A DNA stretch of 64,000 nucleotides from Halarcobacter bivalviorum (GTDB lineage: Bacteria > Campylobacterota > Campylobacteria > Campylobacterales > Arcobacteraceae). The stretch's first letter is position 1; the number at the start of each line of letters is the position of its first letter. The DNA is taken from assembly GCF_003346815.1 (NCBI RefSeq), contig NZ_CP031217.1, forward strand, positions 1-64,000, in the 5' to 3' direction. A program made the position numbers and the translations under genes. Under the pieces are notes generated by a model. It was given only the letters and a program-made list of their open reading frames with translations. It did no database searches and was not told the origin of the DNA. Below are positions 1 through 64,000 of this stretch, in pieces.

Positions 1-1308
1 ATGACAAGTAAAGAGTTTTTATCGATAATTGAACAAGAAGCTAATCCATCAGATTATAAAAAATATTTAAAACAGCTATCATACAAAAAAATTTCTTCTG
101 ATGATAAGATTGCAGTATTTGAAGTATCAAATAAATATATTGCTTCATGGATAAAAAGTAAATATAGCGCAATTATTCAACACTGCTTTGAAAAATATGA
201 TGGAACAAAACCAGATATTGAAATAAAAATTGCAGGTGAAAAAAAGAGTAAAAAAGAGATTATCTCTGAAAAAGCTAAAAATGAAACTGCTGAAAGTACA
301 ATTTTAAACCCTTCATATACATTTGATTCATTTGTTGTTGGTAGTTCAAACCAAATGGCATATAATGCTTCATTGGCTGTTTCAGAAAAACCAGGAATTC
401 AATATAACCCCCTATTTATCTATGGTGGAACAGGTCTTGGGAAAACTCACCTTTTACAAGCAATTGGTAACGATGCAATTGAAAAAGGTAAAACAGTTAT
501 TTATGTAACTATTGAACAGTTTATGAATGATTTTACTTTTTCAATTAAAAATAAAAATATGGAACATTTCCGAGGAAAGTACCGAAAATGTGATGTTTTA
601 TTAATTGATGATATTCAATTTTTATCTGGAAAAGAACAAACTCAAGAAGAGTTTTTCCATACTTTTAATGAACTTCACAATGCAAAAAAACAAATTGTTA
701 TGACATCTGATAGACTTCCTTCTCAAATTGCAGGATTAGTTGACAGATTAAAATCAAGATTTGAATGGGGATTAACAGCTGATATCCAAATTCCTGGACT
801 TGAAACAAAAATTGCAATTATTGAAAAGAAAAGTGAACTTAATGGAATTGCCCTAAGTAGGGAAATTATCAATTATATTGCAACAAATTTAGATAACTCA
901 ATTAGAGAAATTGAAGGTGTTTTAATTAGAATTAATGCAAGTGCTTCTTTACTTAACCAAGAGATTAATTTAGAACTTGCACAAAGTCTATTAAAAGAAC
1001 AAATACAAGAGAAAAAAGATAATATCAAATTACCAGATATTATTTCACTTGTTGCAAATGAATTAAATATTAAACCAAGTGATATTAAATCTAAAAAAAG
1101 AACAGCAACAGTTGCAAATGCAAGAAGAGTTGTAATCTACCTAGCAAGGGAGCTTACACACAATTCAATGCCTGATATTGCTAAATTTTTAGGAATGAAA
1201 GATCATAGTTCTATTTCAAAAAATATTCAAAAAACAAATGAATTAATTGAAACAGATGAAAACTTTAAATTAATCATTCAAAATTTAAAAAATAAAATCA
1301 TAAATTAA
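1..1308 (+). CDS. dnaA: Chromosomal replication initiator protein DnaA
   Basis: DnaA is the AAA+ initiator that binds DnaA boxes in oriC, melts the origin and loads the replicative helicase. The 435 residues show the family order: N-terminal interaction domain (about 1-80), a lysine-rich linker, the AAA+ core with Walker A GGTGLGKTH (about 142-150) and Walker B LLIDDIQF (about 200-207), then the C-terminal DNA-binding domain with the signature stretch ending in LGMKDHSSISKNIQK. The length is slightly under that of E. coli DnaA, as usual for Campylobacterota. The ATG is the first base of the window, so the promoter and ribosome site cannot be seen. It is followed by a structured gap and then dnaN, the classical origin order. 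Confidence 0.98.
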   Translation: MTSKEFLSIIEQEANPSDYKKYLKQLSYKKISSDDKIAVFEVSNKYIASWIKSKYSAIIQHCFEKYDGTKPDIEIKIAGEKKSKKEIISEKAKNETAESTILNPSYTFDSFVVGSSNQMAYNASLAVSEKPGIQYNPLFIYGGTGLGKTHLLQAIGNDAIEKGKTVIYVTIEQFMNDFTFSIKNKNMEHFRGKYRKCDVLLIDDIQFLSGKEQTQEEFFHTFNELHNAKKQIVMTSDRLPSQIAGLVDRLKSRFEWGLTADIQIPGLETKIAIIEKKSELNGIALSREIINYIATNLDNSIREIEGVLIRINASASLLNQEINLELAQSLLKEQIQEKKDNIKLPDIISLVANELNIKPSDIKSKKRTATVANARRVVIYLARELTHNSMPDIAKFLGMKDHSSISKNIQKTNELIETDENFKLIIQNLKNKIIN

Positions 1309-1475
1309 GAGGTGGAAAAAAAAGTTTAGAATCAAAGTGTGAAAAGATGTGAACTATTATTCAAAACTATTCACTCTAAGAAAGTACCAATTTTTAGAGT
1401 CTGTTTTAATATTTTCATCTTTTCACATTGTCTACTACTTCCACTAATTTAATATAAATAAATAGGAGCTAATAA
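1309..1475. other. oriC: Candidate replication origin (oriC) between dnaA and dnaN
   Basis: This 167-base gene-free gap holds a perfect 12-bp inverted repeat: TGTGAAAAGATG at 1338-1349 and CATCTTTTCACA at 1416-1427. Each arm ends in the TTCACA/TGTGAA core typical of epsilonproteobacterial DnaA boxes. A further TGTGAA core lies at 1348-1353 and an ATTCAC near 1369-1374. Nested inside is a 7-bp hairpin, ACTCTAA (1373-1379) with TTAGAGT (1394-1400). The surroundings are AT-rich, and dnaA-dnaN gaps serve as origins in related bacteria. The boxes and dyad are seen directly; origin function is inferred. Part of it could instead be a dnaN promoter or dnaA attenuator. Confidence 0.6.
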
Positions 1476-2546
1476 ATGAAGTTCATAATTACAAAAAGCA
1501 TATTTGAGAATGTAATCTCATCAATGCAACCATTTTTAGAAAAAAAAGATGCTAGTTCAATTACTTCTCACATCTATTTAGAAGTAAATGATTCTAAACT
1601 AATATTAAAAGCTACAGACTATGAAATAGGTTTAGAGTCTCAAATTGATTCAATAACTGAAGCAATCTATGGAAAAGCAACAGTAAATGGTTCTAACTTA
1701 CTAGGTATTATAAAAAGATTAAAAGATGCAGATATTATAATTGAAACAACAGATAATAATTTAATTATCAAACAAAATAAATCTACATTTAAACTTCCTA
1801 TGTATGATGCAGATGAATATCCAAATTTAATTTTAAATGAAAATTTAAAAAGTTTAAATATTTCTACAATTAATTTTATTAACTCAATTAGAAAAATTAC
1901 TCCATCAATTGATAATAACAATCCTAAATTTGAATTAAATGGTGCATTAATAGATATTAAAAATTCAAAAATTAATTTTGTATCTACTGATACTAGAAGA
2001 TTAGCTATCTCATTTTTAGAAAATATGTCAAATAATGAAGGTCAAATTATTATTCCTAAAAAAGCAATCATTGAAATTCAAAAACTATTTTTAGATGATG
2101 CAAAAATTTCATTTGATGAAAACAATTTAGTAGTAACAACAGAAAATATGAAATTCTTTACAAAACTTATTAATGGAAAATTCCCTGATTATGAAAGAAT
2201 TATTCCACAAAGTTTAAAACACAATTTATCTATTCCTAAAAATATTTTAGTAGAATCAATAAAACTTGTAACTTCACTATTTTCAAATATTAAAATTACA
2301 TTTAAACCACATTCAATAGTTTTTGAATCTTTAGATGAAGATACTGAATCAAAAACTCAAATTGATATTGAATTAAATATTGATCAAGAGTTCTATCTTG
2401 CTGTTAATGCAAAATATCTATTAGATTATTTAAGTCAAACAAATAATGAAAACGTAAAGATTGGATTTAATGAATCAAATTTACCATTTTATTTAGAAGA
2501 TGAAAAATTCTATACAATCGTAATGCCAATCGTTTTAGAAAAATAA
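1476..2546 (+). CDS. dnaN: DNA polymerase III subunit beta (sliding clamp)
   Basis: This encodes the ring-shaped processivity clamp that tethers DNA polymerase III to DNA. The 356 residues match the family length of three repeated clamp domains. Recognisable pieces are the N-terminal MKFIITKSIFENVISSMQ, the central FVSTDTRRLAIS stretch and the C-terminal LLDYLSQTNNENVKIGFN followed by a YTIVMPI ending close to the C-terminus, as in other clamps. The ATG is preceded by TAGGAGCTAATAA, giving a clear ribosome site AGGAG. It sits between the candidate origin and gyrB and is probably co-transcribed with gyrB, which starts 21 bases after its stop. Confidence 0.97.
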   Translation: MKFIITKSIFENVISSMQPFLEKKDASSITSHIYLEVNDSKLILKATDYEIGLESQIDSITEAIYGKATVNGSNLLGIIKRLKDADIIIETTDNNLIIKQNKSTFKLPMYDADEYPNLILNENLKSLNISTINFINSIRKITPSIDNNNPKFELNGALIDIKNSKINFVSTDTRRLAISFLENMSNNEGQIIIPKKAIIEIQKLFLDDAKISFDENNLVVTTENMKFFTKLINGKFPDYERIIPQSLKHNLSIPKNILVESIKLVTSLFSNIKITFKPHSIVFESLDEDTESKTQIDIELNIDQEFYLAVNAKYLLDYLSQTNNENVKIGFNESNLPFYLEDEKFYTIVMPIVLEK

Positions 2547-2552
2547 ATTTAA

Positions 2553-4889
<2,337 letters not shown>

Positions 4890-4890
4890 A

Positions 4891-4920
4891 AAGAGGGGAA
4901 ATCTTCCCCTTTTTTTCTTT
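4891..4920 (+). terminator. Rho-independent terminator after gyrB
   Basis: A 7-bp GC-containing stem AGGGGAA (4894-4900) and TTCCCCT (4904-4910) with a 3-base loop is followed directly by a run of T residues. It lies one base after the gyrB stop codon and probably ends the dnaN-gyrB transcript. Confidence 0.9.
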
Positions 4921-4956
4921 TTTTATTATATAATCAATTTTTTATTTGGAGTCTTG

Positions 4957-5490
4957 ATGAGAAAAAAAAGCTTTTTATCATATGAAGCTAAAATTATTAT
5001 TGCTATTATTGCTATTTTATTAATTATATTTTTACCCTTCTCTTTTTATGATAAATTTGTAGAATTAAAAGATAAGATAATTCTATTTTATAATGAGAAT
5101 ATTCTAATTTATCCAATTTGGCTTCAACTTTTACCAATAGTTTTACCAATAATTTTAATAATTGCTATAAAATTAATAAGCAAAAATAGATCAAAATATA
5201 TAGAAGATACTTTTTATAATATTAAATGGAATTGGAAGTGGAATAAAGATGATATTGCAAATTTAGAGTGTTTTTGCCCTACTTGTGGGGAAAGTTTGTA
5301 CTATGATGATACAACTTCAAAGTTTACTTTGGAAGTTAGCAAGATAGATTTTATTTGTGATAAATGCCAAAAAGTAATGGGTTCTATAGCAAATGAAAAT
5401 AATAAATTAAACTCTTCTCAACTTGTAAAAAAAGAGATACAAAGATTGATATATAGAAAACTAGCAGAAGATAAAAACCTTACAAAATGA
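4957..5490 (+). CDS. Membrane protein with C-terminal zinc-ribbon-like CxxC pairs
   Basis: This 177-residue protein is of unknown function. It has two hydrophobic segments, about residues 12-30 and 54-72, then a basic and tryptophan-rich linker, then a soluble tail with two CxxC pairs about 30 residues apart (FCPTCGESLYYDD and FICDKCQKVMG). This arrangement is typical of a small zinc ribbon. The tail is probably cytoplasmic, by the positive residues near the membrane. I chose the ATG at 4957, five bases after GGAG; a TTG lies just before it at 4954. It follows the gyrB terminator and so probably has its own promoter. No enzymatic motif is visible. Confidence 0.7.
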   Translation: MRKKSFLSYEAKIIIAIIAILLIIFLPFSFYDKFVELKDKIILFYNENILIYPIWLQLLPIVLPIILIIAIKLISKNRSKYIEDTFYNIKWNWKWNKDDIANLECFCPTCGESLYYDDTTSKFTLEVSKIDFICDKCQKVMGSIANENNKLNSSQLVKKEIQRLIYRKLAEDKNLTK

Positions 5491-5552
5491 AATAAAATCT
5501 AAATAGATTTAAAAAATACTCTATACTTCCACAAATTTTAAAAAGGTATTAA

Positions 5553-5948
5553 ATGAAAATTTGTGGAATAGAGCTAAAAGCCAATAATATTATCCTATCA
5601 GTTATAGACAATAAAGAATTTCAAGATATTAAAATAAAAAAACTTAGCCTTGAAGATGATGAAAAACAAGAAGATATTAGAAAATTTTGTAATGAATTTT
5701 TATTATTTTTAGAGCAAGAAGAGATTGAAAAAGTAGTAATAAAAAAAAGAGCAAAAAAGGGAAACTTTGCAGGGGGAGCAGTGACTTTTAAACTAGAAGG
5801 ATTAATACAATTAAACCCTCTTTGTGAAGTAGAACTAATTTCAGCTCAAGCTATTTCCTCTTTTGAAAAGAAAAATCAAATTGAATATCCTAATTCTTTA
5901 AAAAAATATCAAGAACAAGCATATTTGTGTGCTTTATATGCAAGTTAA
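5553..5948 (+). CDS. DUF3010 family protein
   Basis: The 131 residues look like the DUF3010 family: N-terminal MKICGIELKANNIILSVI, the central VVIKKRAKKGNFAGGAVTFKLEG segment (cited here in two parts as KKRAKKGNFAGGA and VTFKLEG) and a C-terminal EQAYLCALYA. The fold may be RNase-H-like, judging from the strand pattern, but no function is established that I know of. The ATG follows AAAAGGTATTAA, an acceptable ribosome site. Its stop overlaps the convergent zupT stop by about 3 bases. Confidence 0.75.
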   Translation: MKICGIELKANNIILSVIDNKEFQDIKIKKLSLEDDEKQEDIRKFCNEFLLFLEQEEIEKVVIKKRAKKGNFAGGAVTFKLEGLIQLNPLCEVELISAQAISSFEKKNQIEYPNSLKKYQEQAYLCALYAS

Positions 5949-6784
5949 ACTAGTTTAAAAATAAGTAAGCTACTTGCCATAATAAACATTCCAAAAACTA
6001 AACCAGCAATAGTAGTATGAGCATTTCCATATACTCTAGCTGCTGGTAATAACTCATCAAATGAAATATATATCATTATTCCTGCTACTACTGCAAAAGT
6101 AATCCCAAGTGTTGCATCACCCATAAGAGGTAATAGTAAAAAATATCCTAATAATGCACCAACAGGTTCAGCAAGTCCTGAAAGAGTTGCATACCAAAAA
6201 GCTTTTTTTCTCTCTCCTGTTGCATGGTAAATAGGTAAACTAACAGCCATACCCTCTGGGATATTATGTATAGCAATAGCTAAAGCAATAGTTACACCAA
6301 GGGTTAAACTATCAAGAGCTGAGATAAATGTAGCAAAACCTTCTGGAAAGTTGTGAATACCAATGGCTAAAGCTGTAAAAAGACCTGTTCTTTTTAAAGC
6401 ATTTGTATTTAGCATCTTATGGTCAGTTTTTAACTCTTTTAATTCTTGGTTAGATTTTGGTTCATGGGGGTTTACATCTTCAGGTATTAGTTTATCAATT
6501 ATTGCACTTAAGGCAATTCCTAAAAAGAAGAAAGCTAAAGTTAGTAGTTCAGCATATGTTTCACTTGCAAGAATTTGAGTGAAAGAATCTTGAGATTTTT
6601 TTAAGATTTCCATAAAAGAGACATATATCATAACACCAGCAGAAAATCCCATACCAAGTGAAAGGATGGTATAGTTTTTCTCTTTTGAAAAAAATGCAAG
6701 GACTGCTCCTATACTAGTAGATAGCCCTGCAAATAGTGTCAATGAAAATGCAATTAAGTAATCTGTAAACTCAAGATTTTCCAT
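5945..6784 (-). CDS. zupT: ZIP-family zinc/divalent metal transporter (ZupT-like)
   Basis: This is an inner-membrane ZIP transporter for uptake of zinc and related divalent metals. The 279 residues form about eight hydrophobic helices. Two paired metal-binding motifs are clear: GIHNFPEGFATF and AIHNIPEGMAVSLP, the helix IV and V signature of the ZupT subgroup. A soluble loop of about 35 residues (around DVNPHEPKSNQ) separates helices III and IV. The start codon lies 2 bases after the stop of the upstream dehydrogenase, so the two are almost certainly co-transcribed, though no metabolic link is obvious. No metal-regulator site was recognised. The substrate is inferred from the family only. Confidence 0.9.
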   Translation of the reverse strand: MENLEFTDYLIAFSLTLFAGLSTSIGAVLAFFSKEKNYTILSLGMGFSAGVMIYVSFMEILKKSQDSFTQILASETYAELLTLAFFFLGIALSAIIDKLIPEDVNPHEPKSNQELKELKTDHKMLNTNALKRTGLFTALAIGIHNFPEGFATFISALDSLTLGVTIALAIAIHNIPEGMAVSLPIYHATGERKKAFWYATLSGLAEPVGALLGYFLLLPLMGDATLGITFAVVAGIMIYISFDELLPAARVYGNAHTTIAGLVFGMFIMASSLLIFKLV

Positions 6785-6786
6785 TT

Positions 6787-7638
6787 TTAGTCTTTAAAAA
6801 GTTGTACTATAGAACAAAAATCCTCTTCACCTTTTCCATCTTTTTTCATCTTTCCAAATAGTTCTTTTGGAATAGCTGCTGTATATAAAGGCTGATTCAT
6901 ACTATAAGCTAAATCTTGTAAAGTATGTAAATCCTTATAAATAGCATTATTTGAAAAGTGAGGAGAGTAATCCTCTTCTAATAGTTTTTGTGTTTTTGCT
7001 TTAAGTACTAGTGATTGTCCCCCACCAACTCCTAATATTTCTAGAAGTGTACTTCTTGATATATCACAAGCATCACCTAAAGCACTACATTCTGCGATTG
7101 TAGCCATAAATGACCCTAGACATAGATTATTGATTAGTTTCATCTTAGAAGCTTTTCCTGGCTCTTTTAAATAGAATATCTCTTTACCAATTTTCTCTAA
7201 AACTACTTTACATGAATCAAAAGTCTCTTTTTTACCAGAGGTAACTATTGTTACTTGTCCTTGTAATGCAGGAGCTACACTACCAAAAATAGGTGATTCT
7301 AAATACTCACCACCTCTTTCATCAATTATATTATGGAAGTTTAGAACTTGCTTGAAATGATTAGTTGTTAAATCAATAATAGTTTTACCCTCTAAATCAG
7401 CTTCTAAAAGACCATTTTCCATATTGAAAATATTTTCTACAGCATCTGATTCAAAAAGGCATAAGATTACAATATCACACTTTTCAATTAACTCTTTTGG
7501 TGATTTTGCAATTTTATATCCTAAATCTTCTACTTTTTCTCTAGTTCTATTGTAAACAACTAGCTCTTCATTCATATCTGTTAATCTTTGAGCAACTGCA
7601 CGCCCTAGGTTCCCAAGTCCAATAAATCCTAATGCCAT
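6787..7638 (-). CDS. NAD(P)-dependent 3-hydroxyisobutyrate dehydrogenase-like oxidoreductase
   Basis: This 283-residue protein belongs to the beta-hydroxyacid dehydrogenase family (HIBADH / glyoxylate-succinic semialdehyde reductase group). The N-terminus MALGFIGLGNLGRAVAQRL is the Rossmann GxGxxG motif. Substrate-binding ESPIFGSVAPALQGQ and the lysine helix KASKMKLINNLCLGS, containing the catalytic Lys, follow in the usual order. The real substrate is unknown; small carbonyl detoxification is plausible. A TATAAT box on the minus strand at 7665-7670 lies 27 bases before the ATG, so it probably has its own promoter although lysE is just upstream. zupT follows within 2 bases. Confidence 0.85.
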   Translation of the reverse strand: MALGFIGLGNLGRAVAQRLTDMNEELVVYNRTREKVEDLGYKIAKSPKELIEKCDIVILCLFESDAVENIFNMENGLLEADLEGKTIIDLTTNHFKQVLNFHNIIDERGGEYLESPIFGSVAPALQGQVTIVTSGKKETFDSCKVVLEKIGKEIFYLKEPGKASKMKLINNLCLGSFMATIAECSALGDACDISRSTLLEILGVGGGQSLVLKAKTQKLLEEDYSPHFSNNAIYKDLHTLQDLAYSMNQPLYTAAIPKELFGKMKKDGKGEEDFCSIVQLFKD

Positions 7639-7680
7639 AGCTTTCCTTTCTTCTTTTTATATTGATTATAATAAAAAAAA

Positions 7681-8310
7681 TTAAAAACTATCTATAATTA
7701 TGAAGCTAGCTATAAATAAAAGAATTAAGCCACATATTTTTTCAATATAGTTTGAATATTTTTGAAAAATATATTTGCTTTTTTTATTTGTAATTAAATA
7801 GACTATAAATATATCCCAAAATAAAACAGCTAAAAACATCCAAAGAGCATAAAATGATTGTATAGATAATGGTGTTGTATTATTTATAGAAATAGAAAAC
7901 ATTGTAAAATAAAAAATTGAGTTTTTTGGATTTAAAATAGCAGATAAAAAACCCATTGAAAAATATTTTATAAGACTTTTTTTATTTTCACTTCTTAGCT
8001 TTTCTTTTGAAAAGAGGTCCCTTTTTTTTGTTTTTAAAAGCATAAATGCAATATAGATTAAATATAAAGAACCAAGTACTTTAATAAATAAAAATATATT
8101 TTGATTTTCTTTGACTAAAGTGATTCCTAAAAGAGCTAATAATATATAAACTAAGTTAGCAATAGCAATTCCAAAAGAAGTTATAATCCCAGATAGTTTT
8201 CCATATTTTGAGGAGTTTGAAAGAATGATAAAAAAATCAACCCCTGGACTTAGTAAAGCAATAAAATGTGCAAGAGCAAGGGTTATAAAAGCACTTAAAT
8301 AAGCTTCCAT
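7681..8310 (-). CDS. LysE/RhtB family amino acid exporter
   Basis: This is a 209-residue inner-membrane exporter of the LysE/RhtB superfamily, with about six hydrophobic segments. The N-terminal LSPGVDFFIILSNSSKYGKL contains the family's conserved Pro-Gly and Asp, and the middle FLSAILNPKNSIFYF carries the conserved NPK. Such proteins export lysine, homoserine, threonine, leucine or similar. The ATG follows AAGGAATTAA. An AraC-type regulator lies 61 bases upstream on the same strand; AraC-LysE pairs are common, so regulation of this exporter by that protein is likely. Confidence 0.87.
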   Translation of the reverse strand: MEAYLSAFITLALAHFIALLSPGVDFFIILSNSSKYGKLSGIITSFGIAIANLVYILLALLGITLVKENQNIFLFIKVLGSLYLIYIAFMLLKTKKRDLFSKEKLRSENKKSLIKYFSMGFLSAILNPKNSIFYFTMFSISINNTTPLSIQSFYALWMFLAVLFWDIFIVYLITNKKSKYIFQKYSNYIEKICGLILLFIASFIIIDSF

Positions 8311-8371
8311 TTAATTCCTTTTTCTTGCAATTATAATTAGAAATAAAAATAAAATCTTGTATAAAATTGAT

Positions 8372-9181
8372 TTAAATAAAATTTTTTCTATATTGGTTTG
8401 GAGTAGTAGCTACTATATTTAAAAAGTTTTTATGAAAATGGCTTTGGTCTACAAAACCACACTCTAATGCAGCATTAACAATAGTTTCTCCTTTTTTTAA
8501 AAGTTCTTTTGAGTAGTTAATTTTTATATTTAAAAGATATTTGTGAGGAGTCATATTCATATTTGCTTTGAAAAGTTTAATTATATAAAAGCTATTAAGA
8601 GAAAATTTTTTAGCTAACTCTTCTAAAGAGATATTTTCTTTAAAATTTTCTTTTAGATATTTGCATATTTTTTCAAAATTTTCATCTTCAATTTTTTCTT
8701 TTGAATTGGGAATATTTTTTTCAAAAAGTTTTGTAAAAAACTCAATTAGTTCATTCTCTTTTTCTTCTATAGAACTATTTGAAAAAAGTAATTTACAAAG
8801 ATTTAGGAAATCTTTATAATAATTTTGATCATCAATCAAAGCATTTGGATATTCTATAAAACTTGTAATATGATTTGAAATAGTTTTTTGTATTTCAAAA
8901 CACCATTTTTTGTCTAAGTAAAGCATATAATATTCATGATTTTCTCTTTTAAGGGCATTGCAAGAGTGTATTTCATTTGGGTTTACAACTGCAATAAGTC
9001 CTTTTTTAAAATCATATTTTTTTTGTTTATTTGAATATAGACTTTCACCTTTAAGGTTGATACCTATAGAAAAGCTTTCGTGGATATGTTCTTTATAGTG
9101 ATTTCCTGTATTTGAATGTCTTAGTTCTAAATAAGGAAGTGCTTTATGTATAAAAACTTTAGTAAATTTTCCTTCTTTAAT
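8372..9181 (-). CDS. AraC-family transcriptional regulator with apparent ATT start
   Basis: The C-terminal 100 residues are a clear AraC double helix-turn-helix (LEELAKKFSLNSFYIIKLFK and ALECGFVDQSHFHKNFLN). The first in-frame ATG is at 8926, but the frame stays open 85 codons further upstream and encodes a typical cupin-like sensing domain. It includes LPYLELRHS, a HYKEHIHESFSIGINLKGES-type metal/ligand stretch and VVNPNEIHSC. This gives 269 residues, the normal AraC length. A TAA at 9187-9185 closes the frame, with no ATG, GTG or TTG between. The best start is ATT at 9181-9179, 7 bases after AAAAGG. Otherwise the start codon has been lost and the gene is decaying. It probably controls the lysE gene downstream. 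Confidence 0.75.
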   Translation of the reverse strand: MKEGKFTKVFIHKALPYLELRHSNTGNHYKEHIHESFSIGINLKGESLYSNKQKKYDFKKGLIAVVNPNEIHSCNALKRENHEYYMLYLDKKWCFEIQKTISNHITSFIEYPNALIDDQNYYKDFLNLCKLLFSNSSIEEKENELIEFFTKLFEKNIPNSKEKIEDENFEKICKYLKENFKENISLEELAKKFSLNSFYIIKLFKANMNMTPHKYLLNIKINYSKELLKKGETIVNAALECGFVDQSHFHKNFLNIVATTPNQYRKNFI

Positions 9182-9239
9182 CTTTTAGCCTTTTTATTTA
9201 ATATAGATTTATATCAAAAAAGTATTTAGAGTTAAAATA

Positions 9240-9281
9240 AGTATAAAAAATAAATTTGTTTATATTTTATACTTTTTTTTC
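9240..9281 (+). terminator. Long AT-rich hairpin with T-run, possible terminator
   Basis: AGTATAAAA (9240-9248) pairs with TTTTATACT (9265-9273); the stem extends inward with one mismatch to a TTGT loop and is followed by a run of T. It lies in the gap between the AraC gene and the LRV-like genes and would stop plus-strand transcripts entering from the left. The rest of 9182-9471 is AT-rich, holding the outward promoters but no gene that I can support. A TATAAT box at 9439-9444 probably serves the next gene. Confidence 0.45.
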
Positions 9282-9471
9282 TGGTAACTTATTTGTAATC
9301 ATAATATAGTATATTAATTTCATAAAAAAATCACAAAAAAATATATATAATAGCATTAAAATAGCATTTTATGGGCTTTATATGCATTATTCATAATACT
9401 AATTTTTATTTTTAATTTTTTCTTAAAATTACATTAATTATAATCTTTAAAATAACTTAAAAGGATCTAGC

Positions 9472-9795
9472 ATGAGTTTATTAATAAGGCCTTTAGAAGA
9501 ACAACTATTATTAGCAAAAACTACTACAGACAAGAGTTTGCTATGGGAGTTACACAAATCTCCTTATATGAATGTAAGAAGAGCAGTTGCTAGAAATAGT
9601 AATATAGATTCAGATATTGCTGATAATCTTATTGCTGATCCAGTATTAAATGTAAGTTATATGGCTAAATTAAGCTCAAAAGCTACAAAAAATAGAGAGT
9701 TTAGGACAACACTTACAGATTGTGTGCTATGTGAGAAAAGTGAATTGGATTTAAATTGTATTGAATGCGAGAAGTTTAACAATAATATGATTTAA
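9472..9795 (+). CDS. LRV/HEAT-like repeat protein with C-terminal cysteine cluster (copy 1)
   Basis: This 107-residue protein is not a named gene to me. Its middle contains two degenerate repeats of about 25 residues (SPYMNVRRAVARNSNIDSDI and ADPVLNVSYMAKLSSKATKN) that resemble the leucine-rich-repeat-variant (LRV) pattern. The C-terminus carries four cysteines as two CxxC pairs, DCVLCEKS and NCIECEKF, suited to a Zn or Fe-S site. Known LRV proteins carry an N-terminal Fe-S cluster, so this order would be reversed. RBS AAAAGGATCTAGC precedes the ATG, and a TATAAT box lies at 9439-9444. A close paralogue follows in tandem. Confidence 0.75.
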   Translation: MSLLIRPLEEQLLLAKTTTDKSLLWELHKSPYMNVRRAVARNSNIDSDIADNLIADPVLNVSYMAKLSSKATKNREFRTTLTDCVLCEKSELDLNCIECEKFNNNMI

Positions 9796-9911
9796 TATAA
9801 ATATTACAATTCTATTATTAAATTTAAAAAAAAGTTAAAAAATATACTTATATTTAAAATTAATTTAAAAATAAGAGTATTATAATTGTTTATATTTAAT
9901 AAGGAATTGTG

Positions 9912-10241
9912 ATGAGCGCATTAGAAAAACCTTTAGAAGAGCAGTTAAATTTAGCAGTAAATTGTACAGAGTTTGATACTTTATGGGAATTACATAAATC
10001 TCCTTATATGAATGTAAGAAGAGCAGTTGCTAGAAATAGTAATATAGATTCTAAAATTGCTGATAATCTTATTGCTGATCCAGTATTAAATGTAAGTTAT
10101 ATGGCTAAATTAAGCTCAAAAGCTACAAAAAATAGAGAGTTTAAAACTATATTAACAGATTGTGTATTATGTGATAAATGCGAAATAGGCTTAGATTGTC
10201 TTGAGTGTGAAGAGAAAAAAAATAAGATGTTAAACTCTTGA
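9912..10241 (+). CDS. LRV/HEAT-like repeat protein with C-terminal cysteine cluster (copy 2)
   Basis: This is a 109-residue paralogue of the gene at 9472. The repeat core is almost identical in DNA: over copy-1 positions 9556-9703 I count three mismatches in 148 bases. The first 84 bases and the cysteine-bearing tail differ freely. The tail has CVLCDKCEIGLDCLEC, with five cysteines in CxxC arrangements. AAGGA lies six bases before the ATG; a GTG immediately precedes that ATG at 9909. Its own TATAAT box is at 9881-9886, so the copies are likely transcribed separately. The stop overlaps the convergent EamA gene by 12 bases. Function is unknown. Confidence 0.75.
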   Translation: MSALEKPLEEQLNLAVNCTEFDTLWELHKSPYMNVRRAVARNSNIDSKIADNLIADPVLNVSYMAKLSSKATKNREFKTILTDCVLCDKCEIGLDCLECEEKKNKMLNS

Positions 10242-11093
10242 TTTACTTATTGTTAGGTAAATGCCAATAATAATTAAAAGTGTTGAGATTACAAGTGTAG
10301 ATGTAAGTAATTCATCTAATAAAACTACACTTAAAACAATAGCAATGATTGGAACAATTAATTGAATTACACCTGCAGTGATTATTGAGATATTATCTAA
10401 TATTTTATACCAAATTACATAACCAATTGCAGAAGTTACAGCCCCTGATAGAAAACTCAATATTAAACCATCTGTTGTAATATTTATATTTACAGGAAAA
10501 ATCAAAAGATATAAAAGTAAAAAAGGAATAGTTTTTAAAAAGTTGTCATTTGTATCTTTTAAAGCATTTTTGGACCTTTTGCCTAAAATAGTATAAACTC
10601 CCCAACTAATTCCAGCTAAAGAGATTAAAATAAAACTTTTTATTGATAAAGTAAAATCATCTTTAGGATAAAAAAGGTAGATTAATCCAAAAAGTGCAAT
10701 AAATATACCAATAAATTGTTTTATAGAGATTTTTTCTTTAGTAAAAATTGCATATGAAATCATGGTTAATTGAACAAGTGCAAAAAGAATTAAAGTTCCT
10801 AATCCTGCATCTAAATCAAGATAGGCATATGAAAAAGTTATAGCATACAAAAAAAGAAAAAAAGCACTAAACCAATTTTTGTTTTTATTTAAAATAATTC
10901 TTCTATATTTTAAAGAAACAATGAAATATAGCGTTAAACTTGCAAATACTAATCTTAAAAAAGTGAAAGAATAAGCATCAGCATACTCATTTACAATTGC
11001 TAATTTACATAAAATAGAGTTTGATGCTAAAAAGATTAATGCAACAATATTTAACAATAATAAATTTGAACTTTTTGTTAAATCTTTTCTCAT
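10230..11093 (-). CDS. DMT-superfamily (EamA) transporter
   Basis: This is a 287-residue inner-membrane protein with about ten hydrophobic helices arranged as two EamA repeats, the drug/metabolite transporter pattern. Typical features are the N-terminal FLASNSILCKLAIV, an interior AGISWGVYTILGKRSKN at the start of the second repeat, and GAVTSAIGYVIWYKIL before the last helices. The substrate cannot be read from sequence. It starts three bases after the stop of the upstream flavoprotein gene, so the two form a likely operon. A second, unrelated EamA gene lies at 13.5 kb. Confidence 0.85.
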   Translation of the reverse strand: MRKDLTKSSNLLLLNIVALIFLASNSILCKLAIVNEYADAYSFTFLRLVFASLTLYFIVSLKYRRIILNKNKNWFSAFFLFLYAITFSYAYLDLDAGLGTLILFALVQLTMISYAIFTKEKISIKQFIGIFIALFGLIYLFYPKDDFTLSIKSFILISLAGISWGVYTILGKRSKNALKDTNDNFLKTIPFLLLYLLIFPVNINITTDGLILSFLSGAVTSAIGYVIWYKILDNISIITAGVIQLIVPIIAIVLSVVLLDELLTSTLVISTLLIIIGIYLTISKSRV

Positions 11094-11096
11094 AAG

Positions 11097-12116
11097 TTAG
11101 TACTTAAAAGTAGGATTATTTTTGAAAAATAGTTCAATACTACTCTTTGTTTTTCCTCTTTTTTTAAGTAAAGAATTTGTAATACGAAAACCATGATTTA
11201 AAGCTGTTGCAATTGAACCACCAGTATTAAAAGCAACATCTCCTGCTACATACATGCAAGGGATATTTGTCTCATTGTCTTCATTATAAATTGGTTTTCC
11301 ATCTTCATCCATTTTTATTCCTGCTTTTTTTAAAAAATCTACAGGAGCAGTTCCACCAATTGCATAGATAGCTCTATCATAAATAGTAAAGTGACCATCT
11401 GTAAAACTAACTTTTACTCTTCCATCTTCATTTTCAATTGACTCAATATCTGTATTTAGTCTAAGCCTAAGTTTTTCTTGTCCATTATATTTAAATAAAA
11501 TATCTTCATTTTCAGGATTTAATCTTGTAAACTTCTCTTTTCTATAAACTAACGTTACAGTATTCTCTTCTTCAGATAGACTACAAGCATACTCTACTGC
11601 TGAGTTACCTCCACCAACTACAAGTATCTTTTCATTTTTACTACATTTATCTAAATTAAAATTTATATAATTTTTTAGTGAAGGAGGAATTTTATATTCA
11701 GGTTTATTTGGTTTTCCCATTTTACCAATGGTTACTACTACACATTTTGCTTTAAATATTTTATTTGTAGTTTGTAAGATAAAAAGATTACTATTCTCAT
11801 CTTTAGTAATATTTTCTACTTCAGTATTAAAAGCAGTATCTATTTTATCTTCATCAAGTAATTGGTCAAAGAAGTCTAAAGTAGTCTCTTTAGTTCCATC
11901 CATAAAAGGAATATTTCCTTCTATTTCTACAACTTGACCTTTCCAGTTTCTATCAACTCTTTTATTTTTTTTATAAAATCTTCTAATTGTACTTGAATGA
12001 TTATCTGCTTTATCTAATAATAATATATTTTCAATACCATGAACGGCAGCTTCAACAGCTGTTCCAATCCCACCAGGTCCACCACCTACAATTGCTACTT
12101 CATATATCTTTTCCAT
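11097..12116 (-). CDS. FAD/NAD(P)-binding oxidoreductase of the thioredoxin-reductase-like fold, no CxxC
   Basis: This 339-residue flavoprotein has an N-terminal FAD motif (VAIVGGGPGGIGTAVEAA), a central NAD(P) motif (ILVVGGGNSAVEYACSLSEE) and a C-terminal FAD motif with a TxxPxxYVAGD-like NIPCMYVAGDVAF. The overall order is that of thioredoxin reductase and of YpdA-like reductases. The redox CxxC of true thioredoxin reductases is absent, so disulfide reduction by that chemistry is unlikely; ferredoxin/flavodoxin or low-molecular-weight thiol reduction are alternatives. I place the start at 12116, because GGAG lies six bases before that ATG. An ATG at 12128 contains that ribosome site. It is followed by the EamA gene. 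Confidence 0.82.
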   Translation of the reverse strand: MEKIYEVAIVGGGPGGIGTAVEAAVHGIENILLLDKADNHSSTIRRFYKKNKRVDRNWKGQVVEIEGNIPFMDGTKETTLDFFDQLLDEDKIDTAFNTEVENITKDENSNLFILQTTNKIFKAKCVVVTIGKMGKPNKPEYKIPPSLKNYINFNLDKCSKNEKILVVGGGNSAVEYACSLSEEENTVTLVYRKEKFTRLNPENEDILFKYNGQEKLRLRLNTDIESIENEDGRVKVSFTDGHFTIYDRAIYAIGGTAPVDFLKKAGIKMDEDGKPIYNEDNETNIPCMYVAGDVAFNTGGSIATALNHGFRITNSLLKKRGKTKSSIELFFKNNPTFKY

Positions 12117-12267
12117 AAGCAACTCCATAATATAAAATAAATAATTTATATATTAACATAACTTGTACTATTTATCTACATTTTTAAAAACATTTACATA
12201 AAAAAATTTGTAAGTATAGTTTGGATAAAATATCTATTAATTTTAAATAATTTAAGAGGTATATTTA

Positions 12268-12645
12268 ATGAAATATGGTGAAAAAGAGATTGTAGAATTT
12301 GATATTAACAAAGAAGAGCATTTTTGGCCAAATAACCATTCAAAAAACTATGTTATTGATATTGAACTTCCAGAGTTTATGGCAAAATGTCCTAGAAGTG
12401 GATATCCTGATTTTGCAACAATCAAATTAAAGTATATTCCAAATGAGAGAGTTATTGAATTAAAGGCTTTAAAACTTTATATTAATTCTTTTATGTTTAG
12501 AGAAGTTTCTCATGAAAACTCAGCAAATGAGATATTTGATACATTATATGAAAAACTACAACCAAAATGGATGAAAGTAGTCGCAGATTTTAAACCAAGA
12601 GGTAATGTACACACTGTAATTGAAATAGACAGTGACAAAATGTAA
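12268..12645 (+). CDS. queF: NADPH-dependent 7-cyano-7-deazaguanine reductase QueF
   Basis: QueF reduces the nitrile of preQ0 to the amine preQ1 in queuosine biosynthesis. The 125 residues are the short (unimodular) form. The active-site Cys is in AKCPRSGYPDFATIKLKY, with the family Asp in PDFA. ELKALKLYINSF holds the conserved Glu, and the following HENSANE contains the His/Glu pair. AGAGGTATATTTA precedes the ATG. I saw no preQ1 riboswitch in the 139-base upstream gap, which also serves the divergent flavoprotein. The helix-turn-helix gene follows within 12 bases and is probably co-transcribed. Confidence 0.95.
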   Translation: MKYGEKEIVEFDINKEEHFWPNNHSKNYVIDIELPEFMAKCPRSGYPDFATIKLKYIPNERVIELKALKLYINSFMFREVSHENSANEIFDTLYEKLQPKWMKVVADFKPRGNVHTVIEIDSDKM

Positions 12646-12656
12646 GGATAAATTCT

Positions 12657-13286
12657 TTGGAGAGATTAGTTACAACAGCACAAGCTGCACAAATACTAGG
12701 ACTATCCCTTCAAGGAGTTCACTATAGAATTAAAAAAAATCAATTAAAATCTATAAAAAAATCCGGAAAAATATATGTTTATGTAGATGAGCATAATCAT
12801 AATTTTAGCAATCAAGAAGAGTTAAAAGTAGAACTTAAAGATGAGGCAAAAAGTCCTTACTCTGAACTTATTGAAGCTAAAAATGAACAAATTGATATAT
12901 TAAAAAAATCTATAAAATGGATGAAAAATCAATATTCATCAGAAATTCATAGATTAGAAAAAAATCAAAAAAGAATTATTGCCGTATTTAATAGAGAAAT
13001 AGAACTTTTGCAAAGTGCTTTTAATGAGATGCGTTCTATTTATAAACAGCCTCAAATTCAAACTGTACAAAAAGATGAAGAGATTCATGAAACAAGTACG
13101 GAAGAAAAAGAGAGATTTATCTCTTTACAAAATTTTACATTATATTTAAAACGACACAATAAAAATGAAAAAGATATAAAACTAATTATTTTAAAAGCTA
13201 TACAAAAACGAGATCCAAGATTTATATATAATCGAAAAGATAAAAAACTATTGATTTTAAATGAGGATTTTTCAGATTTGATTTAA
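12657..13286 (+). CDS. Helix-turn-helix DNA-binding protein with coiled coil
   Basis: The 209 residues begin with a MerR/excisionase-like winged helix-turn-helix (TTAQAAQILGLSLQGVHYRI, then KKSGKIYVYVDEHN). A long charged helix (about residues 65-125) predicted to form a coiled coil follows, then a basic C-terminal domain. The first codon is TTG at 12657, eight bases after AAGGA; no ATG fits the domain start. It follows queF by 11 bases. A DNA-binding or nucleoid-associated regulator is likely, but no target can be named. A hairpin right after the stop ends both this gene and the opposing SRP RNA. Confidence 0.75.
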   Translation: MERLVTTAQAAQILGLSLQGVHYRIKKNQLKSIKKSGKIYVYVDEHNHNFSNQEELKVELKDEAKSPYSELIEAKNEQIDILKKSIKWMKNQYSSEIHRLEKNQKRIIAVFNREIELLQSAFNEMRSIYKQPQIQTVQKDEEIHETSTEEKERFISLQNFTLYLKRHNKNEKDIKLIILKAIQKRDPRFIYNRKDKKLLILNEDFSDLI

Positions 13287-13308
13287 AAGAGTACTAAAAA
13301 GTACTCTT
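13287..13308. terminator. Bidirectional terminator between the HTH gene and the SRP RNA
   Basis: AAGAGTAC (13287-13294) and GTACTCTT (13301-13308) form a perfect 8-bp stem with a TAAAAA loop. On the minus strand it is followed by TTTTAAAT, ending the SRP RNA. On the plus strand it follows the HTH gene stop directly. Its right arm overlaps the 3' end of the SRP RNA helix. Confidence 0.7.
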
Positions 13309-13405
13309 CTCCAGATACCCAAACACACCAAAGATAAAGGTGCCTTGCTGTGTTCCCACCCTGGGGCTTTGCCTTTAAAAATGATTGTAAGGGTCTAAAG
13401 AAGAG
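13304..13405 (-). ncRNA. ffs: Signal recognition particle RNA (small bacterial 4.5S type)
   Basis: On the minus strand the apical part reads CCAGGGUGGGAACACAGCA. This is the SRP domain IV signature: a GGAA tetraloop on a GUG/CAC stem, flanked by the conserved symmetric loop CAGG on the 5' side and AGCA on the 3' side. The ends pair as well: CUCUUC then UUUAGACCC at the 5' end against GGGUAUCUGGAGAAGAG at the 3' end. The length is about 102 bases, as expected for the small bacterial form that works with Ffh. Upstream, at 13413-13426, a perfect palindrome AATATCTAGATATT covers the promoter region. Confidence 0.88.
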
Positions 13406-13542
13406 CATAAAAAATATCTAGATATTCTTTGTGCTCATCTTTGAAGACTGCAATTATATCTTTAGAAAACTTAAAACTTGTGTAAATATTTAAGTTAGCA
13501 AAATAAGAATTTGCTTTCAATTTTTAATTAGAGAGAAAAGAT

Positions 13543-14445
13543 TTGACAAAAAATTTTAATTTAATAGGCTTTGTGTCTATTGTCTTTGCCATGTTTATTT
13601 GGGCAAGTTCATTTATTGCATTAAAAGCGGCAATGGTAGATTTAGGAGAATATACTGTTATTTTTATCAGAATGTTGGCTGCTTCTTTATGTTTTGTATT
13701 TTTTATAAAAGGTTTTCTAAAATATGATTTTACAAAAAGAGATATTCAATTAATACTATTATTAGGGTTTTTTGAGCCTTGTTTATACTTTTTATTTGAA
13801 GCAAAAGCATTAATTTATACATCTGCTTCACAAGCAGGTATGATTACCTCTTTGATGCCTTTAATTACAGCAATGGCTGCTGGCTATTTTTTAAAAGAGA
13901 TTATTTCTAGACAGTTATTATTTGGTTCTGTAATTGCTATGATAGGAGTTATTTGGCTAAGTGTGCAAGCTACTACAAGTGATACTGCACCCAATCCTAT
14001 GCTTGGTAACTTTTTAGAGTTTTGTGCAATGATTTGTGCTACAGGATATACTTTAGTTGCAAGATATTTAAGTGAAAAGTTTTCTGCTTTATTTCTTACC
14101 GCAGTACAGGCTTTTATTGGTCTAGTTTTCTTTTTCCCATTTTTTATTTTTGAGTTAAATACAAAAGAGATGACTTTCTCTTTAGAGGCAATCTCTTGGG
14201 CAGTATACTTAGGTGTAGTAGTTACTCTTGCAGGGTATGGTTTATATAACTTTGCTCTTACAAAATTAGAGGCTTCAAAAGTTGCTATGTTTGTTAATTT
14301 AATCCCTATTTTCACACTGATTTTAGCCTTTTTAATTTTGGGAGAAAAACTAACTTCTACAGAACTTATTGCAAGTGCAACTATTTTAGTTGGGGTAATT
14401 ATCTCTCAAATATCAGTTAAAAGATTTAAAAGAAGAAAAATTTGA
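13543..14445 (+). CDS. DMT-superfamily (EamA) transporter
   Basis: This is a 300-residue membrane protein with ten hydrophobic helices and two EamA repeats. The N-terminal FAMFIWASSFIALKAAM and the second-repeat LEFCAMICATGYTLVARYLS are typical of RhaT/EamA exporters, and the C-terminus ends with a short basic tail KRFKRRKI. Translation starts at TTG 13543, after GAGAGAAAAG, with no competing ATG nearby. It overlaps the next gene by four bases (TTGA), indicating translational coupling with the YqaA-like protein. The substrate is unknown. Confidence 0.87.
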   Translation: MTKNFNLIGFVSIVFAMFIWASSFIALKAAMVDLGEYTVIFIRMLAASLCFVFFIKGFLKYDFTKRDIQLILLLGFFEPCLYFLFEAKALIYTSASQAGMITSLMPLITAMAAGYFLKEIISRQLLFGSVIAMIGVIWLSVQATTSDTAPNPMLGNFLEFCAMICATGYTLVARYLSEKFSALFLTAVQAFIGLVFFFPFFIFELNTKEMTFSLEAISWAVYLGVVVTLAGYGLYNFALTKLEASKVAMFVNLIPIFTLILAFLILGEKLTSTELIASATILVGVIISQISVKRFKRRKI

Positions 14446-14864
14446 TTTATATAACGCTATTTTTTTCAGCCTTTATCTCAGCAACACTTTTTCCTTTAGG
14501 AAGTGAGGCTTTATTGGTTTATAATATTAAAGAAGGTTATAATTTAGTCTATCTTTTAGCTTTTGTAACAGTAGGAAATGTCTTAGGTTCTTTACTTAAC
14601 TATTTTATTGGCTTAAAAGGAGAAGAGTATTTAGAAAAAAAATCCTATTTAAAAAAAGAGAAAATAGAAAAGTATAAAGCCTTTTTTGATAAATATGGGG
14701 CTTACTCTTTACTTCTTTCTTGGGCACCTATAATTGGTGACCCTTTAACTTTAATTGCTGGTATTTTTAAATATGATTTAAAAAAATTTCTTTTTTTAGT
14801 TTTTATTGCTAAGTTTTTTAGGTATCTATTTTTAGCAGTAGCTACTTTATATTTTGTTACTTAG
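14442..14864 (+). CDS. YqaA-family (DedA/VTT-related) membrane protein
   Basis: The 140 residues resemble YqaA, a short relative of DedA/VTT proteins. Features are an N-terminal hydrophobic segment with ATLFPLGSEALLV, the GNVLGSLLNYFIGLKG motif, and the re-entrant-like SWAPIIGDPLTLIAGIF with the family's conserved Pro-Gly-Asp. The start is TTG at 14442, inside the stop of the preceding transporter gene. The stop overlaps the convergent TetR gene by eight bases. Family members are implicated in membrane homeostasis; the exact role here is unknown. Confidence 0.83.
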   Translation: MIYITLFFSAFISATLFPLGSEALLVYNIKEGYNLVYLLAFVTVGNVLGSLLNYFIGLKGEEYLEKKSYLKKEKIEKYKAFFDKYGAYSLLLSWAPIIGDPLTLIAGIFKYDLKKFLFLVFIAKFFRYLFLAVATLYFVT

Positions 14865-15453
14865 TTCTTTTTTTGATTGTTAAAAAGAAGTTATCAATAA
14901 AAGTTTTAATCTCTTTAATAGAAGTACTCTCTTTTTCATTTAATAGTGAGATATGAAAAAAACCTATAAATGAATTTAATAAACCTTTGTTTAAGGTCTT
15001 TGCTTCTTTTATAAAAAGCTCTTCTTTTATGCCCTCTTCCAATAAAGAGTTAATAACTTCAAGATGTTCTTCATATATTTTTTTTAAAAAGTTTTTAAAA
15101 GTTTCCTCTTCTTCATAATGACTAAGTCCTGCGAAAATATTTAAAATAATTCTATAGTTTTTATAATCTTTAGTATAAACAGCTGTAAAAAAGCATTCAA
15201 ATTTCTCTTTTAAACTAATTTGTTGATTTACTTTTTTTAGAGTATCTTCTTTCCATTTTTCATAAAGACCCTCAGTTAGTTCTAAAATAATATCTTCTTT
15301 GTTTTTGAAATATTCATATAAAGTTCCCTTTGCAATATTTGATTGTTTTGCTAAAGAGGTGACTGTGAGGTTTTGATAGTTTGTATTTAAAAATGCATCA
15401 AGGCACGACAGTGCCATGCACCGTCGTCTCTCTTGTTTTTCTTCTTTTGTCAT
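14857..15453 (-). CDS. TetR/AcrR family transcriptional regulator
   Basis: The 198 residues have an N-terminal TetR helix-turn-helix (NLTVTSLAKQSNIAKGTLYE, then YFKNKEDIILEL) and an all-helical ligand domain. The ATG directly follows the RND gene stop, making it the last gene of the tolC-adaptor-RND-tetR operon. By family behaviour it would repress the efflux operon until a substrate binds. Because a MarR gene flanks the other end, it is unclear which protein reads the palindromes at 20.9 kb. RBS signals lie inside the end of the RND gene. Confidence 0.88.
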   Translation of the reverse strand: MTKEEKQERRRCMALSCLDAFLNTNYQNLTVTSLAKQSNIAKGTLYEYFKNKEDIILELTEGLYEKWKEDTLKKVNQQISLKEKFECFFTAVYTKDYKNYRIILNIFAGLSHYEEEETFKNFLKKIYEEHLEVINSLLEEGIKEELFIKEAKTLNKGLLNSFIGFFHISLLNEKESTSIKEIKTFIDNFFLTIKKRTK

Positions 15454-18400
15454 TTAGGACTCATCACTTGTTTTTTTAGAAAGTTTAGAAATAAGTACAT
15501 AAAATAAGGGAATAAACACAATTGCAATAAATGTTGCTGCAAGCATTCCACCAATAACTCCTGTACCAATAGAGTGTTTACTAGCAGCCCCTGCTCCATT
15601 ACTAATAGCTAATGGTAAAACACCTACTGTGAAGGCTAAAGAAGTCATAATAATTGGTCTCAATCTAACTTTTGCAGCTTCTAAAGCAGCATCAATTAAA
15701 TTGAATCCTTCTTTCTGTTTTTGTAGAGCAAATTCTACAATTAAGATAGCATTTTTAGCTGCAAGACCTGCAAGTACTAAAAGACCAATTTGGAAGTAGA
15801 TATTATTATCTAAACTTCTTAAATTTGTTGCTAAGATAGCTCCAAATACAGCAAATGGTACTGCAAGTACAACTGAAATAGGAAGTAACCATCTCTCATA
15901 TAATGCACAAAGAATTAAGAATAAGAAAACAATTCCAAATATAAAGGCCATAGCTGAGCTTCCACCTACTTGTTTCTCTTGATAAGCTGAACCTGTCCAA
16001 CTAATAGTATATCCATCAGGTAATACTTCATTTGCTACTTCTTCAATTGCTTTTAATGCATCCCCTGAACTATATCCTGCTGCTGGTTGTCCTGAAACTT
16101 TTGCTGCTTGGAAAAGGTTAAATCTTTCAACAATATCAGCTCCAACTACTTTTTTATAAGAGATAAATGAGTTAATAGGAAGTAACTCTCCACTATCTGC
16201 TCTTACAAAAATCTCTTTAAAATCTTCAATATTATTTCTATATTCTGAATCTGCTTGTAAATTTACTCTATATGTTCTTCCATAAAGTGAGAAGTCATTT
16301 ACATAAAAACTTCCATATGTTGAAGTAATAGTGTTGTAAATATCATTTAAATTTACACCTTTTGCTTTTGCTTTTTCTACATCAACATCAACTTTATATT
16401 GAGGAATTGTTGCTGATAAAGAGGTTCTAACCCCAATTAATTCAGGTCTAGTTTTTGCTTTTTCAAGTATTTGATTAACAACCTTTCCTAAATCCTCAAC
16501 ACTTCCACCTGTTCTATCTTGAACATACATATCAAATCCACCAGTAATACTCATTCCCATAATTGGAGGTGGAACAACGGCAAATGAGAATCCTTCACTT
16601 GTCCCCATAAGTTGTTTAGAGAATTTTCCTAATAAAGCTTCAGCACCCTGCTCTTCATTTGGTCTCTCACTCCAATCTTTTAGTTTGATAATAGTTGCAA
16701 CTGTATGTGTTCTTTGAGCAGATGTAGTAAAGTCATAACCTGCTAGAGTAATAATATTTGCAACATTTGGATCTGCTGAAACAATCTCATTTGTCTCTTC
16801 TGATAACTCTAAAGATTTTGATAAAGAGTAACCAGGAGGGTTAAATCCAAATACAAAGATTGTACCTTGGTCCTCTTGTGGAACAAGTCCTGTTTTCATA
16901 GATTTAAACATATCATATGAAACAAAAATTAGACCCCCATAAAGTAAAATAGAAATCAGAGAAAATCTAATAGTCTTTTTAACTAAAAATGAATACCCCT
17001 CAGTTGCTTTATCAAACATGTTATTAAACCATTTGAAGAAGCCTTTTGGTTCATGTTTTCTGTTTTTTAATATCTTTACACATAATGTTGGTGTTAAAGT
17101 TAAAGCAACAAAACCAGAAATCATTACAGAAATAACAATAGTAATTGCAAATTGTCTATACATTTCTCCTGATAAACCACCCATAAAGGCAACAGGAATA
17201 AAAATAGCACCAAGAACTAAGATAATAGCAATTAAAGCTCCTGTTACTTCTTGCATAGCAATAAAAGCAGCTTCTCTTGGCGATTTACCCTCTTCCATAT
17301 GTCGTTCAATATTTTCAATAACAATAATAGCATCATCAACAACAATACCAATAGCAAGTACAAGACCAAATAGTGTTAATAAGTTAATACTAAAGCCTAA
17401 AACATACATACCTGCAAAAGCACCTACAATAGAGATAGGAACAGCAATAAATGGAATTACTGTTGCTCTCCAGTTTTGTAAGAATAGATACATAATTAAA
17501 ATAACTAGAATTAAAGCTTCAATAAAAGTCTTTACAACCTCTTCAATAGAAGCAGAAATAAAGTCTGTACTATCATATGGAATACTATAAGTCATATCTT
17601 CAGGAAAGTTTTTTTGAGCCTCTTCTAAAGATTTTTTAATAGCATTTGCAGTCTCTAAAGCATTTGCTCCACTTTGTAAGAAGATACCAATAGGAATAGA
17701 AGGTGCATTATTTAATCTTGTTTCAACACTATAATCAGCTGCCCCAAGTTCAATAGAAGCCACATCTTTTAGTTTTAAAGTACTTCCATCTTCATTTGCT
17801 CTAATAACTATATCTCCAAATTGACTTGGATTTTCAAATCTTTTTGGAGTTTGAATAGTATATGTATACATCTGTTTATTTGCAATTGGTTCAGCTGCAA
17901 TTTTACCTGCTGCATATTGATTGTTTTGCTCTTTTATTGCTGTAATTACATCAGTTGTAGCAAGAGAGTATTTAGATAATTTAGATGGGTCCATCCAAAT
18001 TCTAATAGAATAATCTTTTGCTCCAAAAATGATAGCATCCCCTACTCCATTTACCCTTTTTAATGATTCAACCATATTTAAAAGTGCATAGTTTGATAAA
18101 TATACTGAATCATAACTATTATTTGGAGATTGAAGCATAATAAACATTAGAATACTTGGACTTCTTTCTCCTACTACAACACCTTGTCTTTGAACTTGTT
18201 CAGGCATTTTTGCTAAAGCTGCTTGAACTCTATTATTTACATCAATCTTTGCAGAATCTGGGTCTGTTCCAACCTCAAAAAATACATTAATATTTAATCT
18301 TCCACTATCTTCTGCAACTGAGTTCATATAAAGCATATTTTTTGCACCATTGATTTTCTCTTCTAAGGGTGCCGCAACAGTTTTTGCAATAGTATCAGCA

Positions 18401-18561
18401 CTAGCTCCTGGATAAGTAGTACTTACAATAATTTGAGGAGGTAAAACTCTTGGGTATTGTTCAATTGGTAAATTGAACATAGAGATTAATCCTGTCAAAA
18501 ATATTACAATAGATAAAACACCTGCAAATACAGGTTTTTTTATAAAAAATGAAGAAATCAT
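15454..18561 (-). CDS. RND multidrug efflux permease (HAE1/AcrB type)
   Basis: This is the inner-membrane proton-driven pump of a tripartite efflux system, 1035 residues as is standard. It has twelve membrane helices in two halves and large periplasmic porter domains. TM4 carries the HAE1 signature IGIVVDDAIIVIENIERHM with the adjacent Asp pair of the proton relay, and the N-terminus is the usual MISSFFIKKPVFAGVLSI. The start lies three bases after the adaptor gene stop. Substrates are expected to be drugs, bile salts or solvents (CmeB- or AcrB-like), not metals. Confidence 0.95.
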   Translation of the reverse strand: MISSFFIKKPVFAGVLSIVIFLTGLISMFNLPIEQYPRVLPPQIIVSTTYPGASADTIAKTVAAPLEEKINGAKNMLYMNSVAEDSGRLNINVFFEVGTDPDSAKIDVNNRVQAALAKMPEQVQRQGVVVGERSPSILMFIMLQSPNNSYDSVYLSNYALLNMVESLKRVNGVGDAIIFGAKDYSIRIWMDPSKLSKYSLATTDVITAIKEQNNQYAAGKIAAEPIANKQMYTYTIQTPKRFENPSQFGDIVIRANEDGSTLKLKDVASIELGAADYSVETRLNNAPSIPIGIFLQSGANALETANAIKKSLEEAQKNFPEDMTYSIPYDSTDFISASIEEVVKTFIEALILVILIMYLFLQNWRATVIPFIAVPISIVGAFAGMYVLGFSINLLTLFGLVLAIGIVVDDAIIVIENIERHMEEGKSPREAAFIAMQEVTGALIAIILVLGAIFIPVAFMGGLSGEMYRQFAITIVISVMISGFVALTLTPTLCVKILKNRKHEPKGFFKWFNNMFDKATEGYSFLVKKTIRFSLISILLYGGLIFVSYDMFKSMKTGLVPQEDQGTIFVFGFNPPGYSLSKSLELSEETNEIVSADPNVANIITLAGYDFTTSAQRTHTVATIIKLKDWSERPNEEQGAEALLGKFSKQLMGTSEGFSFAVVPPPIMGMSITGGFDMYVQDRTGGSVEDLGKVVNQILEKAKTRPELIGVRTSLSATIPQYKVDVDVEKAKAKGVNLNDIYNTITSTYGSFYVNDFSLYGRTYRVNLQADSEYRNNIEDFKEIFVRADSGELLPINSFISYKKVVGADIVERFNLFQAAKVSGQPAAGYSSGDALKAIEEVANEVLPDGYTISWTGSAYQEKQVGGSSAMAFIFGIVFLFLILCALYERWLLPISVVLAVPFAVFGAILATNLRSLDNNIYFQIGLLVLAGLAAKNAILIVEFALQKQKEGFNLIDAALEAAKVRLRPIIMTSLAFTVGVLPLAISNGAGAASKHSIGTGVIGGMLAATFIAIVFIPLFYVLISKLSKKTSDES

Positions 18562-18563
18562 AA

Positions 18564-19649
18564 CTATTTCTCTTTATTTACTATTTGAACTTTTGTATCA
18601 GGTCTTAATTTTGCAAGATTAGTGATTACAATTTGTTCACCTACTTTTAGCCCATCTTTTATAACAAGTCCTTTCTCAACTAAACTTCCTATAGTAACAG
18701 GTCTAACTTTTGCTATATTATTTTCATCAACAACATATACAATACTTGCTTTTGCAGTTTTTAATACAGCATTTTCAGGAATAATTAAAACATCACCTAA
18801 TGAAAGATTTGTAAGTTCTATTTTTGTGAAATTTCCAACTATTAATTCACTATTAGGATTTTTAAATTTTGCTCTTAAAAGTAAAGTATCTGTATTTGAA
18901 TCAATTGTAGGAGCAATAAAGTCTATTTCACCCTCACTATAAGTTTTTCCATTTGCCAATAAATTTATTTTTGCTTTTTTATCTTTTATTTGAGATAAAA
19001 AGCTATCCATATCATCTTTTGGTAAAGAAAATTCTGCATGAATAGGATTTGTATTTGTAATTGTAATAAGATGTGAATTTGCTGAACTTGTACCAACTAA
19101 ATCACCAACATTATGTTTTTTTATTCCTACAATACCATCTATTGGAGCACTTACATTTGTATAATTTAAATTAATTTGAGCTTCTGCTAAGGCTGCTTTT
19201 GAACTCTCATATTGATAAGTATAGTCATCAAAAGTTTGTTTACTTATAGATTTTGAGGCAAATAGAGCTTTTGCTCTTTCAAAATCTTTTTTTGCTTTTG
19301 TAAAGTTAGCTTTTTTCATATTTAGATTTGCTAAATATAAATCTGGCTCAATTTTATATAAAAGAGTTCCTTTTTTTACAAAATCACCTTCTTTAAAATA
19401 TTTTTTTTCTAATGTACCTGAAACTCTTGCCATAATATCAACTTGCTCATAAGCTTTTAATAGTGTTGGATATGTTTTATTTGTTGTATTATTCTCTTTA
19501 TTTACTTTAAAAACTTGTACGGGTAAGCTTGGTTTCTGAGGTGAAGTTTGTTGTTTTGTATCTTTTGTTTCCCCTTGAAAACATCCTGTAAAACCTACAA
19601 CAGCTATTGTTGTAAGTAGTAATATTTTTTTACTTGTTGCTTTTATCAT
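18564..19649 (-). CDS. RND efflux periplasmic adaptor (membrane fusion lipoprotein)
   Basis: The 361 residues bridge the RND pump and the outer-membrane channel. The N-terminus ends in a lipobox (VGFTGC), so the mature protein is lipid-anchored at the inner membrane. A lipoyl/barrel-sandwich half (VDIMARVSGTLEKKYFKEGD), a helical hairpin (about 120-165), the second lipoyl half (VSAPIDGIVGIKKHNVGDLV) and a beta-barrel/MP domain follow. The ATG overlaps the tolC stop by four bases (ATGA), showing tight coupling. Orthologues are AcrA, MexA and CmeA. Confidence 0.93.
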   Translation of the reverse strand: MIKATSKKILLLTTIAVVGFTGCFQGETKDTKQQTSPQKPSLPVQVFKVNKENNTTNKTYPTLLKAYEQVDIMARVSGTLEKKYFKEGDFVKKGTLLYKIEPDLYLANLNMKKANFTKAKKDFERAKALFASKSISKQTFDDYTYQYESSKAALAEAQINLNYTNVSAPIDGIVGIKKHNVGDLVGTSSANSHLITITNTNPIHAEFSLPKDDMDSFLSQIKDKKAKINLLANGKTYSEGEIDFIAPTIDSNTDTLLLRAKFKNPNSELIVGNFTKIELTNLSLGDVLIIPENAVLKTAKASIVYVVDENNIAKVRPVTIGSLVEKGLVIKDGLKVGEQIVITNLAKLRPDTKVQIVNKEK

Positions 19650-20872
19650 TGAATATAATCCTTTATATTTTCTCCACTATGGTAAATAATGTTTGCTCTT
19701 TTTATTTCTAAATCATATTTTGCAAACTCTAAAAGGCTGATTGCATCATATTTTTCACTTAAACTCTCTAAATAAGCAACATTTTCAATTAGACCATTTT
19801 CATATTTTGATTTAATTACTTCATAAGCACTTGCTGCTGCTTTTAAACTTAGTTGGGCAGATTTAACTTTTAACTTTGCAATTTCATATGCTCTTTGTGC
19901 AAGTTGTAAATCTGTATTTGCTCTATTTTTCTCATATTCATATCTTGATTTAAGACTTAAATATTTTTTATATTGAGACTCATACCTATTTTTAGTCTCT
20001 CCAAAAGCAAAAATATTCCATTTCATATTTACTGAGAATATGTTTTGGTCATCAATAGATTCATAAGCTTTATTATCATAATTATAATCATAGTTTGTGT
20101 ATGTATTATCTAATGTAACTGTTGGAAGATAAGCACTTTTTTCTATTTTTGCATTATCTAATTGTGCTTTTACATTATACTCTAAAGCTTTTATGTCAGC
20201 TCTATTTGATTCTTCAGTTTTATTTGCAAGCTCTTTTATATTTGAACCTTGGCTAATAACAACTTTTGTTCCAGTAATATATTCAAGATTGAAAAGAATA
20301 GTTTGTAAATCAAGTTCGATTGAGTGTAGATTTACATTTTCACTCTCAACTCTTGAAGTAATTTTTTCAACTTCATCTTTTGTTGCACTTCCCACTTCTA
20401 AAAATTTTGAAAGTCTGCTCTTTTGTGCATTTAACTGGTCTATCTCTTTTAATTTTGCTTCTTTTTTAGCTAATAAAGCTAAATAATTAAAATAATAAGA
20501 TGTAACATCTAATGCAATTTGGTTCTTTGATGAAGTAAGACTCTCTTGTGAACTTTTTATATTACTTCTATATTTACTAAAAGTAGTTGATCTTTTATTT
20601 CCATCATATAATATAAAATTAACACTTGCCGATGATTTTATTCCATCTTTTGGAATACTTGCTGTTTCTTCATCTGTATATGAATAAGTAGCAGCAAGGT
20701 CTACTTTTGGATAGTAACCACTTTTTACACTTTCATACTCATCTTTTATTGAGTCTGTATCATATTTATATGAATCAATTAATTGATTTTTTAAAGATAA
20801 ATCAACTAATTCATTTAAATTGTGTCCCAATAAAAAAATTGGTAAAAAAATAACTAATATTGATTTTTTCAA
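19646..20872 (-). CDS. TolC-family outer-membrane efflux channel
   Basis: This is a 408-residue outer-membrane factor with two repeated helical regions typical of TolC. The start is best placed at TTG 20872: AAAGGGGG lies four bases before it, and the protein then begins with a clean signal peptide (KKSILVIFLPIFLLGHN). An upstream in-frame ATG at 20908 would add a charged stretch before the signal and would lie across the palindrome at 20887-20904. It is the first gene of the pump operon, with the divergent MarR gene 104 bases upstream of the TTG. Confidence 0.88.
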   Translation of the reverse strand: MKKSILVIFLPIFLLGHNLNELVDLSLKNQLIDSYKYDTDSIKDEYESVKSGYYPKVDLAATYSYTDEETASIPKDGIKSSASVNFILYDGNKRSTTFSKYRSNIKSSQESLTSSKNQIALDVTSYYFNYLALLAKKEAKLKEIDQLNAQKSRLSKFLEVGSATKDEVEKITSRVESENVNLHSIELDLQTILFNLEYITGTKVVISQGSNIKELANKTEESNRADIKALEYNVKAQLDNAKIEKSAYLPTVTLDNTYTNYDYNYDNKAYESIDDQNIFSVNMKWNIFAFGETKNRYESQYKKYLSLKSRYEYEKNRANTDLQLAQRAYEIAKLKVKSAQLSLKAAASAYEVIKSKYENGLIENVAYLESLSEKYDAISLLEFAKYDLEIKRANIIYHSGENIKDYIQ

Positions 20873-20886
20873 ATAGCCCCCTTTTT

Positions 20887-20904
20887 TATCTTTCCAGAAA
20901 GATA
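20887..20904. promoter_or_regulatory. Palindromic operator 1 upstream of the efflux operon
   Basis: TATCTTTC and GAAAGATA form a perfect 8-bp dyad around CA. It lies 15 bases before the TTG start of the tolC gene. The same core recurs 22 bases to the right, so this is probably a repressor site for the flanking MarR (or TetR) protein. Confidence 0.65.
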
Positions 20905-20925
20905 ACATATAAAAACTTAAACTTG

Positions 20926-20939
20926 TCTTTCTAGAAAGA
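20926..20939. promoter_or_regulatory. Palindromic operator 2 upstream of the MarR gene
   Basis: TCTTTC and GAAAGA form a perfect dyad around TA. With operator 1 it gives the shared pattern TCTTTCnnGAAAGA. It lies 37 bases before the MarR start, next to the likely promoter (TGCTAAACT at about 20961-20969), so it could autoregulate that gene and repress the pump at once. Confidence 0.65.
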
Positions 20940-20976
20940 TAAAATATTTTAATTAATTTTGTGCTAAACTTTCAAA

Positions 20977-21453
20977 ATGGAAAAACGATATATAGAAAAA
21001 TTCTTTGATAATATGGAACAACAAAAGGAATATGACGTGTTTAATATCTCCTTACCTATTACTTTAATTTATAAAAATAATTATAATAAAAATGAGCAAA
21101 TGTTTAAACAGAAATATAATTTGATACATTCAGATGTAGATGTTTTAGCCTCTTTATACTTTAATGGTAAAGAACTTTCACCTACTGAGTTATATTCTGC
21201 AATAATCTTTTCTTCTGGTGGAATGACTAAAGTTCTAAAGAAATTAGAGTCATTAAAGTATATTTCAAGAAAGGAAAATCCAAATGATAAAAGAAGTATG
21301 CTTGTAAAATTAGAAAAATCTGGAGAAGAGATATTATTAAACTGTCTTGATGACTTAATTGAATTAAAAAAAGAGACATATAATGCTTTAACTAAAAAAG
21401 AAAGAGAAGATTTAAAAAGAATTCTAAAGAAAATTACACTTAGCCTTTCATAA
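20977..21453 (+). CDS. MarR family transcriptional regulator
   Basis: The 158 residues show a MarR winged helix-turn-helix: LSPTELYSAIIFSSGGMTKV as the recognition region, LKKLESLKYISRKENPNDKR as the wing with its conserved Asp-Lys-Arg, then a dimerisation helix at the C-terminus. The gene is divergent from the tolC-adaptor-RND-tetR operon with two palindromes in the shared promoter gap, the classical layout for a local efflux repressor. The ligand is unknown. Downstream, 21454-21561 contains no further gene that I can support. Confidence 0.9.
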   Translation: MEKRYIEKFFDNMEQQKEYDVFNISLPITLIYKNNYNKNEQMFKQKYNLIHSDVDVLASLYFNGKELSPTELYSAIIFSSGGMTKVLKKLESLKYISRKENPNDKRSMLVKLEKSGEEILLNCLDDLIELKKETYNALTKKEREDLKRILKKITLSLS

Positions 21454-21561
21454 TTTGTATAAAAATTGTACTAAGATTTAAGGATTTAACCAGATATCTT
21501 AAGGAGGCTTTTAAAGTATTTATAATAAATTGTACTACTAAGCTTTATTAAGGAATACAAT

Positions 21562-24216
21562 ATGTGTATAAAAAGAGTTATATTTCTTTTGTTTTTCTTT
21601 ATAAATACTCTTTTTTCTCAACCTTTTAATAAAGCAGAAGAAGAATGGATAGCCTCAAATCCTGTTATAACAATTTCAATGCTTAATAATTTTGAACCTT
21701 TTTCTTATGAAACAAGAGAAGTACATAAAGGCTTTACTCTTGATATTATAAAAAGAATTGAAGAGATAAGTGGATTAAAGTTTGAAATTAAGACTTCAAA
21801 ATGGGCAGAAGCTTTTGATAATTTTAAAAATAAAAAAAGTGATGTGATTTCAGAAATATCTTTTACAGATGAAAGATCTCAATTTGCAATTTTTACTACA
21901 CCATACTATGAAATACCTACATTTATTTTTGGATTAAAATCTGATACAACTTATAAAGGTGTCGAGAGTTTAAGAGGTAAAGTAGTTGCTGTAAGTAGGG
22001 GACTATTTTATATTGACTATCTTAAAAAGCTTGGAATAAAAGTTTTAGAACTAGATTCAAGTTTTGAAAAAGCACAAGCTGTAATAACTGGAAAAGCAAA
22101 CTATTTTTTAGCTTCATATACAACAGGACAAAAAGCAATAATTGATAATACCTTTTTTACTTTAAAAGTTCATGGGGAATTTACCTCAATAAAAAAAGAG
22201 GATTTAAGATTTGCAGTTCATAGAGAAAATGCAATTTTAAAAGATATCTTACAAAAATCTTTAGATGAAATTGAAATAGAAGAGTTCTCTTATTTAGCAA
22301 AAAAATGGATTAGTAATAATAGATTTGAAAATAAAATTGACTTTTCAAGAGAAGAAATAGAATATATTCAACACAAAGAAGAGATACTTTATAGTGAAGT
22401 GAACTGGAAGCCTTTATCAATAATTGAAGATAATAGAATGAAAGGTATTATGGGAGACTATTTAGATATTGTCTCTAAAAGAACTGGACTAAATTTTAAA
22501 TTTGTACCATCTTCTTCATGGGGTGATGTTCTACAAAAATTTAAAGAAAAAAAGATTGATTTAATTCCTGGTGCTGGTTCAAGTCCACAAGAGAAGAGTT
22601 TAGGGTTAGTTTCTCAAAGTTATGCTAAATACCCTTTTGTTATAGTAACCACTGATAAATATACTTATTTAGATAGTTTAGTGGATTTAAAAGATGCTAC
22701 AGTTGCTGTTCCAAAATATTATACGAGTTATAATTTTATTGTAAAAAATTATCCTGAAATGAATTTAATAATTACAGATGATATTCCAGAAGCTTTACTT
22801 TTAGTTGAAAATGGAAAGGCAGATGCTTTTGTTGGACATATTGCTACATCTTTGTATTATATTTCTGAATTACACCTAAAAAATTTAAAAGTATCAGGTA
22901 CTACTATTTTTGATATAGAGCATCACTATTTAATTCAAAATGATTATCCTATCTTACTTTCAATCATAAATAAAGCTTTTAATTCTATCTCTTTAAGAGA
23001 GAGAAAAGAGATTAATTCAAATTGGATACAAACTACAGTGGTAGAAGAAAAAGTTGATTATAAACTGATTTTTTTAGCTACTTTTATCTTCTTAATAGTT
23101 ATTGCAGTTTTTATCTATAGACAAAGTCTTTTAAAAAAATATAATGATAATTTAAAAGATTCATACAATGATATTCAAAGTATTATGAACTCAACTATGG
23201 AAGCTATATTAATTACTGAAAATAGAAAATGTATAGAGGTAAATGAATCTGCCGTAAAACTTTTTGGTTATAGCTCTAAAGAGGAGATGGTTGGACAAGA
23301 TTTATTAAATTTTATTGCAAAAGATTATAAAAAATTAGTAAAAAGTAAAATCTTAGCAACAGTAAAAGATCCCTATGAATTAGATATTTTGACAGCAGAT
23401 GGTAGAAATATTCAGACACTTGGAAAAGGTGCAAATTTAAAATTAAGTGGAAGAAAAGTAAGAATCTCTTCACTTATAGATATTACGGATATTAAAAATA
23501 AAGAGAAACTTCTAATAGAGCAATCAAAAATGGCTGCTTTAGGAGAGATGATAGGACATATTGCACACCAATGGCGACAACCATTAAGTGTAATTACTAT
23601 TATTGCTACAAGTTGGGAAGTTTACGAGGAGTTAGGTACTTTTGATAAGAAAAAAGTTTTAGAAGAGGGGAAAACAATTCTTTCAAATGCAAAATATCTC
23701 TCTCAAACCATTGATGACTTTAGACTTTTTATAAAAGGTGAAAATAGTTCTGCAGAGTTTAATATTAAAATTTTAATTGATAATCTAATTAGATTAGTAA
23801 GTCCTTCAATACAAAATGAACAAATAAAATTAGTTTTAGATAACAATATTGATAGAGTATTATTAGGTGGACAAAATAAACTACTTCAAGCTTTTATAAA
23901 TATCATTAATAATTCAATTGATGCCCTAAAAAATAAAAAAGATGAGAAATTATTACTAATAAGTGTAAAAGAAGATGTCAACAAAAAAGTTGTTGTAGAA
24001 TTTAAAGATAATGCAGGTGGAATAAAAGAAGAAATTATTACAAAAATCTTTGAACCTTATTTTACTACAAAACACCAGTCAGAAGGTACAGGTTTAGGGC
24101 TTTATATGACTTATTCTATTTTAAATAAAATTGATGCAGAAATAAAAGTTGAAAATAGTGAATTCTTTCATAATGAAAAAAAATATAAAGGTGTTACCTT
24201 TACTATTACATTTTAA
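21562..24216 (+). CDS. Hybrid periplasmic-binding sensor histidine kinase (two SBP domains, PAS, HisKA, HATPase)
   Basis: This 884-residue membrane sensor begins with a signal peptide (VIFLLFFFINTLFS). Two tandem bacterial extracellular solute-binding family 3 domains follow (about 25-265 and 280-500), the VFT arrangement of BvgS/EvgS. A membrane helix (about 505-522), a PAS domain (about 530-640), a HisKA with GEMIGHIAHQWRQPLS and a HATPase with NNSIDALKNKKDEK, FKDNAGGIKEE and TGLGLYMTYSI complete it. There is no receiver or Hpt domain and no response-regulator gene next to it, so it is an orphan. The ligand is probably a small amino acid or organic acid. Confidence 0.9.
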   Translation: MCIKRVIFLLFFFINTLFSQPFNKAEEEWIASNPVITISMLNNFEPFSYETREVHKGFTLDIIKRIEEISGLKFEIKTSKWAEAFDNFKNKKSDVISEISFTDERSQFAIFTTPYYEIPTFIFGLKSDTTYKGVESLRGKVVAVSRGLFYIDYLKKLGIKVLELDSSFEKAQAVITGKANYFLASYTTGQKAIIDNTFFTLKVHGEFTSIKKEDLRFAVHRENAILKDILQKSLDEIEIEEFSYLAKKWISNNRFENKIDFSREEIEYIQHKEEILYSEVNWKPLSIIEDNRMKGIMGDYLDIVSKRTGLNFKFVPSSSWGDVLQKFKEKKIDLIPGAGSSPQEKSLGLVSQSYAKYPFVIVTTDKYTYLDSLVDLKDATVAVPKYYTSYNFIVKNYPEMNLIITDDIPEALLLVENGKADAFVGHIATSLYYISELHLKNLKVSGTTIFDIEHHYLIQNDYPILLSIINKAFNSISLRERKEINSNWIQTTVVEEKVDYKLIFLATFIFLIVIAVFIYRQSLLKKYNDNLKDSYNDIQSIMNSTMEAILITENRKCIEVNESAVKLFGYSSKEEMVGQDLLNFIAKDYKKLVKSKILATVKDPYELDILTADGRNIQTLGKGANLKLSGRKVRISSLIDITDIKNKEKLLIEQSKMAALGEMIGHIAHQWRQPLSVITIIATSWEVYEELGTFDKKKVLEEGKTILSNAKYLSQTIDDFRLFIKGENSSAEFNIKILIDNLIRLVSPSIQNEQIKLVLDNNIDRVLLGGQNKLLQAFINIINNSIDALKNKKDEKLLLISVKEDVNKKVVVEFKDNAGGIKEEIITKIFEPYFTTKHQSEGTGLGLYMTYSILNKIDAEIKVENSEFFHNEKKYKGVTFTITF

Positions 24217-24293
24217 TTGCTAAAAATTTATTATTTAGTTTAAATACAAAATATATTTGTTAAAATAAATTACTTTATATCAAGGATTTCGTC

Positions 24294-25244
24294 TTGAAGC
24301 TATGGAAAATATTATTCATTCTTTGTTTTACAAGCCTTCTTTTTGCAGAAAATCAAAAAAAAATTATTTATCTAACACCTGATTTATCAATTCCTTTTTG
24401 GCAAATTATAAGTAAAGGGGTTGAAGAAAGTGCAAAAAAGTTAAATTATGACTTTAGTGTATATAGTGCAGGAAATAGTGCAAAACAAGAATTAATTAAT
24501 ACAATGAAAGCAATTAAATCAAAACCTTCTGCTATCGTAATTTCTCCTACAAACTCTTCAAATTGTGTTACAGTTTTAAATTTAATAAATAAAGCAGAAA
24601 TACCTGTAGTTATAGCTGATGTAGGTACTGATTCAGGAGAATATCTCTCTTATATTTCTTCTGATAATTATCATGGAGCTTATAAATTAGGGCATGCATT
24701 AACTTCATTTATGAAAAAAATGAAAATTGAAAATAGCAGTGTAGGAATTATTGCAATTCCACAAAAAAGATCAAATGGAAAATTAAGAACAACAGGTTTT
24801 ATGAAAGCTTTAAATGAAGTAGGTATAAAAAGTGCAGATATGAGGCAACAAATTGATTTTTCTTTTGATGAAACTTATAAATATACTAAAGACTTAATCT
24901 CTTTAAACCCTAATATGAAGGTTCTTTGGTTACAAGGTTCAGATAAATATGGAGGTGCTTTAAAAGCAATAGAAGAATCAAAAAAAGAGATTTATCTTAT
25001 AACTTTTGATGCTGAACCAGAGTTTTTAGAGCTTATACCAAAAAATATAATAGTTGCAGCAGGAATGCAACAACCTTTTTTAATGGGAGAAAAAGCAGTT
25101 CAGATTTTAGATTCTCATTTAAAAGGTAAAAAAGTTGATAGTCATATTGAACTACCAATATTAGCTGTGACAAAAGAAAATATAGAAAGAAAACTACCTT
25201 TGATAAAAAGAAATGTATTAGGAATAATTAATGAAACAAAATAG
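24294..25244 (+). CDS. Periplasmic sugar-type binding protein linked to a sensor kinase (TorT/LuxP-like)
   Basis: The 316 residues form a secreted type-I periplasmic binding protein of the Peripla_BP_4 group: signal peptide ILFILCFTSLLFAEN, then the characteristic IIYLTPDLSIPFWQIISKGV and two Rossmann-like lobes ending near LPILAVTKENI. Translation starts at TTG 24294, seven bases after AAGGA. No permease or ATPase gene accompanies it. Instead, its stop overlaps the start of a membrane histidine kinase by 14 bases, so it most likely presents a ligand to that kinase, as TorT does for TorS and LuxP for LuxQ. Confidence 0.85.
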   Translation: MKLWKILFILCFTSLLFAENQKKIIYLTPDLSIPFWQIISKGVEESAKKLNYDFSVYSAGNSAKQELINTMKAIKSKPSAIVISPTNSSNCVTVLNLINKAEIPVVIADVGTDSGEYLSYISSDNYHGAYKLGHALTSFMKKMKIENSSVGIIAIPQKRSNGKLRTTGFMKALNEVGIKSADMRQQIDFSFDETYKYTKDLISLNPNMKVLWLQGSDKYGGALKAIEESKKEIYLITFDAEPEFLELIPKNIIVAAGMQQPFLMGEKAVQILDSHLKGKKVDSHIELPILAVTKENIERKLPLIKRNVLGIINETK

Positions 25245-27432
25245 AGTTTCAATTTATTTTATTCTTTTTATAATCATTACCTTAACTGTGATGTTTGTAG
25301 TTGGTTTGTATTCAAGTTACAAATATATATCTACAAAGAAAACAATGATTGATGATGTTAAATATAAATCTTCAATAACTCTTTCAAAATTAAACAACAA
25401 TATTAAAGATTTTATTCTTTCATATTCAGCATATGAATACAATAATTTAATTTTTAATGAGATGAATAATCAAAATGTAATTGCAATAATTGTTAATGAC
25501 TACAAAATGGCAGAAATCACAGGGGATAAAAGCTTTTTTAGTGGAAAAATTAGAGATGAAAGAGGTCTAATTATTGATTATAATGGAGACAGTAAATCCC
25601 ATAGAGAGCTTATTTCAAATAGTTCATATAGTAGTGAATTATATATTTTTGATGATGTAGGCAATCAAATTGGTAAAATCATTATGTATAACTCAGATAA
25701 AGAGATTAAGAAGAAACTTAGTGAAATCATTGAAGATAATATAAAAAATGTGATTTTCTTATCAATTTTTATGACAATTTTTCTATTTATTGCTATTAGA
25801 TATTTCCTATTAAAATATATTTTTAATATTGTAAAAGAGTTAGAAAATAGAAATGAAGATGGAATTCCTTTAAAGTTTTTAAGTACAGATGGACCAAAAG
25901 AGATTTCTAATTTAAGTAAAACAATAAATGAAATGATTGAATCAATTAAAGCTTCAAATACCCAATTAAATGAATTAAAAGAGAGACTTCTTCTCGCTTG
26001 GGATGGAGTAAATGATGGTATTTGGGACTGGAATATCAAAAAAGATGAAGCTTATTTCTCTAAAAACTGGAAAAGTATTATAGGTTATGAAGAGGATGAA
26101 TTAGAAAATAGCCCTAAATCTTTTTTTGACCATATTCATGAAGATGATAGAGAATTAATAAAAAATCATTTAGAAAAGCATTTTCAAAATCCTGAAAAGA
26201 ATCCATACTCTTTAGAAGTGAGATTAAGATGTAAAGATGGTTCTTATAAATGGGTTCTTACGAGGGGTAAAGCTTCTTTAGATGAAAATCATAATCCTAC
26301 AAGAATGGTTGGTTCTCACACTGATATTACAGCGAGAAAAGAGTTTGAAAGAGTTCTTGAAGAGCAAAAAGAGCAGTTTGAAACTATTTTTAATTACTCT
26401 AAAGATGGTTTAGCGATTTTAGATTTACAGAGTAATTTCTTAGAATTTAATGATTCATATTTAAATATGACAGGCTTTACAAGAGAAGAGCTTCTTACAA
26501 AATCTTGTATTGGACTTTCTATGCCTGAAGATATAGAAAGTGCAAAAAAAGTTATGAGTGAAGTTCTAGAAAATGGTTCTTTAGTAAATTTTGAAAAAGC
26601 TTGCGTAGTAAAAGATGAAAAGATTATTATTACAAATATGTCTTTGGCTTTATTGCCTGATAAAAAAAGAATTATTATTAGTGCCAAAGATGTTACAGAT
26701 AGAAAATTAATAGAGTCTCAATCAAAACTAGCCTCTATGGGGGAGATGATTGGTAATATTGCACATCAATGGAGACAACCTTTGAGTGCTATTTCTACAA
26801 TAGCAAGTGGGATTAAAGTTAGAAGTGAATTTGGTGCAATTACAACGCAAGATGAGATTTTATCTGATATGGATACTATAATTGAGCAAACCCAATATCT
26901 TTCAAAAACTATTGATGATTTTAGAAACTTTATTAGAGAAGGGGAGCGGAAAAGTGATATCTTTATTTCAACAGTAATTGATAAAACTTTCTCTATCTTA
27001 AACTCTACAATTGTAAATAACAATATCAATGTAATAATAAATAAAAATGATGATATTAAAATTGATGGTTATGAAAATGAACTTATTCAAGCTTTTATAA
27101 ACATAATAAATAATGCAAAAGATGCTTTAAAAGAGGTTGAAAATGATGATGACAAACTTCTTTTTATTGATACTAAAGTTATAAAAGATGAATTTATAAT
27201 TAGTATTAAAGATAGTGCAGGTGGTATAAATGAGGATATTCTTGATAAGATTTTTGAGCCTTATTTTACTACAAAACATAAGAGTGTAGGTACGGGAATA
27301 GGGCTATCAATGGTTTATCAGATAATTACAGACCATCATAATGCTAAAATAAAAGCTTTTAATGAATCATATAAATATAATGGAAAAGTATATAAAGGAG
27401 CAAGGTTTGATATAGTCTTTAAAATAGACTAA
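25231..27432 (+). CDS. Membrane sensor histidine kinase with PAS domains, partner of the binding protein
   Basis: The 733 residues have two membrane helices (about 8-28 and 172-193) enclosing a periplasmic domain. A HAMP-like linker, a PAS/PAC domain with WDGVNDGIWDWNIKK and a second PAS (about 375-490) follow. HisKA with GEMIGNIAHQWRQPLS and HATPase with NNAKDALKEV, SIKDSAGGINED and TGIGLSMVYQI end the protein. The ATG overlaps the preceding binding-protein gene, so the pair is translationally coupled. No receiver domain and no adjacent regulator are visible. The stop overlaps the convergent pseudouridine synthase by four bases. Confidence 0.9.
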   Translation: MKQNRVSIYFILFIIITLTVMFVVGLYSSYKYISTKKTMIDDVKYKSSITLSKLNNNIKDFILSYSAYEYNNLIFNEMNNQNVIAIIVNDYKMAEITGDKSFFSGKIRDERGLIIDYNGDSKSHRELISNSSYSSELYIFDDVGNQIGKIIMYNSDKEIKKKLSEIIEDNIKNVIFLSIFMTIFLFIAIRYFLLKYIFNIVKELENRNEDGIPLKFLSTDGPKEISNLSKTINEMIESIKASNTQLNELKERLLLAWDGVNDGIWDWNIKKDEAYFSKNWKSIIGYEEDELENSPKSFFDHIHEDDRELIKNHLEKHFQNPEKNPYSLEVRLRCKDGSYKWVLTRGKASLDENHNPTRMVGSHTDITARKEFERVLEEQKEQFETIFNYSKDGLAILDLQSNFLEFNDSYLNMTGFTREELLTKSCIGLSMPEDIESAKKVMSEVLENGSLVNFEKACVVKDEKIIITNMSLALLPDKKRIIISAKDVTDRKLIESQSKLASMGEMIGNIAHQWRQPLSAISTIASGIKVRSEFGAITTQDEILSDMDTIIEQTQYLSKTIDDFRNFIREGERKSDIFISTVIDKTFSILNSTIVNNNINVIINKNDDIKIDGYENELIQAFINIINNAKDALKEVENDDDKLLFIDTKVIKDEFIISIKDSAGGINEDILDKIFEPYFTTKHKSVGTGIGLSMVYQIITDHHNAKIKAFNESYKYNGKVYKGARFDIVFKID

Positions 27433-28331
27433 TTATCAAACTCTTTATATATCTCTTTATTTTTTGAATAGATTTTATATATTATTCCTTTGTAACTAAA
27501 CTCTAAATAGTTTGCTTGTAGCCAAAGTCTAAAAGAACCACTTTTTTCAAATCTTTTTTCTTCACTAAGAGTTTTATTTAAATAGGCTTCAGCTATTTCA
27601 TCATCTATCCCATAAATTGGATCTCCTAATATAGTGTGACCAATTGAGTGTAAATGTATTCTTATTTGATGTTGTCTGCCTGTAATAGGAGTTACTTCTA
27701 CTAAACTTAGGTCTCTTTTCTCATTATATTTTAAAGGCTTTAACATGGTAATAGACTCTTTACCTTCCTCTTTTGAGCAAGTAGCCATTTTAACACCAAT
27801 TGCTTTTCCTTCTTTTTTAAGATTCTTATCTATTGTTATTTCATCTTCTATTTTTCCTCTAACAATTGCAAGATAAGATTTTTTATACTCTTTTTTTTCA
27901 AACATAATTGCTAAAGAGTTTGTAACTTTTTCATTTTTACCTACTAAAACTAAACCTGAAGTCTCTGCATCTATTCTATGTGCTTGGTTTGCTTTTTCTC
28001 CTAAATGGAATCTAATTTCATCTAAAAGTGAATATTCTGTCTTTTTTGAAATAGGGTGTATCATTAAGTTTGAAGGTTTGTCAAAGATAGCAAAATCTTC
28101 AAATGTAACAAGTGGTTTTAAGCCTCTTGTATGCCCCTCAAAAACAGCTATATAAATAAAATCTTCTTCAATAATTTGAGACATTTTATAAGCTACTTTA
28201 TTACTATTAAATATTCTACCTCGACTTAGCATACGGTTCGATATTTTGGGGTTTAGCGTTAAATCTTGTATTAAAGCAATTTGTATTTTCTTACCCTTAG
28301 CGACTGAAAATTTTTTTAAAATAAATGGCAA
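27429..28331 (-). CDS. RluA-family RNA pseudouridine synthase
   Basis: The 300 residues start with an S4-like N-terminal region (ISNRMLSRGRIFNSNKVAYK) and contain the RluA catalytic motif HRIDAETSGLVLVGKN with the nucleophilic Asp. ITGRQHQIRIHLHSIGHTIL and GDPIYG follow as in RluA/RluC/RluD. It isomerises specific uridines in rRNA or tRNA; the exact position cannot be assigned. The start is TTG at 28331, seven bases after AGGA. It is divergent from purB across a 149-base gap that holds the promoters of both and nothing else that I recognise. Confidence 0.9.
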   Translation of the reverse strand: MPFILKKFSVAKGKKIQIALIQDLTLNPKISNRMLSRGRIFNSNKVAYKMSQIIEEDFIYIAVFEGHTRGLKPLVTFEDFAIFDKPSNLMIHPISKKTEYSLLDEIRFHLGEKANQAHRIDAETSGLVLVGKNEKVTNSLAIMFEKKEYKKSYLAIVRGKIEDEITIDKNLKKEGKAIGVKMATCSKEEGKESITMLKPLKYNEKRDLSLVEVTPITGRQHQIRIHLHSIGHTILGDPIYGIDDEIAEAYLNKTLSEEKRFEKSGSFRLWLQANYLEFSYKGIIYKIYSKNKEIYKEFDN

Positions 28332-28480
28332 GATGTGTTCCTAAAAATTAAGTAAAATTTTAGCCAAAAAATATACAAAAATTAATGTAGAATTTGGTCT
28401 AAGTTTGATACTATATCATACTTAATTTAACAAAGAAATTTTATAAATTTTTAGAAATACAGATAATAAGGGATTAGTAA

Positions 28481-29824
28481 ATGGTTGAAAGGTATGCCAG
28501 AGAAGAAATGAGTAAACACTGGACTCAACATGCAAGATATGCTGCATGGCTTGAGGTTGAAAAAGCAGCAGTTAAAGCATGGAATAAATTAGGTCTTATC
28601 CCTGATGAAGATTGTAAAAAAATTGTTAACAATGCTACTTTTTCAGTAGAAAGAATTGAAGAGATTGAAGCTGTAACAAAACACGATTTAATTGCATTTA
28701 ATACAAGTGTTGCTGAGTCACTTGGAAAAGAGTCAAGATGGTTTCACTATGGTATGACTTCTTCAGATGCGGTTGATACAGGTGTTGCTTTACAAATGAG
28801 AGACTCTTTAAAAATTATTATTGACGATGTAAAAATGTTAATGGAATCTATTGAAAAAAGAGCACAAGAACACAAATTTACACTTATGGTAGGAAGAAGC
28901 CATGGTATTCATGGTGAGCCTATTACATTTGGTTTAACTTTAGCTGTTTGGTATGATGAAGTAGCAAGACATCTTAAAAATCTTGAAGAGACTATGGAAG
29001 TAATTTCTGTAGGTCAAATCTCTGGAGCTATGGGTAACTTTGCACATGCACCACTTGAACTAGAAGAGTTAGCAATGGCTGAATTAGGATTAAAACCTGA
29101 GCCTTGTTCAAACCAAGTTGTTCATAGAGATAGATATGCAAGATTAGCAACTGCTTTAGCATTACTTGCTTCTTCAGTAGAAAAATTTGCAGTACAAGTA
29201 AGACACTTACAAAGAACAGAAGTATATGAAGCTGAAGAGTATTTTGCTAAAGGACAAAAAGGTTCTTCTGCAATGCCTCACAAAAGAAATCCTATTTTAA
29301 CTGAAAATATTACAGGATTAGCTAGAACTATTAGAGCATATGCAGCTCCTGCAATGGAAAATGTTGCTCTATGGCATGAAAGAGATATTTCTCACTCATC
29401 AAATGAAAGATTCTGGTTACCAGATGCATTTATTACAACTGACTTCATGCTTCACAGAATGAACAATGTAATCGCAAACTTAACAGTAATGCCAGAAAAT
29501 ATGATGAAAAATCTTAACCTAACTGGTGGATTAGTATTCTCTCAAAGAGTATTACTAGAATTGCCAAAAGCTGGTGTAAGTAGAGAAGATGCATATAGAA
29601 TTGTACAAAGAAATGCAATGAAAGTTTGGGAAGAGATTCAACAAGGTAAGCCAACTGTAAATGAAAATGGTGAATCTTTATATCTTGGTCATTTATTAGC
29701 TGATGATGAGTTAAGAGCTAAGTTAAGTGAAGAGCAAATTAGAGAGTGTTTCAACTACGAATACTACACAAAAAATGTAGATGCAATTTTCAACAGAGTT
29801 TTTCTCAAAGAGAGTGCTAAGTAG
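28481..29824 (+). CDS. purB: Adenylosuccinate lyase
   Basis: PurB catalyses two steps of purine synthesis: SAICAR to AICAR, and adenylosuccinate to AMP. The 447 residues carry the fumarase/aspartase superfamily signature GSSAMPHKRNPILTENI, the HYGMTSSDAVDTG motif, and GRSHGIHGEP with the catalytic His. The N-terminal VERYAREEMSKHWTQHARY is typical of the bacterial form. The ATG follows AAGGGATTAGTAA. nrdA begins 43 bases downstream, so purB-nrdA could share a transcript, giving a purine-to-deoxynucleotide supply cluster. Confidence 0.97.
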   Translation: MVERYAREEMSKHWTQHARYAAWLEVEKAAVKAWNKLGLIPDEDCKKIVNNATFSVERIEEIEAVTKHDLIAFNTSVAESLGKESRWFHYGMTSSDAVDTGVALQMRDSLKIIIDDVKMLMESIEKRAQEHKFTLMVGRSHGIHGEPITFGLTLAVWYDEVARHLKNLEETMEVISVGQISGAMGNFAHAPLELEELAMAELGLKPEPCSNQVVHRDRYARLATALALLASSVEKFAVQVRHLQRTEVYEAEEYFAKGQKGSSAMPHKRNPILTENITGLARTIRAYAAPAMENVALWHERDISHSSNERFWLPDAFITTDFMLHRMNNVIANLTVMPENMMKNLNLTGGLVFSQRVLLELPKAGVSREDAYRIVQRNAMKVWEEIQQGKPTVNENGESLYLGHLLADDELRAKLSEEQIRECFNYEYYTKNVDAIFNRVFLKESAK

Positions 29825-29867
29825 CACAAGAAAAAATAAATAATTTATATCGAAAAAGGCAAGCAAT

Positions 29868-32252
29868 ATGGCAATTATGATTGAAAAAAGAAATGGGAGA
29901 AAAGAGGTTTTAGATATTACTAAAATCCAAAAGATGACAATCGATGCAACTAAGGATTTAGACGGAGTATCTCAATCTGAGTTAGAACTTGATGCTCAAA
30001 TCAAGTTTGTAGATGGAATGAGTTCTGCAGATATTCAAGATGCACTGATTAAAACAGCAGTAGAAAAAATTGATATAGATGTTCCTCATTGGACATTTGT
30101 TGCTGCTAGATTATTTTTATTTGACCTTTATCATAGAGTTGGAAAAGTAACTCATGGTATTAAAGGTGAGCCGTATTGCCATTTAAGAGATTACTTAAGA
30201 TATGGAAAAGAAGCTGGTAGACTAATCCCTAGTCTTGGAGAAGGTTTTGATTTAGATGAGCTAAATGATTATATTGACCCTGATAGAGATTACTTATTTA
30301 ACTATTTAGGTATTAAAACTTTATATGATAGATATTTAATCAAAAATAGAAATGGTGACCCAATAGAACTTCCTCAGCAAATGTTTATGGCAATTGCTAT
30401 GTTCTTAGCTCAAAATGAAGAGAATAAACAAGAAAAAGCAAAAGAGTTTTATGATGTAGTATCTAAGTTTGAAGTTATGCTTGCAACTCCAACACTATCT
30501 AATGCTAGAACAAATAGACATCAGCTATCATCTTGTTATATTGGTTCAAGTCCAGATAATATTGAAGGTATTTTTGATGGATATAAAGAGATGGCACTAC
30601 TATCTAAATATGGTGGTGGTATTGGTTGGGATTGGAACCAAATCAGAGCTTTAGGTGGAATGATTGATGGTCATAAAAGTGCTGCTGGTGGAACAGTTCC
30701 TTTCCTTAAAATCACAAATGATATTGCGATTGCAGTTGACCAGTTAGGTACTAGAAAAGGTGCAATTGCTGTATATGTTGAGCCTTGGCATATGGATATT
30801 TCTGACTTCATTGACCTTAAGAAAAATTCAGGTGAAGAAAGAAGAAGAGCGCACGATTTATTCCCTTCTTTATGGATTACAGATTTATTTATGGAAAGAA
30901 TCTTAGCTGATGCTCATTGGACTTTATTTGACCCACATGAAGTAAAAGATTTATCTGAACTACATGGAGATGCTTTCAAAAAAAGATATGAAGAGTATGA
31001 AAATGATGATTCTATTACTAAAGAGAAAATCAAAGCAAAAGATTTATGGAAAAAAATCTTAACTTCATATTTTGAATCAGGAAGTCCATTCCTTTGTTTT
31101 AAAGATAATGCAAATAGAGCAAATCCAAATGGTCACGTAGGTCATATTAGGTCTTCAAACCTTTGTACAGAGATTTTCCAAAATACAAACCCTAATCACT
31201 ACAAGATTAAATTAGAGTTTGAAGATGGAACAATTGAAACATACGAAGAAGAAGATATTGTTTTAGTAGATGGTGGACAAGAAAAAAGAGCAAATAAAGT
31301 AACTGCACTTGACTCTATCAATGGTAAAAAAGTATTTATAGTTGAAAAAGAGAAGATTGATGGAGATACAGCTGTATGTAACTTAGCTTCTGTAAACTTA
31401 TCTAGAATCTTTACAAAAGAGGATATTGAAAGAGTTGTTCCTATTGCAATTAGAATGCTTGATAATGTAATTGACCTTAACTTCTATCCATTAAGAAAAG
31501 TAAAAGCAACAAACCTAAAATCAAGATCTATTGGTCTTGGAGTTATGGGTGAGTCTCAAATGCTTGCAGAAAATAAAGTTATGTGGGGAAGTACAGAGCA
31601 CTTTAAAAAGATTGATTTAATTATGGAAGCAATCTCTTATAATGCTATTAAAGCTTCATCTGAACTTGCAGTAGAAAAAGGTATTTATCCTACATTTGAG
31701 GGTTCTAACTGGTCAAAAGGAATTATGCCTCATGACCATGCACCTCAAGCTGTAAATGCACTTGTAGATAAAGATTTATTTGATACTTCTTATGATTGGG
31801 ATGCTCTAAGAGAGCAAGTAAAAGCAAATGGTATGAGAAATGGTTACTTAATGGCTATTGCTCCTACTTCATCTATTTCAATTCTTGTGGGAACAACACA
31901 AGCTATTGAACCAGTATATAAAAGAAAATGGTTTGAAGAGAACTTATCAGGACTTATTCCTGTTGTTGTACCAAATCTTAGCCCTGAAACTTGGGTTTAT
32001 TATAAACCAGCATATGAAGTAGATCAAATTGATATTATTAAAGCTGCTGCTGTTAGACAAAAATGGATAGACCAAGGGCAAAGTACAAATATCTTTATGA
32101 GTTTAGAAAAAGCAAGTGGTAGATATTTACATGAAATTTATACTACTGCTTGGAAGCTAGGACTTAAATCAACTTATTATTTAAGATCTCAATCTCCTGA
32201 AGCTTCAAATGATGTTGAGGACAGAAGTATGGAGTGTGCAGGTTGTCAATAA
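29868..32252 (+). CDS. nrdA: Ribonucleoside-diphosphate reductase class I, alpha subunit
   Basis: This is the large catalytic subunit that reduces ribonucleotides to deoxyribonucleotides with NrdB. The 794 residues start with an ATP-cone (about 1-95, IEKRNGRKEVLDITKIQKM), the allosteric overall-activity site. The catalytic barrel follows, with RHQLSSCYIGSSPDN and the radical cysteine region SSNLCTEIFQNTNP. APTSSISILVGTTQ is present and the C-terminal tail ends in CAGCQ, the cysteine pair that shuttles electrons from thioredoxin. RBS AAAAAGGCAAGCA precedes the ATG. nrdB follows after 76 bases. Confidence 0.97.
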   Translation: MAIMIEKRNGRKEVLDITKIQKMTIDATKDLDGVSQSELELDAQIKFVDGMSSADIQDALIKTAVEKIDIDVPHWTFVAARLFLFDLYHRVGKVTHGIKGEPYCHLRDYLRYGKEAGRLIPSLGEGFDLDELNDYIDPDRDYLFNYLGIKTLYDRYLIKNRNGDPIELPQQMFMAIAMFLAQNEENKQEKAKEFYDVVSKFEVMLATPTLSNARTNRHQLSSCYIGSSPDNIEGIFDGYKEMALLSKYGGGIGWDWNQIRALGGMIDGHKSAAGGTVPFLKITNDIAIAVDQLGTRKGAIAVYVEPWHMDISDFIDLKKNSGEERRRAHDLFPSLWITDLFMERILADAHWTLFDPHEVKDLSELHGDAFKKRYEEYENDDSITKEKIKAKDLWKKILTSYFESGSPFLCFKDNANRANPNGHVGHIRSSNLCTEIFQNTNPNHYKIKLEFEDGTIETYEEEDIVLVDGGQEKRANKVTALDSINGKKVFIVEKEKIDGDTAVCNLASVNLSRIFTKEDIERVVPIAIRMLDNVIDLNFYPLRKVKATNLKSRSIGLGVMGESQMLAENKVMWGSTEHFKKIDLIMEAISYNAIKASSELAVEKGIYPTFEGSNWSKGIMPHDHAPQAVNALVDKDLFDTSYDWDALREQVKANGMRNGYLMAIAPTSSISILVGTTQAIEPVYKRKWFEENLSGLIPVVVPNLSPETWVYYKPAYEVDQIDIIKAAAVRQKWIDQGQSTNIFMSLEKASGRYLHEIYTTAWKLGLKSTYYLRSQSPEASNDVEDRSMECAGCQ

Positions 32253-32328
32253 GATAACCTTACACTTTTTGTATACAAAAGTCTAAGATTAAAATATAAA
32301 ATGTTAAAAACATAGAGGAAAGATAAAA

Positions 32329-33348
32329 GTGGGAAGAAAAACGATATATAATCCAGATTCTAAAGAAACACTTAACGAAAGAAGAATTTTTGGTGGAAAT
32401 CCTGATGGGATGATTAACTTCACTAAGATGAAGTATCAATGGGCTTTAAACCTTTGGGATACAATGGAAGCAAATACTTGGTTCCCTAAAGAAGTACAAA
32501 TGACTGGTGATGCTAAGGATTATAAATACCTAAGCCCAGCAGAAAAAAGAATGTATGATTTAGTATTATCTCAATTAATTTTTATGGATTCATTACAGAC
32601 AAACAACTTAATGGATAATATTAACCCATATATTACTGTTCCTGAGATTAATGCTTGTTTATCAAGACAATCTTATGAAGAGGCAAACCACTCAAAATCA
32701 TATGCAGTTATGGTTGAGTCTATCTCTGATAATACAGATGAGATTTATGATAAGTGGAAAACTGATGAAAAATTAAGAGAAAAAAACAATTATATTGCAG
32801 ATGTATATCATAATTTAGCAGGTGATATTACTGATGAGAAGATTGTTTTAGCAATGTTTGCTAACCAAATCTTAGAAGGTCTATATTTCTATGCAGGATT
32901 TGCTGCAATGTATGCTCTTGGAAAATCAGGAAAAATGCTTGGTTCTTCTCAAATGATTAGATTTATTCAAAGAGATGAAGTAACTCACTTACTTCTTTTC
33001 CAAAACATGATTAATTCTACAAGAAAAGAGAGACCTGACCTTTTTACCCCTGAATTAGAAAAGACTGTAAGAGCAATGTTTAGAAAGGCTGTAGATCTTG
33101 AAGCATCTTGGGGTGGATATATTACTCAAGGACAAATTCTAGGGTTTACAGATGCAATTATTACGCAATATATTCAATATCTTGCAGATAGAAGACTTGA
33201 AGCAGTTGGATATGCTCCTGAGTATAATGTGAAGCATCCTATTCCTTGGGTTGATGGATATGCAAGTTTTAATGACCAGAGAACTAACTTCTTTGAGGGT
33301 AACGTAGTAAACTACTCAAAAGGTTCGATAGACTTCGACGACTTCTAG
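32329..33348 (+). CDS. nrdB: Ribonucleoside-diphosphate reductase class I, beta subunit
   Basis: NrdB houses the diiron-tyrosyl radical cofactor needed by NrdA. The 339 residues include the iron-ligand helices [17 protein letters not shown] and [15 protein letters not shown], and the upstream [10 protein letters not shown] region. The C-terminal tail ends in SIDFDDF, the peptide that docks on NrdA. The start codon is GTG at 32329 after AGAGGAAAGATAAAA. It is the last gene of the purB-nrdA-nrdB group and is followed by a long hairpin at 33383-33431 that may act as terminator. Confidence 0.96.
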
Positions 33349-33382
33349 AATTTTCTCTTTTACATAAATTCTGCGTTTTTGC

Positions 33383-33431
33383 AAAAATTATGACAGTCAT
33401 TTACTTCGAGTAAACTCCTGCCATAATTTTT
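33383..33431. terminator. Long stem-loop downstream of nrdB
   Basis: A 14-bp arm at 33383-33396 (AAAAATTATGACAG) pairs with 33418-33431 (CTGCCATAATTTTT) with a single mismatch. Nested inside, TTTACT and AGTAAA (33400-33405 and 33409-33414) pair around TCG. The total length is 49 bases. The arm ends in a T-run, so it could terminate nrdB. The perfect palindrome TTTTTGCAAAAA (33376-33387) overlaps its left side. The structure is larger than most terminators, and dispersed-repeat or sRNA identity is possible. Confidence 0.6.
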
Positions 33432-33516
33432 ACTGCAGGCCTTGAATTGAAAGTAAAATAGTAAATTCTTGACAGTAAAGTCATAAAAATCAGTAAATAA
33501 ATAAAAAGGGAGTTGA

Positions 33517-33546
33517 ATGATTATTTTAGTAAATAATAAGAAGTAA
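33517..33546 (+). CDS. Possible 9-residue leader peptide
   Basis: ATG at 33517 is preceded by AAAAAGGGAG, a strong Shine-Dalgarno at good spacing, and opens nine codons (M I I L V N N K K) before TAA at 33544. A TTGACA (33469-33474) upstream may be the -35 of a promoter, and a perfect 12-bp hairpin follows the stop after one base. The layout resembles a leader peptide or small-RNA gene with attenuator. Nothing proves translation. The 33349-33743 interval contains no longer gene that I can support. Confidence 0.3.
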   Translation: MIILVNNKK

Positions 33547-33547
33547 A

Positions 33548-33590
33548 TACACATTTAAATATTTTGAAAACTTTAAATGTGTACTCTATT
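33548..33590 (+). terminator. Perfect hairpin with T-run after the possible leader peptide
   Basis: TACACATTTAAA (33548-33559) and TTTAAATGTGTA (33572-33583) form a perfect 12-bp stem with a 12-base loop, followed by CTCTATTTTTTT. On the plus strand this fits an intrinsic terminator for whatever is transcribed from about 33480. Confidence 0.6.
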
Positions 33591-33743
33591 TTTTTAGCAC
33601 AAGAATACTAACACAAACTGCTTTCAAATTTTATTAAATGTAATACTTTCTCAATTTTTTCAAGAATAGGTAATAAAAGTTTAAATTAAAATAATTAATT
33701 TAGCTTTTTACAACACTAAATCCAAATATTAGGAGAACTAAGT

Positions 33744-34115
33744 ATGGATAGATTAATTTCAAAAGAAATTAGAAATGATGAAACAGATGTATTAAAACTA
33801 TTAACAATATATGCAAAGAATCAAGGGAGTAAAAGTCCTGAGAAATTATATATGGTTTATACAAAATTGGTTTATAAAACATTAGATATTGAAAGTGGGC
33901 TAAGAGGACACTTTACTTCTTCTCAGTTGTCAATAATAGCTACATTAGAAATAATGATTGCTCAAACAGTAATTGAATTAATGAAAGAAAATATTCATTA
34001 TAAAATCATTTATCAGTTAGTAAAAAAGAAATTACAACAGTTTGTTGGTTTAATTACAGTTAAGGAAATTTATTCAACAAATAAAAAGCTTTATAGTTTT
34101 AATTTGGCTTCATAG
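33744..34115 (+). CDS. Hypothetical helical protein
   Basis: This 123-residue protein has no family I recognise. It is predicted to be mostly helical, with acidic and basic residues evenly mixed, no signal peptide and no membrane segment. A central HFTSSQLSIIATLEIMIAQT segment is the most hydrophobic part, and no cysteines are present. AGGAG lies nine bases before the ATG, and codon use matches its neighbours, so I consider it real. It stands alone between two hairpin-rich gaps and is followed by a terminator at 34184. No function is proposed. Confidence 0.6.
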   Translation: MDRLISKEIRNDETDVLKLLTIYAKNQGSKSPEKLYMVYTKLVYKTLDIESGLRGHFTSSQLSIIATLEIMIAQTVIELMKENIHYKIIYQLVKKKLQQFVGLITVKEIYSTNKKLYSFNLAS

Positions 34116-34183
34116 AAATCCCAGCCTTTGTTAAAGCCGAGTGTTTTAGAATAATTTTTGGTAAAGAACGAGTATGTCTGAAT

Positions 34184-34210
34184 AAAAAGAGTGATAAACT
34201 CACTCTTTTT
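34184..34210. terminator. Intrinsic terminator
   Basis: AAAAAGAGTGA (34184-34194) and TCACTCTTTTT (34200-34210) make a perfect 11-bp stem with a 5-base loop. The stem ends in T on one side and begins with A on the other, so it can work in both directions. It lies about 70 bases after the hypothetical gene. Confidence 0.75.
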
Positions 34211-34292
34211 ATGAGTTACGCAGTTCAAAAAATCATGATAAAACAAGAGGGTAGTCGTTAGACCTTTGACAACTTGGCTGGTTGCTTTTGGC

Positions 34293-34354
34293 GATACCTT
34301 TTTCAATAAAAAGGTATCATACTTTTTCTTCTTTTTTCAACAAAAAAGTATCAT
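34293..34354. repeat. Two tandem GTATCAT-containing inverted repeats
   Basis: GATACCTTTTT (34293-34303) pairs perfectly with AAAAAGGTATC (34308-34318). Directly after it ATACTTTTT pairs with AAAAAGTAT further on, so two similar stem-loops stand in tandem and share CAA(T/C)AAAAA(G/A)GTATCAT. The preceding stretch (34116-34292) is slightly richer in G and C than its surroundings. This looks like a dispersed intergenic repeat, but only one place is in the window. No gene is supported between 34116 and 34421. Confidence 0.5.
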
Positions 34355-34421
34355 CTTCTTGTAATCTAAATGAAACCAATCCCCAATAAAATTATTCATA
34401 TAAAGACAAAAAGGGGAAGTC

Positions 34422-34514
34422 ATGGCATTAAAATATGAAAGCTCAATTCTATTTTTTGGTTTATCAACAGCATACTACACATCAGCAGTATTAACATATT
34501 TTTTAATTTATTAA
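34422..34514 (+). CDS. Probable 30-residue single-span membrane protein
   Basis: ATG at 34422 follows AAAAAGGGGAAGTC, one of the strongest ribosome sites in the window. The 30 codons begin MALKYESSILFFGLSTAYYT and end in a hydrophobic SAVLTYFLIY. A short charged head followed by a long hydrophobic stretch suggests one membrane span with the N-terminus inside. The likely -10 is TATAAA near 34399. The stop overlaps the convergent GGDEF/EAL gene end by 12 bases. I recognise no family. Small subunits of respiratory or transport complexes look like this, but that is speculation. Confidence 0.5.
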   Translation: MALKYESSILFFGLSTAYYTSAVLTYFLIY

Positions 34515-36875
34515 AGCATCAATATCTTCAATCTTTGAAGGTTTAGCAAGGTAAAAACCTTGAAAAAGCTTACACCCAAGTTCTATTAAGAATTTGTAAT
34601 GCTCTTTTGTTTCAACACCTTCTGCAACAACTTCAAGATTAAGTGATTCAGCAAGTAATAAAATACTTTTTACAATAGCTACGTCATTTTTATTGTTTAA
34701 AATATTGTTTACAAATACTCTATCTATCTTCACTTGATTTAAAGGTAGATTTCTTAGGTATTGTAAAGAAGAGTAACCAGTACCAAAATCATCTAAAGAG
34801 ATTTGAACCCCTATCTCTCTAAGTTTTGTCATTTTACTAATCACTAAATCTATATCTTTTACTAAAATAGATTCTGTGAGTTCTAGTTTTAATCTATTTG
34901 CTTTTATCTCATACATATGAATATATTTTTTAACTATATCTACAAAATCATCTTGAGAAAACTCTTTTGCACTAATATTAATAGCAATTATCCAACTTGA
35001 ACTTTTTGGCTCTTTTTGCCAGATATTTAGTTGCATACAGGCATTTTTTATAACCCAAGTAGTAATAGGTATTATTAAGCCTGTTTTTTCTGCAATTGAA
35101 ATAAATTTATCAGGAGATAAAATGCCTTGAGTAGGGTGAATCCATCTAATCAATGCTTCTGCACCAAATATCTCATTTTTATGATTATACTGTAGTTGAT
35201 AATAAAGCTCAAACTGATTGCGTTTTATTGCTTTTGAAAGTTGTGAATAAGTATCTAAATGTGTTTGTGCAAGATTTTTAGCTTGTTCATCAAAGAATGA
35301 AAAATGTTGTTCATTTTTTTTAGCTAAATGAAGAGCTGTATCTGCTTCTTTAAATAATTCATTTGCATCTAAGGCTTTGTTATTATATAAAGCAATTCCA
35401 ATAAAAGGTAGAGGATTAATAGCTTTATTTTCATAATAGATAGGTTCTGAGATTTTAGTTATAAGAAACTCTGCTAAAGATTTTGCTTCAATAGAGGCTT
35501 TATCTTTTGTTTGTGCAATATTTGAAAACCAAATGATAAATTCATCAGCTCCAATTCTTGCAATTAAATTTGCTTCAGTAAAACTCTCTTTTAACTTTTT
35601 TGTAATAGTTTGAAGAATAGAGTCTCCTGCACTATGTCCATAAGCTTCATTTATAAGTTTGAAATCTTTTAAATCTAAGCATAAAATAGTACCCCAGTTT
35701 TTTTGTTTTTCTTCATCTAAATATTTTTGAATATTGTTTATTAATAATTTTTTATTTGCAAGTCCAGTCAAGGAATCATATTGTTCTAAATATTCAACTT
35801 TTGCTTCAGTCTCTTTTTGAAGTGTTAAGTCAATAAATGAGCCTACATAATAAATTACTTTTCCATTATCATCTAGTACAGTTTGAATTGTCAGATATTC
35901 TGGATATATAGTTCCATCTTTATGCTTGTTATAAAGCTCTCCTGACCAATATTTATATTTTTCAAGGGTTTTCCTCATCTTTTTATAAAAGCTCTTATTT
36001 TGTACATTAGATTTAAGTATAGAGGGTGTTTTTCCTATAACTTCTTCTTTTGCATATCCTGTTATTTTACAGAAGGCTCTATTAACTTGTAAAATTATTC
36101 TATCTTTGTTTGTGATTACCATTCCACTTTTTGTTTCAAATGCAGCAGCTGCGATTTTTTCTGCTTCTTGAGAATTTTCTATTCTTTTGAGCATATAGTT
36201 TACTTCATCATAAAGTTTTCCGAACTCATTATCTTCTCTTGTAGTAATTTTATGTTTTAATGAGTCTATATAATCAATCTTATTTAAAAAGTTTACAAGC
36301 TTTAAAATAGGTTGAGTAAATTTTTTTGCAAAAAAGTTGGCTAGTAAAAAAGAGAATACTAAAAGAGCAATAGAAAAAACAAAAAGAATAAAAATATCTC
36401 TTTTTATCATATCCCAGATAGTATCAACTTTAAAATTTAATTCAATATAACCTAAATGTGTATCTTGATAATCTGCATGAATAAAGAGTTTAAAAATACT
36501 TTTATTAAAGTTATTTTCATTTTTAAAATCAGTTTGAAGTTCTTTTACTTCAAAGCTTTTATCATCTTTACTATATTGAAAAATAGGTTCTCCATCTAGC
36601 TTATAAAGAACCATAGAGTTCAGATTGTCAAAGGATTTTAATCCACTTGTTATATCTGCGGCAATAGCAATATCTTTTAATAAGATTAGTTTTGCAATAT
36701 CTTGGCTTAAGACATCTCCCACTGTTTTAGATAGATTTATTGCTCTTTCATGTTGAGAACTTAAATTCCAATAGATAAAAGAAGAATAACCAATAATAAC
36801 AGTTACAGAAGTTACAAATAAAATAATAAATGTCAATCGAGTCTTTATAGACCCTCTATAATGCCTTCTTGTCAT
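34503..36875 (-). CDS. PAS-GGDEF-EAL cyclic-di-GMP signalling protein
   Basis: This 790-residue inner-membrane protein has helices at about 12-32 and 158-180 around a periplasmic sensor domain, then a HAMP linker, a PAS domain (about 240-355), GGDEF (about 365-525) and EAL (about 545-785). The EAL motifs look intact (GAEALIRWIHPTQG, LKLELTES, DDFGTGYSSLQYL), so phosphodiesterase activity is likely. The GGDEF signature reads GADEF, a conservative change that may weaken or abolish cyclase activity. The rhodanese gene lies 6 bases upstream and may be co-transcribed. The ligand is unknown. Confidence 0.9.
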   Translation of the reverse strand: MTRRHYRGSIKTRLTFIILFVTSVTVIIGYSSFIYWNLSSQHERAINLSKTVGDVLSQDIAKLILLKDIAIAADITSGLKSFDNLNSMVLYKLDGEPIFQYSKDDKSFEVKELQTDFKNENNFNKSIFKLFIHADYQDTHLGYIELNFKVDTIWDMIKRDIFILFVFSIALLVFSFLLANFFAKKFTQPILKLVNFLNKIDYIDSLKHKITTREDNEFGKLYDEVNYMLKRIENSQEAEKIAAAAFETKSGMVITNKDRIILQVNRAFCKITGYAKEEVIGKTPSILKSNVQNKSFYKKMRKTLEKYKYWSGELYNKHKDGTIYPEYLTIQTVLDDNGKVIYYVGSFIDLTLQKETEAKVEYLEQYDSLTGLANKKLLINNIQKYLDEEKQKNWGTILCLDLKDFKLINEAYGHSAGDSILQTITKKLKESFTEANLIARIGADEFIIWFSNIAQTKDKASIEAKSLAEFLITKISEPIYYENKAINPLPFIGIALYNNKALDANELFKEADTALHLAKKNEQHFSFFDEQAKNLAQTHLDTYSQLSKAIKRNQFELYYQLQYNHKNEIFGAEALIRWIHPTQGILSPDKFISIAEKTGLIIPITTWVIKNACMQLNIWQKEPKSSSWIIAINISAKEFSQDDFVDIVKKYIHMYEIKANRLKLELTESILVKDIDLVISKMTKLREIGVQISLDDFGTGYSSLQYLRNLPLNQVKIDRVFVNNILNNKNDVAIVKSILLLAESLNLEVVAEGVETKEHYKFLIELGCKLFQGFYLAKPSKIEDIDALIN

Positions 36876-36881
36876 ATTATT

Positions 36882-37754
36882 TTATTTTGAAGGGTTATCT
36901 ATTGGAAGAATATCATCATTTCCCCACTCAATCCATGAGCCATCATAAACTGATACTTGATAACCTAATTCTTGTAATACTATATAATTCAATGCAGCTT
37001 CTGCTCCACCATCACAATATAAAATTATCTCTTTGTTAAGAGGGATATCTTTATAAATAGTTTTTAATTCATTTAAATCTTTGATTTTATTTCCATTACT
37101 TGTTACTTGATAATTTTGAGTACAAGCATAATTTTGTGCTGTTGGAATATGTCCAAATCTTTTTGCAATAGACTCTTTCCCTAAATAATGAGACTCTTTT
37201 CTTCCATCAATAATTGTTTTTTTGCCAATTGAAAGTAGGGTACTTAATTTTGTTTGAATTTTTGAATTATCTACTCTTGGTATAAAATTACTTTTTTGAG
37301 GAGTGAAAACTTCATTTGATAGTGGAATTTTATTTTCATCCCAATTTTTATAACCAACATTTAAAATACCAATATTCGTATGTCCTAAAATTTCAAGTAT
37401 CCAGTATAATCTTGCTGACCAAATAAAACTACCATCATCATAAGCAAGAACAAGTGAATCTTTTGAAACACCAGCTTCACTAAATAGTTTTTTCAAGGTT
37501 TCAATATTTGGCATAAAATAGTTTTTTGCAAATAAGTTTTCTAATGCAGGAATATTTACTGCATTTTTGATGTGGTCTATTTTATAACTTTTTTCATCCC
37601 TTAAATCAATAATTACTAAATTTGGATTTTTAATATTATCTTGAAGCCATTTTACATTAACAATTGAGGGTATTTCTTTTTCTAATGTTTCTGTTGTTGA
37701 AGCAAAAATAAGGTTTATAAAAATAAGTGGCAATATAAGTAGTTTCTTTATCAT
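36882..37754 (-). CDS. Exported double-domain rhodanese (sulfurtransferase)
   Basis: The 290 residues begin with a signal peptide (LLILPLIFINLIFAS) and contain two rhodanese domains. The C-terminal domain has the active-site cysteine in the loop LYCDGGAEAALNYIV. The N-terminal domain has LAYDDGSFIWSARLYW with no cysteine and is probably structural, as in thiosulfate:cyanide and 3-mercaptopyruvate sulfurtransferases. A periplasmic role in sulfur or cyanide chemistry is likely; the donor is unknown. AAAGGAGTCTCTT gives a good ribosome site. The GGDEF/EAL gene follows 6 bases after the stop. Confidence 0.9.
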   Translation of the reverse strand: MIKKLLILPLIFINLIFASTTETLEKEIPSIVNVKWLQDNIKNPNLVIIDLRDEKSYKIDHIKNAVNIPALENLFAKNYFMPNIETLKKLFSEAGVSKDSLVLAYDDGSFIWSARLYWILEILGHTNIGILNVGYKNWDENKIPLSNEVFTPQKSNFIPRVDNSKIQTKLSTLLSIGKKTIIDGRKESHYLGKESIAKRFGHIPTAQNYACTQNYQVTSNGNKIKDLNELKTIYKDIPLNKEIILYCDGGAEAALNYIVLQELGYQVSVYDGSWIEWGNDDILPIDNPSK

Positions 37755-37839
37755 AAGAGACTCCTTTAGTAATCTAAGAGTTTAATATTGCCATAAAATT
37801 AATTAAAAATTATAAATTAATTAATTATTTAAAGATAAA

Positions 37840-38505
37840 TTAAGTATTTAGGTCAAATTTATAACCAATCCCTTTTATATTAATAATTGAATCTTTACCT
37901 AATATTTTTCGTAAATTTTTAATATAAGTTCTAATAGTAGTATCAGTTGGTGTTTCATCATAAACCCAGTTATTTAGCGCTATCTCTTCAATAGATACAG
38001 CTTTATTTGAGTGTTTTAAAAGATATTCAAATACTTTTGCTTCTGTTTTTGAGAGTTGAGTATGCTTTTCTTTTATAGAAATGATTTTTGAAGCATAACT
38101 ATATAAAATAGAGTCATTAATTTTTTCTATCTCTTGAGAGTCTATTTTTCTTAGTCTTTTTATATTATCAATTCGAAGTTTTAGTTCACTTAGATGAAAA
38201 GGTTTTCTTATATAATCATCAGCTCCCACATTAAAGCCAGTTTCCATATCTTTTGTTGTGTGAAGAGAAGTTATAAAGATTGTTGGAATATCCATAGAGT
38301 TTTCTTTTATATTTTTTAGTAAATCAAAGCCATTTATAGAAGGAACATTCACATCTAGAATAAGTAAATCAAAGTGTTGTTCAAAAATAAGTTCATAAGC
38401 TTCTTGTCCATCATATGTAGATATAACTTCATACTTTAGCTCTTCTAAAAACTCTTCAATAATTTCATGTAATAAAGTATCATCTTCAAGTAGTAATATT
38501 TTCAT
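37840..38505 (-). CDS. OmpR-family response regulator (Cus/Cop-type)
   Basis: The 221 residues are a receiver domain with acidic pocket (LLLEDD) and phosphoacceptor Asp in LLILDVNVPSINGFDLL, the Lys in DYIRKPFHL, then a winged-helix DNA-binding domain (LSKTEAKVFEYLLKHSNKAV, TIRTYIKNLRKILG). It is divergent from the sensor kinase at 38.6 kb and close to the CusBA-like operon, so it probably activates metal efflux. The ATG follows GGGAGTTAAAAA. A -10-like TATACT lies on the minus strand at 38525-38530, with a palindrome TACACGTGTA beside it. Confidence 0.92.
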   Translation of the reverse strand: MKILLLEDDTLLHEIIEEFLEELKYEVISTYDGQEAYELIFEQHFDLLILDVNVPSINGFDLLKNIKENSMDIPTIFITSLHTTKDMETGFNVGADDYIRKPFHLSELKLRIDNIKRLRKIDSQEIEKINDSILYSYASKIISIKEKHTQLSKTEAKVFEYLLKHSNKAVSIEEIALNNWVYDETPTDTTIRTYIKNLRKILGKDSIINIKGIGYKFDLNT

Positions 38506-38524
38506 TTTTTAACTCCCTGACAAA

Positions 38525-38568
38525 AGTATATAAACTACACGTGTAAGTTATGTGGAAAATGTTATAAT
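38525..38568. promoter_or_regulatory. Divergent promoter with palindrome between response regulator and kinase
   Basis: The gap contains a perfect TATAAT (38563-38568) for rightward transcription, TATACT on the minus strand (38525-38530) for leftward transcription, and the perfect palindrome TACACGTGTA (38536-38545) between them at the two -35 positions. A regulator bound there would act on both genes. The CACGTG centre is not a parS site because the flanks differ. Confidence 0.55.
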
Positions 38569-38590
38569 CAAATTTCAAAAGGAGTATACC

Positions 38591-39739
38591 ATAGATTTAA
38601 CAAGAAGTGAAAAAGTAACCTTTATTAGATTTTTATCATTATATTTAGGAGCTTCCTTTATTTTATTACTCTTATTATCACTATTATATTATCAAAATGA
38701 AAAAACACTTCATTTGGATTTAGCTAAAACAAAAATGGAGAATATCTCTTCTCAAATTTCTTCAAAAATCATTTTTGCTCATATGATGGATAGAGAGTTA
38801 GATATTGATGAATATTTACAAATGCAAGGTTATGAAATAGCTTTCTATGATAAAGATGGGAATAAAATTTTAGGTAATTCTACTGGAAAGACAAAACTAG
38901 AAAAAGGTTTTTATCAAGATAATAATAGTTATGTTCTTGTTGATAACTCTACTTTTGGACATCTAGGAGTTTTTTATATAGTTATAAAAGAGAAACTTTT
39001 TATTACCCTTGTTGAAAATATTAAAAGCAAAATATTAATAGTATTTTTAATCATCTACTCTTTAATTTCTATTGTTGGCTATTTTTTAGCAAAACTCTTT
39101 ATTAAACCTATAAAAGATGAAAGAGAAAAGTTAAATAACTTTATTAAAGATACAACCCATGAATTAAATACTCCAATTAGTGCTATTTTAATGTCATCAG
39201 AGAGTAAAGAACTTACTTCAAAGCAGTTAGAAAGAGTTAAATTAGCAGTTCATAGAATTTCTGAGATTTATAGTGACTTAACATATATCTTTTTAGAAGA
39301 GAAAGATGAAAATAGAGTAATCTCAGAACTTGAATTAAAAGCTGTGATTGAAGAGCAATTAAACTATTTTGAGGTAATAGCACAAAAAAAGAAAATTAAT
39401 ATCTCTTTAGACCTTGAAGAGCTTAGATATAAAATAGATAAAAATGATTTTATAAGACTTTTCAATAATATTCTTTCAAATGCAATAAAATATAATAAAA
39501 AAGAAGGAAAAGTCTCTATTCTTTTAAAAGATAAAACTTTGAGTATTAAAGATACGGGAATAGGTATTGAGAAGAAAAAAGTTGATGATATTTTTAATAG
39601 ATATTATCGTGCTACAACAGAGCAAGGTGGCTTTGGAATAGGGCTAAATATTGTTCAAAACATTTGTAAAGCCTATAATATAACTTTCAAAGTTGATTCC
39701 CAGTTGAAAAAGGGTACGACCTTTACTTTCACTTTTTAA
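38591..39739 (+). CDS. Sensor histidine kinase (Cus/Cop-type), apparent ATA start
   Basis: The 382-residue kinase has two membrane helices (about 17-38 and 137-160) with a short periplasmic loop, a HisKA with FIKDTTHELNTPISAILMSS, and a HATPase with NNILSNAIKYNKKEG, IKDTGIGIEKKKV and GFGIGLNIVQNI. The start appears to be ATA at 38591: AAAAGGAG ends six bases before it. A GTG in frame at 38552 lies upstream of the TATAAT box, so it would not be in the mRNA. No ATG, GTG or TTG is available in between. It pairs with the divergent OmpR-type regulator and precedes the efflux genes. Confidence 0.82.
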   Translation: MDLTRSEKVTFIRFLSLYLGASFILLLLLSLLYYQNEKTLHLDLAKTKMENISSQISSKIIFAHMMDRELDIDEYLQMQGYEIAFYDKDGNKILGNSTGKTKLEKGFYQDNNSYVLVDNSTFGHLGVFYIVIKEKLFITLVENIKSKILIVFLIIYSLISIVGYFLAKLFIKPIKDEREKLNNFIKDTTHELNTPISAILMSSESKELTSKQLERVKLAVHRISEIYSDLTYIFLEEKDENRVISELELKAVIEEQLNYFEVIAQKKKINISLDLEELRYKIDKNDFIRLFNNILSNAIKYNKKEGKVSILLKDKTLSIKDTGIGIEKKKVDDIFNRYYRATTEQGGFGIGLNIVQNICKAYNITFKVDSQLKKGTTFTFTF

Positions 39740-39799
39740 TTTCCACACACACTCCATAAATAATAACTACACTTCTTGAAACTTATTCAAGGAGAAAAC

Positions 39800-40180
39800 A
39801 TGAAACTATTGAAAATATTTTCAATAATAGCACTTTTAATAGGTGTTTTAAATGCCCAGCCAATTGATTTAACAGGTTCAAAAAATGGTTATGATATTAC
39901 ACTAAAATCAGAAAAGTCTTTAGTTGTAGGAGATAACTATTTTTATGTAACTTTAGCAAAAGATGGGCAAGCAGTTACTGATGCAAAAGTAAAAGCTAAA
40001 TTTTTTATGCCAGAGATGCCAGGAATGCCATATATGGAATATGAAGGGAAGGCACAATTAGTTGATGGAAAATATAAACTATTAATCAACTTATCAATGA
40101 GTGGTACATGGCAGTATCATCTAATGTTTAAAACTGCTGATGGAAAAGTTCATAAAATTAGATCAAGTGTGAATTTATAA
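39800..40180 (+). CDS. FixH/YtkA-like exported methionine-rich protein
   Basis: The 126 residues start with a signal peptide (KLLKIFSIIALLIGVLNAQ) and form a beta-rich domain of the FixH/YtkA type, with the methionine-rich loop FMPEMPGMPYMEYEG suited to Cu(I)/Ag(I) binding. AAGGAGAAAAC precedes the ATG; an in-frame TTG at 39776 is less likely. It begins a four-gene cluster (this gene, outer-membrane factor, adaptor, RND) coupled by overlaps. A periplasmic metallochaperone role like that of CusF is a reasonable inference, though the fold is different. Confidence 0.8.
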   Translation: MKLLKIFSIIALLIGVLNAQPIDLTGSKNGYDITLKSEKSLVVGDNYFYVTLAKDGQAVTDAKVKAKFFMPEMPGMPYMEYEGKAQLVDGKYKLLINLSMSGTWQYHLMFKTADGKVHKIRSSVNL

Positions 40181-41382
40181 TGATTAAGCAATCTCTTATT
40201 CTCATCCTTTTTTCAAGTCTCATTTTTGCGAAGAGTATAGATAAAGTTGTAGATGAAGCTTTAATAAAAAATAGTTCTTTACAAGCAATGGAACAAACTA
40301 TTGCCTCTGCAAAAGAGCAAATTGATTTAGCTTCAAAATGGGAAAATCCTGTATTGAGTTTAGGTGCTACTGATATTCAATTTGATGATATTTCAAAAAG
40401 AGATTTAGAAGCAATGCAAGCTCAATTTATAGGTTTAACTCAAACTATCCCTTTGGGTGAGAAAAAAGAGATTGAACAAGATATTGCAAGAAATGATTAT
40501 GAGCTTTCAAAGCTTTTATTAGAAGATAAAAAACTTGAATTAAGAGCAAAAATCTATGAGTATATTTATAATATAAAATTACTTGATGAAAGAATAGCTC
40601 TTTTTTCAGAGTTAAAACAAAATGTTAATGAACTACAAAAACTTTTAGAAGAGTTTTATAAATATAATAAAGCTAGTCAAATTGATATTATAAAAGTTCA
40701 AACCTTATATGTAGAATTAGATATAAGTGAAAGAAAACTTATTAATACTCAAACTACAATGAAATTAAAATTAGAACAACTTACATATTCAAGTTATAAA
40801 GATATTGATATTAGTACAGAGTTAGAAGAGATTGTTTTAGAAAAAAATTTCGATAATCATCCAAAACTTTTACAAATAAAAAAGAATATAGAGAAGTTTG
40901 ATAATACTTCACTATATGAAAAAGAGAAAAAAAATTCAGATATTAAATTATCAGTAAACTATTTTCAAAGAGATAGTAAATATGAAGACTATCTAAATGT
41001 TAGTGTTGCAATTCCACTTTCTGTTTATGGAAGTGAAGATATAAAAGCAAAAAAAGCAAAACTAAAAGCAAATGAGTTTAAAAATCTTTTAGAAGATTCA
41101 AAACTACAATTTAAAAATCAAATTAGTATTTTACAAGATAATATTAATAATGCACTATATTCATATGAAAAATTAAATGAAAGCATTATTCCAAAATACA
41201 ATCAAATTCAAAGAACACTTGAAAGTTATAATAGATTTTCATCTTTAAAGCAAATTGATTCAAAACAGCTGATTAGAAATCTTAATGAATTAATCAACTA
41301 TAAATTAAAAGCAATTGATGAAAAACAGACATATTTTACAAATTTTTCAAATTCTATATATTTTACAAAGGTTAAAAAATGA
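40180..41382 (+). CDS. TolC-family outer-membrane factor of the metal efflux system
   Basis: The 400 residues have a signal peptide (LILILFSSLIFAKS) and the helical outer-membrane-factor pattern, with IDLASKWENPVLSLGATD and coiled helices. It shares its first base with the last base of the preceding gene (TAATG) and overlaps the adaptor by four. This places it as the CusC/CzcC-like channel of the heavy-metal tripartite pump. Family assignment relies on length, helix content and context as much as on motif. Confidence 0.85.
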   Translation: MIKQSLILILFSSLIFAKSIDKVVDEALIKNSSLQAMEQTIASAKEQIDLASKWENPVLSLGATDIQFDDISKRDLEAMQAQFIGLTQTIPLGEKKEIEQDIARNDYELSKLLLEDKKLELRAKIYEYIYNIKLLDERIALFSELKQNVNELQKLLEEFYKYNKASQIDIIKVQTLYVELDISERKLINTQTTMKLKLEQLTYSSYKDIDISTELEEIVLEKNFDNHPKLLQIKKNIEKFDNTSLYEKEKKNSDIKLSVNYFQRDSKYEDYLNVSVAIPLSVYGSEDIKAKKAKLKANEFKNLLEDSKLQFKNQISILQDNINNALYSYEKLNESIIPKYNQIQRTLESYNRFSSLKQIDSKQLIRNLNELINYKLKAIDEKQTYFTNFSNSIYFTKVKK

Positions 41383-42383
41383 AAAAGTATCTACTAGGTC
41401 TATTTTTAGGGGCTTCTTTACTAAGTGCCGAAATTCTTGAAGTAAAGCAGTTGTTCAATAAAAAGCTTACCCAAGTGCAAAAAGAGCAAATAGGGCCTTT
41501 AAAAAGCTTTTATGGGCGTCTTACTTTTGATGAGTCAGAAATTTATGATGTAGTTAGTAGATTTGATGGATATATAACAAAATTAGATGCTAATAAGCTT
41601 TATTCAACTGCAAAAAAAGATGAAGCACTTTTTTCAATCTATTCAGATGAAGTTAGTTCAATAATTCAAGAGATTAATATTGCAAAGAAATTTAATGAGA
41701 GTTTAGTAAAAAGTAATGTAAGTAAACTAAAAGCTTTAGCAGTTGACGACAAAGAGATAAAAAGAATTATAGAAGCAAAAAAATTTATAAAAGATATTGC
41801 ATTCTATTCTCCTTATGATTCAATAGTTATAAAAAAAGAGATAAACAATGGAAGTTTTGTGAAAAAAGGAAGTCTTTTACTTCAATTAGCCTCTTTAAAA
41901 AAACTGTGGGTAATAGCAAGTGTATATCAAAAGGATTTATCTTTTGTAAAAAAAGGTATGAAAGCAAAAATATATGTTGATGGTTTTGATGAAGCAATAA
42001 CTTCAACAGTTGATTATATCTATCCTACAGTAGATGAAACAACTAAGAGTGTAGATGTTAGATTTATTATTGATAATAAAGATTTAAAGTACTCTGCAAA
42101 TATGTTTGCTAAAGTAGATATCAAGCAAGTGGATAAAGAGATTTTAACACTTCCAAAAACTGCTGTTCTACAAAAAGGTGCTAAACATTATGTTTTTCAA
42201 TATCTATCAGAGACAGAATATGAGCCTATTGAAGTTATAGCAAAAAGAATTTCATCAAATAAATATCAAATTCTTGAAGGCTTAGAAGAGAATCAAAGAG
42301 TAATAAACAATGCACTGTTTTTACTTGATTCAGATGCAATCACAAATGGACTTTATAGTTCAAGTGATGATGACAACTGGTAA
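41379..42383 (+). CDS. cusB: Periplasmic adaptor of heavy-metal RND efflux (CusB-like)
   Basis: The 334 residues have a signal peptide ending at LLSAE. A barrel-sandwich region follows (VSRFDGYITKLDANKLYSTA and DSIVIKKEINNGSFVKKGS), then a beta-barrel (ASVYQKDLSFVKKGMKAKIY) and a membrane-proximal domain. It is shorter than E. coli CusB and lacks that protein's long N-terminal methionine region, which here may be supplied by the separate FixH-like protein. The start overlaps the channel gene by four bases (ATGA), and the permease follows after 14 bases. Confidence 0.85.
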   Translation: MKKYLLGLFLGASLLSAEILEVKQLFNKKLTQVQKEQIGPLKSFYGRLTFDESEIYDVVSRFDGYITKLDANKLYSTAKKDEALFSIYSDEVSSIIQEINIAKKFNESLVKSNVSKLKALAVDDKEIKRIIEAKKFIKDIAFYSPYDSIVIKKEINNGSFVKKGSLLLQLASLKKLWVIASVYQKDLSFVKKGMKAKIYVDGFDEAITSTVDYIYPTVDETTKSVDVRFIIDNKDLKYSANMFAKVDIKQVDKEILTLPKTAVLQKGAKHYVFQYLSETEYEPIEVIAKRISSNKYQILEGLEENQRVINNALFLLDSDAITNGLYSSSDDDNW

Positions 42384-42397
42384 GAGTAGGGTTATTT

Positions 42398-45300
42398 ATG
42401 GTTGAGTTAATTATTTCACAAAGTATAAAAAATAAATTCTTAGTAATCTTTACAATGATTCTATTAGCTTTTGGTTCAATTTGGGCTATAAAAAACACAA
42501 GCTTAGATGCACTTCCTGACCTTTCACCTCCTCAAGTGATTGTACAAGTTAAATGGGCAGGACAAAGTCCAACAACTATAGAAGAACAGGTTTCTTATCC
42601 TCTTATTTCAAATCTTATGAGTCTTCCAAATATTGAGACAGTAAGAGCAATGAGTTCTTTTCAAAATGCACTTATTTATGTGATTTTTAAAGATGGTACA
42701 GACCTTTATGATTCAAGAAATAGAATATTAGAACAACTTTCTCAATTACAAGGAAGTTTTCCAACAGGTGTAGATGTAGCAATTGGTCCAGATGCAACAG
42801 GTGTTGGTTGGGCTTATCAGTATGCTTTAAAATCAGATACAAAATCACTTGAAGAATTAAGAACTTTACAAGACTATTATTATAAGTTTGCACTTTTAGG
42901 AGTAGATGGAGTTAGTGAAATTGCTTCAATTGGTGGATTTATCAAAAACTATGAAATCACAATTGACCAAAATAAAATGGTGCAATATGATGTTTCAATT
43001 GAGGATTTAAAAAAAGCAATAGAATCAAATAATGATGAAAAAGGTGGACGAATTATTTTAGAAAATGGTTTTGAACATATGATTCAAGCAAAAGGTTTTC
43101 TAAAAACAGTTGAAGATATTGAAAATATTACAGTTAAAACATTTAATTCAATACCACTTATGATAAAAGACATAGCAACTGTTAATATCACTTCTACAAA
43201 TAGAAGAGGAATGGCAGATTTAAATGGACAAGGTGAAACAGTTGGTGGAATTGTAGTTGTACGTTATGGTGAAAATCCTTATTCTGTAATTAAAAGAGTT
43301 AAAGCAAAACTAGAGACTTTAAAAATAGATGATATAGAAGTTGTTGAAGTTTATGATAGAAGTTCTCTTATTGATAAGGCAATTGATACTTTGAAAAATA
43401 CTCTTATTGAAGAGTCAATTATAGTTATGATTATAGTGGCTCTGTTTTTATTTCACTTTAGATCAGCACTAATTATTATTATAACTTTACCACTTACAGT
43501 TATGATTACTTTTTTATTAATGAAGTTTTTTAACTTAGGCTCAAATATTATGAGTTTAGGAGGTATTGCAATTGCAATTGGAGCAATGGTAGATGCAACT
43601 ATTGTAATGGTTGAAAATGCCCACAAACATCTTCAAGGAAAAGAGAATATCTCAAATAAAGAACGAATTGATATTATAATCAAGTCTTCAAAACAAGTAG
43701 GGCGACCAATCTTTTTTGCACTGGTTTTAGTAGTAGTATCTTTTTTACCTATTTTTGCTCTTACTGGACAAGAAGGAAGATTGTTTACTCCTTTAGCTTT
43801 CACAAAAACATTTGCAATGATAGCAGGAGCAATTCTTTCTATTACTCTTGTTCCTATTTTAATGATTTATTTTATAAAAGGAAAAATTCTTAGTGAAGAT
43901 AAAAATATTTTAAATAAATTTTTTATCAAACTCTATTCTCCTATTTTAAAACTATCACTTAAAGTCAGATATGTTGTAGTTGCTTTCTTTTTAGTTGTTT
44001 TAGCTCTTTCATATCCAGTTTATAAAAAATTAAATTGGGAATTTATGCCTATGATGAATGAGCATACTTTTATGTATATGCCTGTAACTCCATATGGAAT
44101 AGGAATAGATTTAGCAAAAGAGTTAACTCAAAAAACAAATATGATATTAAAGTCTTTCCCTGAAGTAGATACAGTATTTGGTAAAGCAGGGCGTGCAGAT
44201 ACAGCAACAGATCCAGCTCCTTTAGCAATGATTGAAACAATAATTACCTTTAAACCAGAAAATGAGTGGAGAGAAGGGATGACATATAAAAAGCTTATGA
44301 AAGAGATGGATGAAAAATTAAGAGTTGCAGGACTTATTAACTCTTGGACTTATCCAATTCGTGGAAGAATTGATATGCTTCTTACTGGAATTAGAACACC
44401 TCTTGGAATTAAGCTTTATGGAGATAATCATCAACAACTAGAAGATACAGCATTAGAGTTTGAGAAAAGACTTAAAAAGCTTGATTCAACTCTTTCAGTT
44501 TCTACAGATAAAATCAATTCAGGATATTATCTAAATATAAACCTTGAGGAAGAGATGTTATCAAGATATGGAATTACAAAAAATGAGATTCTTTCAACTA
44601 TCTCTTTAGGAGTAGCTGGTTCAAAAATCTCAACACTATTTGATGGTTTAGAAAGATACCCAATCTCTTTAAGATTTGAAACAACACAAAGAGAAGATAT
44701 TAATTCGTTAAATAATCTTCAAGTAAAAACAAAACTTGGCTTTCAGCCTTTAGAGATGTTTGCAAAACTAGAGTATGAAGAGGGTCCTTCTGTAATAAAA
44801 TCAGAAAAAGCTTTAAATGTAAACTTTATTTATATTACTCCAAAAAGTGAAATTTCATCTAAACAATATAAAGACGAAGCAAAAGAGATTTTAAAAGACA
44901 TGAAACTTCCTGAAGGCTTTTATTATGAGTGGGCAGGGCAGAGTGAATATTTAGAATCAGCAATGCAGAAATTAAGTTTTATTATTCCAATAACTTTTGT
45001 TTTAATTTTTATACTTATATATTTCGCACTTAAAAATATTACTTATACAATGATAATATTTTTTACGCTACCTTTTGCTTTAACTGGTGGAATATTTTAT
45101 TTAGATTTTCTAAATTTTAATATTTCAATTGCAGTTATTGTTGGTTTCTTAGCTCTTTTAGGAGTTGCAGCAGAAACTTCTATTGTAATGCTTGTATATT
45201 TACATGAAGCAATGAAAGAGTTACAAGAAAAGTGTGAAGAACCAGATAGTACACATATCTTTCATGCAATATATAAAGGTGCTGTATTAAGATTAAGACC

Positions 45301-45514
45301 TAAGCTTATGACTTTGTTTGCAATTTTAGGTGGACTAATTCCAATTATGTATATTGATGGTGTAGGAAGTGAAGTAATGCAAAGAATTGCTGCTCCTATG
45401 ATTGGAGGAATGACTTCTTCTGCAATTCTTACCTTAGTTATTATCCCTGCAATATTTTATATATTAGCAATAAAAAGAAAAGGGAAAATGGCTGAAATTG
45501 ATATTTCTCATTAA
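42398..45514 (+). CDS. cusA: Heavy-metal RND efflux permease (CusA/SilA type)
   Basis: The 1038 residues are a full-length heavy-metal RND pump. TM4 reads AIGAMVDATIVMVENAHKHL, the pattern of monovalent Cu/Ag exporters as opposed to Zn/Co/Cd (CzcA) or drug pumps. Methionines in the porter region (MPMMNEHTFMYMP and DPAPLAMIET) resemble the CusA methionine relay. The N-terminal DALPDLSPPQVIVQVKWAGQ is typical. It is the last gene of the cluster, and a hairpin follows at 45517. Copper or silver resistance regulated by the nearby two-component system is the likely job. Confidence 0.93.
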   Translation: MVELIISQSIKNKFLVIFTMILLAFGSIWAIKNTSLDALPDLSPPQVIVQVKWAGQSPTTIEEQVSYPLISNLMSLPNIETVRAMSSFQNALIYVIFKDGTDLYDSRNRILEQLSQLQGSFPTGVDVAIGPDATGVGWAYQYALKSDTKSLEELRTLQDYYYKFALLGVDGVSEIASIGGFIKNYEITIDQNKMVQYDVSIEDLKKAIESNNDEKGGRIILENGFEHMIQAKGFLKTVEDIENITVKTFNSIPLMIKDIATVNITSTNRRGMADLNGQGETVGGIVVVRYGENPYSVIKRVKAKLETLKIDDIEVVEVYDRSSLIDKAIDTLKNTLIEESIIVMIIVALFLFHFRSALIIIITLPLTVMITFLLMKFFNLGSNIMSLGGIAIAIGAMVDATIVMVENAHKHLQGKENISNKERIDIIIKSSKQVGRPIFFALVLVVVSFLPIFALTGQEGRLFTPLAFTKTFAMIAGAILSITLVPILMIYFIKGKILSEDKNILNKFFIKLYSPILKLSLKVRYVVVAFFLVVLALSYPVYKKLNWEFMPMMNEHTFMYMPVTPYGIGIDLAKELTQKTNMILKSFPEVDTVFGKAGRADTATDPAPLAMIETIITFKPENEWREGMTYKKLMKEMDEKLRVAGLINSWTYPIRGRIDMLLTGIRTPLGIKLYGDNHQQLEDTALEFEKRLKKLDSTLSVSTDKINSGYYLNINLEEEMLSRYGITKNEILSTISLGVAGSKISTLFDGLERYPISLRFETTQREDINSLNNLQVKTKLGFQPLEMFAKLEYEEGPSVIKSEKALNVNFIYITPKSEISSKQYKDEAKEILKDMKLPEGFYYEWAGQSEYLESAMQKLSFIIPITFVLIFILIYFALKNITYTMIIFFTLPFALTGGIFYLDFLNFNISIAVIVGFLALLGVAAETSIVMLVYLHEAMKELQEKCEEPDSTHIFHAIYKGAVLRLRPKLMTLFAILGGLIPIMYIDGVGSEVMQRIAAPMIGGMTSSAILTLVIIPAIFYILAIKRKGKMAEIDISH

Positions 45515-45516
45515 AG

Positions 45517-45672
45517 GTGTAGTTATCACACGATAACTACACAAAAGATATGTAAAATATCTTTACAGTTTTAGCAAATATAGTGAAACCTGACTTACAC
45601 ATAAACATAATATAACCAAACAACCAGCAAAGAGACTTCTCCTTAAGATTGGGTTTCACTATATAACTGTAA
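45517..45672. other. Three consecutive stem-loops between convergent genes
   Basis: GTGTAGTTATC (45517-45527) pairs with GATAACTACAC (45532-45542). AAAGATAT (45544-45551) pairs with ATATCTTT (45557-45564). TATAGTGAAACC (45579-45590) pairs perfectly with GGTTTCACTATA (45652-45663), enclosed by TTACAGTT (45563-45570) and AACTGTAA (45665-45672). All lie between the stops of cusA and the minus-strand RRM gene, with a T-run on the plus strand near 45690. The first is probably the cusA terminator region. The last, about 110 bases long, could be a structured RNA. Confidence 0.55.
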
Positions 45673-45722
45673 GTTTTGATTTTATATTATTGTAGTTTTT
45701 TTTTATTTGAGATGAGAGAAGA

Positions 45723-45989
45723 CTAGAATTGTCTTCTTGGTCTCTCTTCTCTTGGTTTTGCTTCGTTAACTCTTAAAGTTCTACCTTCGCAATCGTTACC
45801 ATTTAATTTTTCAATAGCCTCTGCACCAGATGCAGCATCTGCCATTTCAACAAATCCGAAACCTTTAGATCTTCCAGTTTCTCTATCTACGATTACTTTT
45901 GCACTTTTAACTTCACCGAATTCAGCGAAAACCTTTTCTAATTCACTATCATTCATTCTATATGATAGATTTCCAACATAAATGTTCAT
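45723..45989 (-). CDS. RRM-domain RNA-binding protein
   Basis: This is an 88-residue single RNA-recognition-motif protein, with RNP2 IYVGNLSY at the N-terminus and RNP1 SKGFGFVEM in the middle, then a short basic, arginine-rich tail (EERPRRQF). Such small RRM proteins in Campylobacterota and cyanobacteria bind RNA and are often cold- or stress-related. AAAGGATTAAAAGTA gives the ribosome site. Its 3' flank contains the stem-loop cluster at 45517-45672. Confidence 0.95.
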   Translation of the reverse strand: MNIYVGNLSYRMNDSELEKVFAEFGEVKSAKVIVDRETGRSKGFGFVEMADAASGAEAIEKLNGNDCEGRTLRVNEAKPREERPRRQF

Positions 45990-46055
45990 TACTTTTAATC
46001 CTTTATTTAAGTAAGTAATATTATGCCTTATTTACAATAAATATGCAAGATTTTT

Positions 46056-47468
46056 TTAATCCTCTTTGCCAAAATTTGCATTTATTGCATTATTTATTCT
46101 TGTTTTTGTCTCTTCAAACCCTAAAATTGCCATAATATCATATACTGAAGGTGCTTGTGTTCCTCCTGTAAGAGCAATTCTAATTGGTTGGAAAAGTTGA
46201 GGGAATTTTAATTCAAATTCTTCAATAAATGGTTTTGTGATTAATTCATAATCACAAGCTAAATGTAGAGAATTTTTATTTTCTTCTAAAAGTTGAACAT
46301 AACTCTCTAATACTTTAATTGTATTTTCTTTTACAAATTTTTTAGAACCCTTTGCTTCATACTCAGTTGGAACATCTAAAATTACAGAAATTGCTTCTTT
46401 TAACTCAACTAATGTTTGAGCTCTCTCTTTACATAAATCTAATAGCATCTCTTTTTTATCATGACCTTCAAGATGACAATCAAAAAATTCTAACTCTTTT
46501 GCTAATCTCTCATTTGATACATTTTTAATATAATGAGCATTTAGCCATAAAAGTTTTTCTTCATTATATGATGAAGCAGATTTATTAATATTTGTTGGAT
46601 CAAATAATTCAAGCATCTCTTTCATTGAAAAAATTTCTTGGTCTTTATTTGACCATCCAAGTCTAACAAGAAAGTTTAATAAAGCTTCTGGAAGGTATCC
46701 TCTTCTTTTATATTCCATTACATCCATAGCACCATCTCTTTTAGATAGTTTTTTACCAGAGGGGTTATTAATCATTGGAACATGATAAAACTTTGGAACA
46801 TCAAATCCTAATGCTTCATAAATTACAATTTGTTTTGGAGTATTTGTTAAGTGATCATCTCCTCTAATTACATCTGTCATTCCCATTAGAGCATCATCAA
46901 TTGCAACAACAAAGTTATAAGTAGGCATTCCATTTGACCTAGCAATTACAAAGTCGTCAACTTCAGAACAATCAAAATTCATAATTGATTTAACACCATC
47001 AATAAAAGTTATTACACCATCACTTGGAGCTTTAATTCTAACTACTGGCTCAACACCTTCAGGAATAGCAGGAAGAGTTTTTCCCTCTTCAGGTCTCCAT
47101 GTTCCGTCATACCTAGGAGTTTGTTTATTAGCCATTTGCTCTTCTCTTAAAGCATCAAGCTCTTCTTTACTCATATAACAGTTGTATGCTTTACCTTCAT
47201 CTAAAAGTTGTTGAATATATTTTTTATAGATATCCACTCTTTTTGATTGATATTCTACTTCACCATCATAAGATAATCCAACCCAATCGAAAGCTTCAAT
47301 TATTGCTTTCATTGCATCTTCATTATTTCTTTGAGTATCAGTATCTTCAATTCTTAATCTGAATTCTCCATTTGTTTTTCTTGCCCAAAGATAACTATAA
47401 AGTGCAGTTCTTAAACCACCAATATGTAAATATCCAGTTGGACTTGGAGCAAATCTTGTAATTGCCAT
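46056..47468 (-). CDS. gltX: Glutamyl-tRNA synthetase
   Basis: This enzyme charges tRNA with glutamate. The 470 residues begin MAITRFAPSPTGYLHIGGLR with the HIGH-type motif, and GKKLSKRDGAMDVM is the KMSKS-type loop. The zinc-binding segment is reduced, as in many bacteria. I place the start at 47468, just after AAGGA in the end of a small upstream reading frame; longer in-frame extensions to 47540 lack a ribosome site. Related bacteria have two GltX paralogues, one of which may charge tRNA-Gln for amidation; which of the two this is cannot be decided here. Confidence 0.95.
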   Translation of the reverse strand: MAITRFAPSPTGYLHIGGLRTALYSYLWARKTNGEFRLRIEDTDTQRNNEDAMKAIIEAFDWVGLSYDGEVEYQSKRVDIYKKYIQQLLDEGKAYNCYMSKEELDALREEQMANKQTPRYDGTWRPEEGKTLPAIPEGVEPVVRIKAPSDGVITFIDGVKSIMNFDCSEVDDFVIARSNGMPTYNFVVAIDDALMGMTDVIRGDDHLTNTPKQIVIYEALGFDVPKFYHVPMINNPSGKKLSKRDGAMDVMEYKRRGYLPEALLNFLVRLGWSNKDQEIFSMKEMLELFDPTNINKSASSYNEEKLLWLNAHYIKNVSNERLAKELEFFDCHLEGHDKKEMLLDLCKERAQTLVELKEAISVILDVPTEYEAKGSKKFVKENTIKVLESYVQLLEENKNSLHLACDYELITKPFIEEFELKFPQLFQPIRIALTGGTQAPSVYDIMAILGFEETKTRINNAINANFGKED

Positions 47469-47472
47469 TTGA

Positions 47473-47574
47473 TTATTCCTTATCTTTATTCTTATAACTT
47501 TTAAAAAAACCAATCGCAGAGAATATTGCAACTGCTGCAATAAATATTAGCATTGCTAAATCAAGAGCTTCCAT
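47473..47574 (-). CDS. Small single-span membrane protein (33 residues) between rlmN and gltX
   Basis: ATG at 47574-47572 opens 33 codons: a hydrophobic N-terminal span (MEALDLAMLIFIAAVAIFSA, then IGFF) followed by a charged tail (KSYKNKDKE). It overlaps the end of rlmN by 14 bases, has AAGGA at good spacing inside rlmN, and stops 4 bases before the gltX ATG. That spacing is typical of a translationally coupled gene, and the gltX ribosome site lies inside its last codons. I recognise no family. The orientation, ribosome site and one clear membrane segment make it more convincing than a chance frame. Confidence 0.6.
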   Translation of the reverse strand: MEALDLAMLIFIAAVAIFSAIGFFKSYKNKDKE

Positions 47575-48628
47575 TAGCTTCCTTTTCTTTTAATTGTCCA
47601 CATGCTGCAGAGATATCTAAGCCTTTTGATTCTCTAATAGTACATAGAAGACCTCTATTAGTTAAATATTCTTGGAATTTTATCATATCCTCCCTTTGTG
47701 GTCTTTGATATGTAGTTCCTGGATATGGATTAAAATAAATTAGATTTACTTTTGCTTTAATCCCATCTAAAAGTCTTAATAGTTCTTGTGCACTTTTAAT
47801 ATCATCATTTTTATCTTTTATAACAAGATATTCAAACATAACTTTTTTTCTTGCATCAACAGGGAATTTTCTAACAGCATCAATAATAGATTTAATATTA
47901 TACGCTTTATTCATTGGAATTAATTCACTTCTTAGTTGATCATCAACAGCATGTAAAGAGATAGCAAGTTGAATTCCTAAATCTTCATTTCCTAGTTTTT
48001 CAATTTTCGTTGAAATTCCAGATGTAGAAACAGTTTGTCTTCTTCTTGATATTGCTAATCCATCAAGTTCTGAAAATATCTTTACCGAATGAACAAAGTT
48101 CTTATAGTTATCAAGTGGTTCACCCATTCCCATAAAAACAATATTAAGTGCTTTATTCTCTGCAATATTGTTATCTCTTTTTATTTGAACAATTTGATTT
48201 ACAATTTCTCCAACTAAAAGATTTCTAACAAAACCACCTTTTGCTGTTAAACAAAAACTACATCCAACTTTACATCCAACTTGAGTAGAGATACAAACGG
48301 TATATTTTTCACCTTTTTCTATTGAACCATCATCATTAACTTTTTTCTCTTTCATTAATAATAATACAGATTCTACAGTGTGTCCATCGTGTAGTTGGAA
48401 AAGGTATTTGATGCTACCATCAATACTTTGCTCTTTTTTTACTATTTTTAAAATATCTATTGCATAGTTTTCTTTTAAATTATCTTTTAAGTCAGCTGGT
48501 ATATTTTTCATCTCATCATATGAAGTTACATATTTTTTATATAACCAGTTATAAACTTGTTTCGCTCTAAAGCTTGGTTTTAATTTTTCTTTTAATTCAT
48601 CTAATGTGTAATCATAGATTGTATTCAT
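47561..48628 (-). CDS. rlmN: 23S rRNA (adenine-2503-C2) methyltransferase RlmN
   Basis: This radical SAM enzyme methylates A2503 of 23S rRNA and A37 of some tRNAs. The 355 residues contain the 4Fe-4S motif GCKVGCSFCLTA (CxxxCxxC), VFMGMGEPLDNYKNF, and the C-terminal catalytic cysteine in ISAACGQLKEKEA. RBS GGAAAGCT lies before the ATG. The downstream order is a 33-residue membrane gene then gltX, all on the minus strand and closely spaced. A parS site lies 80 bases upstream at 48709. Confidence 0.95.
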   Translation of the reverse strand: MNTIYDYTLDELKEKLKPSFRAKQVYNWLYKKYVTSYDEMKNIPADLKDNLKENYAIDILKIVKKEQSIDGSIKYLFQLHDGHTVESVLLLMKEKKVNDDGSIEKGEKYTVCISTQVGCKVGCSFCLTAKGGFVRNLLVGEIVNQIVQIKRDNNIAENKALNIVFMGMGEPLDNYKNFVHSVKIFSELDGLAISRRRQTVSTSGISTKIEKLGNEDLGIQLAISLHAVDDQLRSELIPMNKAYNIKSIIDAVRKFPVDARKKVMFEYLVIKDKNDDIKSAQELLRLLDGIKAKVNLIYFNPYPGTTYQRPQREDMIKFQEYLTNRGLLCTIRESKGLDISAACGQLKEKEANGSS

Positions 48629-48708
48629 AGCTTTCCTTTCAAGCTTAAACTAATTTTGAAGTGTACAAAATATTTCATTTGTAATAGGTAAAGTGAAAGG
48701 ATTAATAT

Positions 48709-48724
48709 TGTTTCACGTGAAACA
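48709..48724. other. parS: parS site (ParB binding), intergenic
   Basis: TGTTTCACGTGAAACA is the exact 16-bp palindrome known as parS, to which ParB binds to start chromosome partitioning. It lies in the gap between rlmN and the phosphorylase gene, where it is not constrained by coding. A second identical copy is at 54170-54185. The rest of the gap 48629-48784 holds the rlmN promoter and no gene. Confidence 0.93.
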
Positions 48725-48784
48725 TAATAAAGTTTTTTTAAGAAGAAAAGAGAGTGAAGGAATAAAGAGAAACTCTTATAAAAT

Positions 48785-49321
48785 TTATTTTATAATCTGT
48801 TTCTCAATTAGGTATGATGTTAATTTTTTCATTGCCTCTTTATGATTTTTAATAAAATCTTCATGGGCAGTTTCATTTGTATAGTTAGTGATTACAAAAA
48901 TTCCAGCTACTGGAATTTCAAACTCTCTTGCAACTTGAAGAACAGAAAAGAACTCCATATTTTCGCAAGCAATTCCATACTCATTAAAGTTCTTTGCTAG
49001 TTCAAAATTTTTTGAGATATAGTTAGATGAGTTTATGATAGTATCATTTCTAACCATTTTATTTTCAGACTCTAAAACATTATCAAGAGGGGTATATGAA
49101 TTATCTTCTAAAAATGATAATTCAATATTAGAAGCTCTTTTTGATTCAACGATATCAAATATTTTATGATTTCCATAACTTCCTGCACTTCCAATAAAAA
49201 GTAAAAAGTCAGGTTTATCAAAAAGACATTGTCGAGTAAGATTAATTGCTGTTTCAATTAATCCTACTCCCATTTCCTGTGCAAAGTTAAAAGTTTCATT
49301 TCTTCCTGCACAAATTATCAT
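48785..49321 (-). CDS. Purine nucleoside phosphorylase/nucleosidase family protein (short form)
   Basis: The 178 residues resemble the PNP/UDP family, shorter than the usual 230. Recognisable are MIICAGRNETFNFA, LFIGSAGSYGNHKIFDIV with the GSAG phosphate/ribose loop, and CENMEFFSVLQVA with the conserved Met-Glu that binds ribose. The catalytic position that is Asp in MTA/SAH nucleosidases reads Asn here (VITNYTN), a difference seen in enzymes preferring 6-oxopurines. The substrate is therefore uncertain. It starts directly after the SIMPL gene stop, so they are co-transcribed. Confidence 0.78.
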   Translation of the reverse strand: MIICAGRNETFNFAQEMGVGLIETAINLTRQCLFDKPDFLLFIGSAGSYGNHKIFDIVESKRASNIELSFLEDNSYTPLDNVLESENKMVRNDTIINSSNYISKNFELAKNFNEYGIACENMEFFSVLQVAREFEIPVAGIFVITNYTNETAHEDFIKNHKEAMKKLTSYLIEKQIIK

Positions 49322-49984
49322 CTATTTACACTCCATTACAAAAGAAGGATTTATAGAAATATCTTCTTTATTTGATTCTGGAACAGCAATTTTTTCATCT
49401 GACATTTCTGCATTTGAATAAGCCATTTTTGCCATAGGTCTAAAATATGAATTATTAACTGAAATATTTTTTACTTTACATTCAAGCTTTAAATCTTCAG
49501 AAAGATTTTTTGCATATGTATTTGCCCAGTTAATTGCTTCTAATCTTAAAATATCATTTGCAATATCAAAAGCACTATCTTTTATTGTCCAACTAAGATT
49601 ACTAATTACTACATTAGTTTCTCTTTTTTCTTTAAGTTCAATAACTTCATTTATAAATTCATTAATATCACTTGCTTTATCTGAACTAACTTTATATCTT
49701 AATTCTCCTCTATATCCAGTAATTTTAGGAGCATTTTTAGAAGTCCTATATTCTGGTCTTACATTAAGAGAACCATGATCTTTTTCTACTTTATTATAAG
49801 ACTTTATTTTTTTATTAAATTTTTTAAGTCTTTCATTTACTTCTTTTTCACTTTCTGCTGTAACAACAACAGATAGATATGTTGTAAGAGTATCTTGTGG
49901 TAAACTTTTTGAGAATTTTTTATTAAAATTAATCTCAAAAGAAAACAGATAAATTGGTAATAACATTAAAACTAAGTATTTCAT
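49322..49984 (-). CDS. SIMPL-domain (DUF541) exported protein
   Basis: The 220 residues have a signal peptide (LVLMLLPIYLFSFE) and a SIMPL/DUF541 pattern: VVVTAESEKEVNERLKKF near the N-terminus, TGYRGELRYKVS in the middle and a helical DIANDILRLEAINWANTYAK with the conserved AxxxA spacing. It is probably periplasmic and oligomeric; family members have stress-related roles. AAGGATTTAAA before the ATG lies over the hisF stop codon, and the phosphorylase gene follows with no gap. Confidence 0.8.
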   Translation of the reverse strand: MKYLVLMLLPIYLFSFEINFNKKFSKSLPQDTLTTYLSVVVTAESEKEVNERLKKFNKKIKSYNKVEKDHGSLNVRPEYRTSKNAPKITGYRGELRYKVSSDKASDINEFINEVIELKEKRETNVVISNLSWTIKDSAFDIANDILRLEAINWANTYAKNLSEDLKLECKVKNISVNNSYFRPMAKMAYSNAEMSDEKIAVPESNKEDISINPSFVMECK

Positions 49985-49985
49985 T

Positions 49986-50747
49986 TTAAATCCTTACGGG
50001 TATATTATTTTCTCTTAAATAGTGTTTTAATTCCATAATATCAATTTCTTTAAAGTGAAAAATTGATGCTGCTAATGCGGCACTAGCTCCACAATCAAAA
50101 GCTTCTTTAATATGCTCCATTGTTCCAGCTCCACCACTTGCAATAACAGGGATATCAACTATTGAAGAGATTTTTGATGTAATTTCAAGCTCAAATCCTG
50201 TCTTAGCTCCATCAGTGTCCATTGATGTAAGTAGGATTTCACCTGCACCTCTATTGTAAACTTCTTTTGCCCAAGCAATTGCGTCAATTCCAGTATCTTC
50301 TCTTCCACCTTTTACAAAAACATGATAAGAACCATCAGCAACTTTTTTTACATCAATAGCAACAACTATGCATTGACTACCAAATCTTTTTGCCCCTTCA
50401 TCAATAAAATCTGGATTAACAACAGCTGAAGAGTTTACAGAAACCTTATCACAACCTACATTTAGTAATTTATAAATATCATCAAGCTTTCTAATTCCTC
50501 CACCAACAGTTAGTGGAATAAATACCTCTTTTGCAACATCTTTTACAATGTCAACAATAGTATCTCTATTTTCGTGGCTTGCAGTAATATCTAAAAATGT
50601 GATTTCATCTGCACCTTCATTATTGTATCTTTTAGCAACTTCTACGGGGTCTCCAGCATCTCTAAGACCAACGAAGTTTACTCCTTTTACTACTCTTCCA
50701 TCTTTTACATCTAAGCAAGGTATGATTCTTTTTGCAAAATAACTCAA
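49986..50747 (-). CDS. hisF: Imidazole glycerol phosphate synthase subunit HisF
   Basis: HisF is the cyclase half of the HisFH complex, which uses ammonia from HisH to convert PRFAR to IGP and AICAR in histidine synthesis. The 253 residues form a TIM barrel with catalytic Asp in [17 protein letters not shown], the second Asp in VVAIDVKK, and the phosphate sites [11 protein letters not shown] and [12 protein letters not shown]. The start is TTG at 50747, after AAGGATTAAGTT. HisH is not in the window. SIMPL follows one base after. Confidence 0.96.
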
Positions 50748-50836
50748 AACTTAATCCTTATTAAATTTAAGAAAAAATCTTATCTAATTGTAAGTTAAAA
50801 GCAGATATACTCTTTGATTCTTAGTAGGAGTAGGTT

Positions 50837-51631
50837 ATAGTTAAAGCAAAGAAAAAATTTGGACAAAACTTTTTAAAAGATAGTTCAGTATTAAATAAGA
50901 TCATCCAATCGATGCCCATAAATAGTAATCATATAGTTGAAATTGGGCCTGGCTTAGGTGATTTGACAGAAAAATTAGTCAAGTACAAAGATACGCGAGC
51001 GTATGAAGTAGATACTGATTTAATCGGTATTTTAAAGACAAAATTTGCAATAGATATCCATGAAAAGCGTTTTGAACTGATCCACACTGACGTTTTAAGA
51101 GCTTGGGATGAAAAAGGTACTCTGTATGATGGAAGCTATGATTTAATAGCTAATTTACCTTACTATATTGCAACAAATATTATTTTAAGGGCCCTTGAAG
51201 ACGATAATTGTGAGAATATTATTGTAATGATTCAGAAAGAAGTTGCATTAAAATTCTCCGCATCAGAAGGTGAAAAAGAGTTTTCAGGTTTAGGAGTTAT
51301 TACAAAACTATCTTCAAAGGAAGCTAGAATTTTGTTTGATGTACCTCCAGAATCTTTTGACCCAGCACCAAAGGTTATGTCTTCAATTCTTTATATCAAA
51401 AAAGATTTAGATGTAAAGCTAGATAAAAGTTTTTTAAAGTTTTTGAAGGTTTGTTTTTCACAGCCTAGAAAAAAACTTTCTAAAAATCTTTCTACGGTTT
51501 ACGATAAAGAACTTTTATCTGATGTTTACAAGGACCTTGATTTAATAGAAACTTTAAGACCTCATGAGCTTAGCGCATCTTTGTATAGCCAAATGTATAC
51601 AAAGGTGAAGAATGGAAAAGAACGAAGTTAA
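50837..51631 (+). CDS. rsmA: 16S rRNA dimethyladenosine transferase RsmA (KsgA), apparent ATA start
   Basis: RsmA dimethylates two adenines near the 3' end of 16S rRNA, a late 30S assembly step. The conserved N-terminus VKAKKKFGQNFLKDSSVL lies upstream of the first ATG (50912) and is essential for SAM binding, so the gene must begin earlier. The frame is closed by TAG at 50831. AGGAG ends six bases before ATA at 50837, and no ATG, GTG or TTG lies in between. This gives 264 residues, close to the family length. IVEIGPGLGDLTEKLV and NLPYYIATNIILR (motif IV) follow. The stop overlaps the RNase J start by 20 bases. Confidence 0.9.
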   Translation: MVKAKKKFGQNFLKDSSVLNKIIQSMPINSNHIVEIGPGLGDLTEKLVKYKDTRAYEVDTDLIGILKTKFAIDIHEKRFELIHTDVLRAWDEKGTLYDGSYDLIANLPYYIATNIILRALEDDNCENIIVMIQKEVALKFSASEGEKEFSGLGVITKLSSKEARILFDVPPESFDPAPKVMSSILYIKKDLDVKLDKSFLKFLKVCFSQPRKKLSKNLSTVYDKELLSDVYKDLDLIETLRPHELSASLYSQMYTKVKNGKERS

Positions 51632-53534
51632 CGAATTACAACAAGAAAAAAAAGAACAACAACCAAGAAAACAGACTACTACAAACAAACAAAATCAAAA
51701 CCCAAGTTCTGAAAAAAAAGTTTATAATAAAAGAAGAAAGCCAAACAATAGAGCTAAAACAAATACTAATACAGCTACAAAAAATTGGCTTACTGACTTA
51801 AAAAAAGCTCATATTATTAATGAGAAGTCTCATAAAAATAGGTTAAACCCACACAATAAATTAAATCTAAATACGAATGCAAAGATTAGAATTACTCCTC
51901 TTGGTGGTTTAGGTGAAATTGGTGGAAATATGATGGTAATTGAAACAGAGAAGAGTGCAATTATTGTTGATGTAGGTATGAGTTTCCCTGATGAGGATAT
52001 GCATGGAGTTGATATCTTAATCCCTGATTTTACTTATATTAGAGATATTAAAGATAAGATTGAAGCTGTAATTATTACTCACGGACACGAAGATCATATT
52101 GGAGCAATGCCATATCTTTTTAAAGAGATGCAATTTCCTATTTATGGTACATCATTACCATTAGAGATGATTGGTTCTAAATTTGATGAACATAAAATGA
52201 AAGAGTATAGAAAACTATTTAGACCAATTGAAAAAAGAATTCCTATAAAAATAGGAGATTTTGAAATTGAATGGATTCATATTACGCACTCGATTATTGA
52301 TTCGTCTTCTTTAGCTATTACTACTGAAGCTGGAACAATTATCCATACAGGTGATTTTAAAATAGACCATACTCCAATTGATGGATTTCCAACAGATTTA
52401 CATAGATTTGCACATTACGGAGAGAAGGGTGTACTATTATTAATGTCTGACTCTACAAACTCTCACTCTGTAGGTTTCACTAAATCTGAAAAAACTGTAG
52501 GACCAACTTTTGATAGATTATTTGCTTCTTCTAAAGGAAGAGTTATTATGTCTACTTTTTCTTCAAATATTCATAGGGTTGCACAAGCTATTGAGCATGG
52601 ATTAAAATATGGAAGAAAAATCTGTGTTATTGGTAGATCAATGGAAAAAAACTTAGAAATAGCAATGAGCTTAGGTTATATAAAATTTCCTAGAGATCAA
52701 TTTATTGAAGCACATGAAGTAAATAAATATGAAGATAAAGAGGTTCTTATTGTAACTACAGGAAGCCAAGGTGAATCAATGTCTGCACTTTATAGAATGT
52801 CAATTCATGAGCATAGACATATTAAAATTAAGCCAGGTGATCAAATTATTTTATCTGCTAAAGCTATTCCTGGAAATGAGGCAAGTGTTTCTGGAATTAT
52901 TAATCATTTACTTAAAGCTGGTGCACAAGTTGCATATCAAGATTTTAGTGAAATTCATGTATCTGGACATGCTGCACAAGAAGAGCAAAAACTAATGATT
53001 AGACTTGTTAAACCTAAATTCTTTATGCCTATACATGGAGAGTATAACCACGCTTTAAAACATGCAAAAACAGGTATTGATTGTGGAGTTTTAGAAAGAA
53101 ATACTTATATTATGAGTGATGGAGAGCAAGTAGAAGTTTCTCCTAAATATCTTAAAAAAGTTAAATCAGTAAAAACAGGTAAAGTATATATTGATAATCA
53201 AATGAACCATAAAATTGCTGATGATATTGTAATTGATAGACAAACAATGGCAAACGAGGGTGTTGTTATGATTGTTGCTCAAATAAATGCAAATGATAGA
53301 AAAATGGAAAATAGACCAAGAGTTACTTCTTTTGGATTAGTACCAAATAAACAAGATAGATTCTTTGCAAAAGAGATTGAAGATATCTTAGAAACATTTT
53401 TAACAAATGCAAAAGATGGTGTATTTAAAAATAATAGATATTTAGAAGATGAACTAAGAAAAGTAGTAAGAAAACACTGTTTTAGAAAATATAAAAAATA
53501 TCCAATGATTGTTCCAACTATATTTGTGCAATAA
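51612..53534 (+). CDS. rnj: Ribonuclease J
   Basis: RNase J is a metallo-beta-lactamase/beta-CASP endo- and 5'-exonuclease, the main mRNA-decay enzyme in Campylobacterota, which lack RNase E. The 640 residues have a long basic, Lys/Asn/Gln-rich N-terminal extension (about 1-90), then the catalytic core with IRITPLGGLGEIGGNMMV, the zinc motif THGHEDHIGAMP and the late GHAAQEEQK. The extension resembles that of H. pylori RNase J. The ATG overlaps rsmA by 20 bases, so RsmA and RNase J are coupled, linking ribosome maturation and RNA decay. Confidence 0.95.
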   Translation: MEKNEVNELQQEKKEQQPRKQTTTNKQNQNPSSEKKVYNKRRKPNNRAKTNTNTATKNWLTDLKKAHIINEKSHKNRLNPHNKLNLNTNAKIRITPLGGLGEIGGNMMVIETEKSAIIVDVGMSFPDEDMHGVDILIPDFTYIRDIKDKIEAVIITHGHEDHIGAMPYLFKEMQFPIYGTSLPLEMIGSKFDEHKMKEYRKLFRPIEKRIPIKIGDFEIEWIHITHSIIDSSSLAITTEAGTIIHTGDFKIDHTPIDGFPTDLHRFAHYGEKGVLLLMSDSTNSHSVGFTKSEKTVGPTFDRLFASSKGRVIMSTFSSNIHRVAQAIEHGLKYGRKICVIGRSMEKNLEIAMSLGYIKFPRDQFIEAHEVNKYEDKEVLIVTTGSQGESMSALYRMSIHEHRHIKIKPGDQIILSAKAIPGNEASVSGIINHLLKAGAQVAYQDFSEIHVSGHAAQEEQKLMIRLVKPKFFMPIHGEYNHALKHAKTGIDCGVLERNTYIMSDGEQVEVSPKYLKKVKSVKTGKVYIDNQMNHKIADDIVIDRQTMANEGVVMIVAQINANDRKMENRPRVTSFGLVPNKQDRFFAKEIEDILETFLTNAKDGVFKNNRYLEDELRKVVRKHCFRKYKKYPMIVPTIFVQ

Positions 53535-53543
53535 GGAGTCTTA

Positions 53544-54509
53544 ATGGATTTTAATAAAATTGCAAGTGATGTATTAGAAATTGAAGCTAATGAGTTATTA
53601 GTTGCTGCAAATAATATCAAAGATTTTGATATAGAAAAAGCGGTTGATTTAATAATCTCTTGCAAGGGTAAGCTTATTGTAACTGGAGTAGGAAAGTCTG
53701 GTCTTGTTGGAGCAAAAATTGCTGCAACATTAGCTAGTACAGGAACTTCATCTTTTTTCTTACACCCAACAGAAGCTATGCATGGTGATTTAGGAATGAT
53801 TGGTAAAGATGATATTGTTTTAGCAATCTCTTATAGTGGAGAGAGTGAAGAGTTGATACAACTTTTACCACATATTAAAAGATTTGATATTCCTTTAATT
53901 GCAATGGCCAAAACAAAGGAATCAACTTTAGGTAAATATTCAGATTTCTTTATTAATATCTCTGTTTCAAAAGAGGCTTGTCCTTTAGATACAGCACCAA
54001 CATCATCTACTACTTTAACAATGGCAATGGGTGATGCCTTAGCAGTTTGTTTAATGAAAAAAAGAGATTTCAAAAAAGAGGATTTTGCCTCTTTTCATCC
54101 AGGTGGAAGTCTTGGTAAAAAACTTTTTGTAAAGGTATCTGACCTATTAAGAAAAGATAATCTTCCAATTGTTTCACGTGAAACAAAGCTAAAAGATGCC
54201 ATTGTTATAATGAGTGAAGGTAGACTTGGAAATGTACTAATTTTAGATGAAGAAGGAAGATTAAGTTCAGTTCTAAGTGATGGGGATTTAAGAAGAGCAC
54301 TTATGTCTGATAGTTTTTCTTTAGATTGTCAAATTGAATCAATCTCAACTAAAAATCCTAAAACAGTACAAGATAAAAATATTTTAGCTAGTGATGCATT
54401 AAGAATTATCGAAGAGTATAAAATTCAAGTACTAATAGTTACAGATAAAGATGGAAAAGTCGAAGGACTTTTACATATTCATGACCTAATTGAAGCAGGA
54501 ATAAAATAA
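53544..54509 (+). CDS. kdsD: Arabinose-5-phosphate isomerase (KpsF/GutQ/KdsD)
   Basis: KdsD converts ribulose-5-phosphate to arabinose-5-phosphate, the first step of KDO synthesis for lipopolysaccharide. The 321 residues have an SIS domain (VTGVGKSGLVGAKIAATLAS and SYSGESEELIQLLPH) and two C-terminal CBS domains (about 205-320). RBS AAGGAGTCTTA precedes the ATG. It starts 9 bases after rnj and ends over the rluB ATG (TAATG). A perfect parS site lies inside the coding sequence at 54170-54185, within IVSRETKL at the start of the CBS region. Confidence 0.94.
   Translation: MDFNKIASDVLEIEANELLVAANNIKDFDIEKAVDLIISCKGKLIVTGVGKSGLVGAKIAATLASTGTSSFFLHPTEAMHGDLGMIGKDDIVLAISYSGESEELIQLLPHIKRFDIPLIAMAKTKESTLGKYSDFFINISVSKEACPLDTAPTSSTTLTMAMGDALAVCLMKKRDFKKEDFASFHPGGSLGKKLFVKVSDLLRKDNLPIVSRETKLKDAIVIMSEGRLGNVLILDEEGRLSSVLSDGDLRRALMSDSFSLDCQIESISTKNPKTVQDKNILASDALRIIEEYKIQVLIVTDKDGKVEGLLHIHDLIEAGIK
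54170..54185. other. parS: parS site (ParB binding), inside kdsD
   Basis: TGTTTCACGTGAAACA, an exact parS palindrome, encodes part of IVSRETK in kdsD. The arginine is CGT, an uncommon choice in this AGA-rich region. This suggests that the DNA site, not the protein, dictates the codons. It is 5.5 kb from the intergenic parS at 48709. Confidence 0.9.
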
Positions 54510-55306
54510 TGAAAAAAGAAAAAGAAGAAGAGTTAGAAGTAACAAGATTAAATAAGTTTATCTCTCATAACAGTAATTACTCAAGAAGAGAAGCTGATAA
54601 GTTAATAGAAGAGGGAAGAGTATCTATAAATGGTAAACCTGTTACAAACTTATCTACAAAAGTTTCTATTAATGATGAAGTAAGAATAGGAAAGAAACTT
54701 ATTAAAGAAGATAAAAATAGAATGTATACAGTAATAATGTATAATAAACCAAAAGGGGAGCTAGTTACTAAAAATGACCCTCAAGGAAGAAAAACTGTTT
54801 TTGATTCTTTAGGTAAACAATATAAACACTTTCTTCCAATTGGAAGACTTGATTATGCAAGTGAAGGTTTAATTCTTCTTACAGACTCTGTAGATGTTGC
54901 AAATAAATTAATGCACTCAAAACTAGAAAGAATCTATAAAATCAAAGTAGATGGAGAGATTCATCCAAAAGTTGAAGAGGCTATGCTTCATGGTATTGAA
55001 CTTGAAGATGCAACTTCAGGAGCTCATGAAAAATCAAAGATTAAATCAATGAATTTTGAACCTTTTGTTGCCTATAAGATTCTTACAAATAATAAGAGTT
55101 TCTCTAAACTAAAAGTAGCAATTGCTGAGGGTAAAAATAGAGAACTTAGAAGATTTTTTGGACACTTTGGTCTAAATGTAATGGATTTAAAAAGATTTGA
55201 ATTTGGTGGAATGACACTAAACAATCTTCCTACAGGAAAAAGTAGATACTTAACTAAGGATGAATATAAAGATTTAAGATCTTTTTTAAATAGTAAAGAT
55301 GACTGA
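54509..55306 (+). CDS. rluB: RsuA/RluB-family pseudouridine synthase
   Basis: The 265 residues start with an S4 RNA-binding domain (LNKFISHNSNYSRREADKLI) and carry the catalytic GRLDYASEGLILLTDS with the active Asp, plus the typical KVAIAEGKNRELRRFFGHF. It isomerises a uridine of 23S rRNA (RluB) or 16S rRNA (RsuA); order and sequence favour RluB. The ATG overlaps the kdsD stop by one base and its end overlaps rarA by eight bases. Confidence 0.9.
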   Translation: MKKEKEEELEVTRLNKFISHNSNYSRREADKLIEEGRVSINGKPVTNLSTKVSINDEVRIGKKLIKEDKNRMYTVIMYNKPKGELVTKNDPQGRKTVFDSLGKQYKHFLPIGRLDYASEGLILLTDSVDVANKLMHSKLERIYKIKVDGEIHPKVEEAMLHGIELEDATSGAHEKSKIKSMNFEPFVAYKILTNNKSFSKLKVAIAEGKNRELRRFFGHFGLNVMDLKRFEFGGMTLNNLPTGKSRYLTKDEYKDLRSFLNSKDD

Positions 55307-56498
55307 TTTATCAAATATATTAAGGCCTCAAACTCTAAATGAGTTTGTTGGTCAAAAACATATTATTGGAAAAGAAAAAACTTTATATAAACTAATAGAA
55401 AAAAAAGAGATTCCTCATCTTTTTTTCTATGGTAAACCAGGAACTGGGAAAACTACCCTTGCAAAAATTATTGCAAGAAGCATAAACACTGACTATTACT
55501 ATTTCAATGCAACTACAATTAAAATTGAAGACTTAAGAAAGGTTTTTGATAGATATAAAAATGCCTTAATAAAACCTATTGTATTTATTGATGAAGTTCA
55601 TAGATTATCAAAAAACCAACAAGAGGTTTTACTTCCTATAATGGAAAACTATGAAGCAATAATTATTGGAGCTAGTACAGAAAATCCTTTTTTTACATTA
55701 ACTAATGCAATTAGATCTAGGTCTTTTTTATATGAATTCAAAGCCTTTACTAAAGAGGAGATGGAAGAGGTATTAAAAAAGACATTTAATCATATAGAAT
55801 ATACGATAGATAATGAGGCTAGAGAGTATTTAATCCTATCAAGTAGTGGTGATGCTAGGGCAATGCTAAACTTGCTTAATTTCGCTGTTAAAATTGATTC
55901 TCATATAACAATTCAAACCTTAAAAGAGTTAAGGGAGTATCCAATTGGGGATGGAGTTAGTTCTAAAGATAGTCATTATGATTTAGCTAGTGCTATGATT
56001 AAGTCAATTAGAGGTTCTGATGTAGATGCAGCATTATATTATATGGCAAGATTAATTGATGGTGGTGAAAGTGTAGAGTTTATAACTAGAAGATTAGTTA
56101 TTCATGCAAGTGAAGATATAGGAAATGCAAATCCAAATGCTCTTACTATGGCTGTTAATACAATGATGGCTACATCAAAGATAGGATATCCTGAAAGTAG
56201 AATAATATTAGCTCAATGTATTATTTATTTAACTTCATGTCCAAAATCAAATGCATCTTATATGGGAATAAATAAAGCACTTAGTGATATTCAAAATGGT
56301 AGAATACTTGAAATTCCTAAACATTTAAGGGATAGGCATATTGGATATAAATATCCACATGACTATGGTGGTTTTGTAGAACAACAATATTTAGTTGAGC
56401 CACTAACATATTATGAGTCATTGAGTGTAGGCTATGAAAAAACACTAAATGATTGGCTAAAAAAAATTAAAAATAAAGATTTAGACGAAGGAAAATAG
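55299..56498 (+). CDS. rarA: Replication-associated recombination protein A (RarA/MgsA)
   Basis: This is an AAA+ ATPase of the clamp-loader family that works at stalled replication forks. The 399 residues contain Walker A FYGKPGTGKTTLAKI, Walker B PIVFIDEVHRLSKNQQ, the arginine-finger area IRSRSFLYEF, and the MgsA C-terminal tetramerisation region (SASYMGINKALSDIQNGR-like, with YKYPHDYGGFVEQQY near the end). It overlaps rluB by eight bases and abuts hemJ with no gap, so it is part of the same transcription unit. Confidence 0.94.
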   Translation: MTDLSNILRPQTLNEFVGQKHIIGKEKTLYKLIEKKEIPHLFFYGKPGTGKTTLAKIIARSINTDYYYFNATTIKIEDLRKVFDRYKNALIKPIVFIDEVHRLSKNQQEVLLPIMENYEAIIIGASTENPFFTLTNAIRSRSFLYEFKAFTKEEMEEVLKKTFNHIEYTIDNEAREYLILSSSGDARAMLNLLNFAVKIDSHITIQTLKELREYPIGDGVSSKDSHYDLASAMIKSIRGSDVDAALYYMARLIDGGESVEFITRRLVIHASEDIGNANPNALTMAVNTMMATSKIGYPESRIILAQCIIYLTSCPKSNASYMGINKALSDIQNGRILEIPKHLRDRHIGYKYPHDYGGFVEQQYLVEPLTYYESLSVGYEKTLNDWLKKIKNKDLDEGK

Positions 56499-57032
56499 AT
56501 GGATTCTCTTTTAGATTATTATTTATGGATAGTTGTATTTCATATTGTTGCAGTAATGTCTTGGATGGCTATGCTTTTTTATCAACCAAGACTTTATGTT
56601 TATCATACAGAACATAAAGAAAAAAAAGAGTTTGTTGAAGTAGTAAAAATTCAAGAATTAAAAATGTACAAATACATAGGAATGCCAGCAATGTGGGCAA
56701 CTCTTATAAGTGGGACTTTATTAATTATAATTAATCCTGCTTTATTAACAGGAGATGGTTGGCTACATGCAAAATTATTTTTTGTATTACTTTTAGTAGC
56801 ATATTCATTTTCTTTGGGATATTATAGAAAAGAGCTTGCAAAAGGAAATTATTCTAAGAAAGGTAGTTTCTTTAGGGCATATAACGAGGTTCCCACAGTA
56901 TTAGCAGTTTTAATTGTTGGATATGTAGTGACAAAAACCTTCTCTCTTAGTTTTACACTTATAACTTTATTAATAGGAAGTTTTATAATATATAAAGTGT
57001 TAAACCATAAACCAAAAGAAGAGAAGAATTAA
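56499..57032 (+). CDS. hemJ: Protoporphyrinogen oxidase HemJ
   Basis: HemJ is a membrane enzyme oxidising protoporphyrinogen IX to protoporphyrin IX, replacing HemG or HemY in many proteobacteria. The 177 residues form four hydrophobic helices. The conserved His is in VFHIVAVMSWMA, followed by MLFYQPRLYVYH, DGWLHAKLFFV and the signature RAYNEVPTVLAV. The ATG directly follows the rarA stop, and the stop overlaps the phoH ATG by one base. Haem is expected to associate with the His. Confidence 0.93.
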   Translation: MDSLLDYYLWIVVFHIVAVMSWMAMLFYQPRLYVYHTEHKEKKEFVEVVKIQELKMYKYIGMPAMWATLISGTLLIIINPALLTGDGWLHAKLFFVLLLVAYSFSLGYYRKELAKGNYSKKGSFFRAYNEVPTVLAVLIVGYVVTKTFSLSFTLITLLIGSFIIYKVLNHKPKEEKN

Positions 57033-58447
57033 TGAATTTTGAAAAAGTATATGTTTTAGATACCAATATTTTACTTGAAGATGCTACAAATATTTTCAAA
57101 CTAAGTGATGAGAAAAAGAACTTAATTGTATTACCCGAGACGGTTTTAGATGAAATTGATAGTAAAAAGAGTGGTTTTGATGAAATAAACTTCCAAGCAA
57201 GAGAGTTTGCAAGAATTTTAGAAAACTCAAAAATAGTTGATACTCAAAAAAAAGATGATTTTAAAATTGTTAGATTAGAAATAGAATCTCAAAAAGAGGC
57301 AATTATTGATGTAATCTCTTGTGAAGAGTATAAAATTAATACAAAAAATATGGCTTTAAATATTATAAATGATAGAAAAATACTTGAAGTTGCTCAGTTT
57401 TGTAAATCACATTATAGTATTGAAGCAACTTTTCTTTCTCTTGATATTATGGCAAGAACAAGAGCTGTATCTTTAGATATAAAGACAGATTCTCTTATTG
57501 GTTCTAATCAAGAAGAGTTTAATTATGAATTTATAAAAACAATAGAGATTAAATTTGAAGATACTGAACACTTAGATAATGCTTTGATTACTGAGTTAGA
57601 CAAAGATTATGCTCCCCATAACTTTAATTACTGTTTTAAAGTAAAAGGTTCTGACCAAGTAATTTTAGCAACAATACAAAATAAAAGAGTTGTCCTTTTA
57701 GATGAAGGAGAGATGAGAAATCAAATAATAACACCTTTAAATAAAGAACAACTATTTTTCTCATGTGGACTTTTTCATCACTTTTATAATGTTTTAATAG
57801 TAGAAGCAAAAGCAGGTTCTGGAAAAACTTTACTTGCTTTAAGTGGAGCTTTAAAATTAGTAAGACAAAAATATTTTCAAAGAATTATTTATATTAGAAA
57901 CTCCATAGAATCCCTTGATAAAGGTGAAGATGTAGGATATTTACCAGGATATGAAGAAAAATTTAGAATCTATAACCATCCCCTTATGGATAGTTTAGAT
58001 TATATAATAAGAACAGAACATAAAAGAAAACAAGCAAATAAGAAAAATAGTGAAAATATTCAAGAACTAGATGACCAAGAAGTTAGTCAAAGAATTGAAC
58101 AACTAATTCAAAACTATGGTATTGAAACTATGTGGGTTGGAGAGATGAGAGGAAGAACTTTATCAAATGCATTTGTAATAGTAGATGAAGCACAGAATAT
58201 GTCTAATAAAACAATGCAAATGGTTTTATCAAGAGTTGATAATACTTGTAAAGTTGTTATTTTAGGAAGTAACAAACAGATTGATAATTTCTACGTAAAT
58301 AAACATACAAATGCATTAACTACACTTTTAAAATCTACAAAAAATGAAAACTCATTAGTTAATATTTTTGCAATTCGGTTACAAAAAGTATTAAGAGGGC
58401 CTATTACTGAATGGGCAGAACAAATATTTACTTCAAAAAATAGATAA
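57032..58447 (+). CDS. PIN-PhoH family protein (YlaK/PhoH2-like)
   Basis: The 471 residues join an N-terminal PIN nuclease domain (YVLDTNILLEDATNIF with acidic residues, about 1-140) to a C-terminal PhoH ATPase with Walker A EAKAGSGKTLLALSGAL and Walker B NAFVIVDEAQNMSNK. This is the PhoH2 architecture, an ATP-dependent RNA helicase-ribonuclease in family members studied. The gene is the last of the tightly packed rsmA-phoH run. A 51-base gap precedes the next gene. Confidence 0.92.
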   Translation: MNFEKVYVLDTNILLEDATNIFKLSDEKKNLIVLPETVLDEIDSKKSGFDEINFQAREFARILENSKIVDTQKKDDFKIVRLEIESQKEAIIDVISCEEYKINTKNMALNIINDRKILEVAQFCKSHYSIEATFLSLDIMARTRAVSLDIKTDSLIGSNQEEFNYEFIKTIEIKFEDTEHLDNALITELDKDYAPHNFNYCFKVKGSDQVILATIQNKRVVLLDEGEMRNQIITPLNKEQLFFSCGLFHHFYNVLIVEAKAGSGKTLLALSGALKLVRQKYFQRIIYIRNSIESLDKGEDVGYLPGYEEKFRIYNHPLMDSLDYIIRTEHKRKQANKKNSENIQELDDQEVSQRIEQLIQNYGIETMWVGEMRGRTLSNAFVIVDEAQNMSNKTMQMVLSRVDNTCKVVILGSNKQIDNFYVNKHTNALTTLLKSTKNENSLVNIFAIRLQKVLRGPITEWAEQIFTSKNR

Positions 58448-58498
58448 TTTATATAAAATGTGCTACCTTTATGTATTAAAATATGTAAAGGTAAACGC

Positions 58499-59428
58499 AT
58501 GAAAATTGTATTCTTAGATACTAAAACTTTAGGTAAAGATATAAATCTAGATAACTTTAATACTCTTGGAGAAGTAGTAAAATATGAAACTACAGAACCA
58601 AATGAAACCTTAGCTAGAGTACAAAACTGTGATGTCGTTGTTACAAATAAAGTGCTAATTCCAAAAGAGATAATAGAACAAAGTAAATTTAAACTAATTT
58701 GTATAACAGCAACAGGTACAAATAATATTGACCTTGAAGCAGCCCAAAAAGCTAATATAGCAGTTAAAAATGTAAGTGACTATTCTACTTCAAGTGTTTC
58801 ACAACTAACATTTACTTTAGTTTTAGAACTTATCCAAAAAATTTCATATTATAAAGAGTATGTGGACTCTTTGCAGTGGTCAAAAAGTAATTTATTCACA
58901 CATATTGACAAACCATTCTTTGAATTAAAAAACAAAAAATGGGGAATAATTGGTCTAGGTAATATTGGAAAAGAAGTTGCAAAAATAGCAACAGCTTTTG
59001 GATGTGAAGTGAATTATTATTCTACTTCTGGTAAGAATTTAAACACAGATTATAATAGTATTACTTTAGAAGAATTACTTAAGACATCTGATGTAATCTC
59101 AATACACTCTCCTTTAAATGATTCAACTTATAATTTGATAAATAAAACAAATTTAGATTTGTTAAAAGAAGATACTATCTTAGTAAATGTAGGTAGAGGT
59201 GGAATTATAAATGAAGAAGATTTAGCAAAGAAATTAGATTCTAGTAAAAGCTTATATTGTGGGCTTGATGTAGTAGAAAAAGAACCAATAGAAGAAGAAA
59301 ATCCTTTATTAAAAATCAAAAATAAAGACAGATTAATCTTAACACCACATATTGCATGGGCTTCAATTGAAGCTAGAACAACTTTAATAAATAAAGTATT
59401 TGACAATATAAAATCATTTGTATTATAA
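58499..59428 (+). CDS. D-2-hydroxyacid dehydrogenase
   Basis: The 309 residues belong to the D-isomer-specific 2-hydroxyacid dehydrogenases (glycerate/hydroxypyruvate, lactate or phosphoglycerate type). The NAD motif WGIIGLGNIGKEVAKIA is followed by LVNVGRGGIINEEDLAKKL with the catalytic Arg region, GLDVVEKEPIEEENPL with Glu, and LTPHIAWAS with the catalytic His. The start is ATG at 58499 with AAAGGTAAACGC before it. The upstream frame to 58460 lacks a better start. The Phd-like gene follows after 29 bases, then the fumarate-reductase-like pair. Confidence 0.92.
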   Translation: MKIVFLDTKTLGKDINLDNFNTLGEVVKYETTEPNETLARVQNCDVVVTNKVLIPKEIIEQSKFKLICITATGTNNIDLEAAQKANIAVKNVSDYSTSSVSQLTFTLVLELIQKISYYKEYVDSLQWSKSNLFTHIDKPFFELKNKKWGIIGLGNIGKEVAKIATAFGCEVNYYSTSGKNLNTDYNSITLEELLKTSDVISIHSPLNDSTYNLINKTNLDLLKEDTILVNVGRGGIINEEDLAKKLDSSKSLYCGLDVVEKEPIEEENPLLKIKNKDRLILTPHIAWASIEARTTLINKVFDNIKSFVL

Positions 59429-59457
59429 TACGTATTAAAATATGTATAGGAGCTTGT

Positions 59458-59901
59458 ATGAATCTTTTACAATATAAATCAGAAGAGATGGTCTCTTCTA
59501 CAGAGTTAATAAGAAAAAGCAAAAATATCTTCAATAAATTGCAAAAAAAACAAATAGAAAAAGCAGTTATCCTAAGGGATGGGAAACCTCAATTTATGTT
59601 ATTGGATTTTGAAACATATGAAGAGTTAATGACTGAATATTTAGCACTAAAACAAGAAAATCTAAATGTTACACCCCAAAAGAAAAAAGAGAAAGCTCTT
59701 GAAAAAATAGTAACTTCTACTTTTATAGAAGAGGAGTATTTAGATGAAGAGATTAAAGAGGATGATTTAGAAAAAGCATTAGCTCAAATAGAGGAATTAG
59801 ATTTAGATAACTCTAATAAAAATGAAGAGATAAATACTCCAATTGAGATTGAACAAAAAACAGAGACTGAAAAACAACCTTTAAAAGAGTTCTGGGAATA
59901 A
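59458..59901 (+). CDS. Phd/YefM-like antitoxin-fold protein without a toxin partner
   Basis: The first 65 residues match the Phd/YefM pattern: SSTELIRKSKNIFNKLQKKQ, then VILRDGKPQFMLLDFETYEEL, the strand-turn-strand with conserved Gly-Lys-Pro. The remainder is an acidic, low-complexity tail (about 80-147) not expected in antitoxins. No toxin gene (RelE, Doc or other) adjoins it. It lies one base before the FAD subunit gene and 29 bases after the dehydrogenase. A DNA-binding regulator for this operon is the simplest reading. Confidence 0.7.
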   Translation: MNLLQYKSEEMVSSTELIRKSKNIFNKLQKKQIEKAVILRDGKPQFMLLDFETYEELMTEYLALKQENLNVTPQKKKEKALEKIVTSTFIEEEYLDEEIKEDDLEKALAQIEELDLDNSNKNEEINTPIEIEQKTETEKQPLKEFWE

Positions 59902-59902
59902 A

Positions 59903-61504
59903 ATGATAAGTGATGTACTAGTGATAGGTTCAGGTGGAGCAGGGCTTAGTGCTGCACTTGAAGCAAAGAAAGAGAATGTAAAAGTATTAGTTGTTTCAAA
60001 AGCTTATCCTACTAATTCTCAAACTTGTCAAGCACAAGGGGGAATAAATGCAGTACTGGAAACAACAAAAAATGATTCAGTAGAAGATTTTATAGAAGAT
60101 ACCTTTATTGCTTCAAAAAATATTGCTAGTAAAAATAGTATAAAAAAGATGTGTGAAACATCAGAAGATATAATCACTTGGCTTGATGAAATTGCAGTAC
60201 CATTTTCAAGAAATGAAGATAGTGATATAGCCCAAAGAAAATTTGGAGGTACTACAAAAAGAAGAACTTGTTATAGTTCAGATTATACAGGTTTAAAAAT
60301 TCTTCATACACTTTATGACCAATGTATAAAAAAAGAGATTGAGTTTTTAAATGAATACTTTTTCCTTGATTTTATTAAAGAAGAAAATAGTATACACGGA
60401 GCAATATTTTTAAATATACAAAGTGCTGAAGTAGTAAAAATCTTTGCTAAGAGTGTAATCTTAGCGAGTGGGGGATATGCCGGAATTTATGAAGGTTTTA
60501 CTACAAATTCAAATATGACAACTGCTGAAGCAATAGTAAAAGCCTATAAAAATGGAGCAAAACTTTCAAATTTGGAATTTGTTCAATTTCATCCAACTGC
60601 AATTAAAGGAAGTAATACTTTAATAAGTGAAAGTGCAAGAGCAGAGGGTGCTTATTTAGTAGATACTAAAGGAAATCGTTTTATTGATGAATTAAGCACA
60701 AGAGATGAAGTTGCAAGAGCTATTACAAAAAAACTTATCAATAAAGAGGAAGTTTATTTAGACTTACGACATATAGATACAAAACTTATAGATGAGCTTT
60801 TACCTCAAGAAAAAATTTTAGCAAAAACCTTTAAAGATATAGATATTACAAAAGAGTTATTGCCTATTGTTAGTGTAGCCCATTATAGTATGGGTGGAAT
60901 CTTATGTGATGAAGAAGCAAAAAGCTCTTTAAAAAATCTATTTGTATGTGGTGAATGTGCCCAAGGTAATATTCATGGTGCAAATAGATTAGGAGGAAAT
61001 TCTTTATTAGAGATAATCTATTTAGGTAAGAAAGCTGGAATGAGTGCAGTTGAAAATTTAAAAGATAGTTCTATAAAAGAAGAGATTGAAGTAGAAGATT
61101 ATCAAAGTTATATAGAAGAAATTTTAAGCTCTACAAAAGTAGTAAATGTTTTAACATTAAAAAAAGAGTTAGGAGAAAAACTATTTTATCACTTAGGAGT
61201 TTTTAGAAATAAAAAAGAGATGGAAGAGTTATTAGAGTATTTAAATAAGCTAGAAACATCTCTTAAAACAGCAACAATTGAAGATAAAAGTAAAATCTAT
61301 AATAAGAGTCTTATAGAGCTTTTAGAGCTAAAAGAGGCAGTTTATATGGCTAAACTAATAACAAAGTCAGCATTAAGTAGAAAAGAGAGCAGAGGAGCTC
61401 ATTTTAGAACAGATTATGATAAGAGTTTGAGTTCTTTTGAGAAAAGAAGTGTAATTAGTTTAAAAGAGAATGTAGATGAACTTACTTATGAAGATGTAGT
61501 ATGA
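59903..61504 (+). CDS. FAD subunit of a fumarate reductase/succinate dehydrogenase-like enzyme
   Basis: This 533-residue flavoprotein begins with the FAD motif VLVIGSGGAGLSAALEAKKE. The residue used for covalent FAD (the His of RSHT in FrdA and SdhA) is replaced by Gln in NSQTCQAQGGIN, so FAD is probably non-covalent. Catalytic residues are conserved: FVQFHPTAI, SARAEGAYLVD, SVAHYSMGGILCDE and HGANRLGGNSLLEI. No Tat or other signal is present, so it is cytoplasmic. It overlaps the iron-sulfur subunit by four bases. L-aspartate oxidase is an alternative but lacks an iron-sulfur partner. Confidence 0.85.
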   Translation: MISDVLVIGSGGAGLSAALEAKKENVKVLVVSKAYPTNSQTCQAQGGINAVLETTKNDSVEDFIEDTFIASKNIASKNSIKKMCETSEDIITWLDEIAVPFSRNEDSDIAQRKFGGTTKRRTCYSSDYTGLKILHTLYDQCIKKEIEFLNEYFFLDFIKEENSIHGAIFLNIQSAEVVKIFAKSVILASGGYAGIYEGFTTNSNMTTAEAIVKAYKNGAKLSNLEFVQFHPTAIKGSNTLISESARAEGAYLVDTKGNRFIDELSTRDEVARAITKKLINKEEVYLDLRHIDTKLIDELLPQEKILAKTFKDIDITKELLPIVSVAHYSMGGILCDEEAKSSLKNLFVCGECAQGNIHGANRLGGNSLLEIIYLGKKAGMSAVENLKDSSIKEEIEVEDYQSYIEEILSSTKVVNVLTLKKELGEKLFYHLGVFRNKKEMEELLEYLNKLETSLKTATIEDKSKIYNKSLIELLELKEAVYMAKLITKSALSRKESRGAHFRTDYDKSLSSFEKRSVISLKENVDELTYEDVV

Positions 61505-62226
61505 GAATTACAATAAAAAGATTTAATAAGCAAGAAAGCTTTGAAGAGTACGAAGTTTTAGAAAATAGAACTCTTTTAGAAAATTTACAAGAGATAAAAG
61601 AAAATAGTGATTCAACTCTAACTTTTAAATCTGGATGTAGAAGTGGGGTGTGTGGTTGCTGTGCTGTTAGAGTAAATGGACAAGAGAGACTTAGTTGTAA
61701 AACAAAAGTGAGTGAGAATGCTTTTATAGAGCCTTTAAAAAACTATAAAGTATTAAAAGATTTAGTTGTAGATTTATCAAAAGAAGAAGAGCTAATTAGA
61801 GTTTCACAAGCTTTTTTACATGAATATTCGAAAAAAACTATCTCTTCAAAGGATGAAAAACAAATAGATACTCAAAGTAACTGTATCTTATGTCAAAATT
61901 GTTATAGTTCATGTCCTGTATTTGAAACAAATGAGCACTTTTTAGGACCATATGCCCTTACAAGAGCATTACGATATGTTGATGATAAAAAAGAACAAAA
62001 TAGCCTTGATATTTTAACTTCAGTACAAAATAGTGGGATTTGGGATTGTACTTTATGTGGAAATTGTACTTTTGTTTGTCCTCAAGGGATTGATCCTAAA
62101 ATGGATATAACAAAGTTAAGAATGAAATCAGTACAAAATGGATTTGAAGATAAGAGTGTGCAAAACTTCAATAGTTTTAATAGTGGTTTTGACCCACTGG
62201 GAGGTTTTAATCCCAATGGGTTTTAA
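61501..62226 (+). CDS. Iron-sulfur subunit of a fumarate reductase-like enzyme
   Basis: The 241 residues have the plant-type 2Fe-2S motif GCRSGVCGCCAVRVNGQERL followed by two clusters, CILCQNCYSSCPVFE and CTLCGNCTFVCPQGIDPKMD, which hold 4Fe-4S and 3Fe-4S centres as in FrdB/SdhB. It is translationally coupled to the FAD subunit (overlap of four). There is no following membrane-anchor gene; the next gene is on the other strand. The tail ends in a Gly/Asn/Phe-rich stretch (FNSGFDPLGGFNPNGF), an unusual extension. The electron partner is unknown. Confidence 0.88.
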   Translation: MRITIKRFNKQESFEEYEVLENRTLLENLQEIKENSDSTLTFKSGCRSGVCGCCAVRVNGQERLSCKTKVSENAFIEPLKNYKVLKDLVVDLSKEEELIRVSQAFLHEYSKKTISSKDEKQIDTQSNCILCQNCYSSCPVFETNEHFLGPYALTRALRYVDDKKEQNSLDILTSVQNSGIWDCTLCGNCTFVCPQGIDPKMDITKLRMKSVQNGFEDKSVQNFNSFNSGFDPLGGFNPNGF

Positions 62227-62227
62227 T

Positions 62228-63319
62228 TTATAGGTTATTTTGAATATATAAATAATCTGAAATTTCAGTCCACTCTCTTACTTCTTTCATATAAGCATCT
62301 TGATGGTCTAAAATCTCTTTAAGCTCAGGAGATTTAGCTCCTAACTCAGCTCTAAGTTCTTTATTCGCTTCTTTCATACTAACCATAATCTCTTTTGGAA
62401 AAGTTTTAATTTGTATATTAGGATACTCTTCTTTCATCTTTTTCCAAGCTTTTGCGTTTAAATCATAGTTTTGAATATACATATCATAAGCAGCAGTTCT
62501 AATTGTAAGAACTAAAATCTCTTGTAAATCTTTAGGTAGTTTCTCAAAACTCTTTTTATTAATTAAAAATTGCATTTCAGAAGCTGGTTCATGCCATCCA
62601 GTATAATAAAAAGGAGCAATTTTATGAAAACCCATACCAATATCCATAGAAGGTCCAACCCATTCTAAAGCATCAATATTGTTTCTATCTAAAGCAGTAT
62701 AAAGTTCACCTGGAGCAATATTTGTAACTTGTACTCCCAGTTTTGCCATAATTTCACCAGCAAAACCTGGAATTCTCATCTTAAGTCCTTGAAGATCTTC
62801 TAAAGAATTAATCTCTTTTTTAAACCATCCTCCCATTTGAACCCCAGTACTTCCTCCTGGGAATGATAATACACCATGTTTAGCATAAACTTTTTGCATA
62901 AGTTCTAACCCACCAGCTTGATAAAACCAAGCATATTGTTCAGGTGCAGTCATACCAAAAGGCATAGAAGTAAAAGGAAGTGTAGCTAAATCTTTTCCCT
63001 TCCAATAATATGAAGCAGAATGACCCATATCATACTGACCACCTTTTACCATATCTAAAATTCCAAGTGGTGACTTATGTTTATTTGAAGCATCTACTCT
63101 AATTTTTAATCTACCATTAGAGATAGTTTCTGCATATTTAGCCATATTTTGTGCTGAATCAATTAGAGGTGTTAAAGTAGGTCCCCAAGTCGTAGCCATA
63201 GTAAGAGTATAAGTTTTAACTTGCTCTTTTTTTACTTGTGTGTTTTCTTGTTTTTTAGTATCATTACAACCAGTAAATATAAATACTAAAGATACAAAAA
63301 GAAGTGTTAACTTTTTCAT
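62228..63319 (-). CDS. TRAP transporter substrate-binding protein (DctP family)
   Basis: The 363 residues are a lipoprotein with lipobox FIFTGC and a DctP-type binding fold: TLTMATTWGPTLTPLI, DMGHSASYYWKGKDLATLPF, LKMRIPGFAGEIMAKLGV with the conserved Arg for a carboxylate, and DRNNIDALEWVGPSMDIG. Typical substrates are C4-dicarboxylates, 2-oxoacids or related acids. The DctQ and DctM membrane genes are not beside it in the window. It is convergent with the fumarate-reductase-like genes, with only a one-base gap. The tRNA-Val lies 36 bases upstream. Confidence 0.9.
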   Translation of the reverse strand: MKKLTLLFVSLVFIFTGCNDTKKQENTQVKKEQVKTYTLTMATTWGPTLTPLIDSAQNMAKYAETISNGRLKIRVDASNKHKSPLGILDMVKGGQYDMGHSASYYWKGKDLATLPFTSMPFGMTAPEQYAWFYQAGGLELMQKVYAKHGVLSFPGGSTGVQMGGWFKKEINSLEDLQGLKMRIPGFAGEIMAKLGVQVTNIAPGELYTALDRNNIDALEWVGPSMDIGMGFHKIAPFYYTGWHEPASEMQFLINKKSFEKLPKDLQEILVLTIRTAAYDMYIQNYDLNAKAWKKMKEEYPNIQIKTFPKEIMVSMKEANKELRAELGAKSPELKEILDHQDAYMKEVREWTEISDYLYIQNNL

Positions 63320-63355
63320 CTTTTCCCTTTTTTGTTATTAATAGTTTTAATATAG

Positions 63356-63431
63356 TGGTGACCATGATTGGACTTGAACCAACGACAACTACGATGTCAA
63401 CGTAGTGCTCTACCAACTGAGCTACACGGTC
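63356..63431 (-). tRNA. tRNA-Val (anticodon GAC)
   Basis: On the minus strand the 76-base sequence folds into a cloverleaf. The acceptor stem GACCGTG pairs with CATGGTC. The D-arm contains TAGCTCAGTTGGTAGAG. The anticodon stem CTACG/CGTAG holds the loop TTGACAT (anticodon GAC, reading GUC and GUU). The T-arm has GGTTCAAGTCC. The encoded 3' end is ACCA with CCA present at 63356-63358. Confidence 0.97.
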
Positions 63432-63508
63432 GAGAGAAAAGATTTTATCACAACTATAATAAATAAAAGTTATAGTTATAATAAAATAATAAGTCTAGTT
63501 TATATCTG

Positions 63509-63811
63509 TTACTTTTTGAGTTCGTGAAGTTCACTAAAAAGATAAGCTTCAACAATTTCGTCAATGCTTCTTTGTGTAGGGGCTACTAAAACAGTAATAT
63601 CATCTTGTTGGAATTGCCATACATATTCTTGGTCATTTTGTACAACTACTGTTTCAATAAAGGCATTAATATCATCTCTATCTTTATAAAATTTACAATT
63701 TTCAATTTGACCTTCATTTAATTCTATAAAAGCCCAATAAACAGTTGTATCAAGTGTAGTTAATAGTGCTTCATGTCTTCTATTAGAATCTACAGGGATT
63801 AGTAAACTCAT
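63509..63811 (-). CDS. Hypothetical small acidic protein
   Basis: The 100 residues begin MSLLIPVDSNRRHEALLTTL and have alternating strands and helices with many acidic residues. They suggest a small alpha/beta fold with some resemblance to NifX/FeMo-cofactor-binding proteins, which is not convincing. There are no membrane segments. AAGGATTTTTAGT precedes the ATG, and a TATAAT lies on the minus strand at 63868-63873. No nitrogen-fixation genes adjoin it. Base composition matches its neighbours. Confidence 0.6.
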   Translation of the reverse strand: MSLLIPVDSNRRHEALLTTLDTTVYWAFIELNEGQIENCKFYKDRDDINAFIETVVVQNDQEYVWQFQQDDITVLVAPTQRSIDEIVEAYLFSELHELKK

Positions 63812-64000
63812 ACTAAAAATCCTTATTTTTTTCTAAATAATATTAACAGATAAATATTATTCCTTGTATTATATATTTTTCAAACTTATTAAATCTTTAC
63901 TTATTTTCTATAGATAAGTTTTTTTGAACCACTTTGAAAAGATAAATATAGTCCATAAATGCTGTTTAAATTTTCTTTGAGAAGAGAGAGTATATATCTG
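63812..64000. other. Right-end region without a recognised gene
   Basis: This AT-rich stretch holds the promoter of the small hypothetical gene (TATAAT on the minus strand at 63868-63873) and no reading frame, RNA or repeat that I can support. A gene may begin beyond the end of the window. Confidence 0.5.

Follow-up and report, generated by a model that had tools for sequence, protein, structure and literature searches.

The rsmA (ksgA) gene of Halarcobacter bivalviorum seems to begin at AUA, a rare and weak start codon. The joint explanation that we consider rather likely is that RsmA is translated from the AUA at 50837 by an SD-driven, inefficient and IF3-gated initiation, that this start had one origin in a subclade, and that it belongs to a class of AUA, AUC and AUU (AUH) starts; the low efficiency, the IF3 gating and the purpose of the AUA are the parts that we infer. 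The window analysed was the first 64,000 bases of the single-contig genome (2,684,688 bases), and the features of the rsmA locus in it are as follows.

50806-50811, plus strand: likely -10 box TATACT, from leader comparison; the block is alike in most of the family
50826-50830, plus strand: putative ribosome-binding site AGGAG, from the sequence; found in all four ATA species
50831-50833, plus strand: upstream in-frame stop TAG, at which the frame is closed
50837-50839, plus strand: proposed rsmA start codon ATA, from the sequence; common to four species
50837-51631, plus strand: rsmA (ksgA) coding sequence including the stop, by TIGR00755, PF00398 and PDB RsmA chains
50912-50914, plus strand: first in-frame canonical codon, ATG, not taken as the rsmA start

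The 16S rRNA 3' end contains GATCACCTCCTTT, in support of AGGAG as ribosome-binding site. The original prediction had placed AGGAG six bases before ATA 50837, the frame being closed by TAG 50831, with the conserved RsmA N-terminus directly behind the ATA. All of this was recovered: the spacer is the six bases TAGGTT, VKAKKKFGQNFL directly follows the ATA, and the TIGR00755 profile is matched from its position 1. It had also claimed that a canonical start is absent before a truncated ATG at 50912; no in-frame ATG, GTG or TTG was found between TAG 50831 and this ATG, and the ATG is the first downstream one, with 24 codons between it and the ATA. It was ruled out as the rsmA start, having no SD and costing the conserved KFGQNFL stretch, and the TIGR00755 and PDB RsmA matches begin upstream of it. 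The TATACT box lies 25 bases from the start, and the neighbours of rsmA are a divergent hisF on one side and a ribonuclease J gene overlapping the rsmA end. No report of an AUA start of rsmA was found in the open-licence literature, mostly titles and abstract openings.

The protein read from 50840 matched the NCBIfam ksgA profile TIGR00755 with 208.5 bits (cut-off 171) over its full length, profile positions 1-254 (of 256) being aligned with RsmA residues 1-254. Since the match starts at profile position 1, the 24 codons between the ATA and ATG 50912 belong to the RsmA family. Moreover, PF00398 was also matched, and the alignments of the ten matched solved RsmA-type sequences (PDB) begin at query residues 1 to 6. 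By family profile, the gene product is the RsmA/KsgA dimethyltransferase. The helix 45 target adenosines are present in the 16S 3' end (GTAGGTGAACCTGC...GATCACCTCC; three of four copies read).

As the original prediction had proposed, rsmA 5' ends were aligned in relatives. An SD followed by ATA, with no ATG, GTG or TTG back to the preceding stop, was found in 4 of 16 genus genomes (G000, G008, G009 and G010), the same ATA and AGGAG thus recurring in three further species of the genus; in the remaining 12 genomes, an rsmA ATG lies slightly further upstream. AGGAG with a six-base spacer precedes the ATA in 4/4 ATA species, and in the three sisters the ATA comes after TAGGAG. These four species form one side of a branch in the tree (support 96/95), and the ATA start probably arose once, in this subclade. 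The rsmA leader pattern, when searched in 199 genomes of the order, matched the window genome only; the three sisters were outside that sample. Compared with each sister, the third base is changed in 22-24% of the window rsmA codons. Synonymous codon differences number 52-55 and non-synonymous ones 23-24; the changes are thus mainly synonymous, as expected of a working gene. A sequencing error at 50839, which had been named as a finding that would overturn the AUA start, was not borne out: ATA stands in four assemblies, and its occurrence with AGGAG in three other species makes such an error very unlikely. A pseudogene or decayed rsmA was ruled out by the conserved full-length protein and the mostly synonymous change. 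No supporting point was found for either error or decay, and we give them practically no weight.

To place this start in the family, the rsmA 5' ends were read in 170 loci, namely 16 of the genus, 74 more of the family and 80 named loci chosen by similarity, with some genomes read twice; in the family sample, 13 of the 103 genomes with an rsmA match were left out of the 90 loci read. A canonical start was absent in only 4 of the 170 loci, those of the four ATA species. The nearest start was ATG in 86 of the 90 family loci, and in 78 of them (78/86 ATG loci) this ATG lies 0-12 bases past a -10-like hexamer and has no SD, the gap being 7-12 bases in 77 and 0 in one. The ATG-start relatives therefore appear to carry a leaderless or nearly leaderless mRNA layout. 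Where rsmA starts with ATA (four species), 25-26 bases separate this codon from the -10 box, and the SD lies roughly at the former ATG place. A short leader with an SD and an AUA has apparently taken the place of the near-leaderless AUG. The 80 named loci had 64 ATG, 11 TTG, 5 GTG and no AUH starts. In the main text of a C. jejuni Ribo-seq paper, no mention of ksgA or rsmA was found.

In the explanation that we favour, the 30S subunit would be recruited by the AGGAG site, and fMet-tRNA would pair with AUA at two positions, the third being a C.A mismatch. Initiation at the AUA would have a low efficiency, probably with IF3 acting against it, and RsmA would thereby be set low. In the subclade, the near-leaderless AUG would have been lost, with an SD site and a downstream Ile-type codon in its stead. 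As a hypothesis, IF3 may disfavour both kinds of start, the near-leaderless AUG as well as the SD-AUA, which could explain why one replaced the other. Raised IF3 is reported to inhibit model leaderless mRNAs, which at low levels of the factor may be helped by it or require it (PMC9031893; the PMC sources here and below are excerpts). In S. aureus, AUA and AUU starts with an extended SD gave about 10-30% of the AUG output in reporters (cvfC1, ccpN and citZ; PMC13009471), and the GTC start of Streptomyces sigR is repressed by IF3 (PMC5472188). Furthermore, rising IF3 lowers the output of a weak third-base pair, e.g. AUU with anticodon CAU; AUA with the initiator anticodon is not among the pairings in the excerpt (PMC10158994).

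The reading was then widened to the order. Of 199 genomes searched, 191 had an rsmA match, and the 5' end was read in 40 outside the family; families f8 and f14 were left out, and 7 of the 40 loci were picked since their families had shown ATA among the first 20. The 40 starts were 13 AUH, 13 TTG, 3 GTG, 9 ATG and 2 ATG with another canonical codon nearby. AUH starts of rsmA occurred in four other families: ATA in f12 (2/2 genomes read) and f15 (9/9), ATT in f21 (1/1) and ATC in f18 (1/2). In one f15 locus, TTG codons precede the SD. Between f12 and f15, the leader is nearly identical and may have one origin; it holds, in 11/11 genomes read, an out-of-frame ATG-NTA-TAA mini-frame whose stop overlaps the ATA (AAAGGATATGNTATAAT).

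With one genome taken per family (20 families), rsmA started with ATG in 7, the ambiguous f7 being counted as ATG, and with another codon in 13. The background was the SD-chosen starts in 20 stretches of 10-20 kb round rsmA from 18 of those families, rsmA included, which gave 191 ATG and 45 other starts. The 13/20 families thus exceed the background of 45/236 (Fisher p=2.7e-5, with families that are not independent and two counts that called starts differently). AUH flags were raised in 6 of 366 genes in these order stretches, and 4 of the 6 were rsmA; given an AUH detection of about 50%, the AUH background is near 1.2%, against which AUH at rsmA in 3/20 families has a p of about 0.002, a generous value if f12 and f15 are of one origin. 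Two further ATT-start candidates were seen in the order genomes, L324 minus 7057-8004, RlmN-like by likeness to the window ORF 47561-48628, and L342 minus 7151-7648. The recurrence of non-AUG rsmA starts across the order fits selection for weak initiation.

These data also bear on a replacement without selection, in which a mutation removed the ATG and a chance SD and AUA rescued rsmA. A single origin in the genus would suffice for this, and 16 of the 21 Ile codons shared between the window rsmA and each sister are likewise unchanged, so the retention of ATA alone says little. However, ATG is only one A-to-G change away and the ATA has been kept in four species, and AUH starts stand at rsmA in four other families. 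We regard the neutral account as doubtful. Because some relatives have similar weak starts, it may well be that the AUA serves to restrain rsmA expression and is no accident.

To see how common such starts are in the window genome, a census was made over 864 kb (the window and 40 stretches; 804 genes kept, detection about 50%), in which a gene was flagged when coding begins at an SD-supported AUA, AUU or AUC before any ATG, GTG or TTG. Nine genes were flagged, of which seven were plausible, and four besides rsmA were traced in relatives.

L199:3029-3814 (G000:C1:1533029-1533814), minus strand: tatD, putative ATA start after AAGG
L273:16064-17341 (G000:C1:1221064-1222341), plus strand: RhlE-like helicase, putative ATC start
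L264:1692-2603 (G000:C1:65692-66603), minus strand: AEC transporter, putative ATA start
8372-9181 of the window, minus strand: AraC-family regulator, putative ATT start at 9179-9181, with AAGG at 9189-9192, seven bases before

Two flags were judged spurious, L191 minus 648-938, which looks antisense, and window 45726-45989, whose first ATG has an SD. Possible ATC starts were also noted in a Nudix-type gene (L266:4947-5714, plus) and an EamA-type gene (L206:17591-18478, minus).

For tatD, the 16 genus loci were read together with 20 from the 84 remaining family genomes that had a match (100 matched in all), and the start was AUH in 36/36 (33 ATA, 2 ATT and 1 ATC), one locus having a TTG two codons upstream. 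The RhlE-like helicase had an AUH start in 15/15 genus loci (8 ATA, 5 ATC and 2 ATT; AAGGA at 5-6 bases), and the AEC transporter in 16/16 (9 ATA and 7 ATC), with a TTG located eleven codons before the start in three loci of the latter. In G006 (L370), the matched AEC sequence contains a TGA internally. In all the loci read for these three genes an SD was found at 5-8 bases, and no ATG start was seen. In the AraC regulator, the three sisters have ATA where the window genome has ATT, and AUH was seen in the subclade only; ATG stands in ten of 11 further genus loci, those read in register. In those ten, the ATG is often near a TATAAT-like box. In total, AUH without ATG was found in 75/75 loci (tatD 36, RhlE-like 15, AEC 16, AraC 4 and rsmA 4). 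Profile matches begin at the AUH starts, TIGR00010 position 1 falling on tatD residue 2 and PRK11192 position 3 on helicase residue 2. The minimum number of third-base changes at the AUH starts in the genus is 4 for the helicase, 2 for AEC and 1 for tatD; since the loci are related and these changes few, an avoidance of G at AUH starts is suggestive but weak by itself. Taken together, the start-site comparisons suggest that the rsmA AUA is one member of a wider AUH-start class in the Arcobacteraceae, with rsmA as a recurrent case, and the class probably consists of weak starts gated by IF3.

Could the AUA instead be reached by reinitiation, with a ribosome that terminates in an overlapping frame, at a stop over the ATA, and restarts there? 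The tatD ATA of the window genome overlaps the TAA of the preceding frame, the f12 and f15 mini-frames end over the rsmA ATA, and an ATAG overlap is present at the window rsmA. However, ATG is absent from the window rsmA leader, and the sisters lack the TTG that this frame contains; in f12 and f15, the SD is one base from the mini-frame ATG and six from the ATA. Reinitiation is quite improbable. For the window species, an upstream start combined with frameshift or reinitiation was rejected, the sole upstream TTG not being kept in the sisters.

A weak start is the simplest way of keeping any protein scarce. RsmA may be needed in small amounts only, and the AUA may hold it at a static low set-point with no sensing, a reading to which we give close to an even chance. 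Weak starts in several unrelated genes agree with it, and an excess of inactive KsgA, when overproduced, harms E. coli cells that lack ksgA (PMC9032327). Against it, the rsmA share of the AUH flags in the order (4/6) is left unexplained by a set-point alone.

The original prediction had gone further and proposed a feedback, in which under-methylated 30S subunits accept AUA better, so that RsmA rises when it is short and falls when the subunits are methylated. Autogenous translational control of E. coli ksgA was reportedly described by van Gemen in 1989. The premise that lost 16S methylation loosens start selection agrees with ksgA deletions, since non-AUG starts are over-represented among the proteins whose level goes up in E. 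coli and H. volcanii when ksgA is deleted (PMC7897474, citing O'Connor 1997). RsmA loss also relaxes initiator-tRNA selection (PMC7949028), and KsgA and IF3 have overlapping sites on the 30S subunit (PMC9032327). As unmethylated 30S reportedly initiates more at non-AUG codons, RsmA may plausibly be under a mild negative feedback, and the excess of non-ATG rsmA starts over the background points the same way. The ATA start and the recurrent non-AUG starts of rsmA thus stood, but the specificity for RsmA did not: the same start type occurs in tatD, AEC and AraC, a nuclease, a transporter and a regulator gene without obvious link to 16S maturation, and in the RhlE-like helicase, which possibly has one; this leaves an RsmA-specific reading unsupported. 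Moreover, hisF, which is divergent from rsmA on the minus strand (49986-50747, TTG start at 50745-50747) and has no such role, has TTG in 54/63 family loci (ATG in 34/44 named and 9/14 order loci); this long-kept TTG indicates that gene-specific weak starts need no feedback. The rsmA start is also ATG in most family (86/90) and named (64/80) loci. The methylation feedback is a reading that we consider less likely than not. A broader form, which we hold to be unlikely, is that the Campylobacterales AUH set including rsmA reads out 30S quality, its output rising with incomplete A1518/A1519 methylation or IF3 checking; if true, rsmA would close a homeostatic loop, and the other AUH genes would be a start-fidelity regulon. 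In this form, the swap from the near-leaderless AUG to SD and AUA would keep IF3 sensitivity, given the reported inhibition of leaderless mRNAs by raised IF3.

AUH starts are commonly treated as a few curiosities (infC, pcnB and ccpN), and they are invisible to gene finders that allow only ATG, GTG and TTG. One genus here shows several AUH genes, three of them kept in every genus locus read. The rsmA start has the marks of an AUH weak start: it matches AUG at positions 1-2 only, it has no canonical alternative, and its SD is well placed. In E. coli, infC starts with AUU, through which IF3 regulates its own synthesis. The S. aureus infC starts with AUA (PMC13009471). Like these, rsmA combines a third-base-mismatch start with an SD, and its product acts on the 30S subunit and bears on start selection; unlike them, it encodes a methyltransferase with a role in assembly. 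The infC start here is TTG in 16/16 genus genomes, so this genus does not show the classic AUU/IF3 autoregulation. The AUA of S. aureus ccpN and the AUU of cvfC1 are likewise conserved AUH starts with a strong SD, which limit output there, but those are other genes, with an extended SD and reporter tests, whereas the SD here has 4-5 bases (PMC13009471). The Streptomyces sigR GTC is similar in being a conserved non-canonical start with a strong SD that is hidden from gene finders, although sigR encodes a stress sigma factor and IF3 mutants were used there (PMC5472188). The sgm and kgmB products, like RsmA, are 16S rRNA methylases, and they control their own translation; they differ in being antibiotic-resistance methylases, and a start-codon mechanism is not named in the excerpt (PMC2791848). 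The non-canonical rsmA codon is conserved within the subclade only (4/4) and is seen again in f12, f15, f18 and f21. With a 16S methylase that has repeated AUH starts, a feedback of 30S maturation through start-codon stringency becomes testable.
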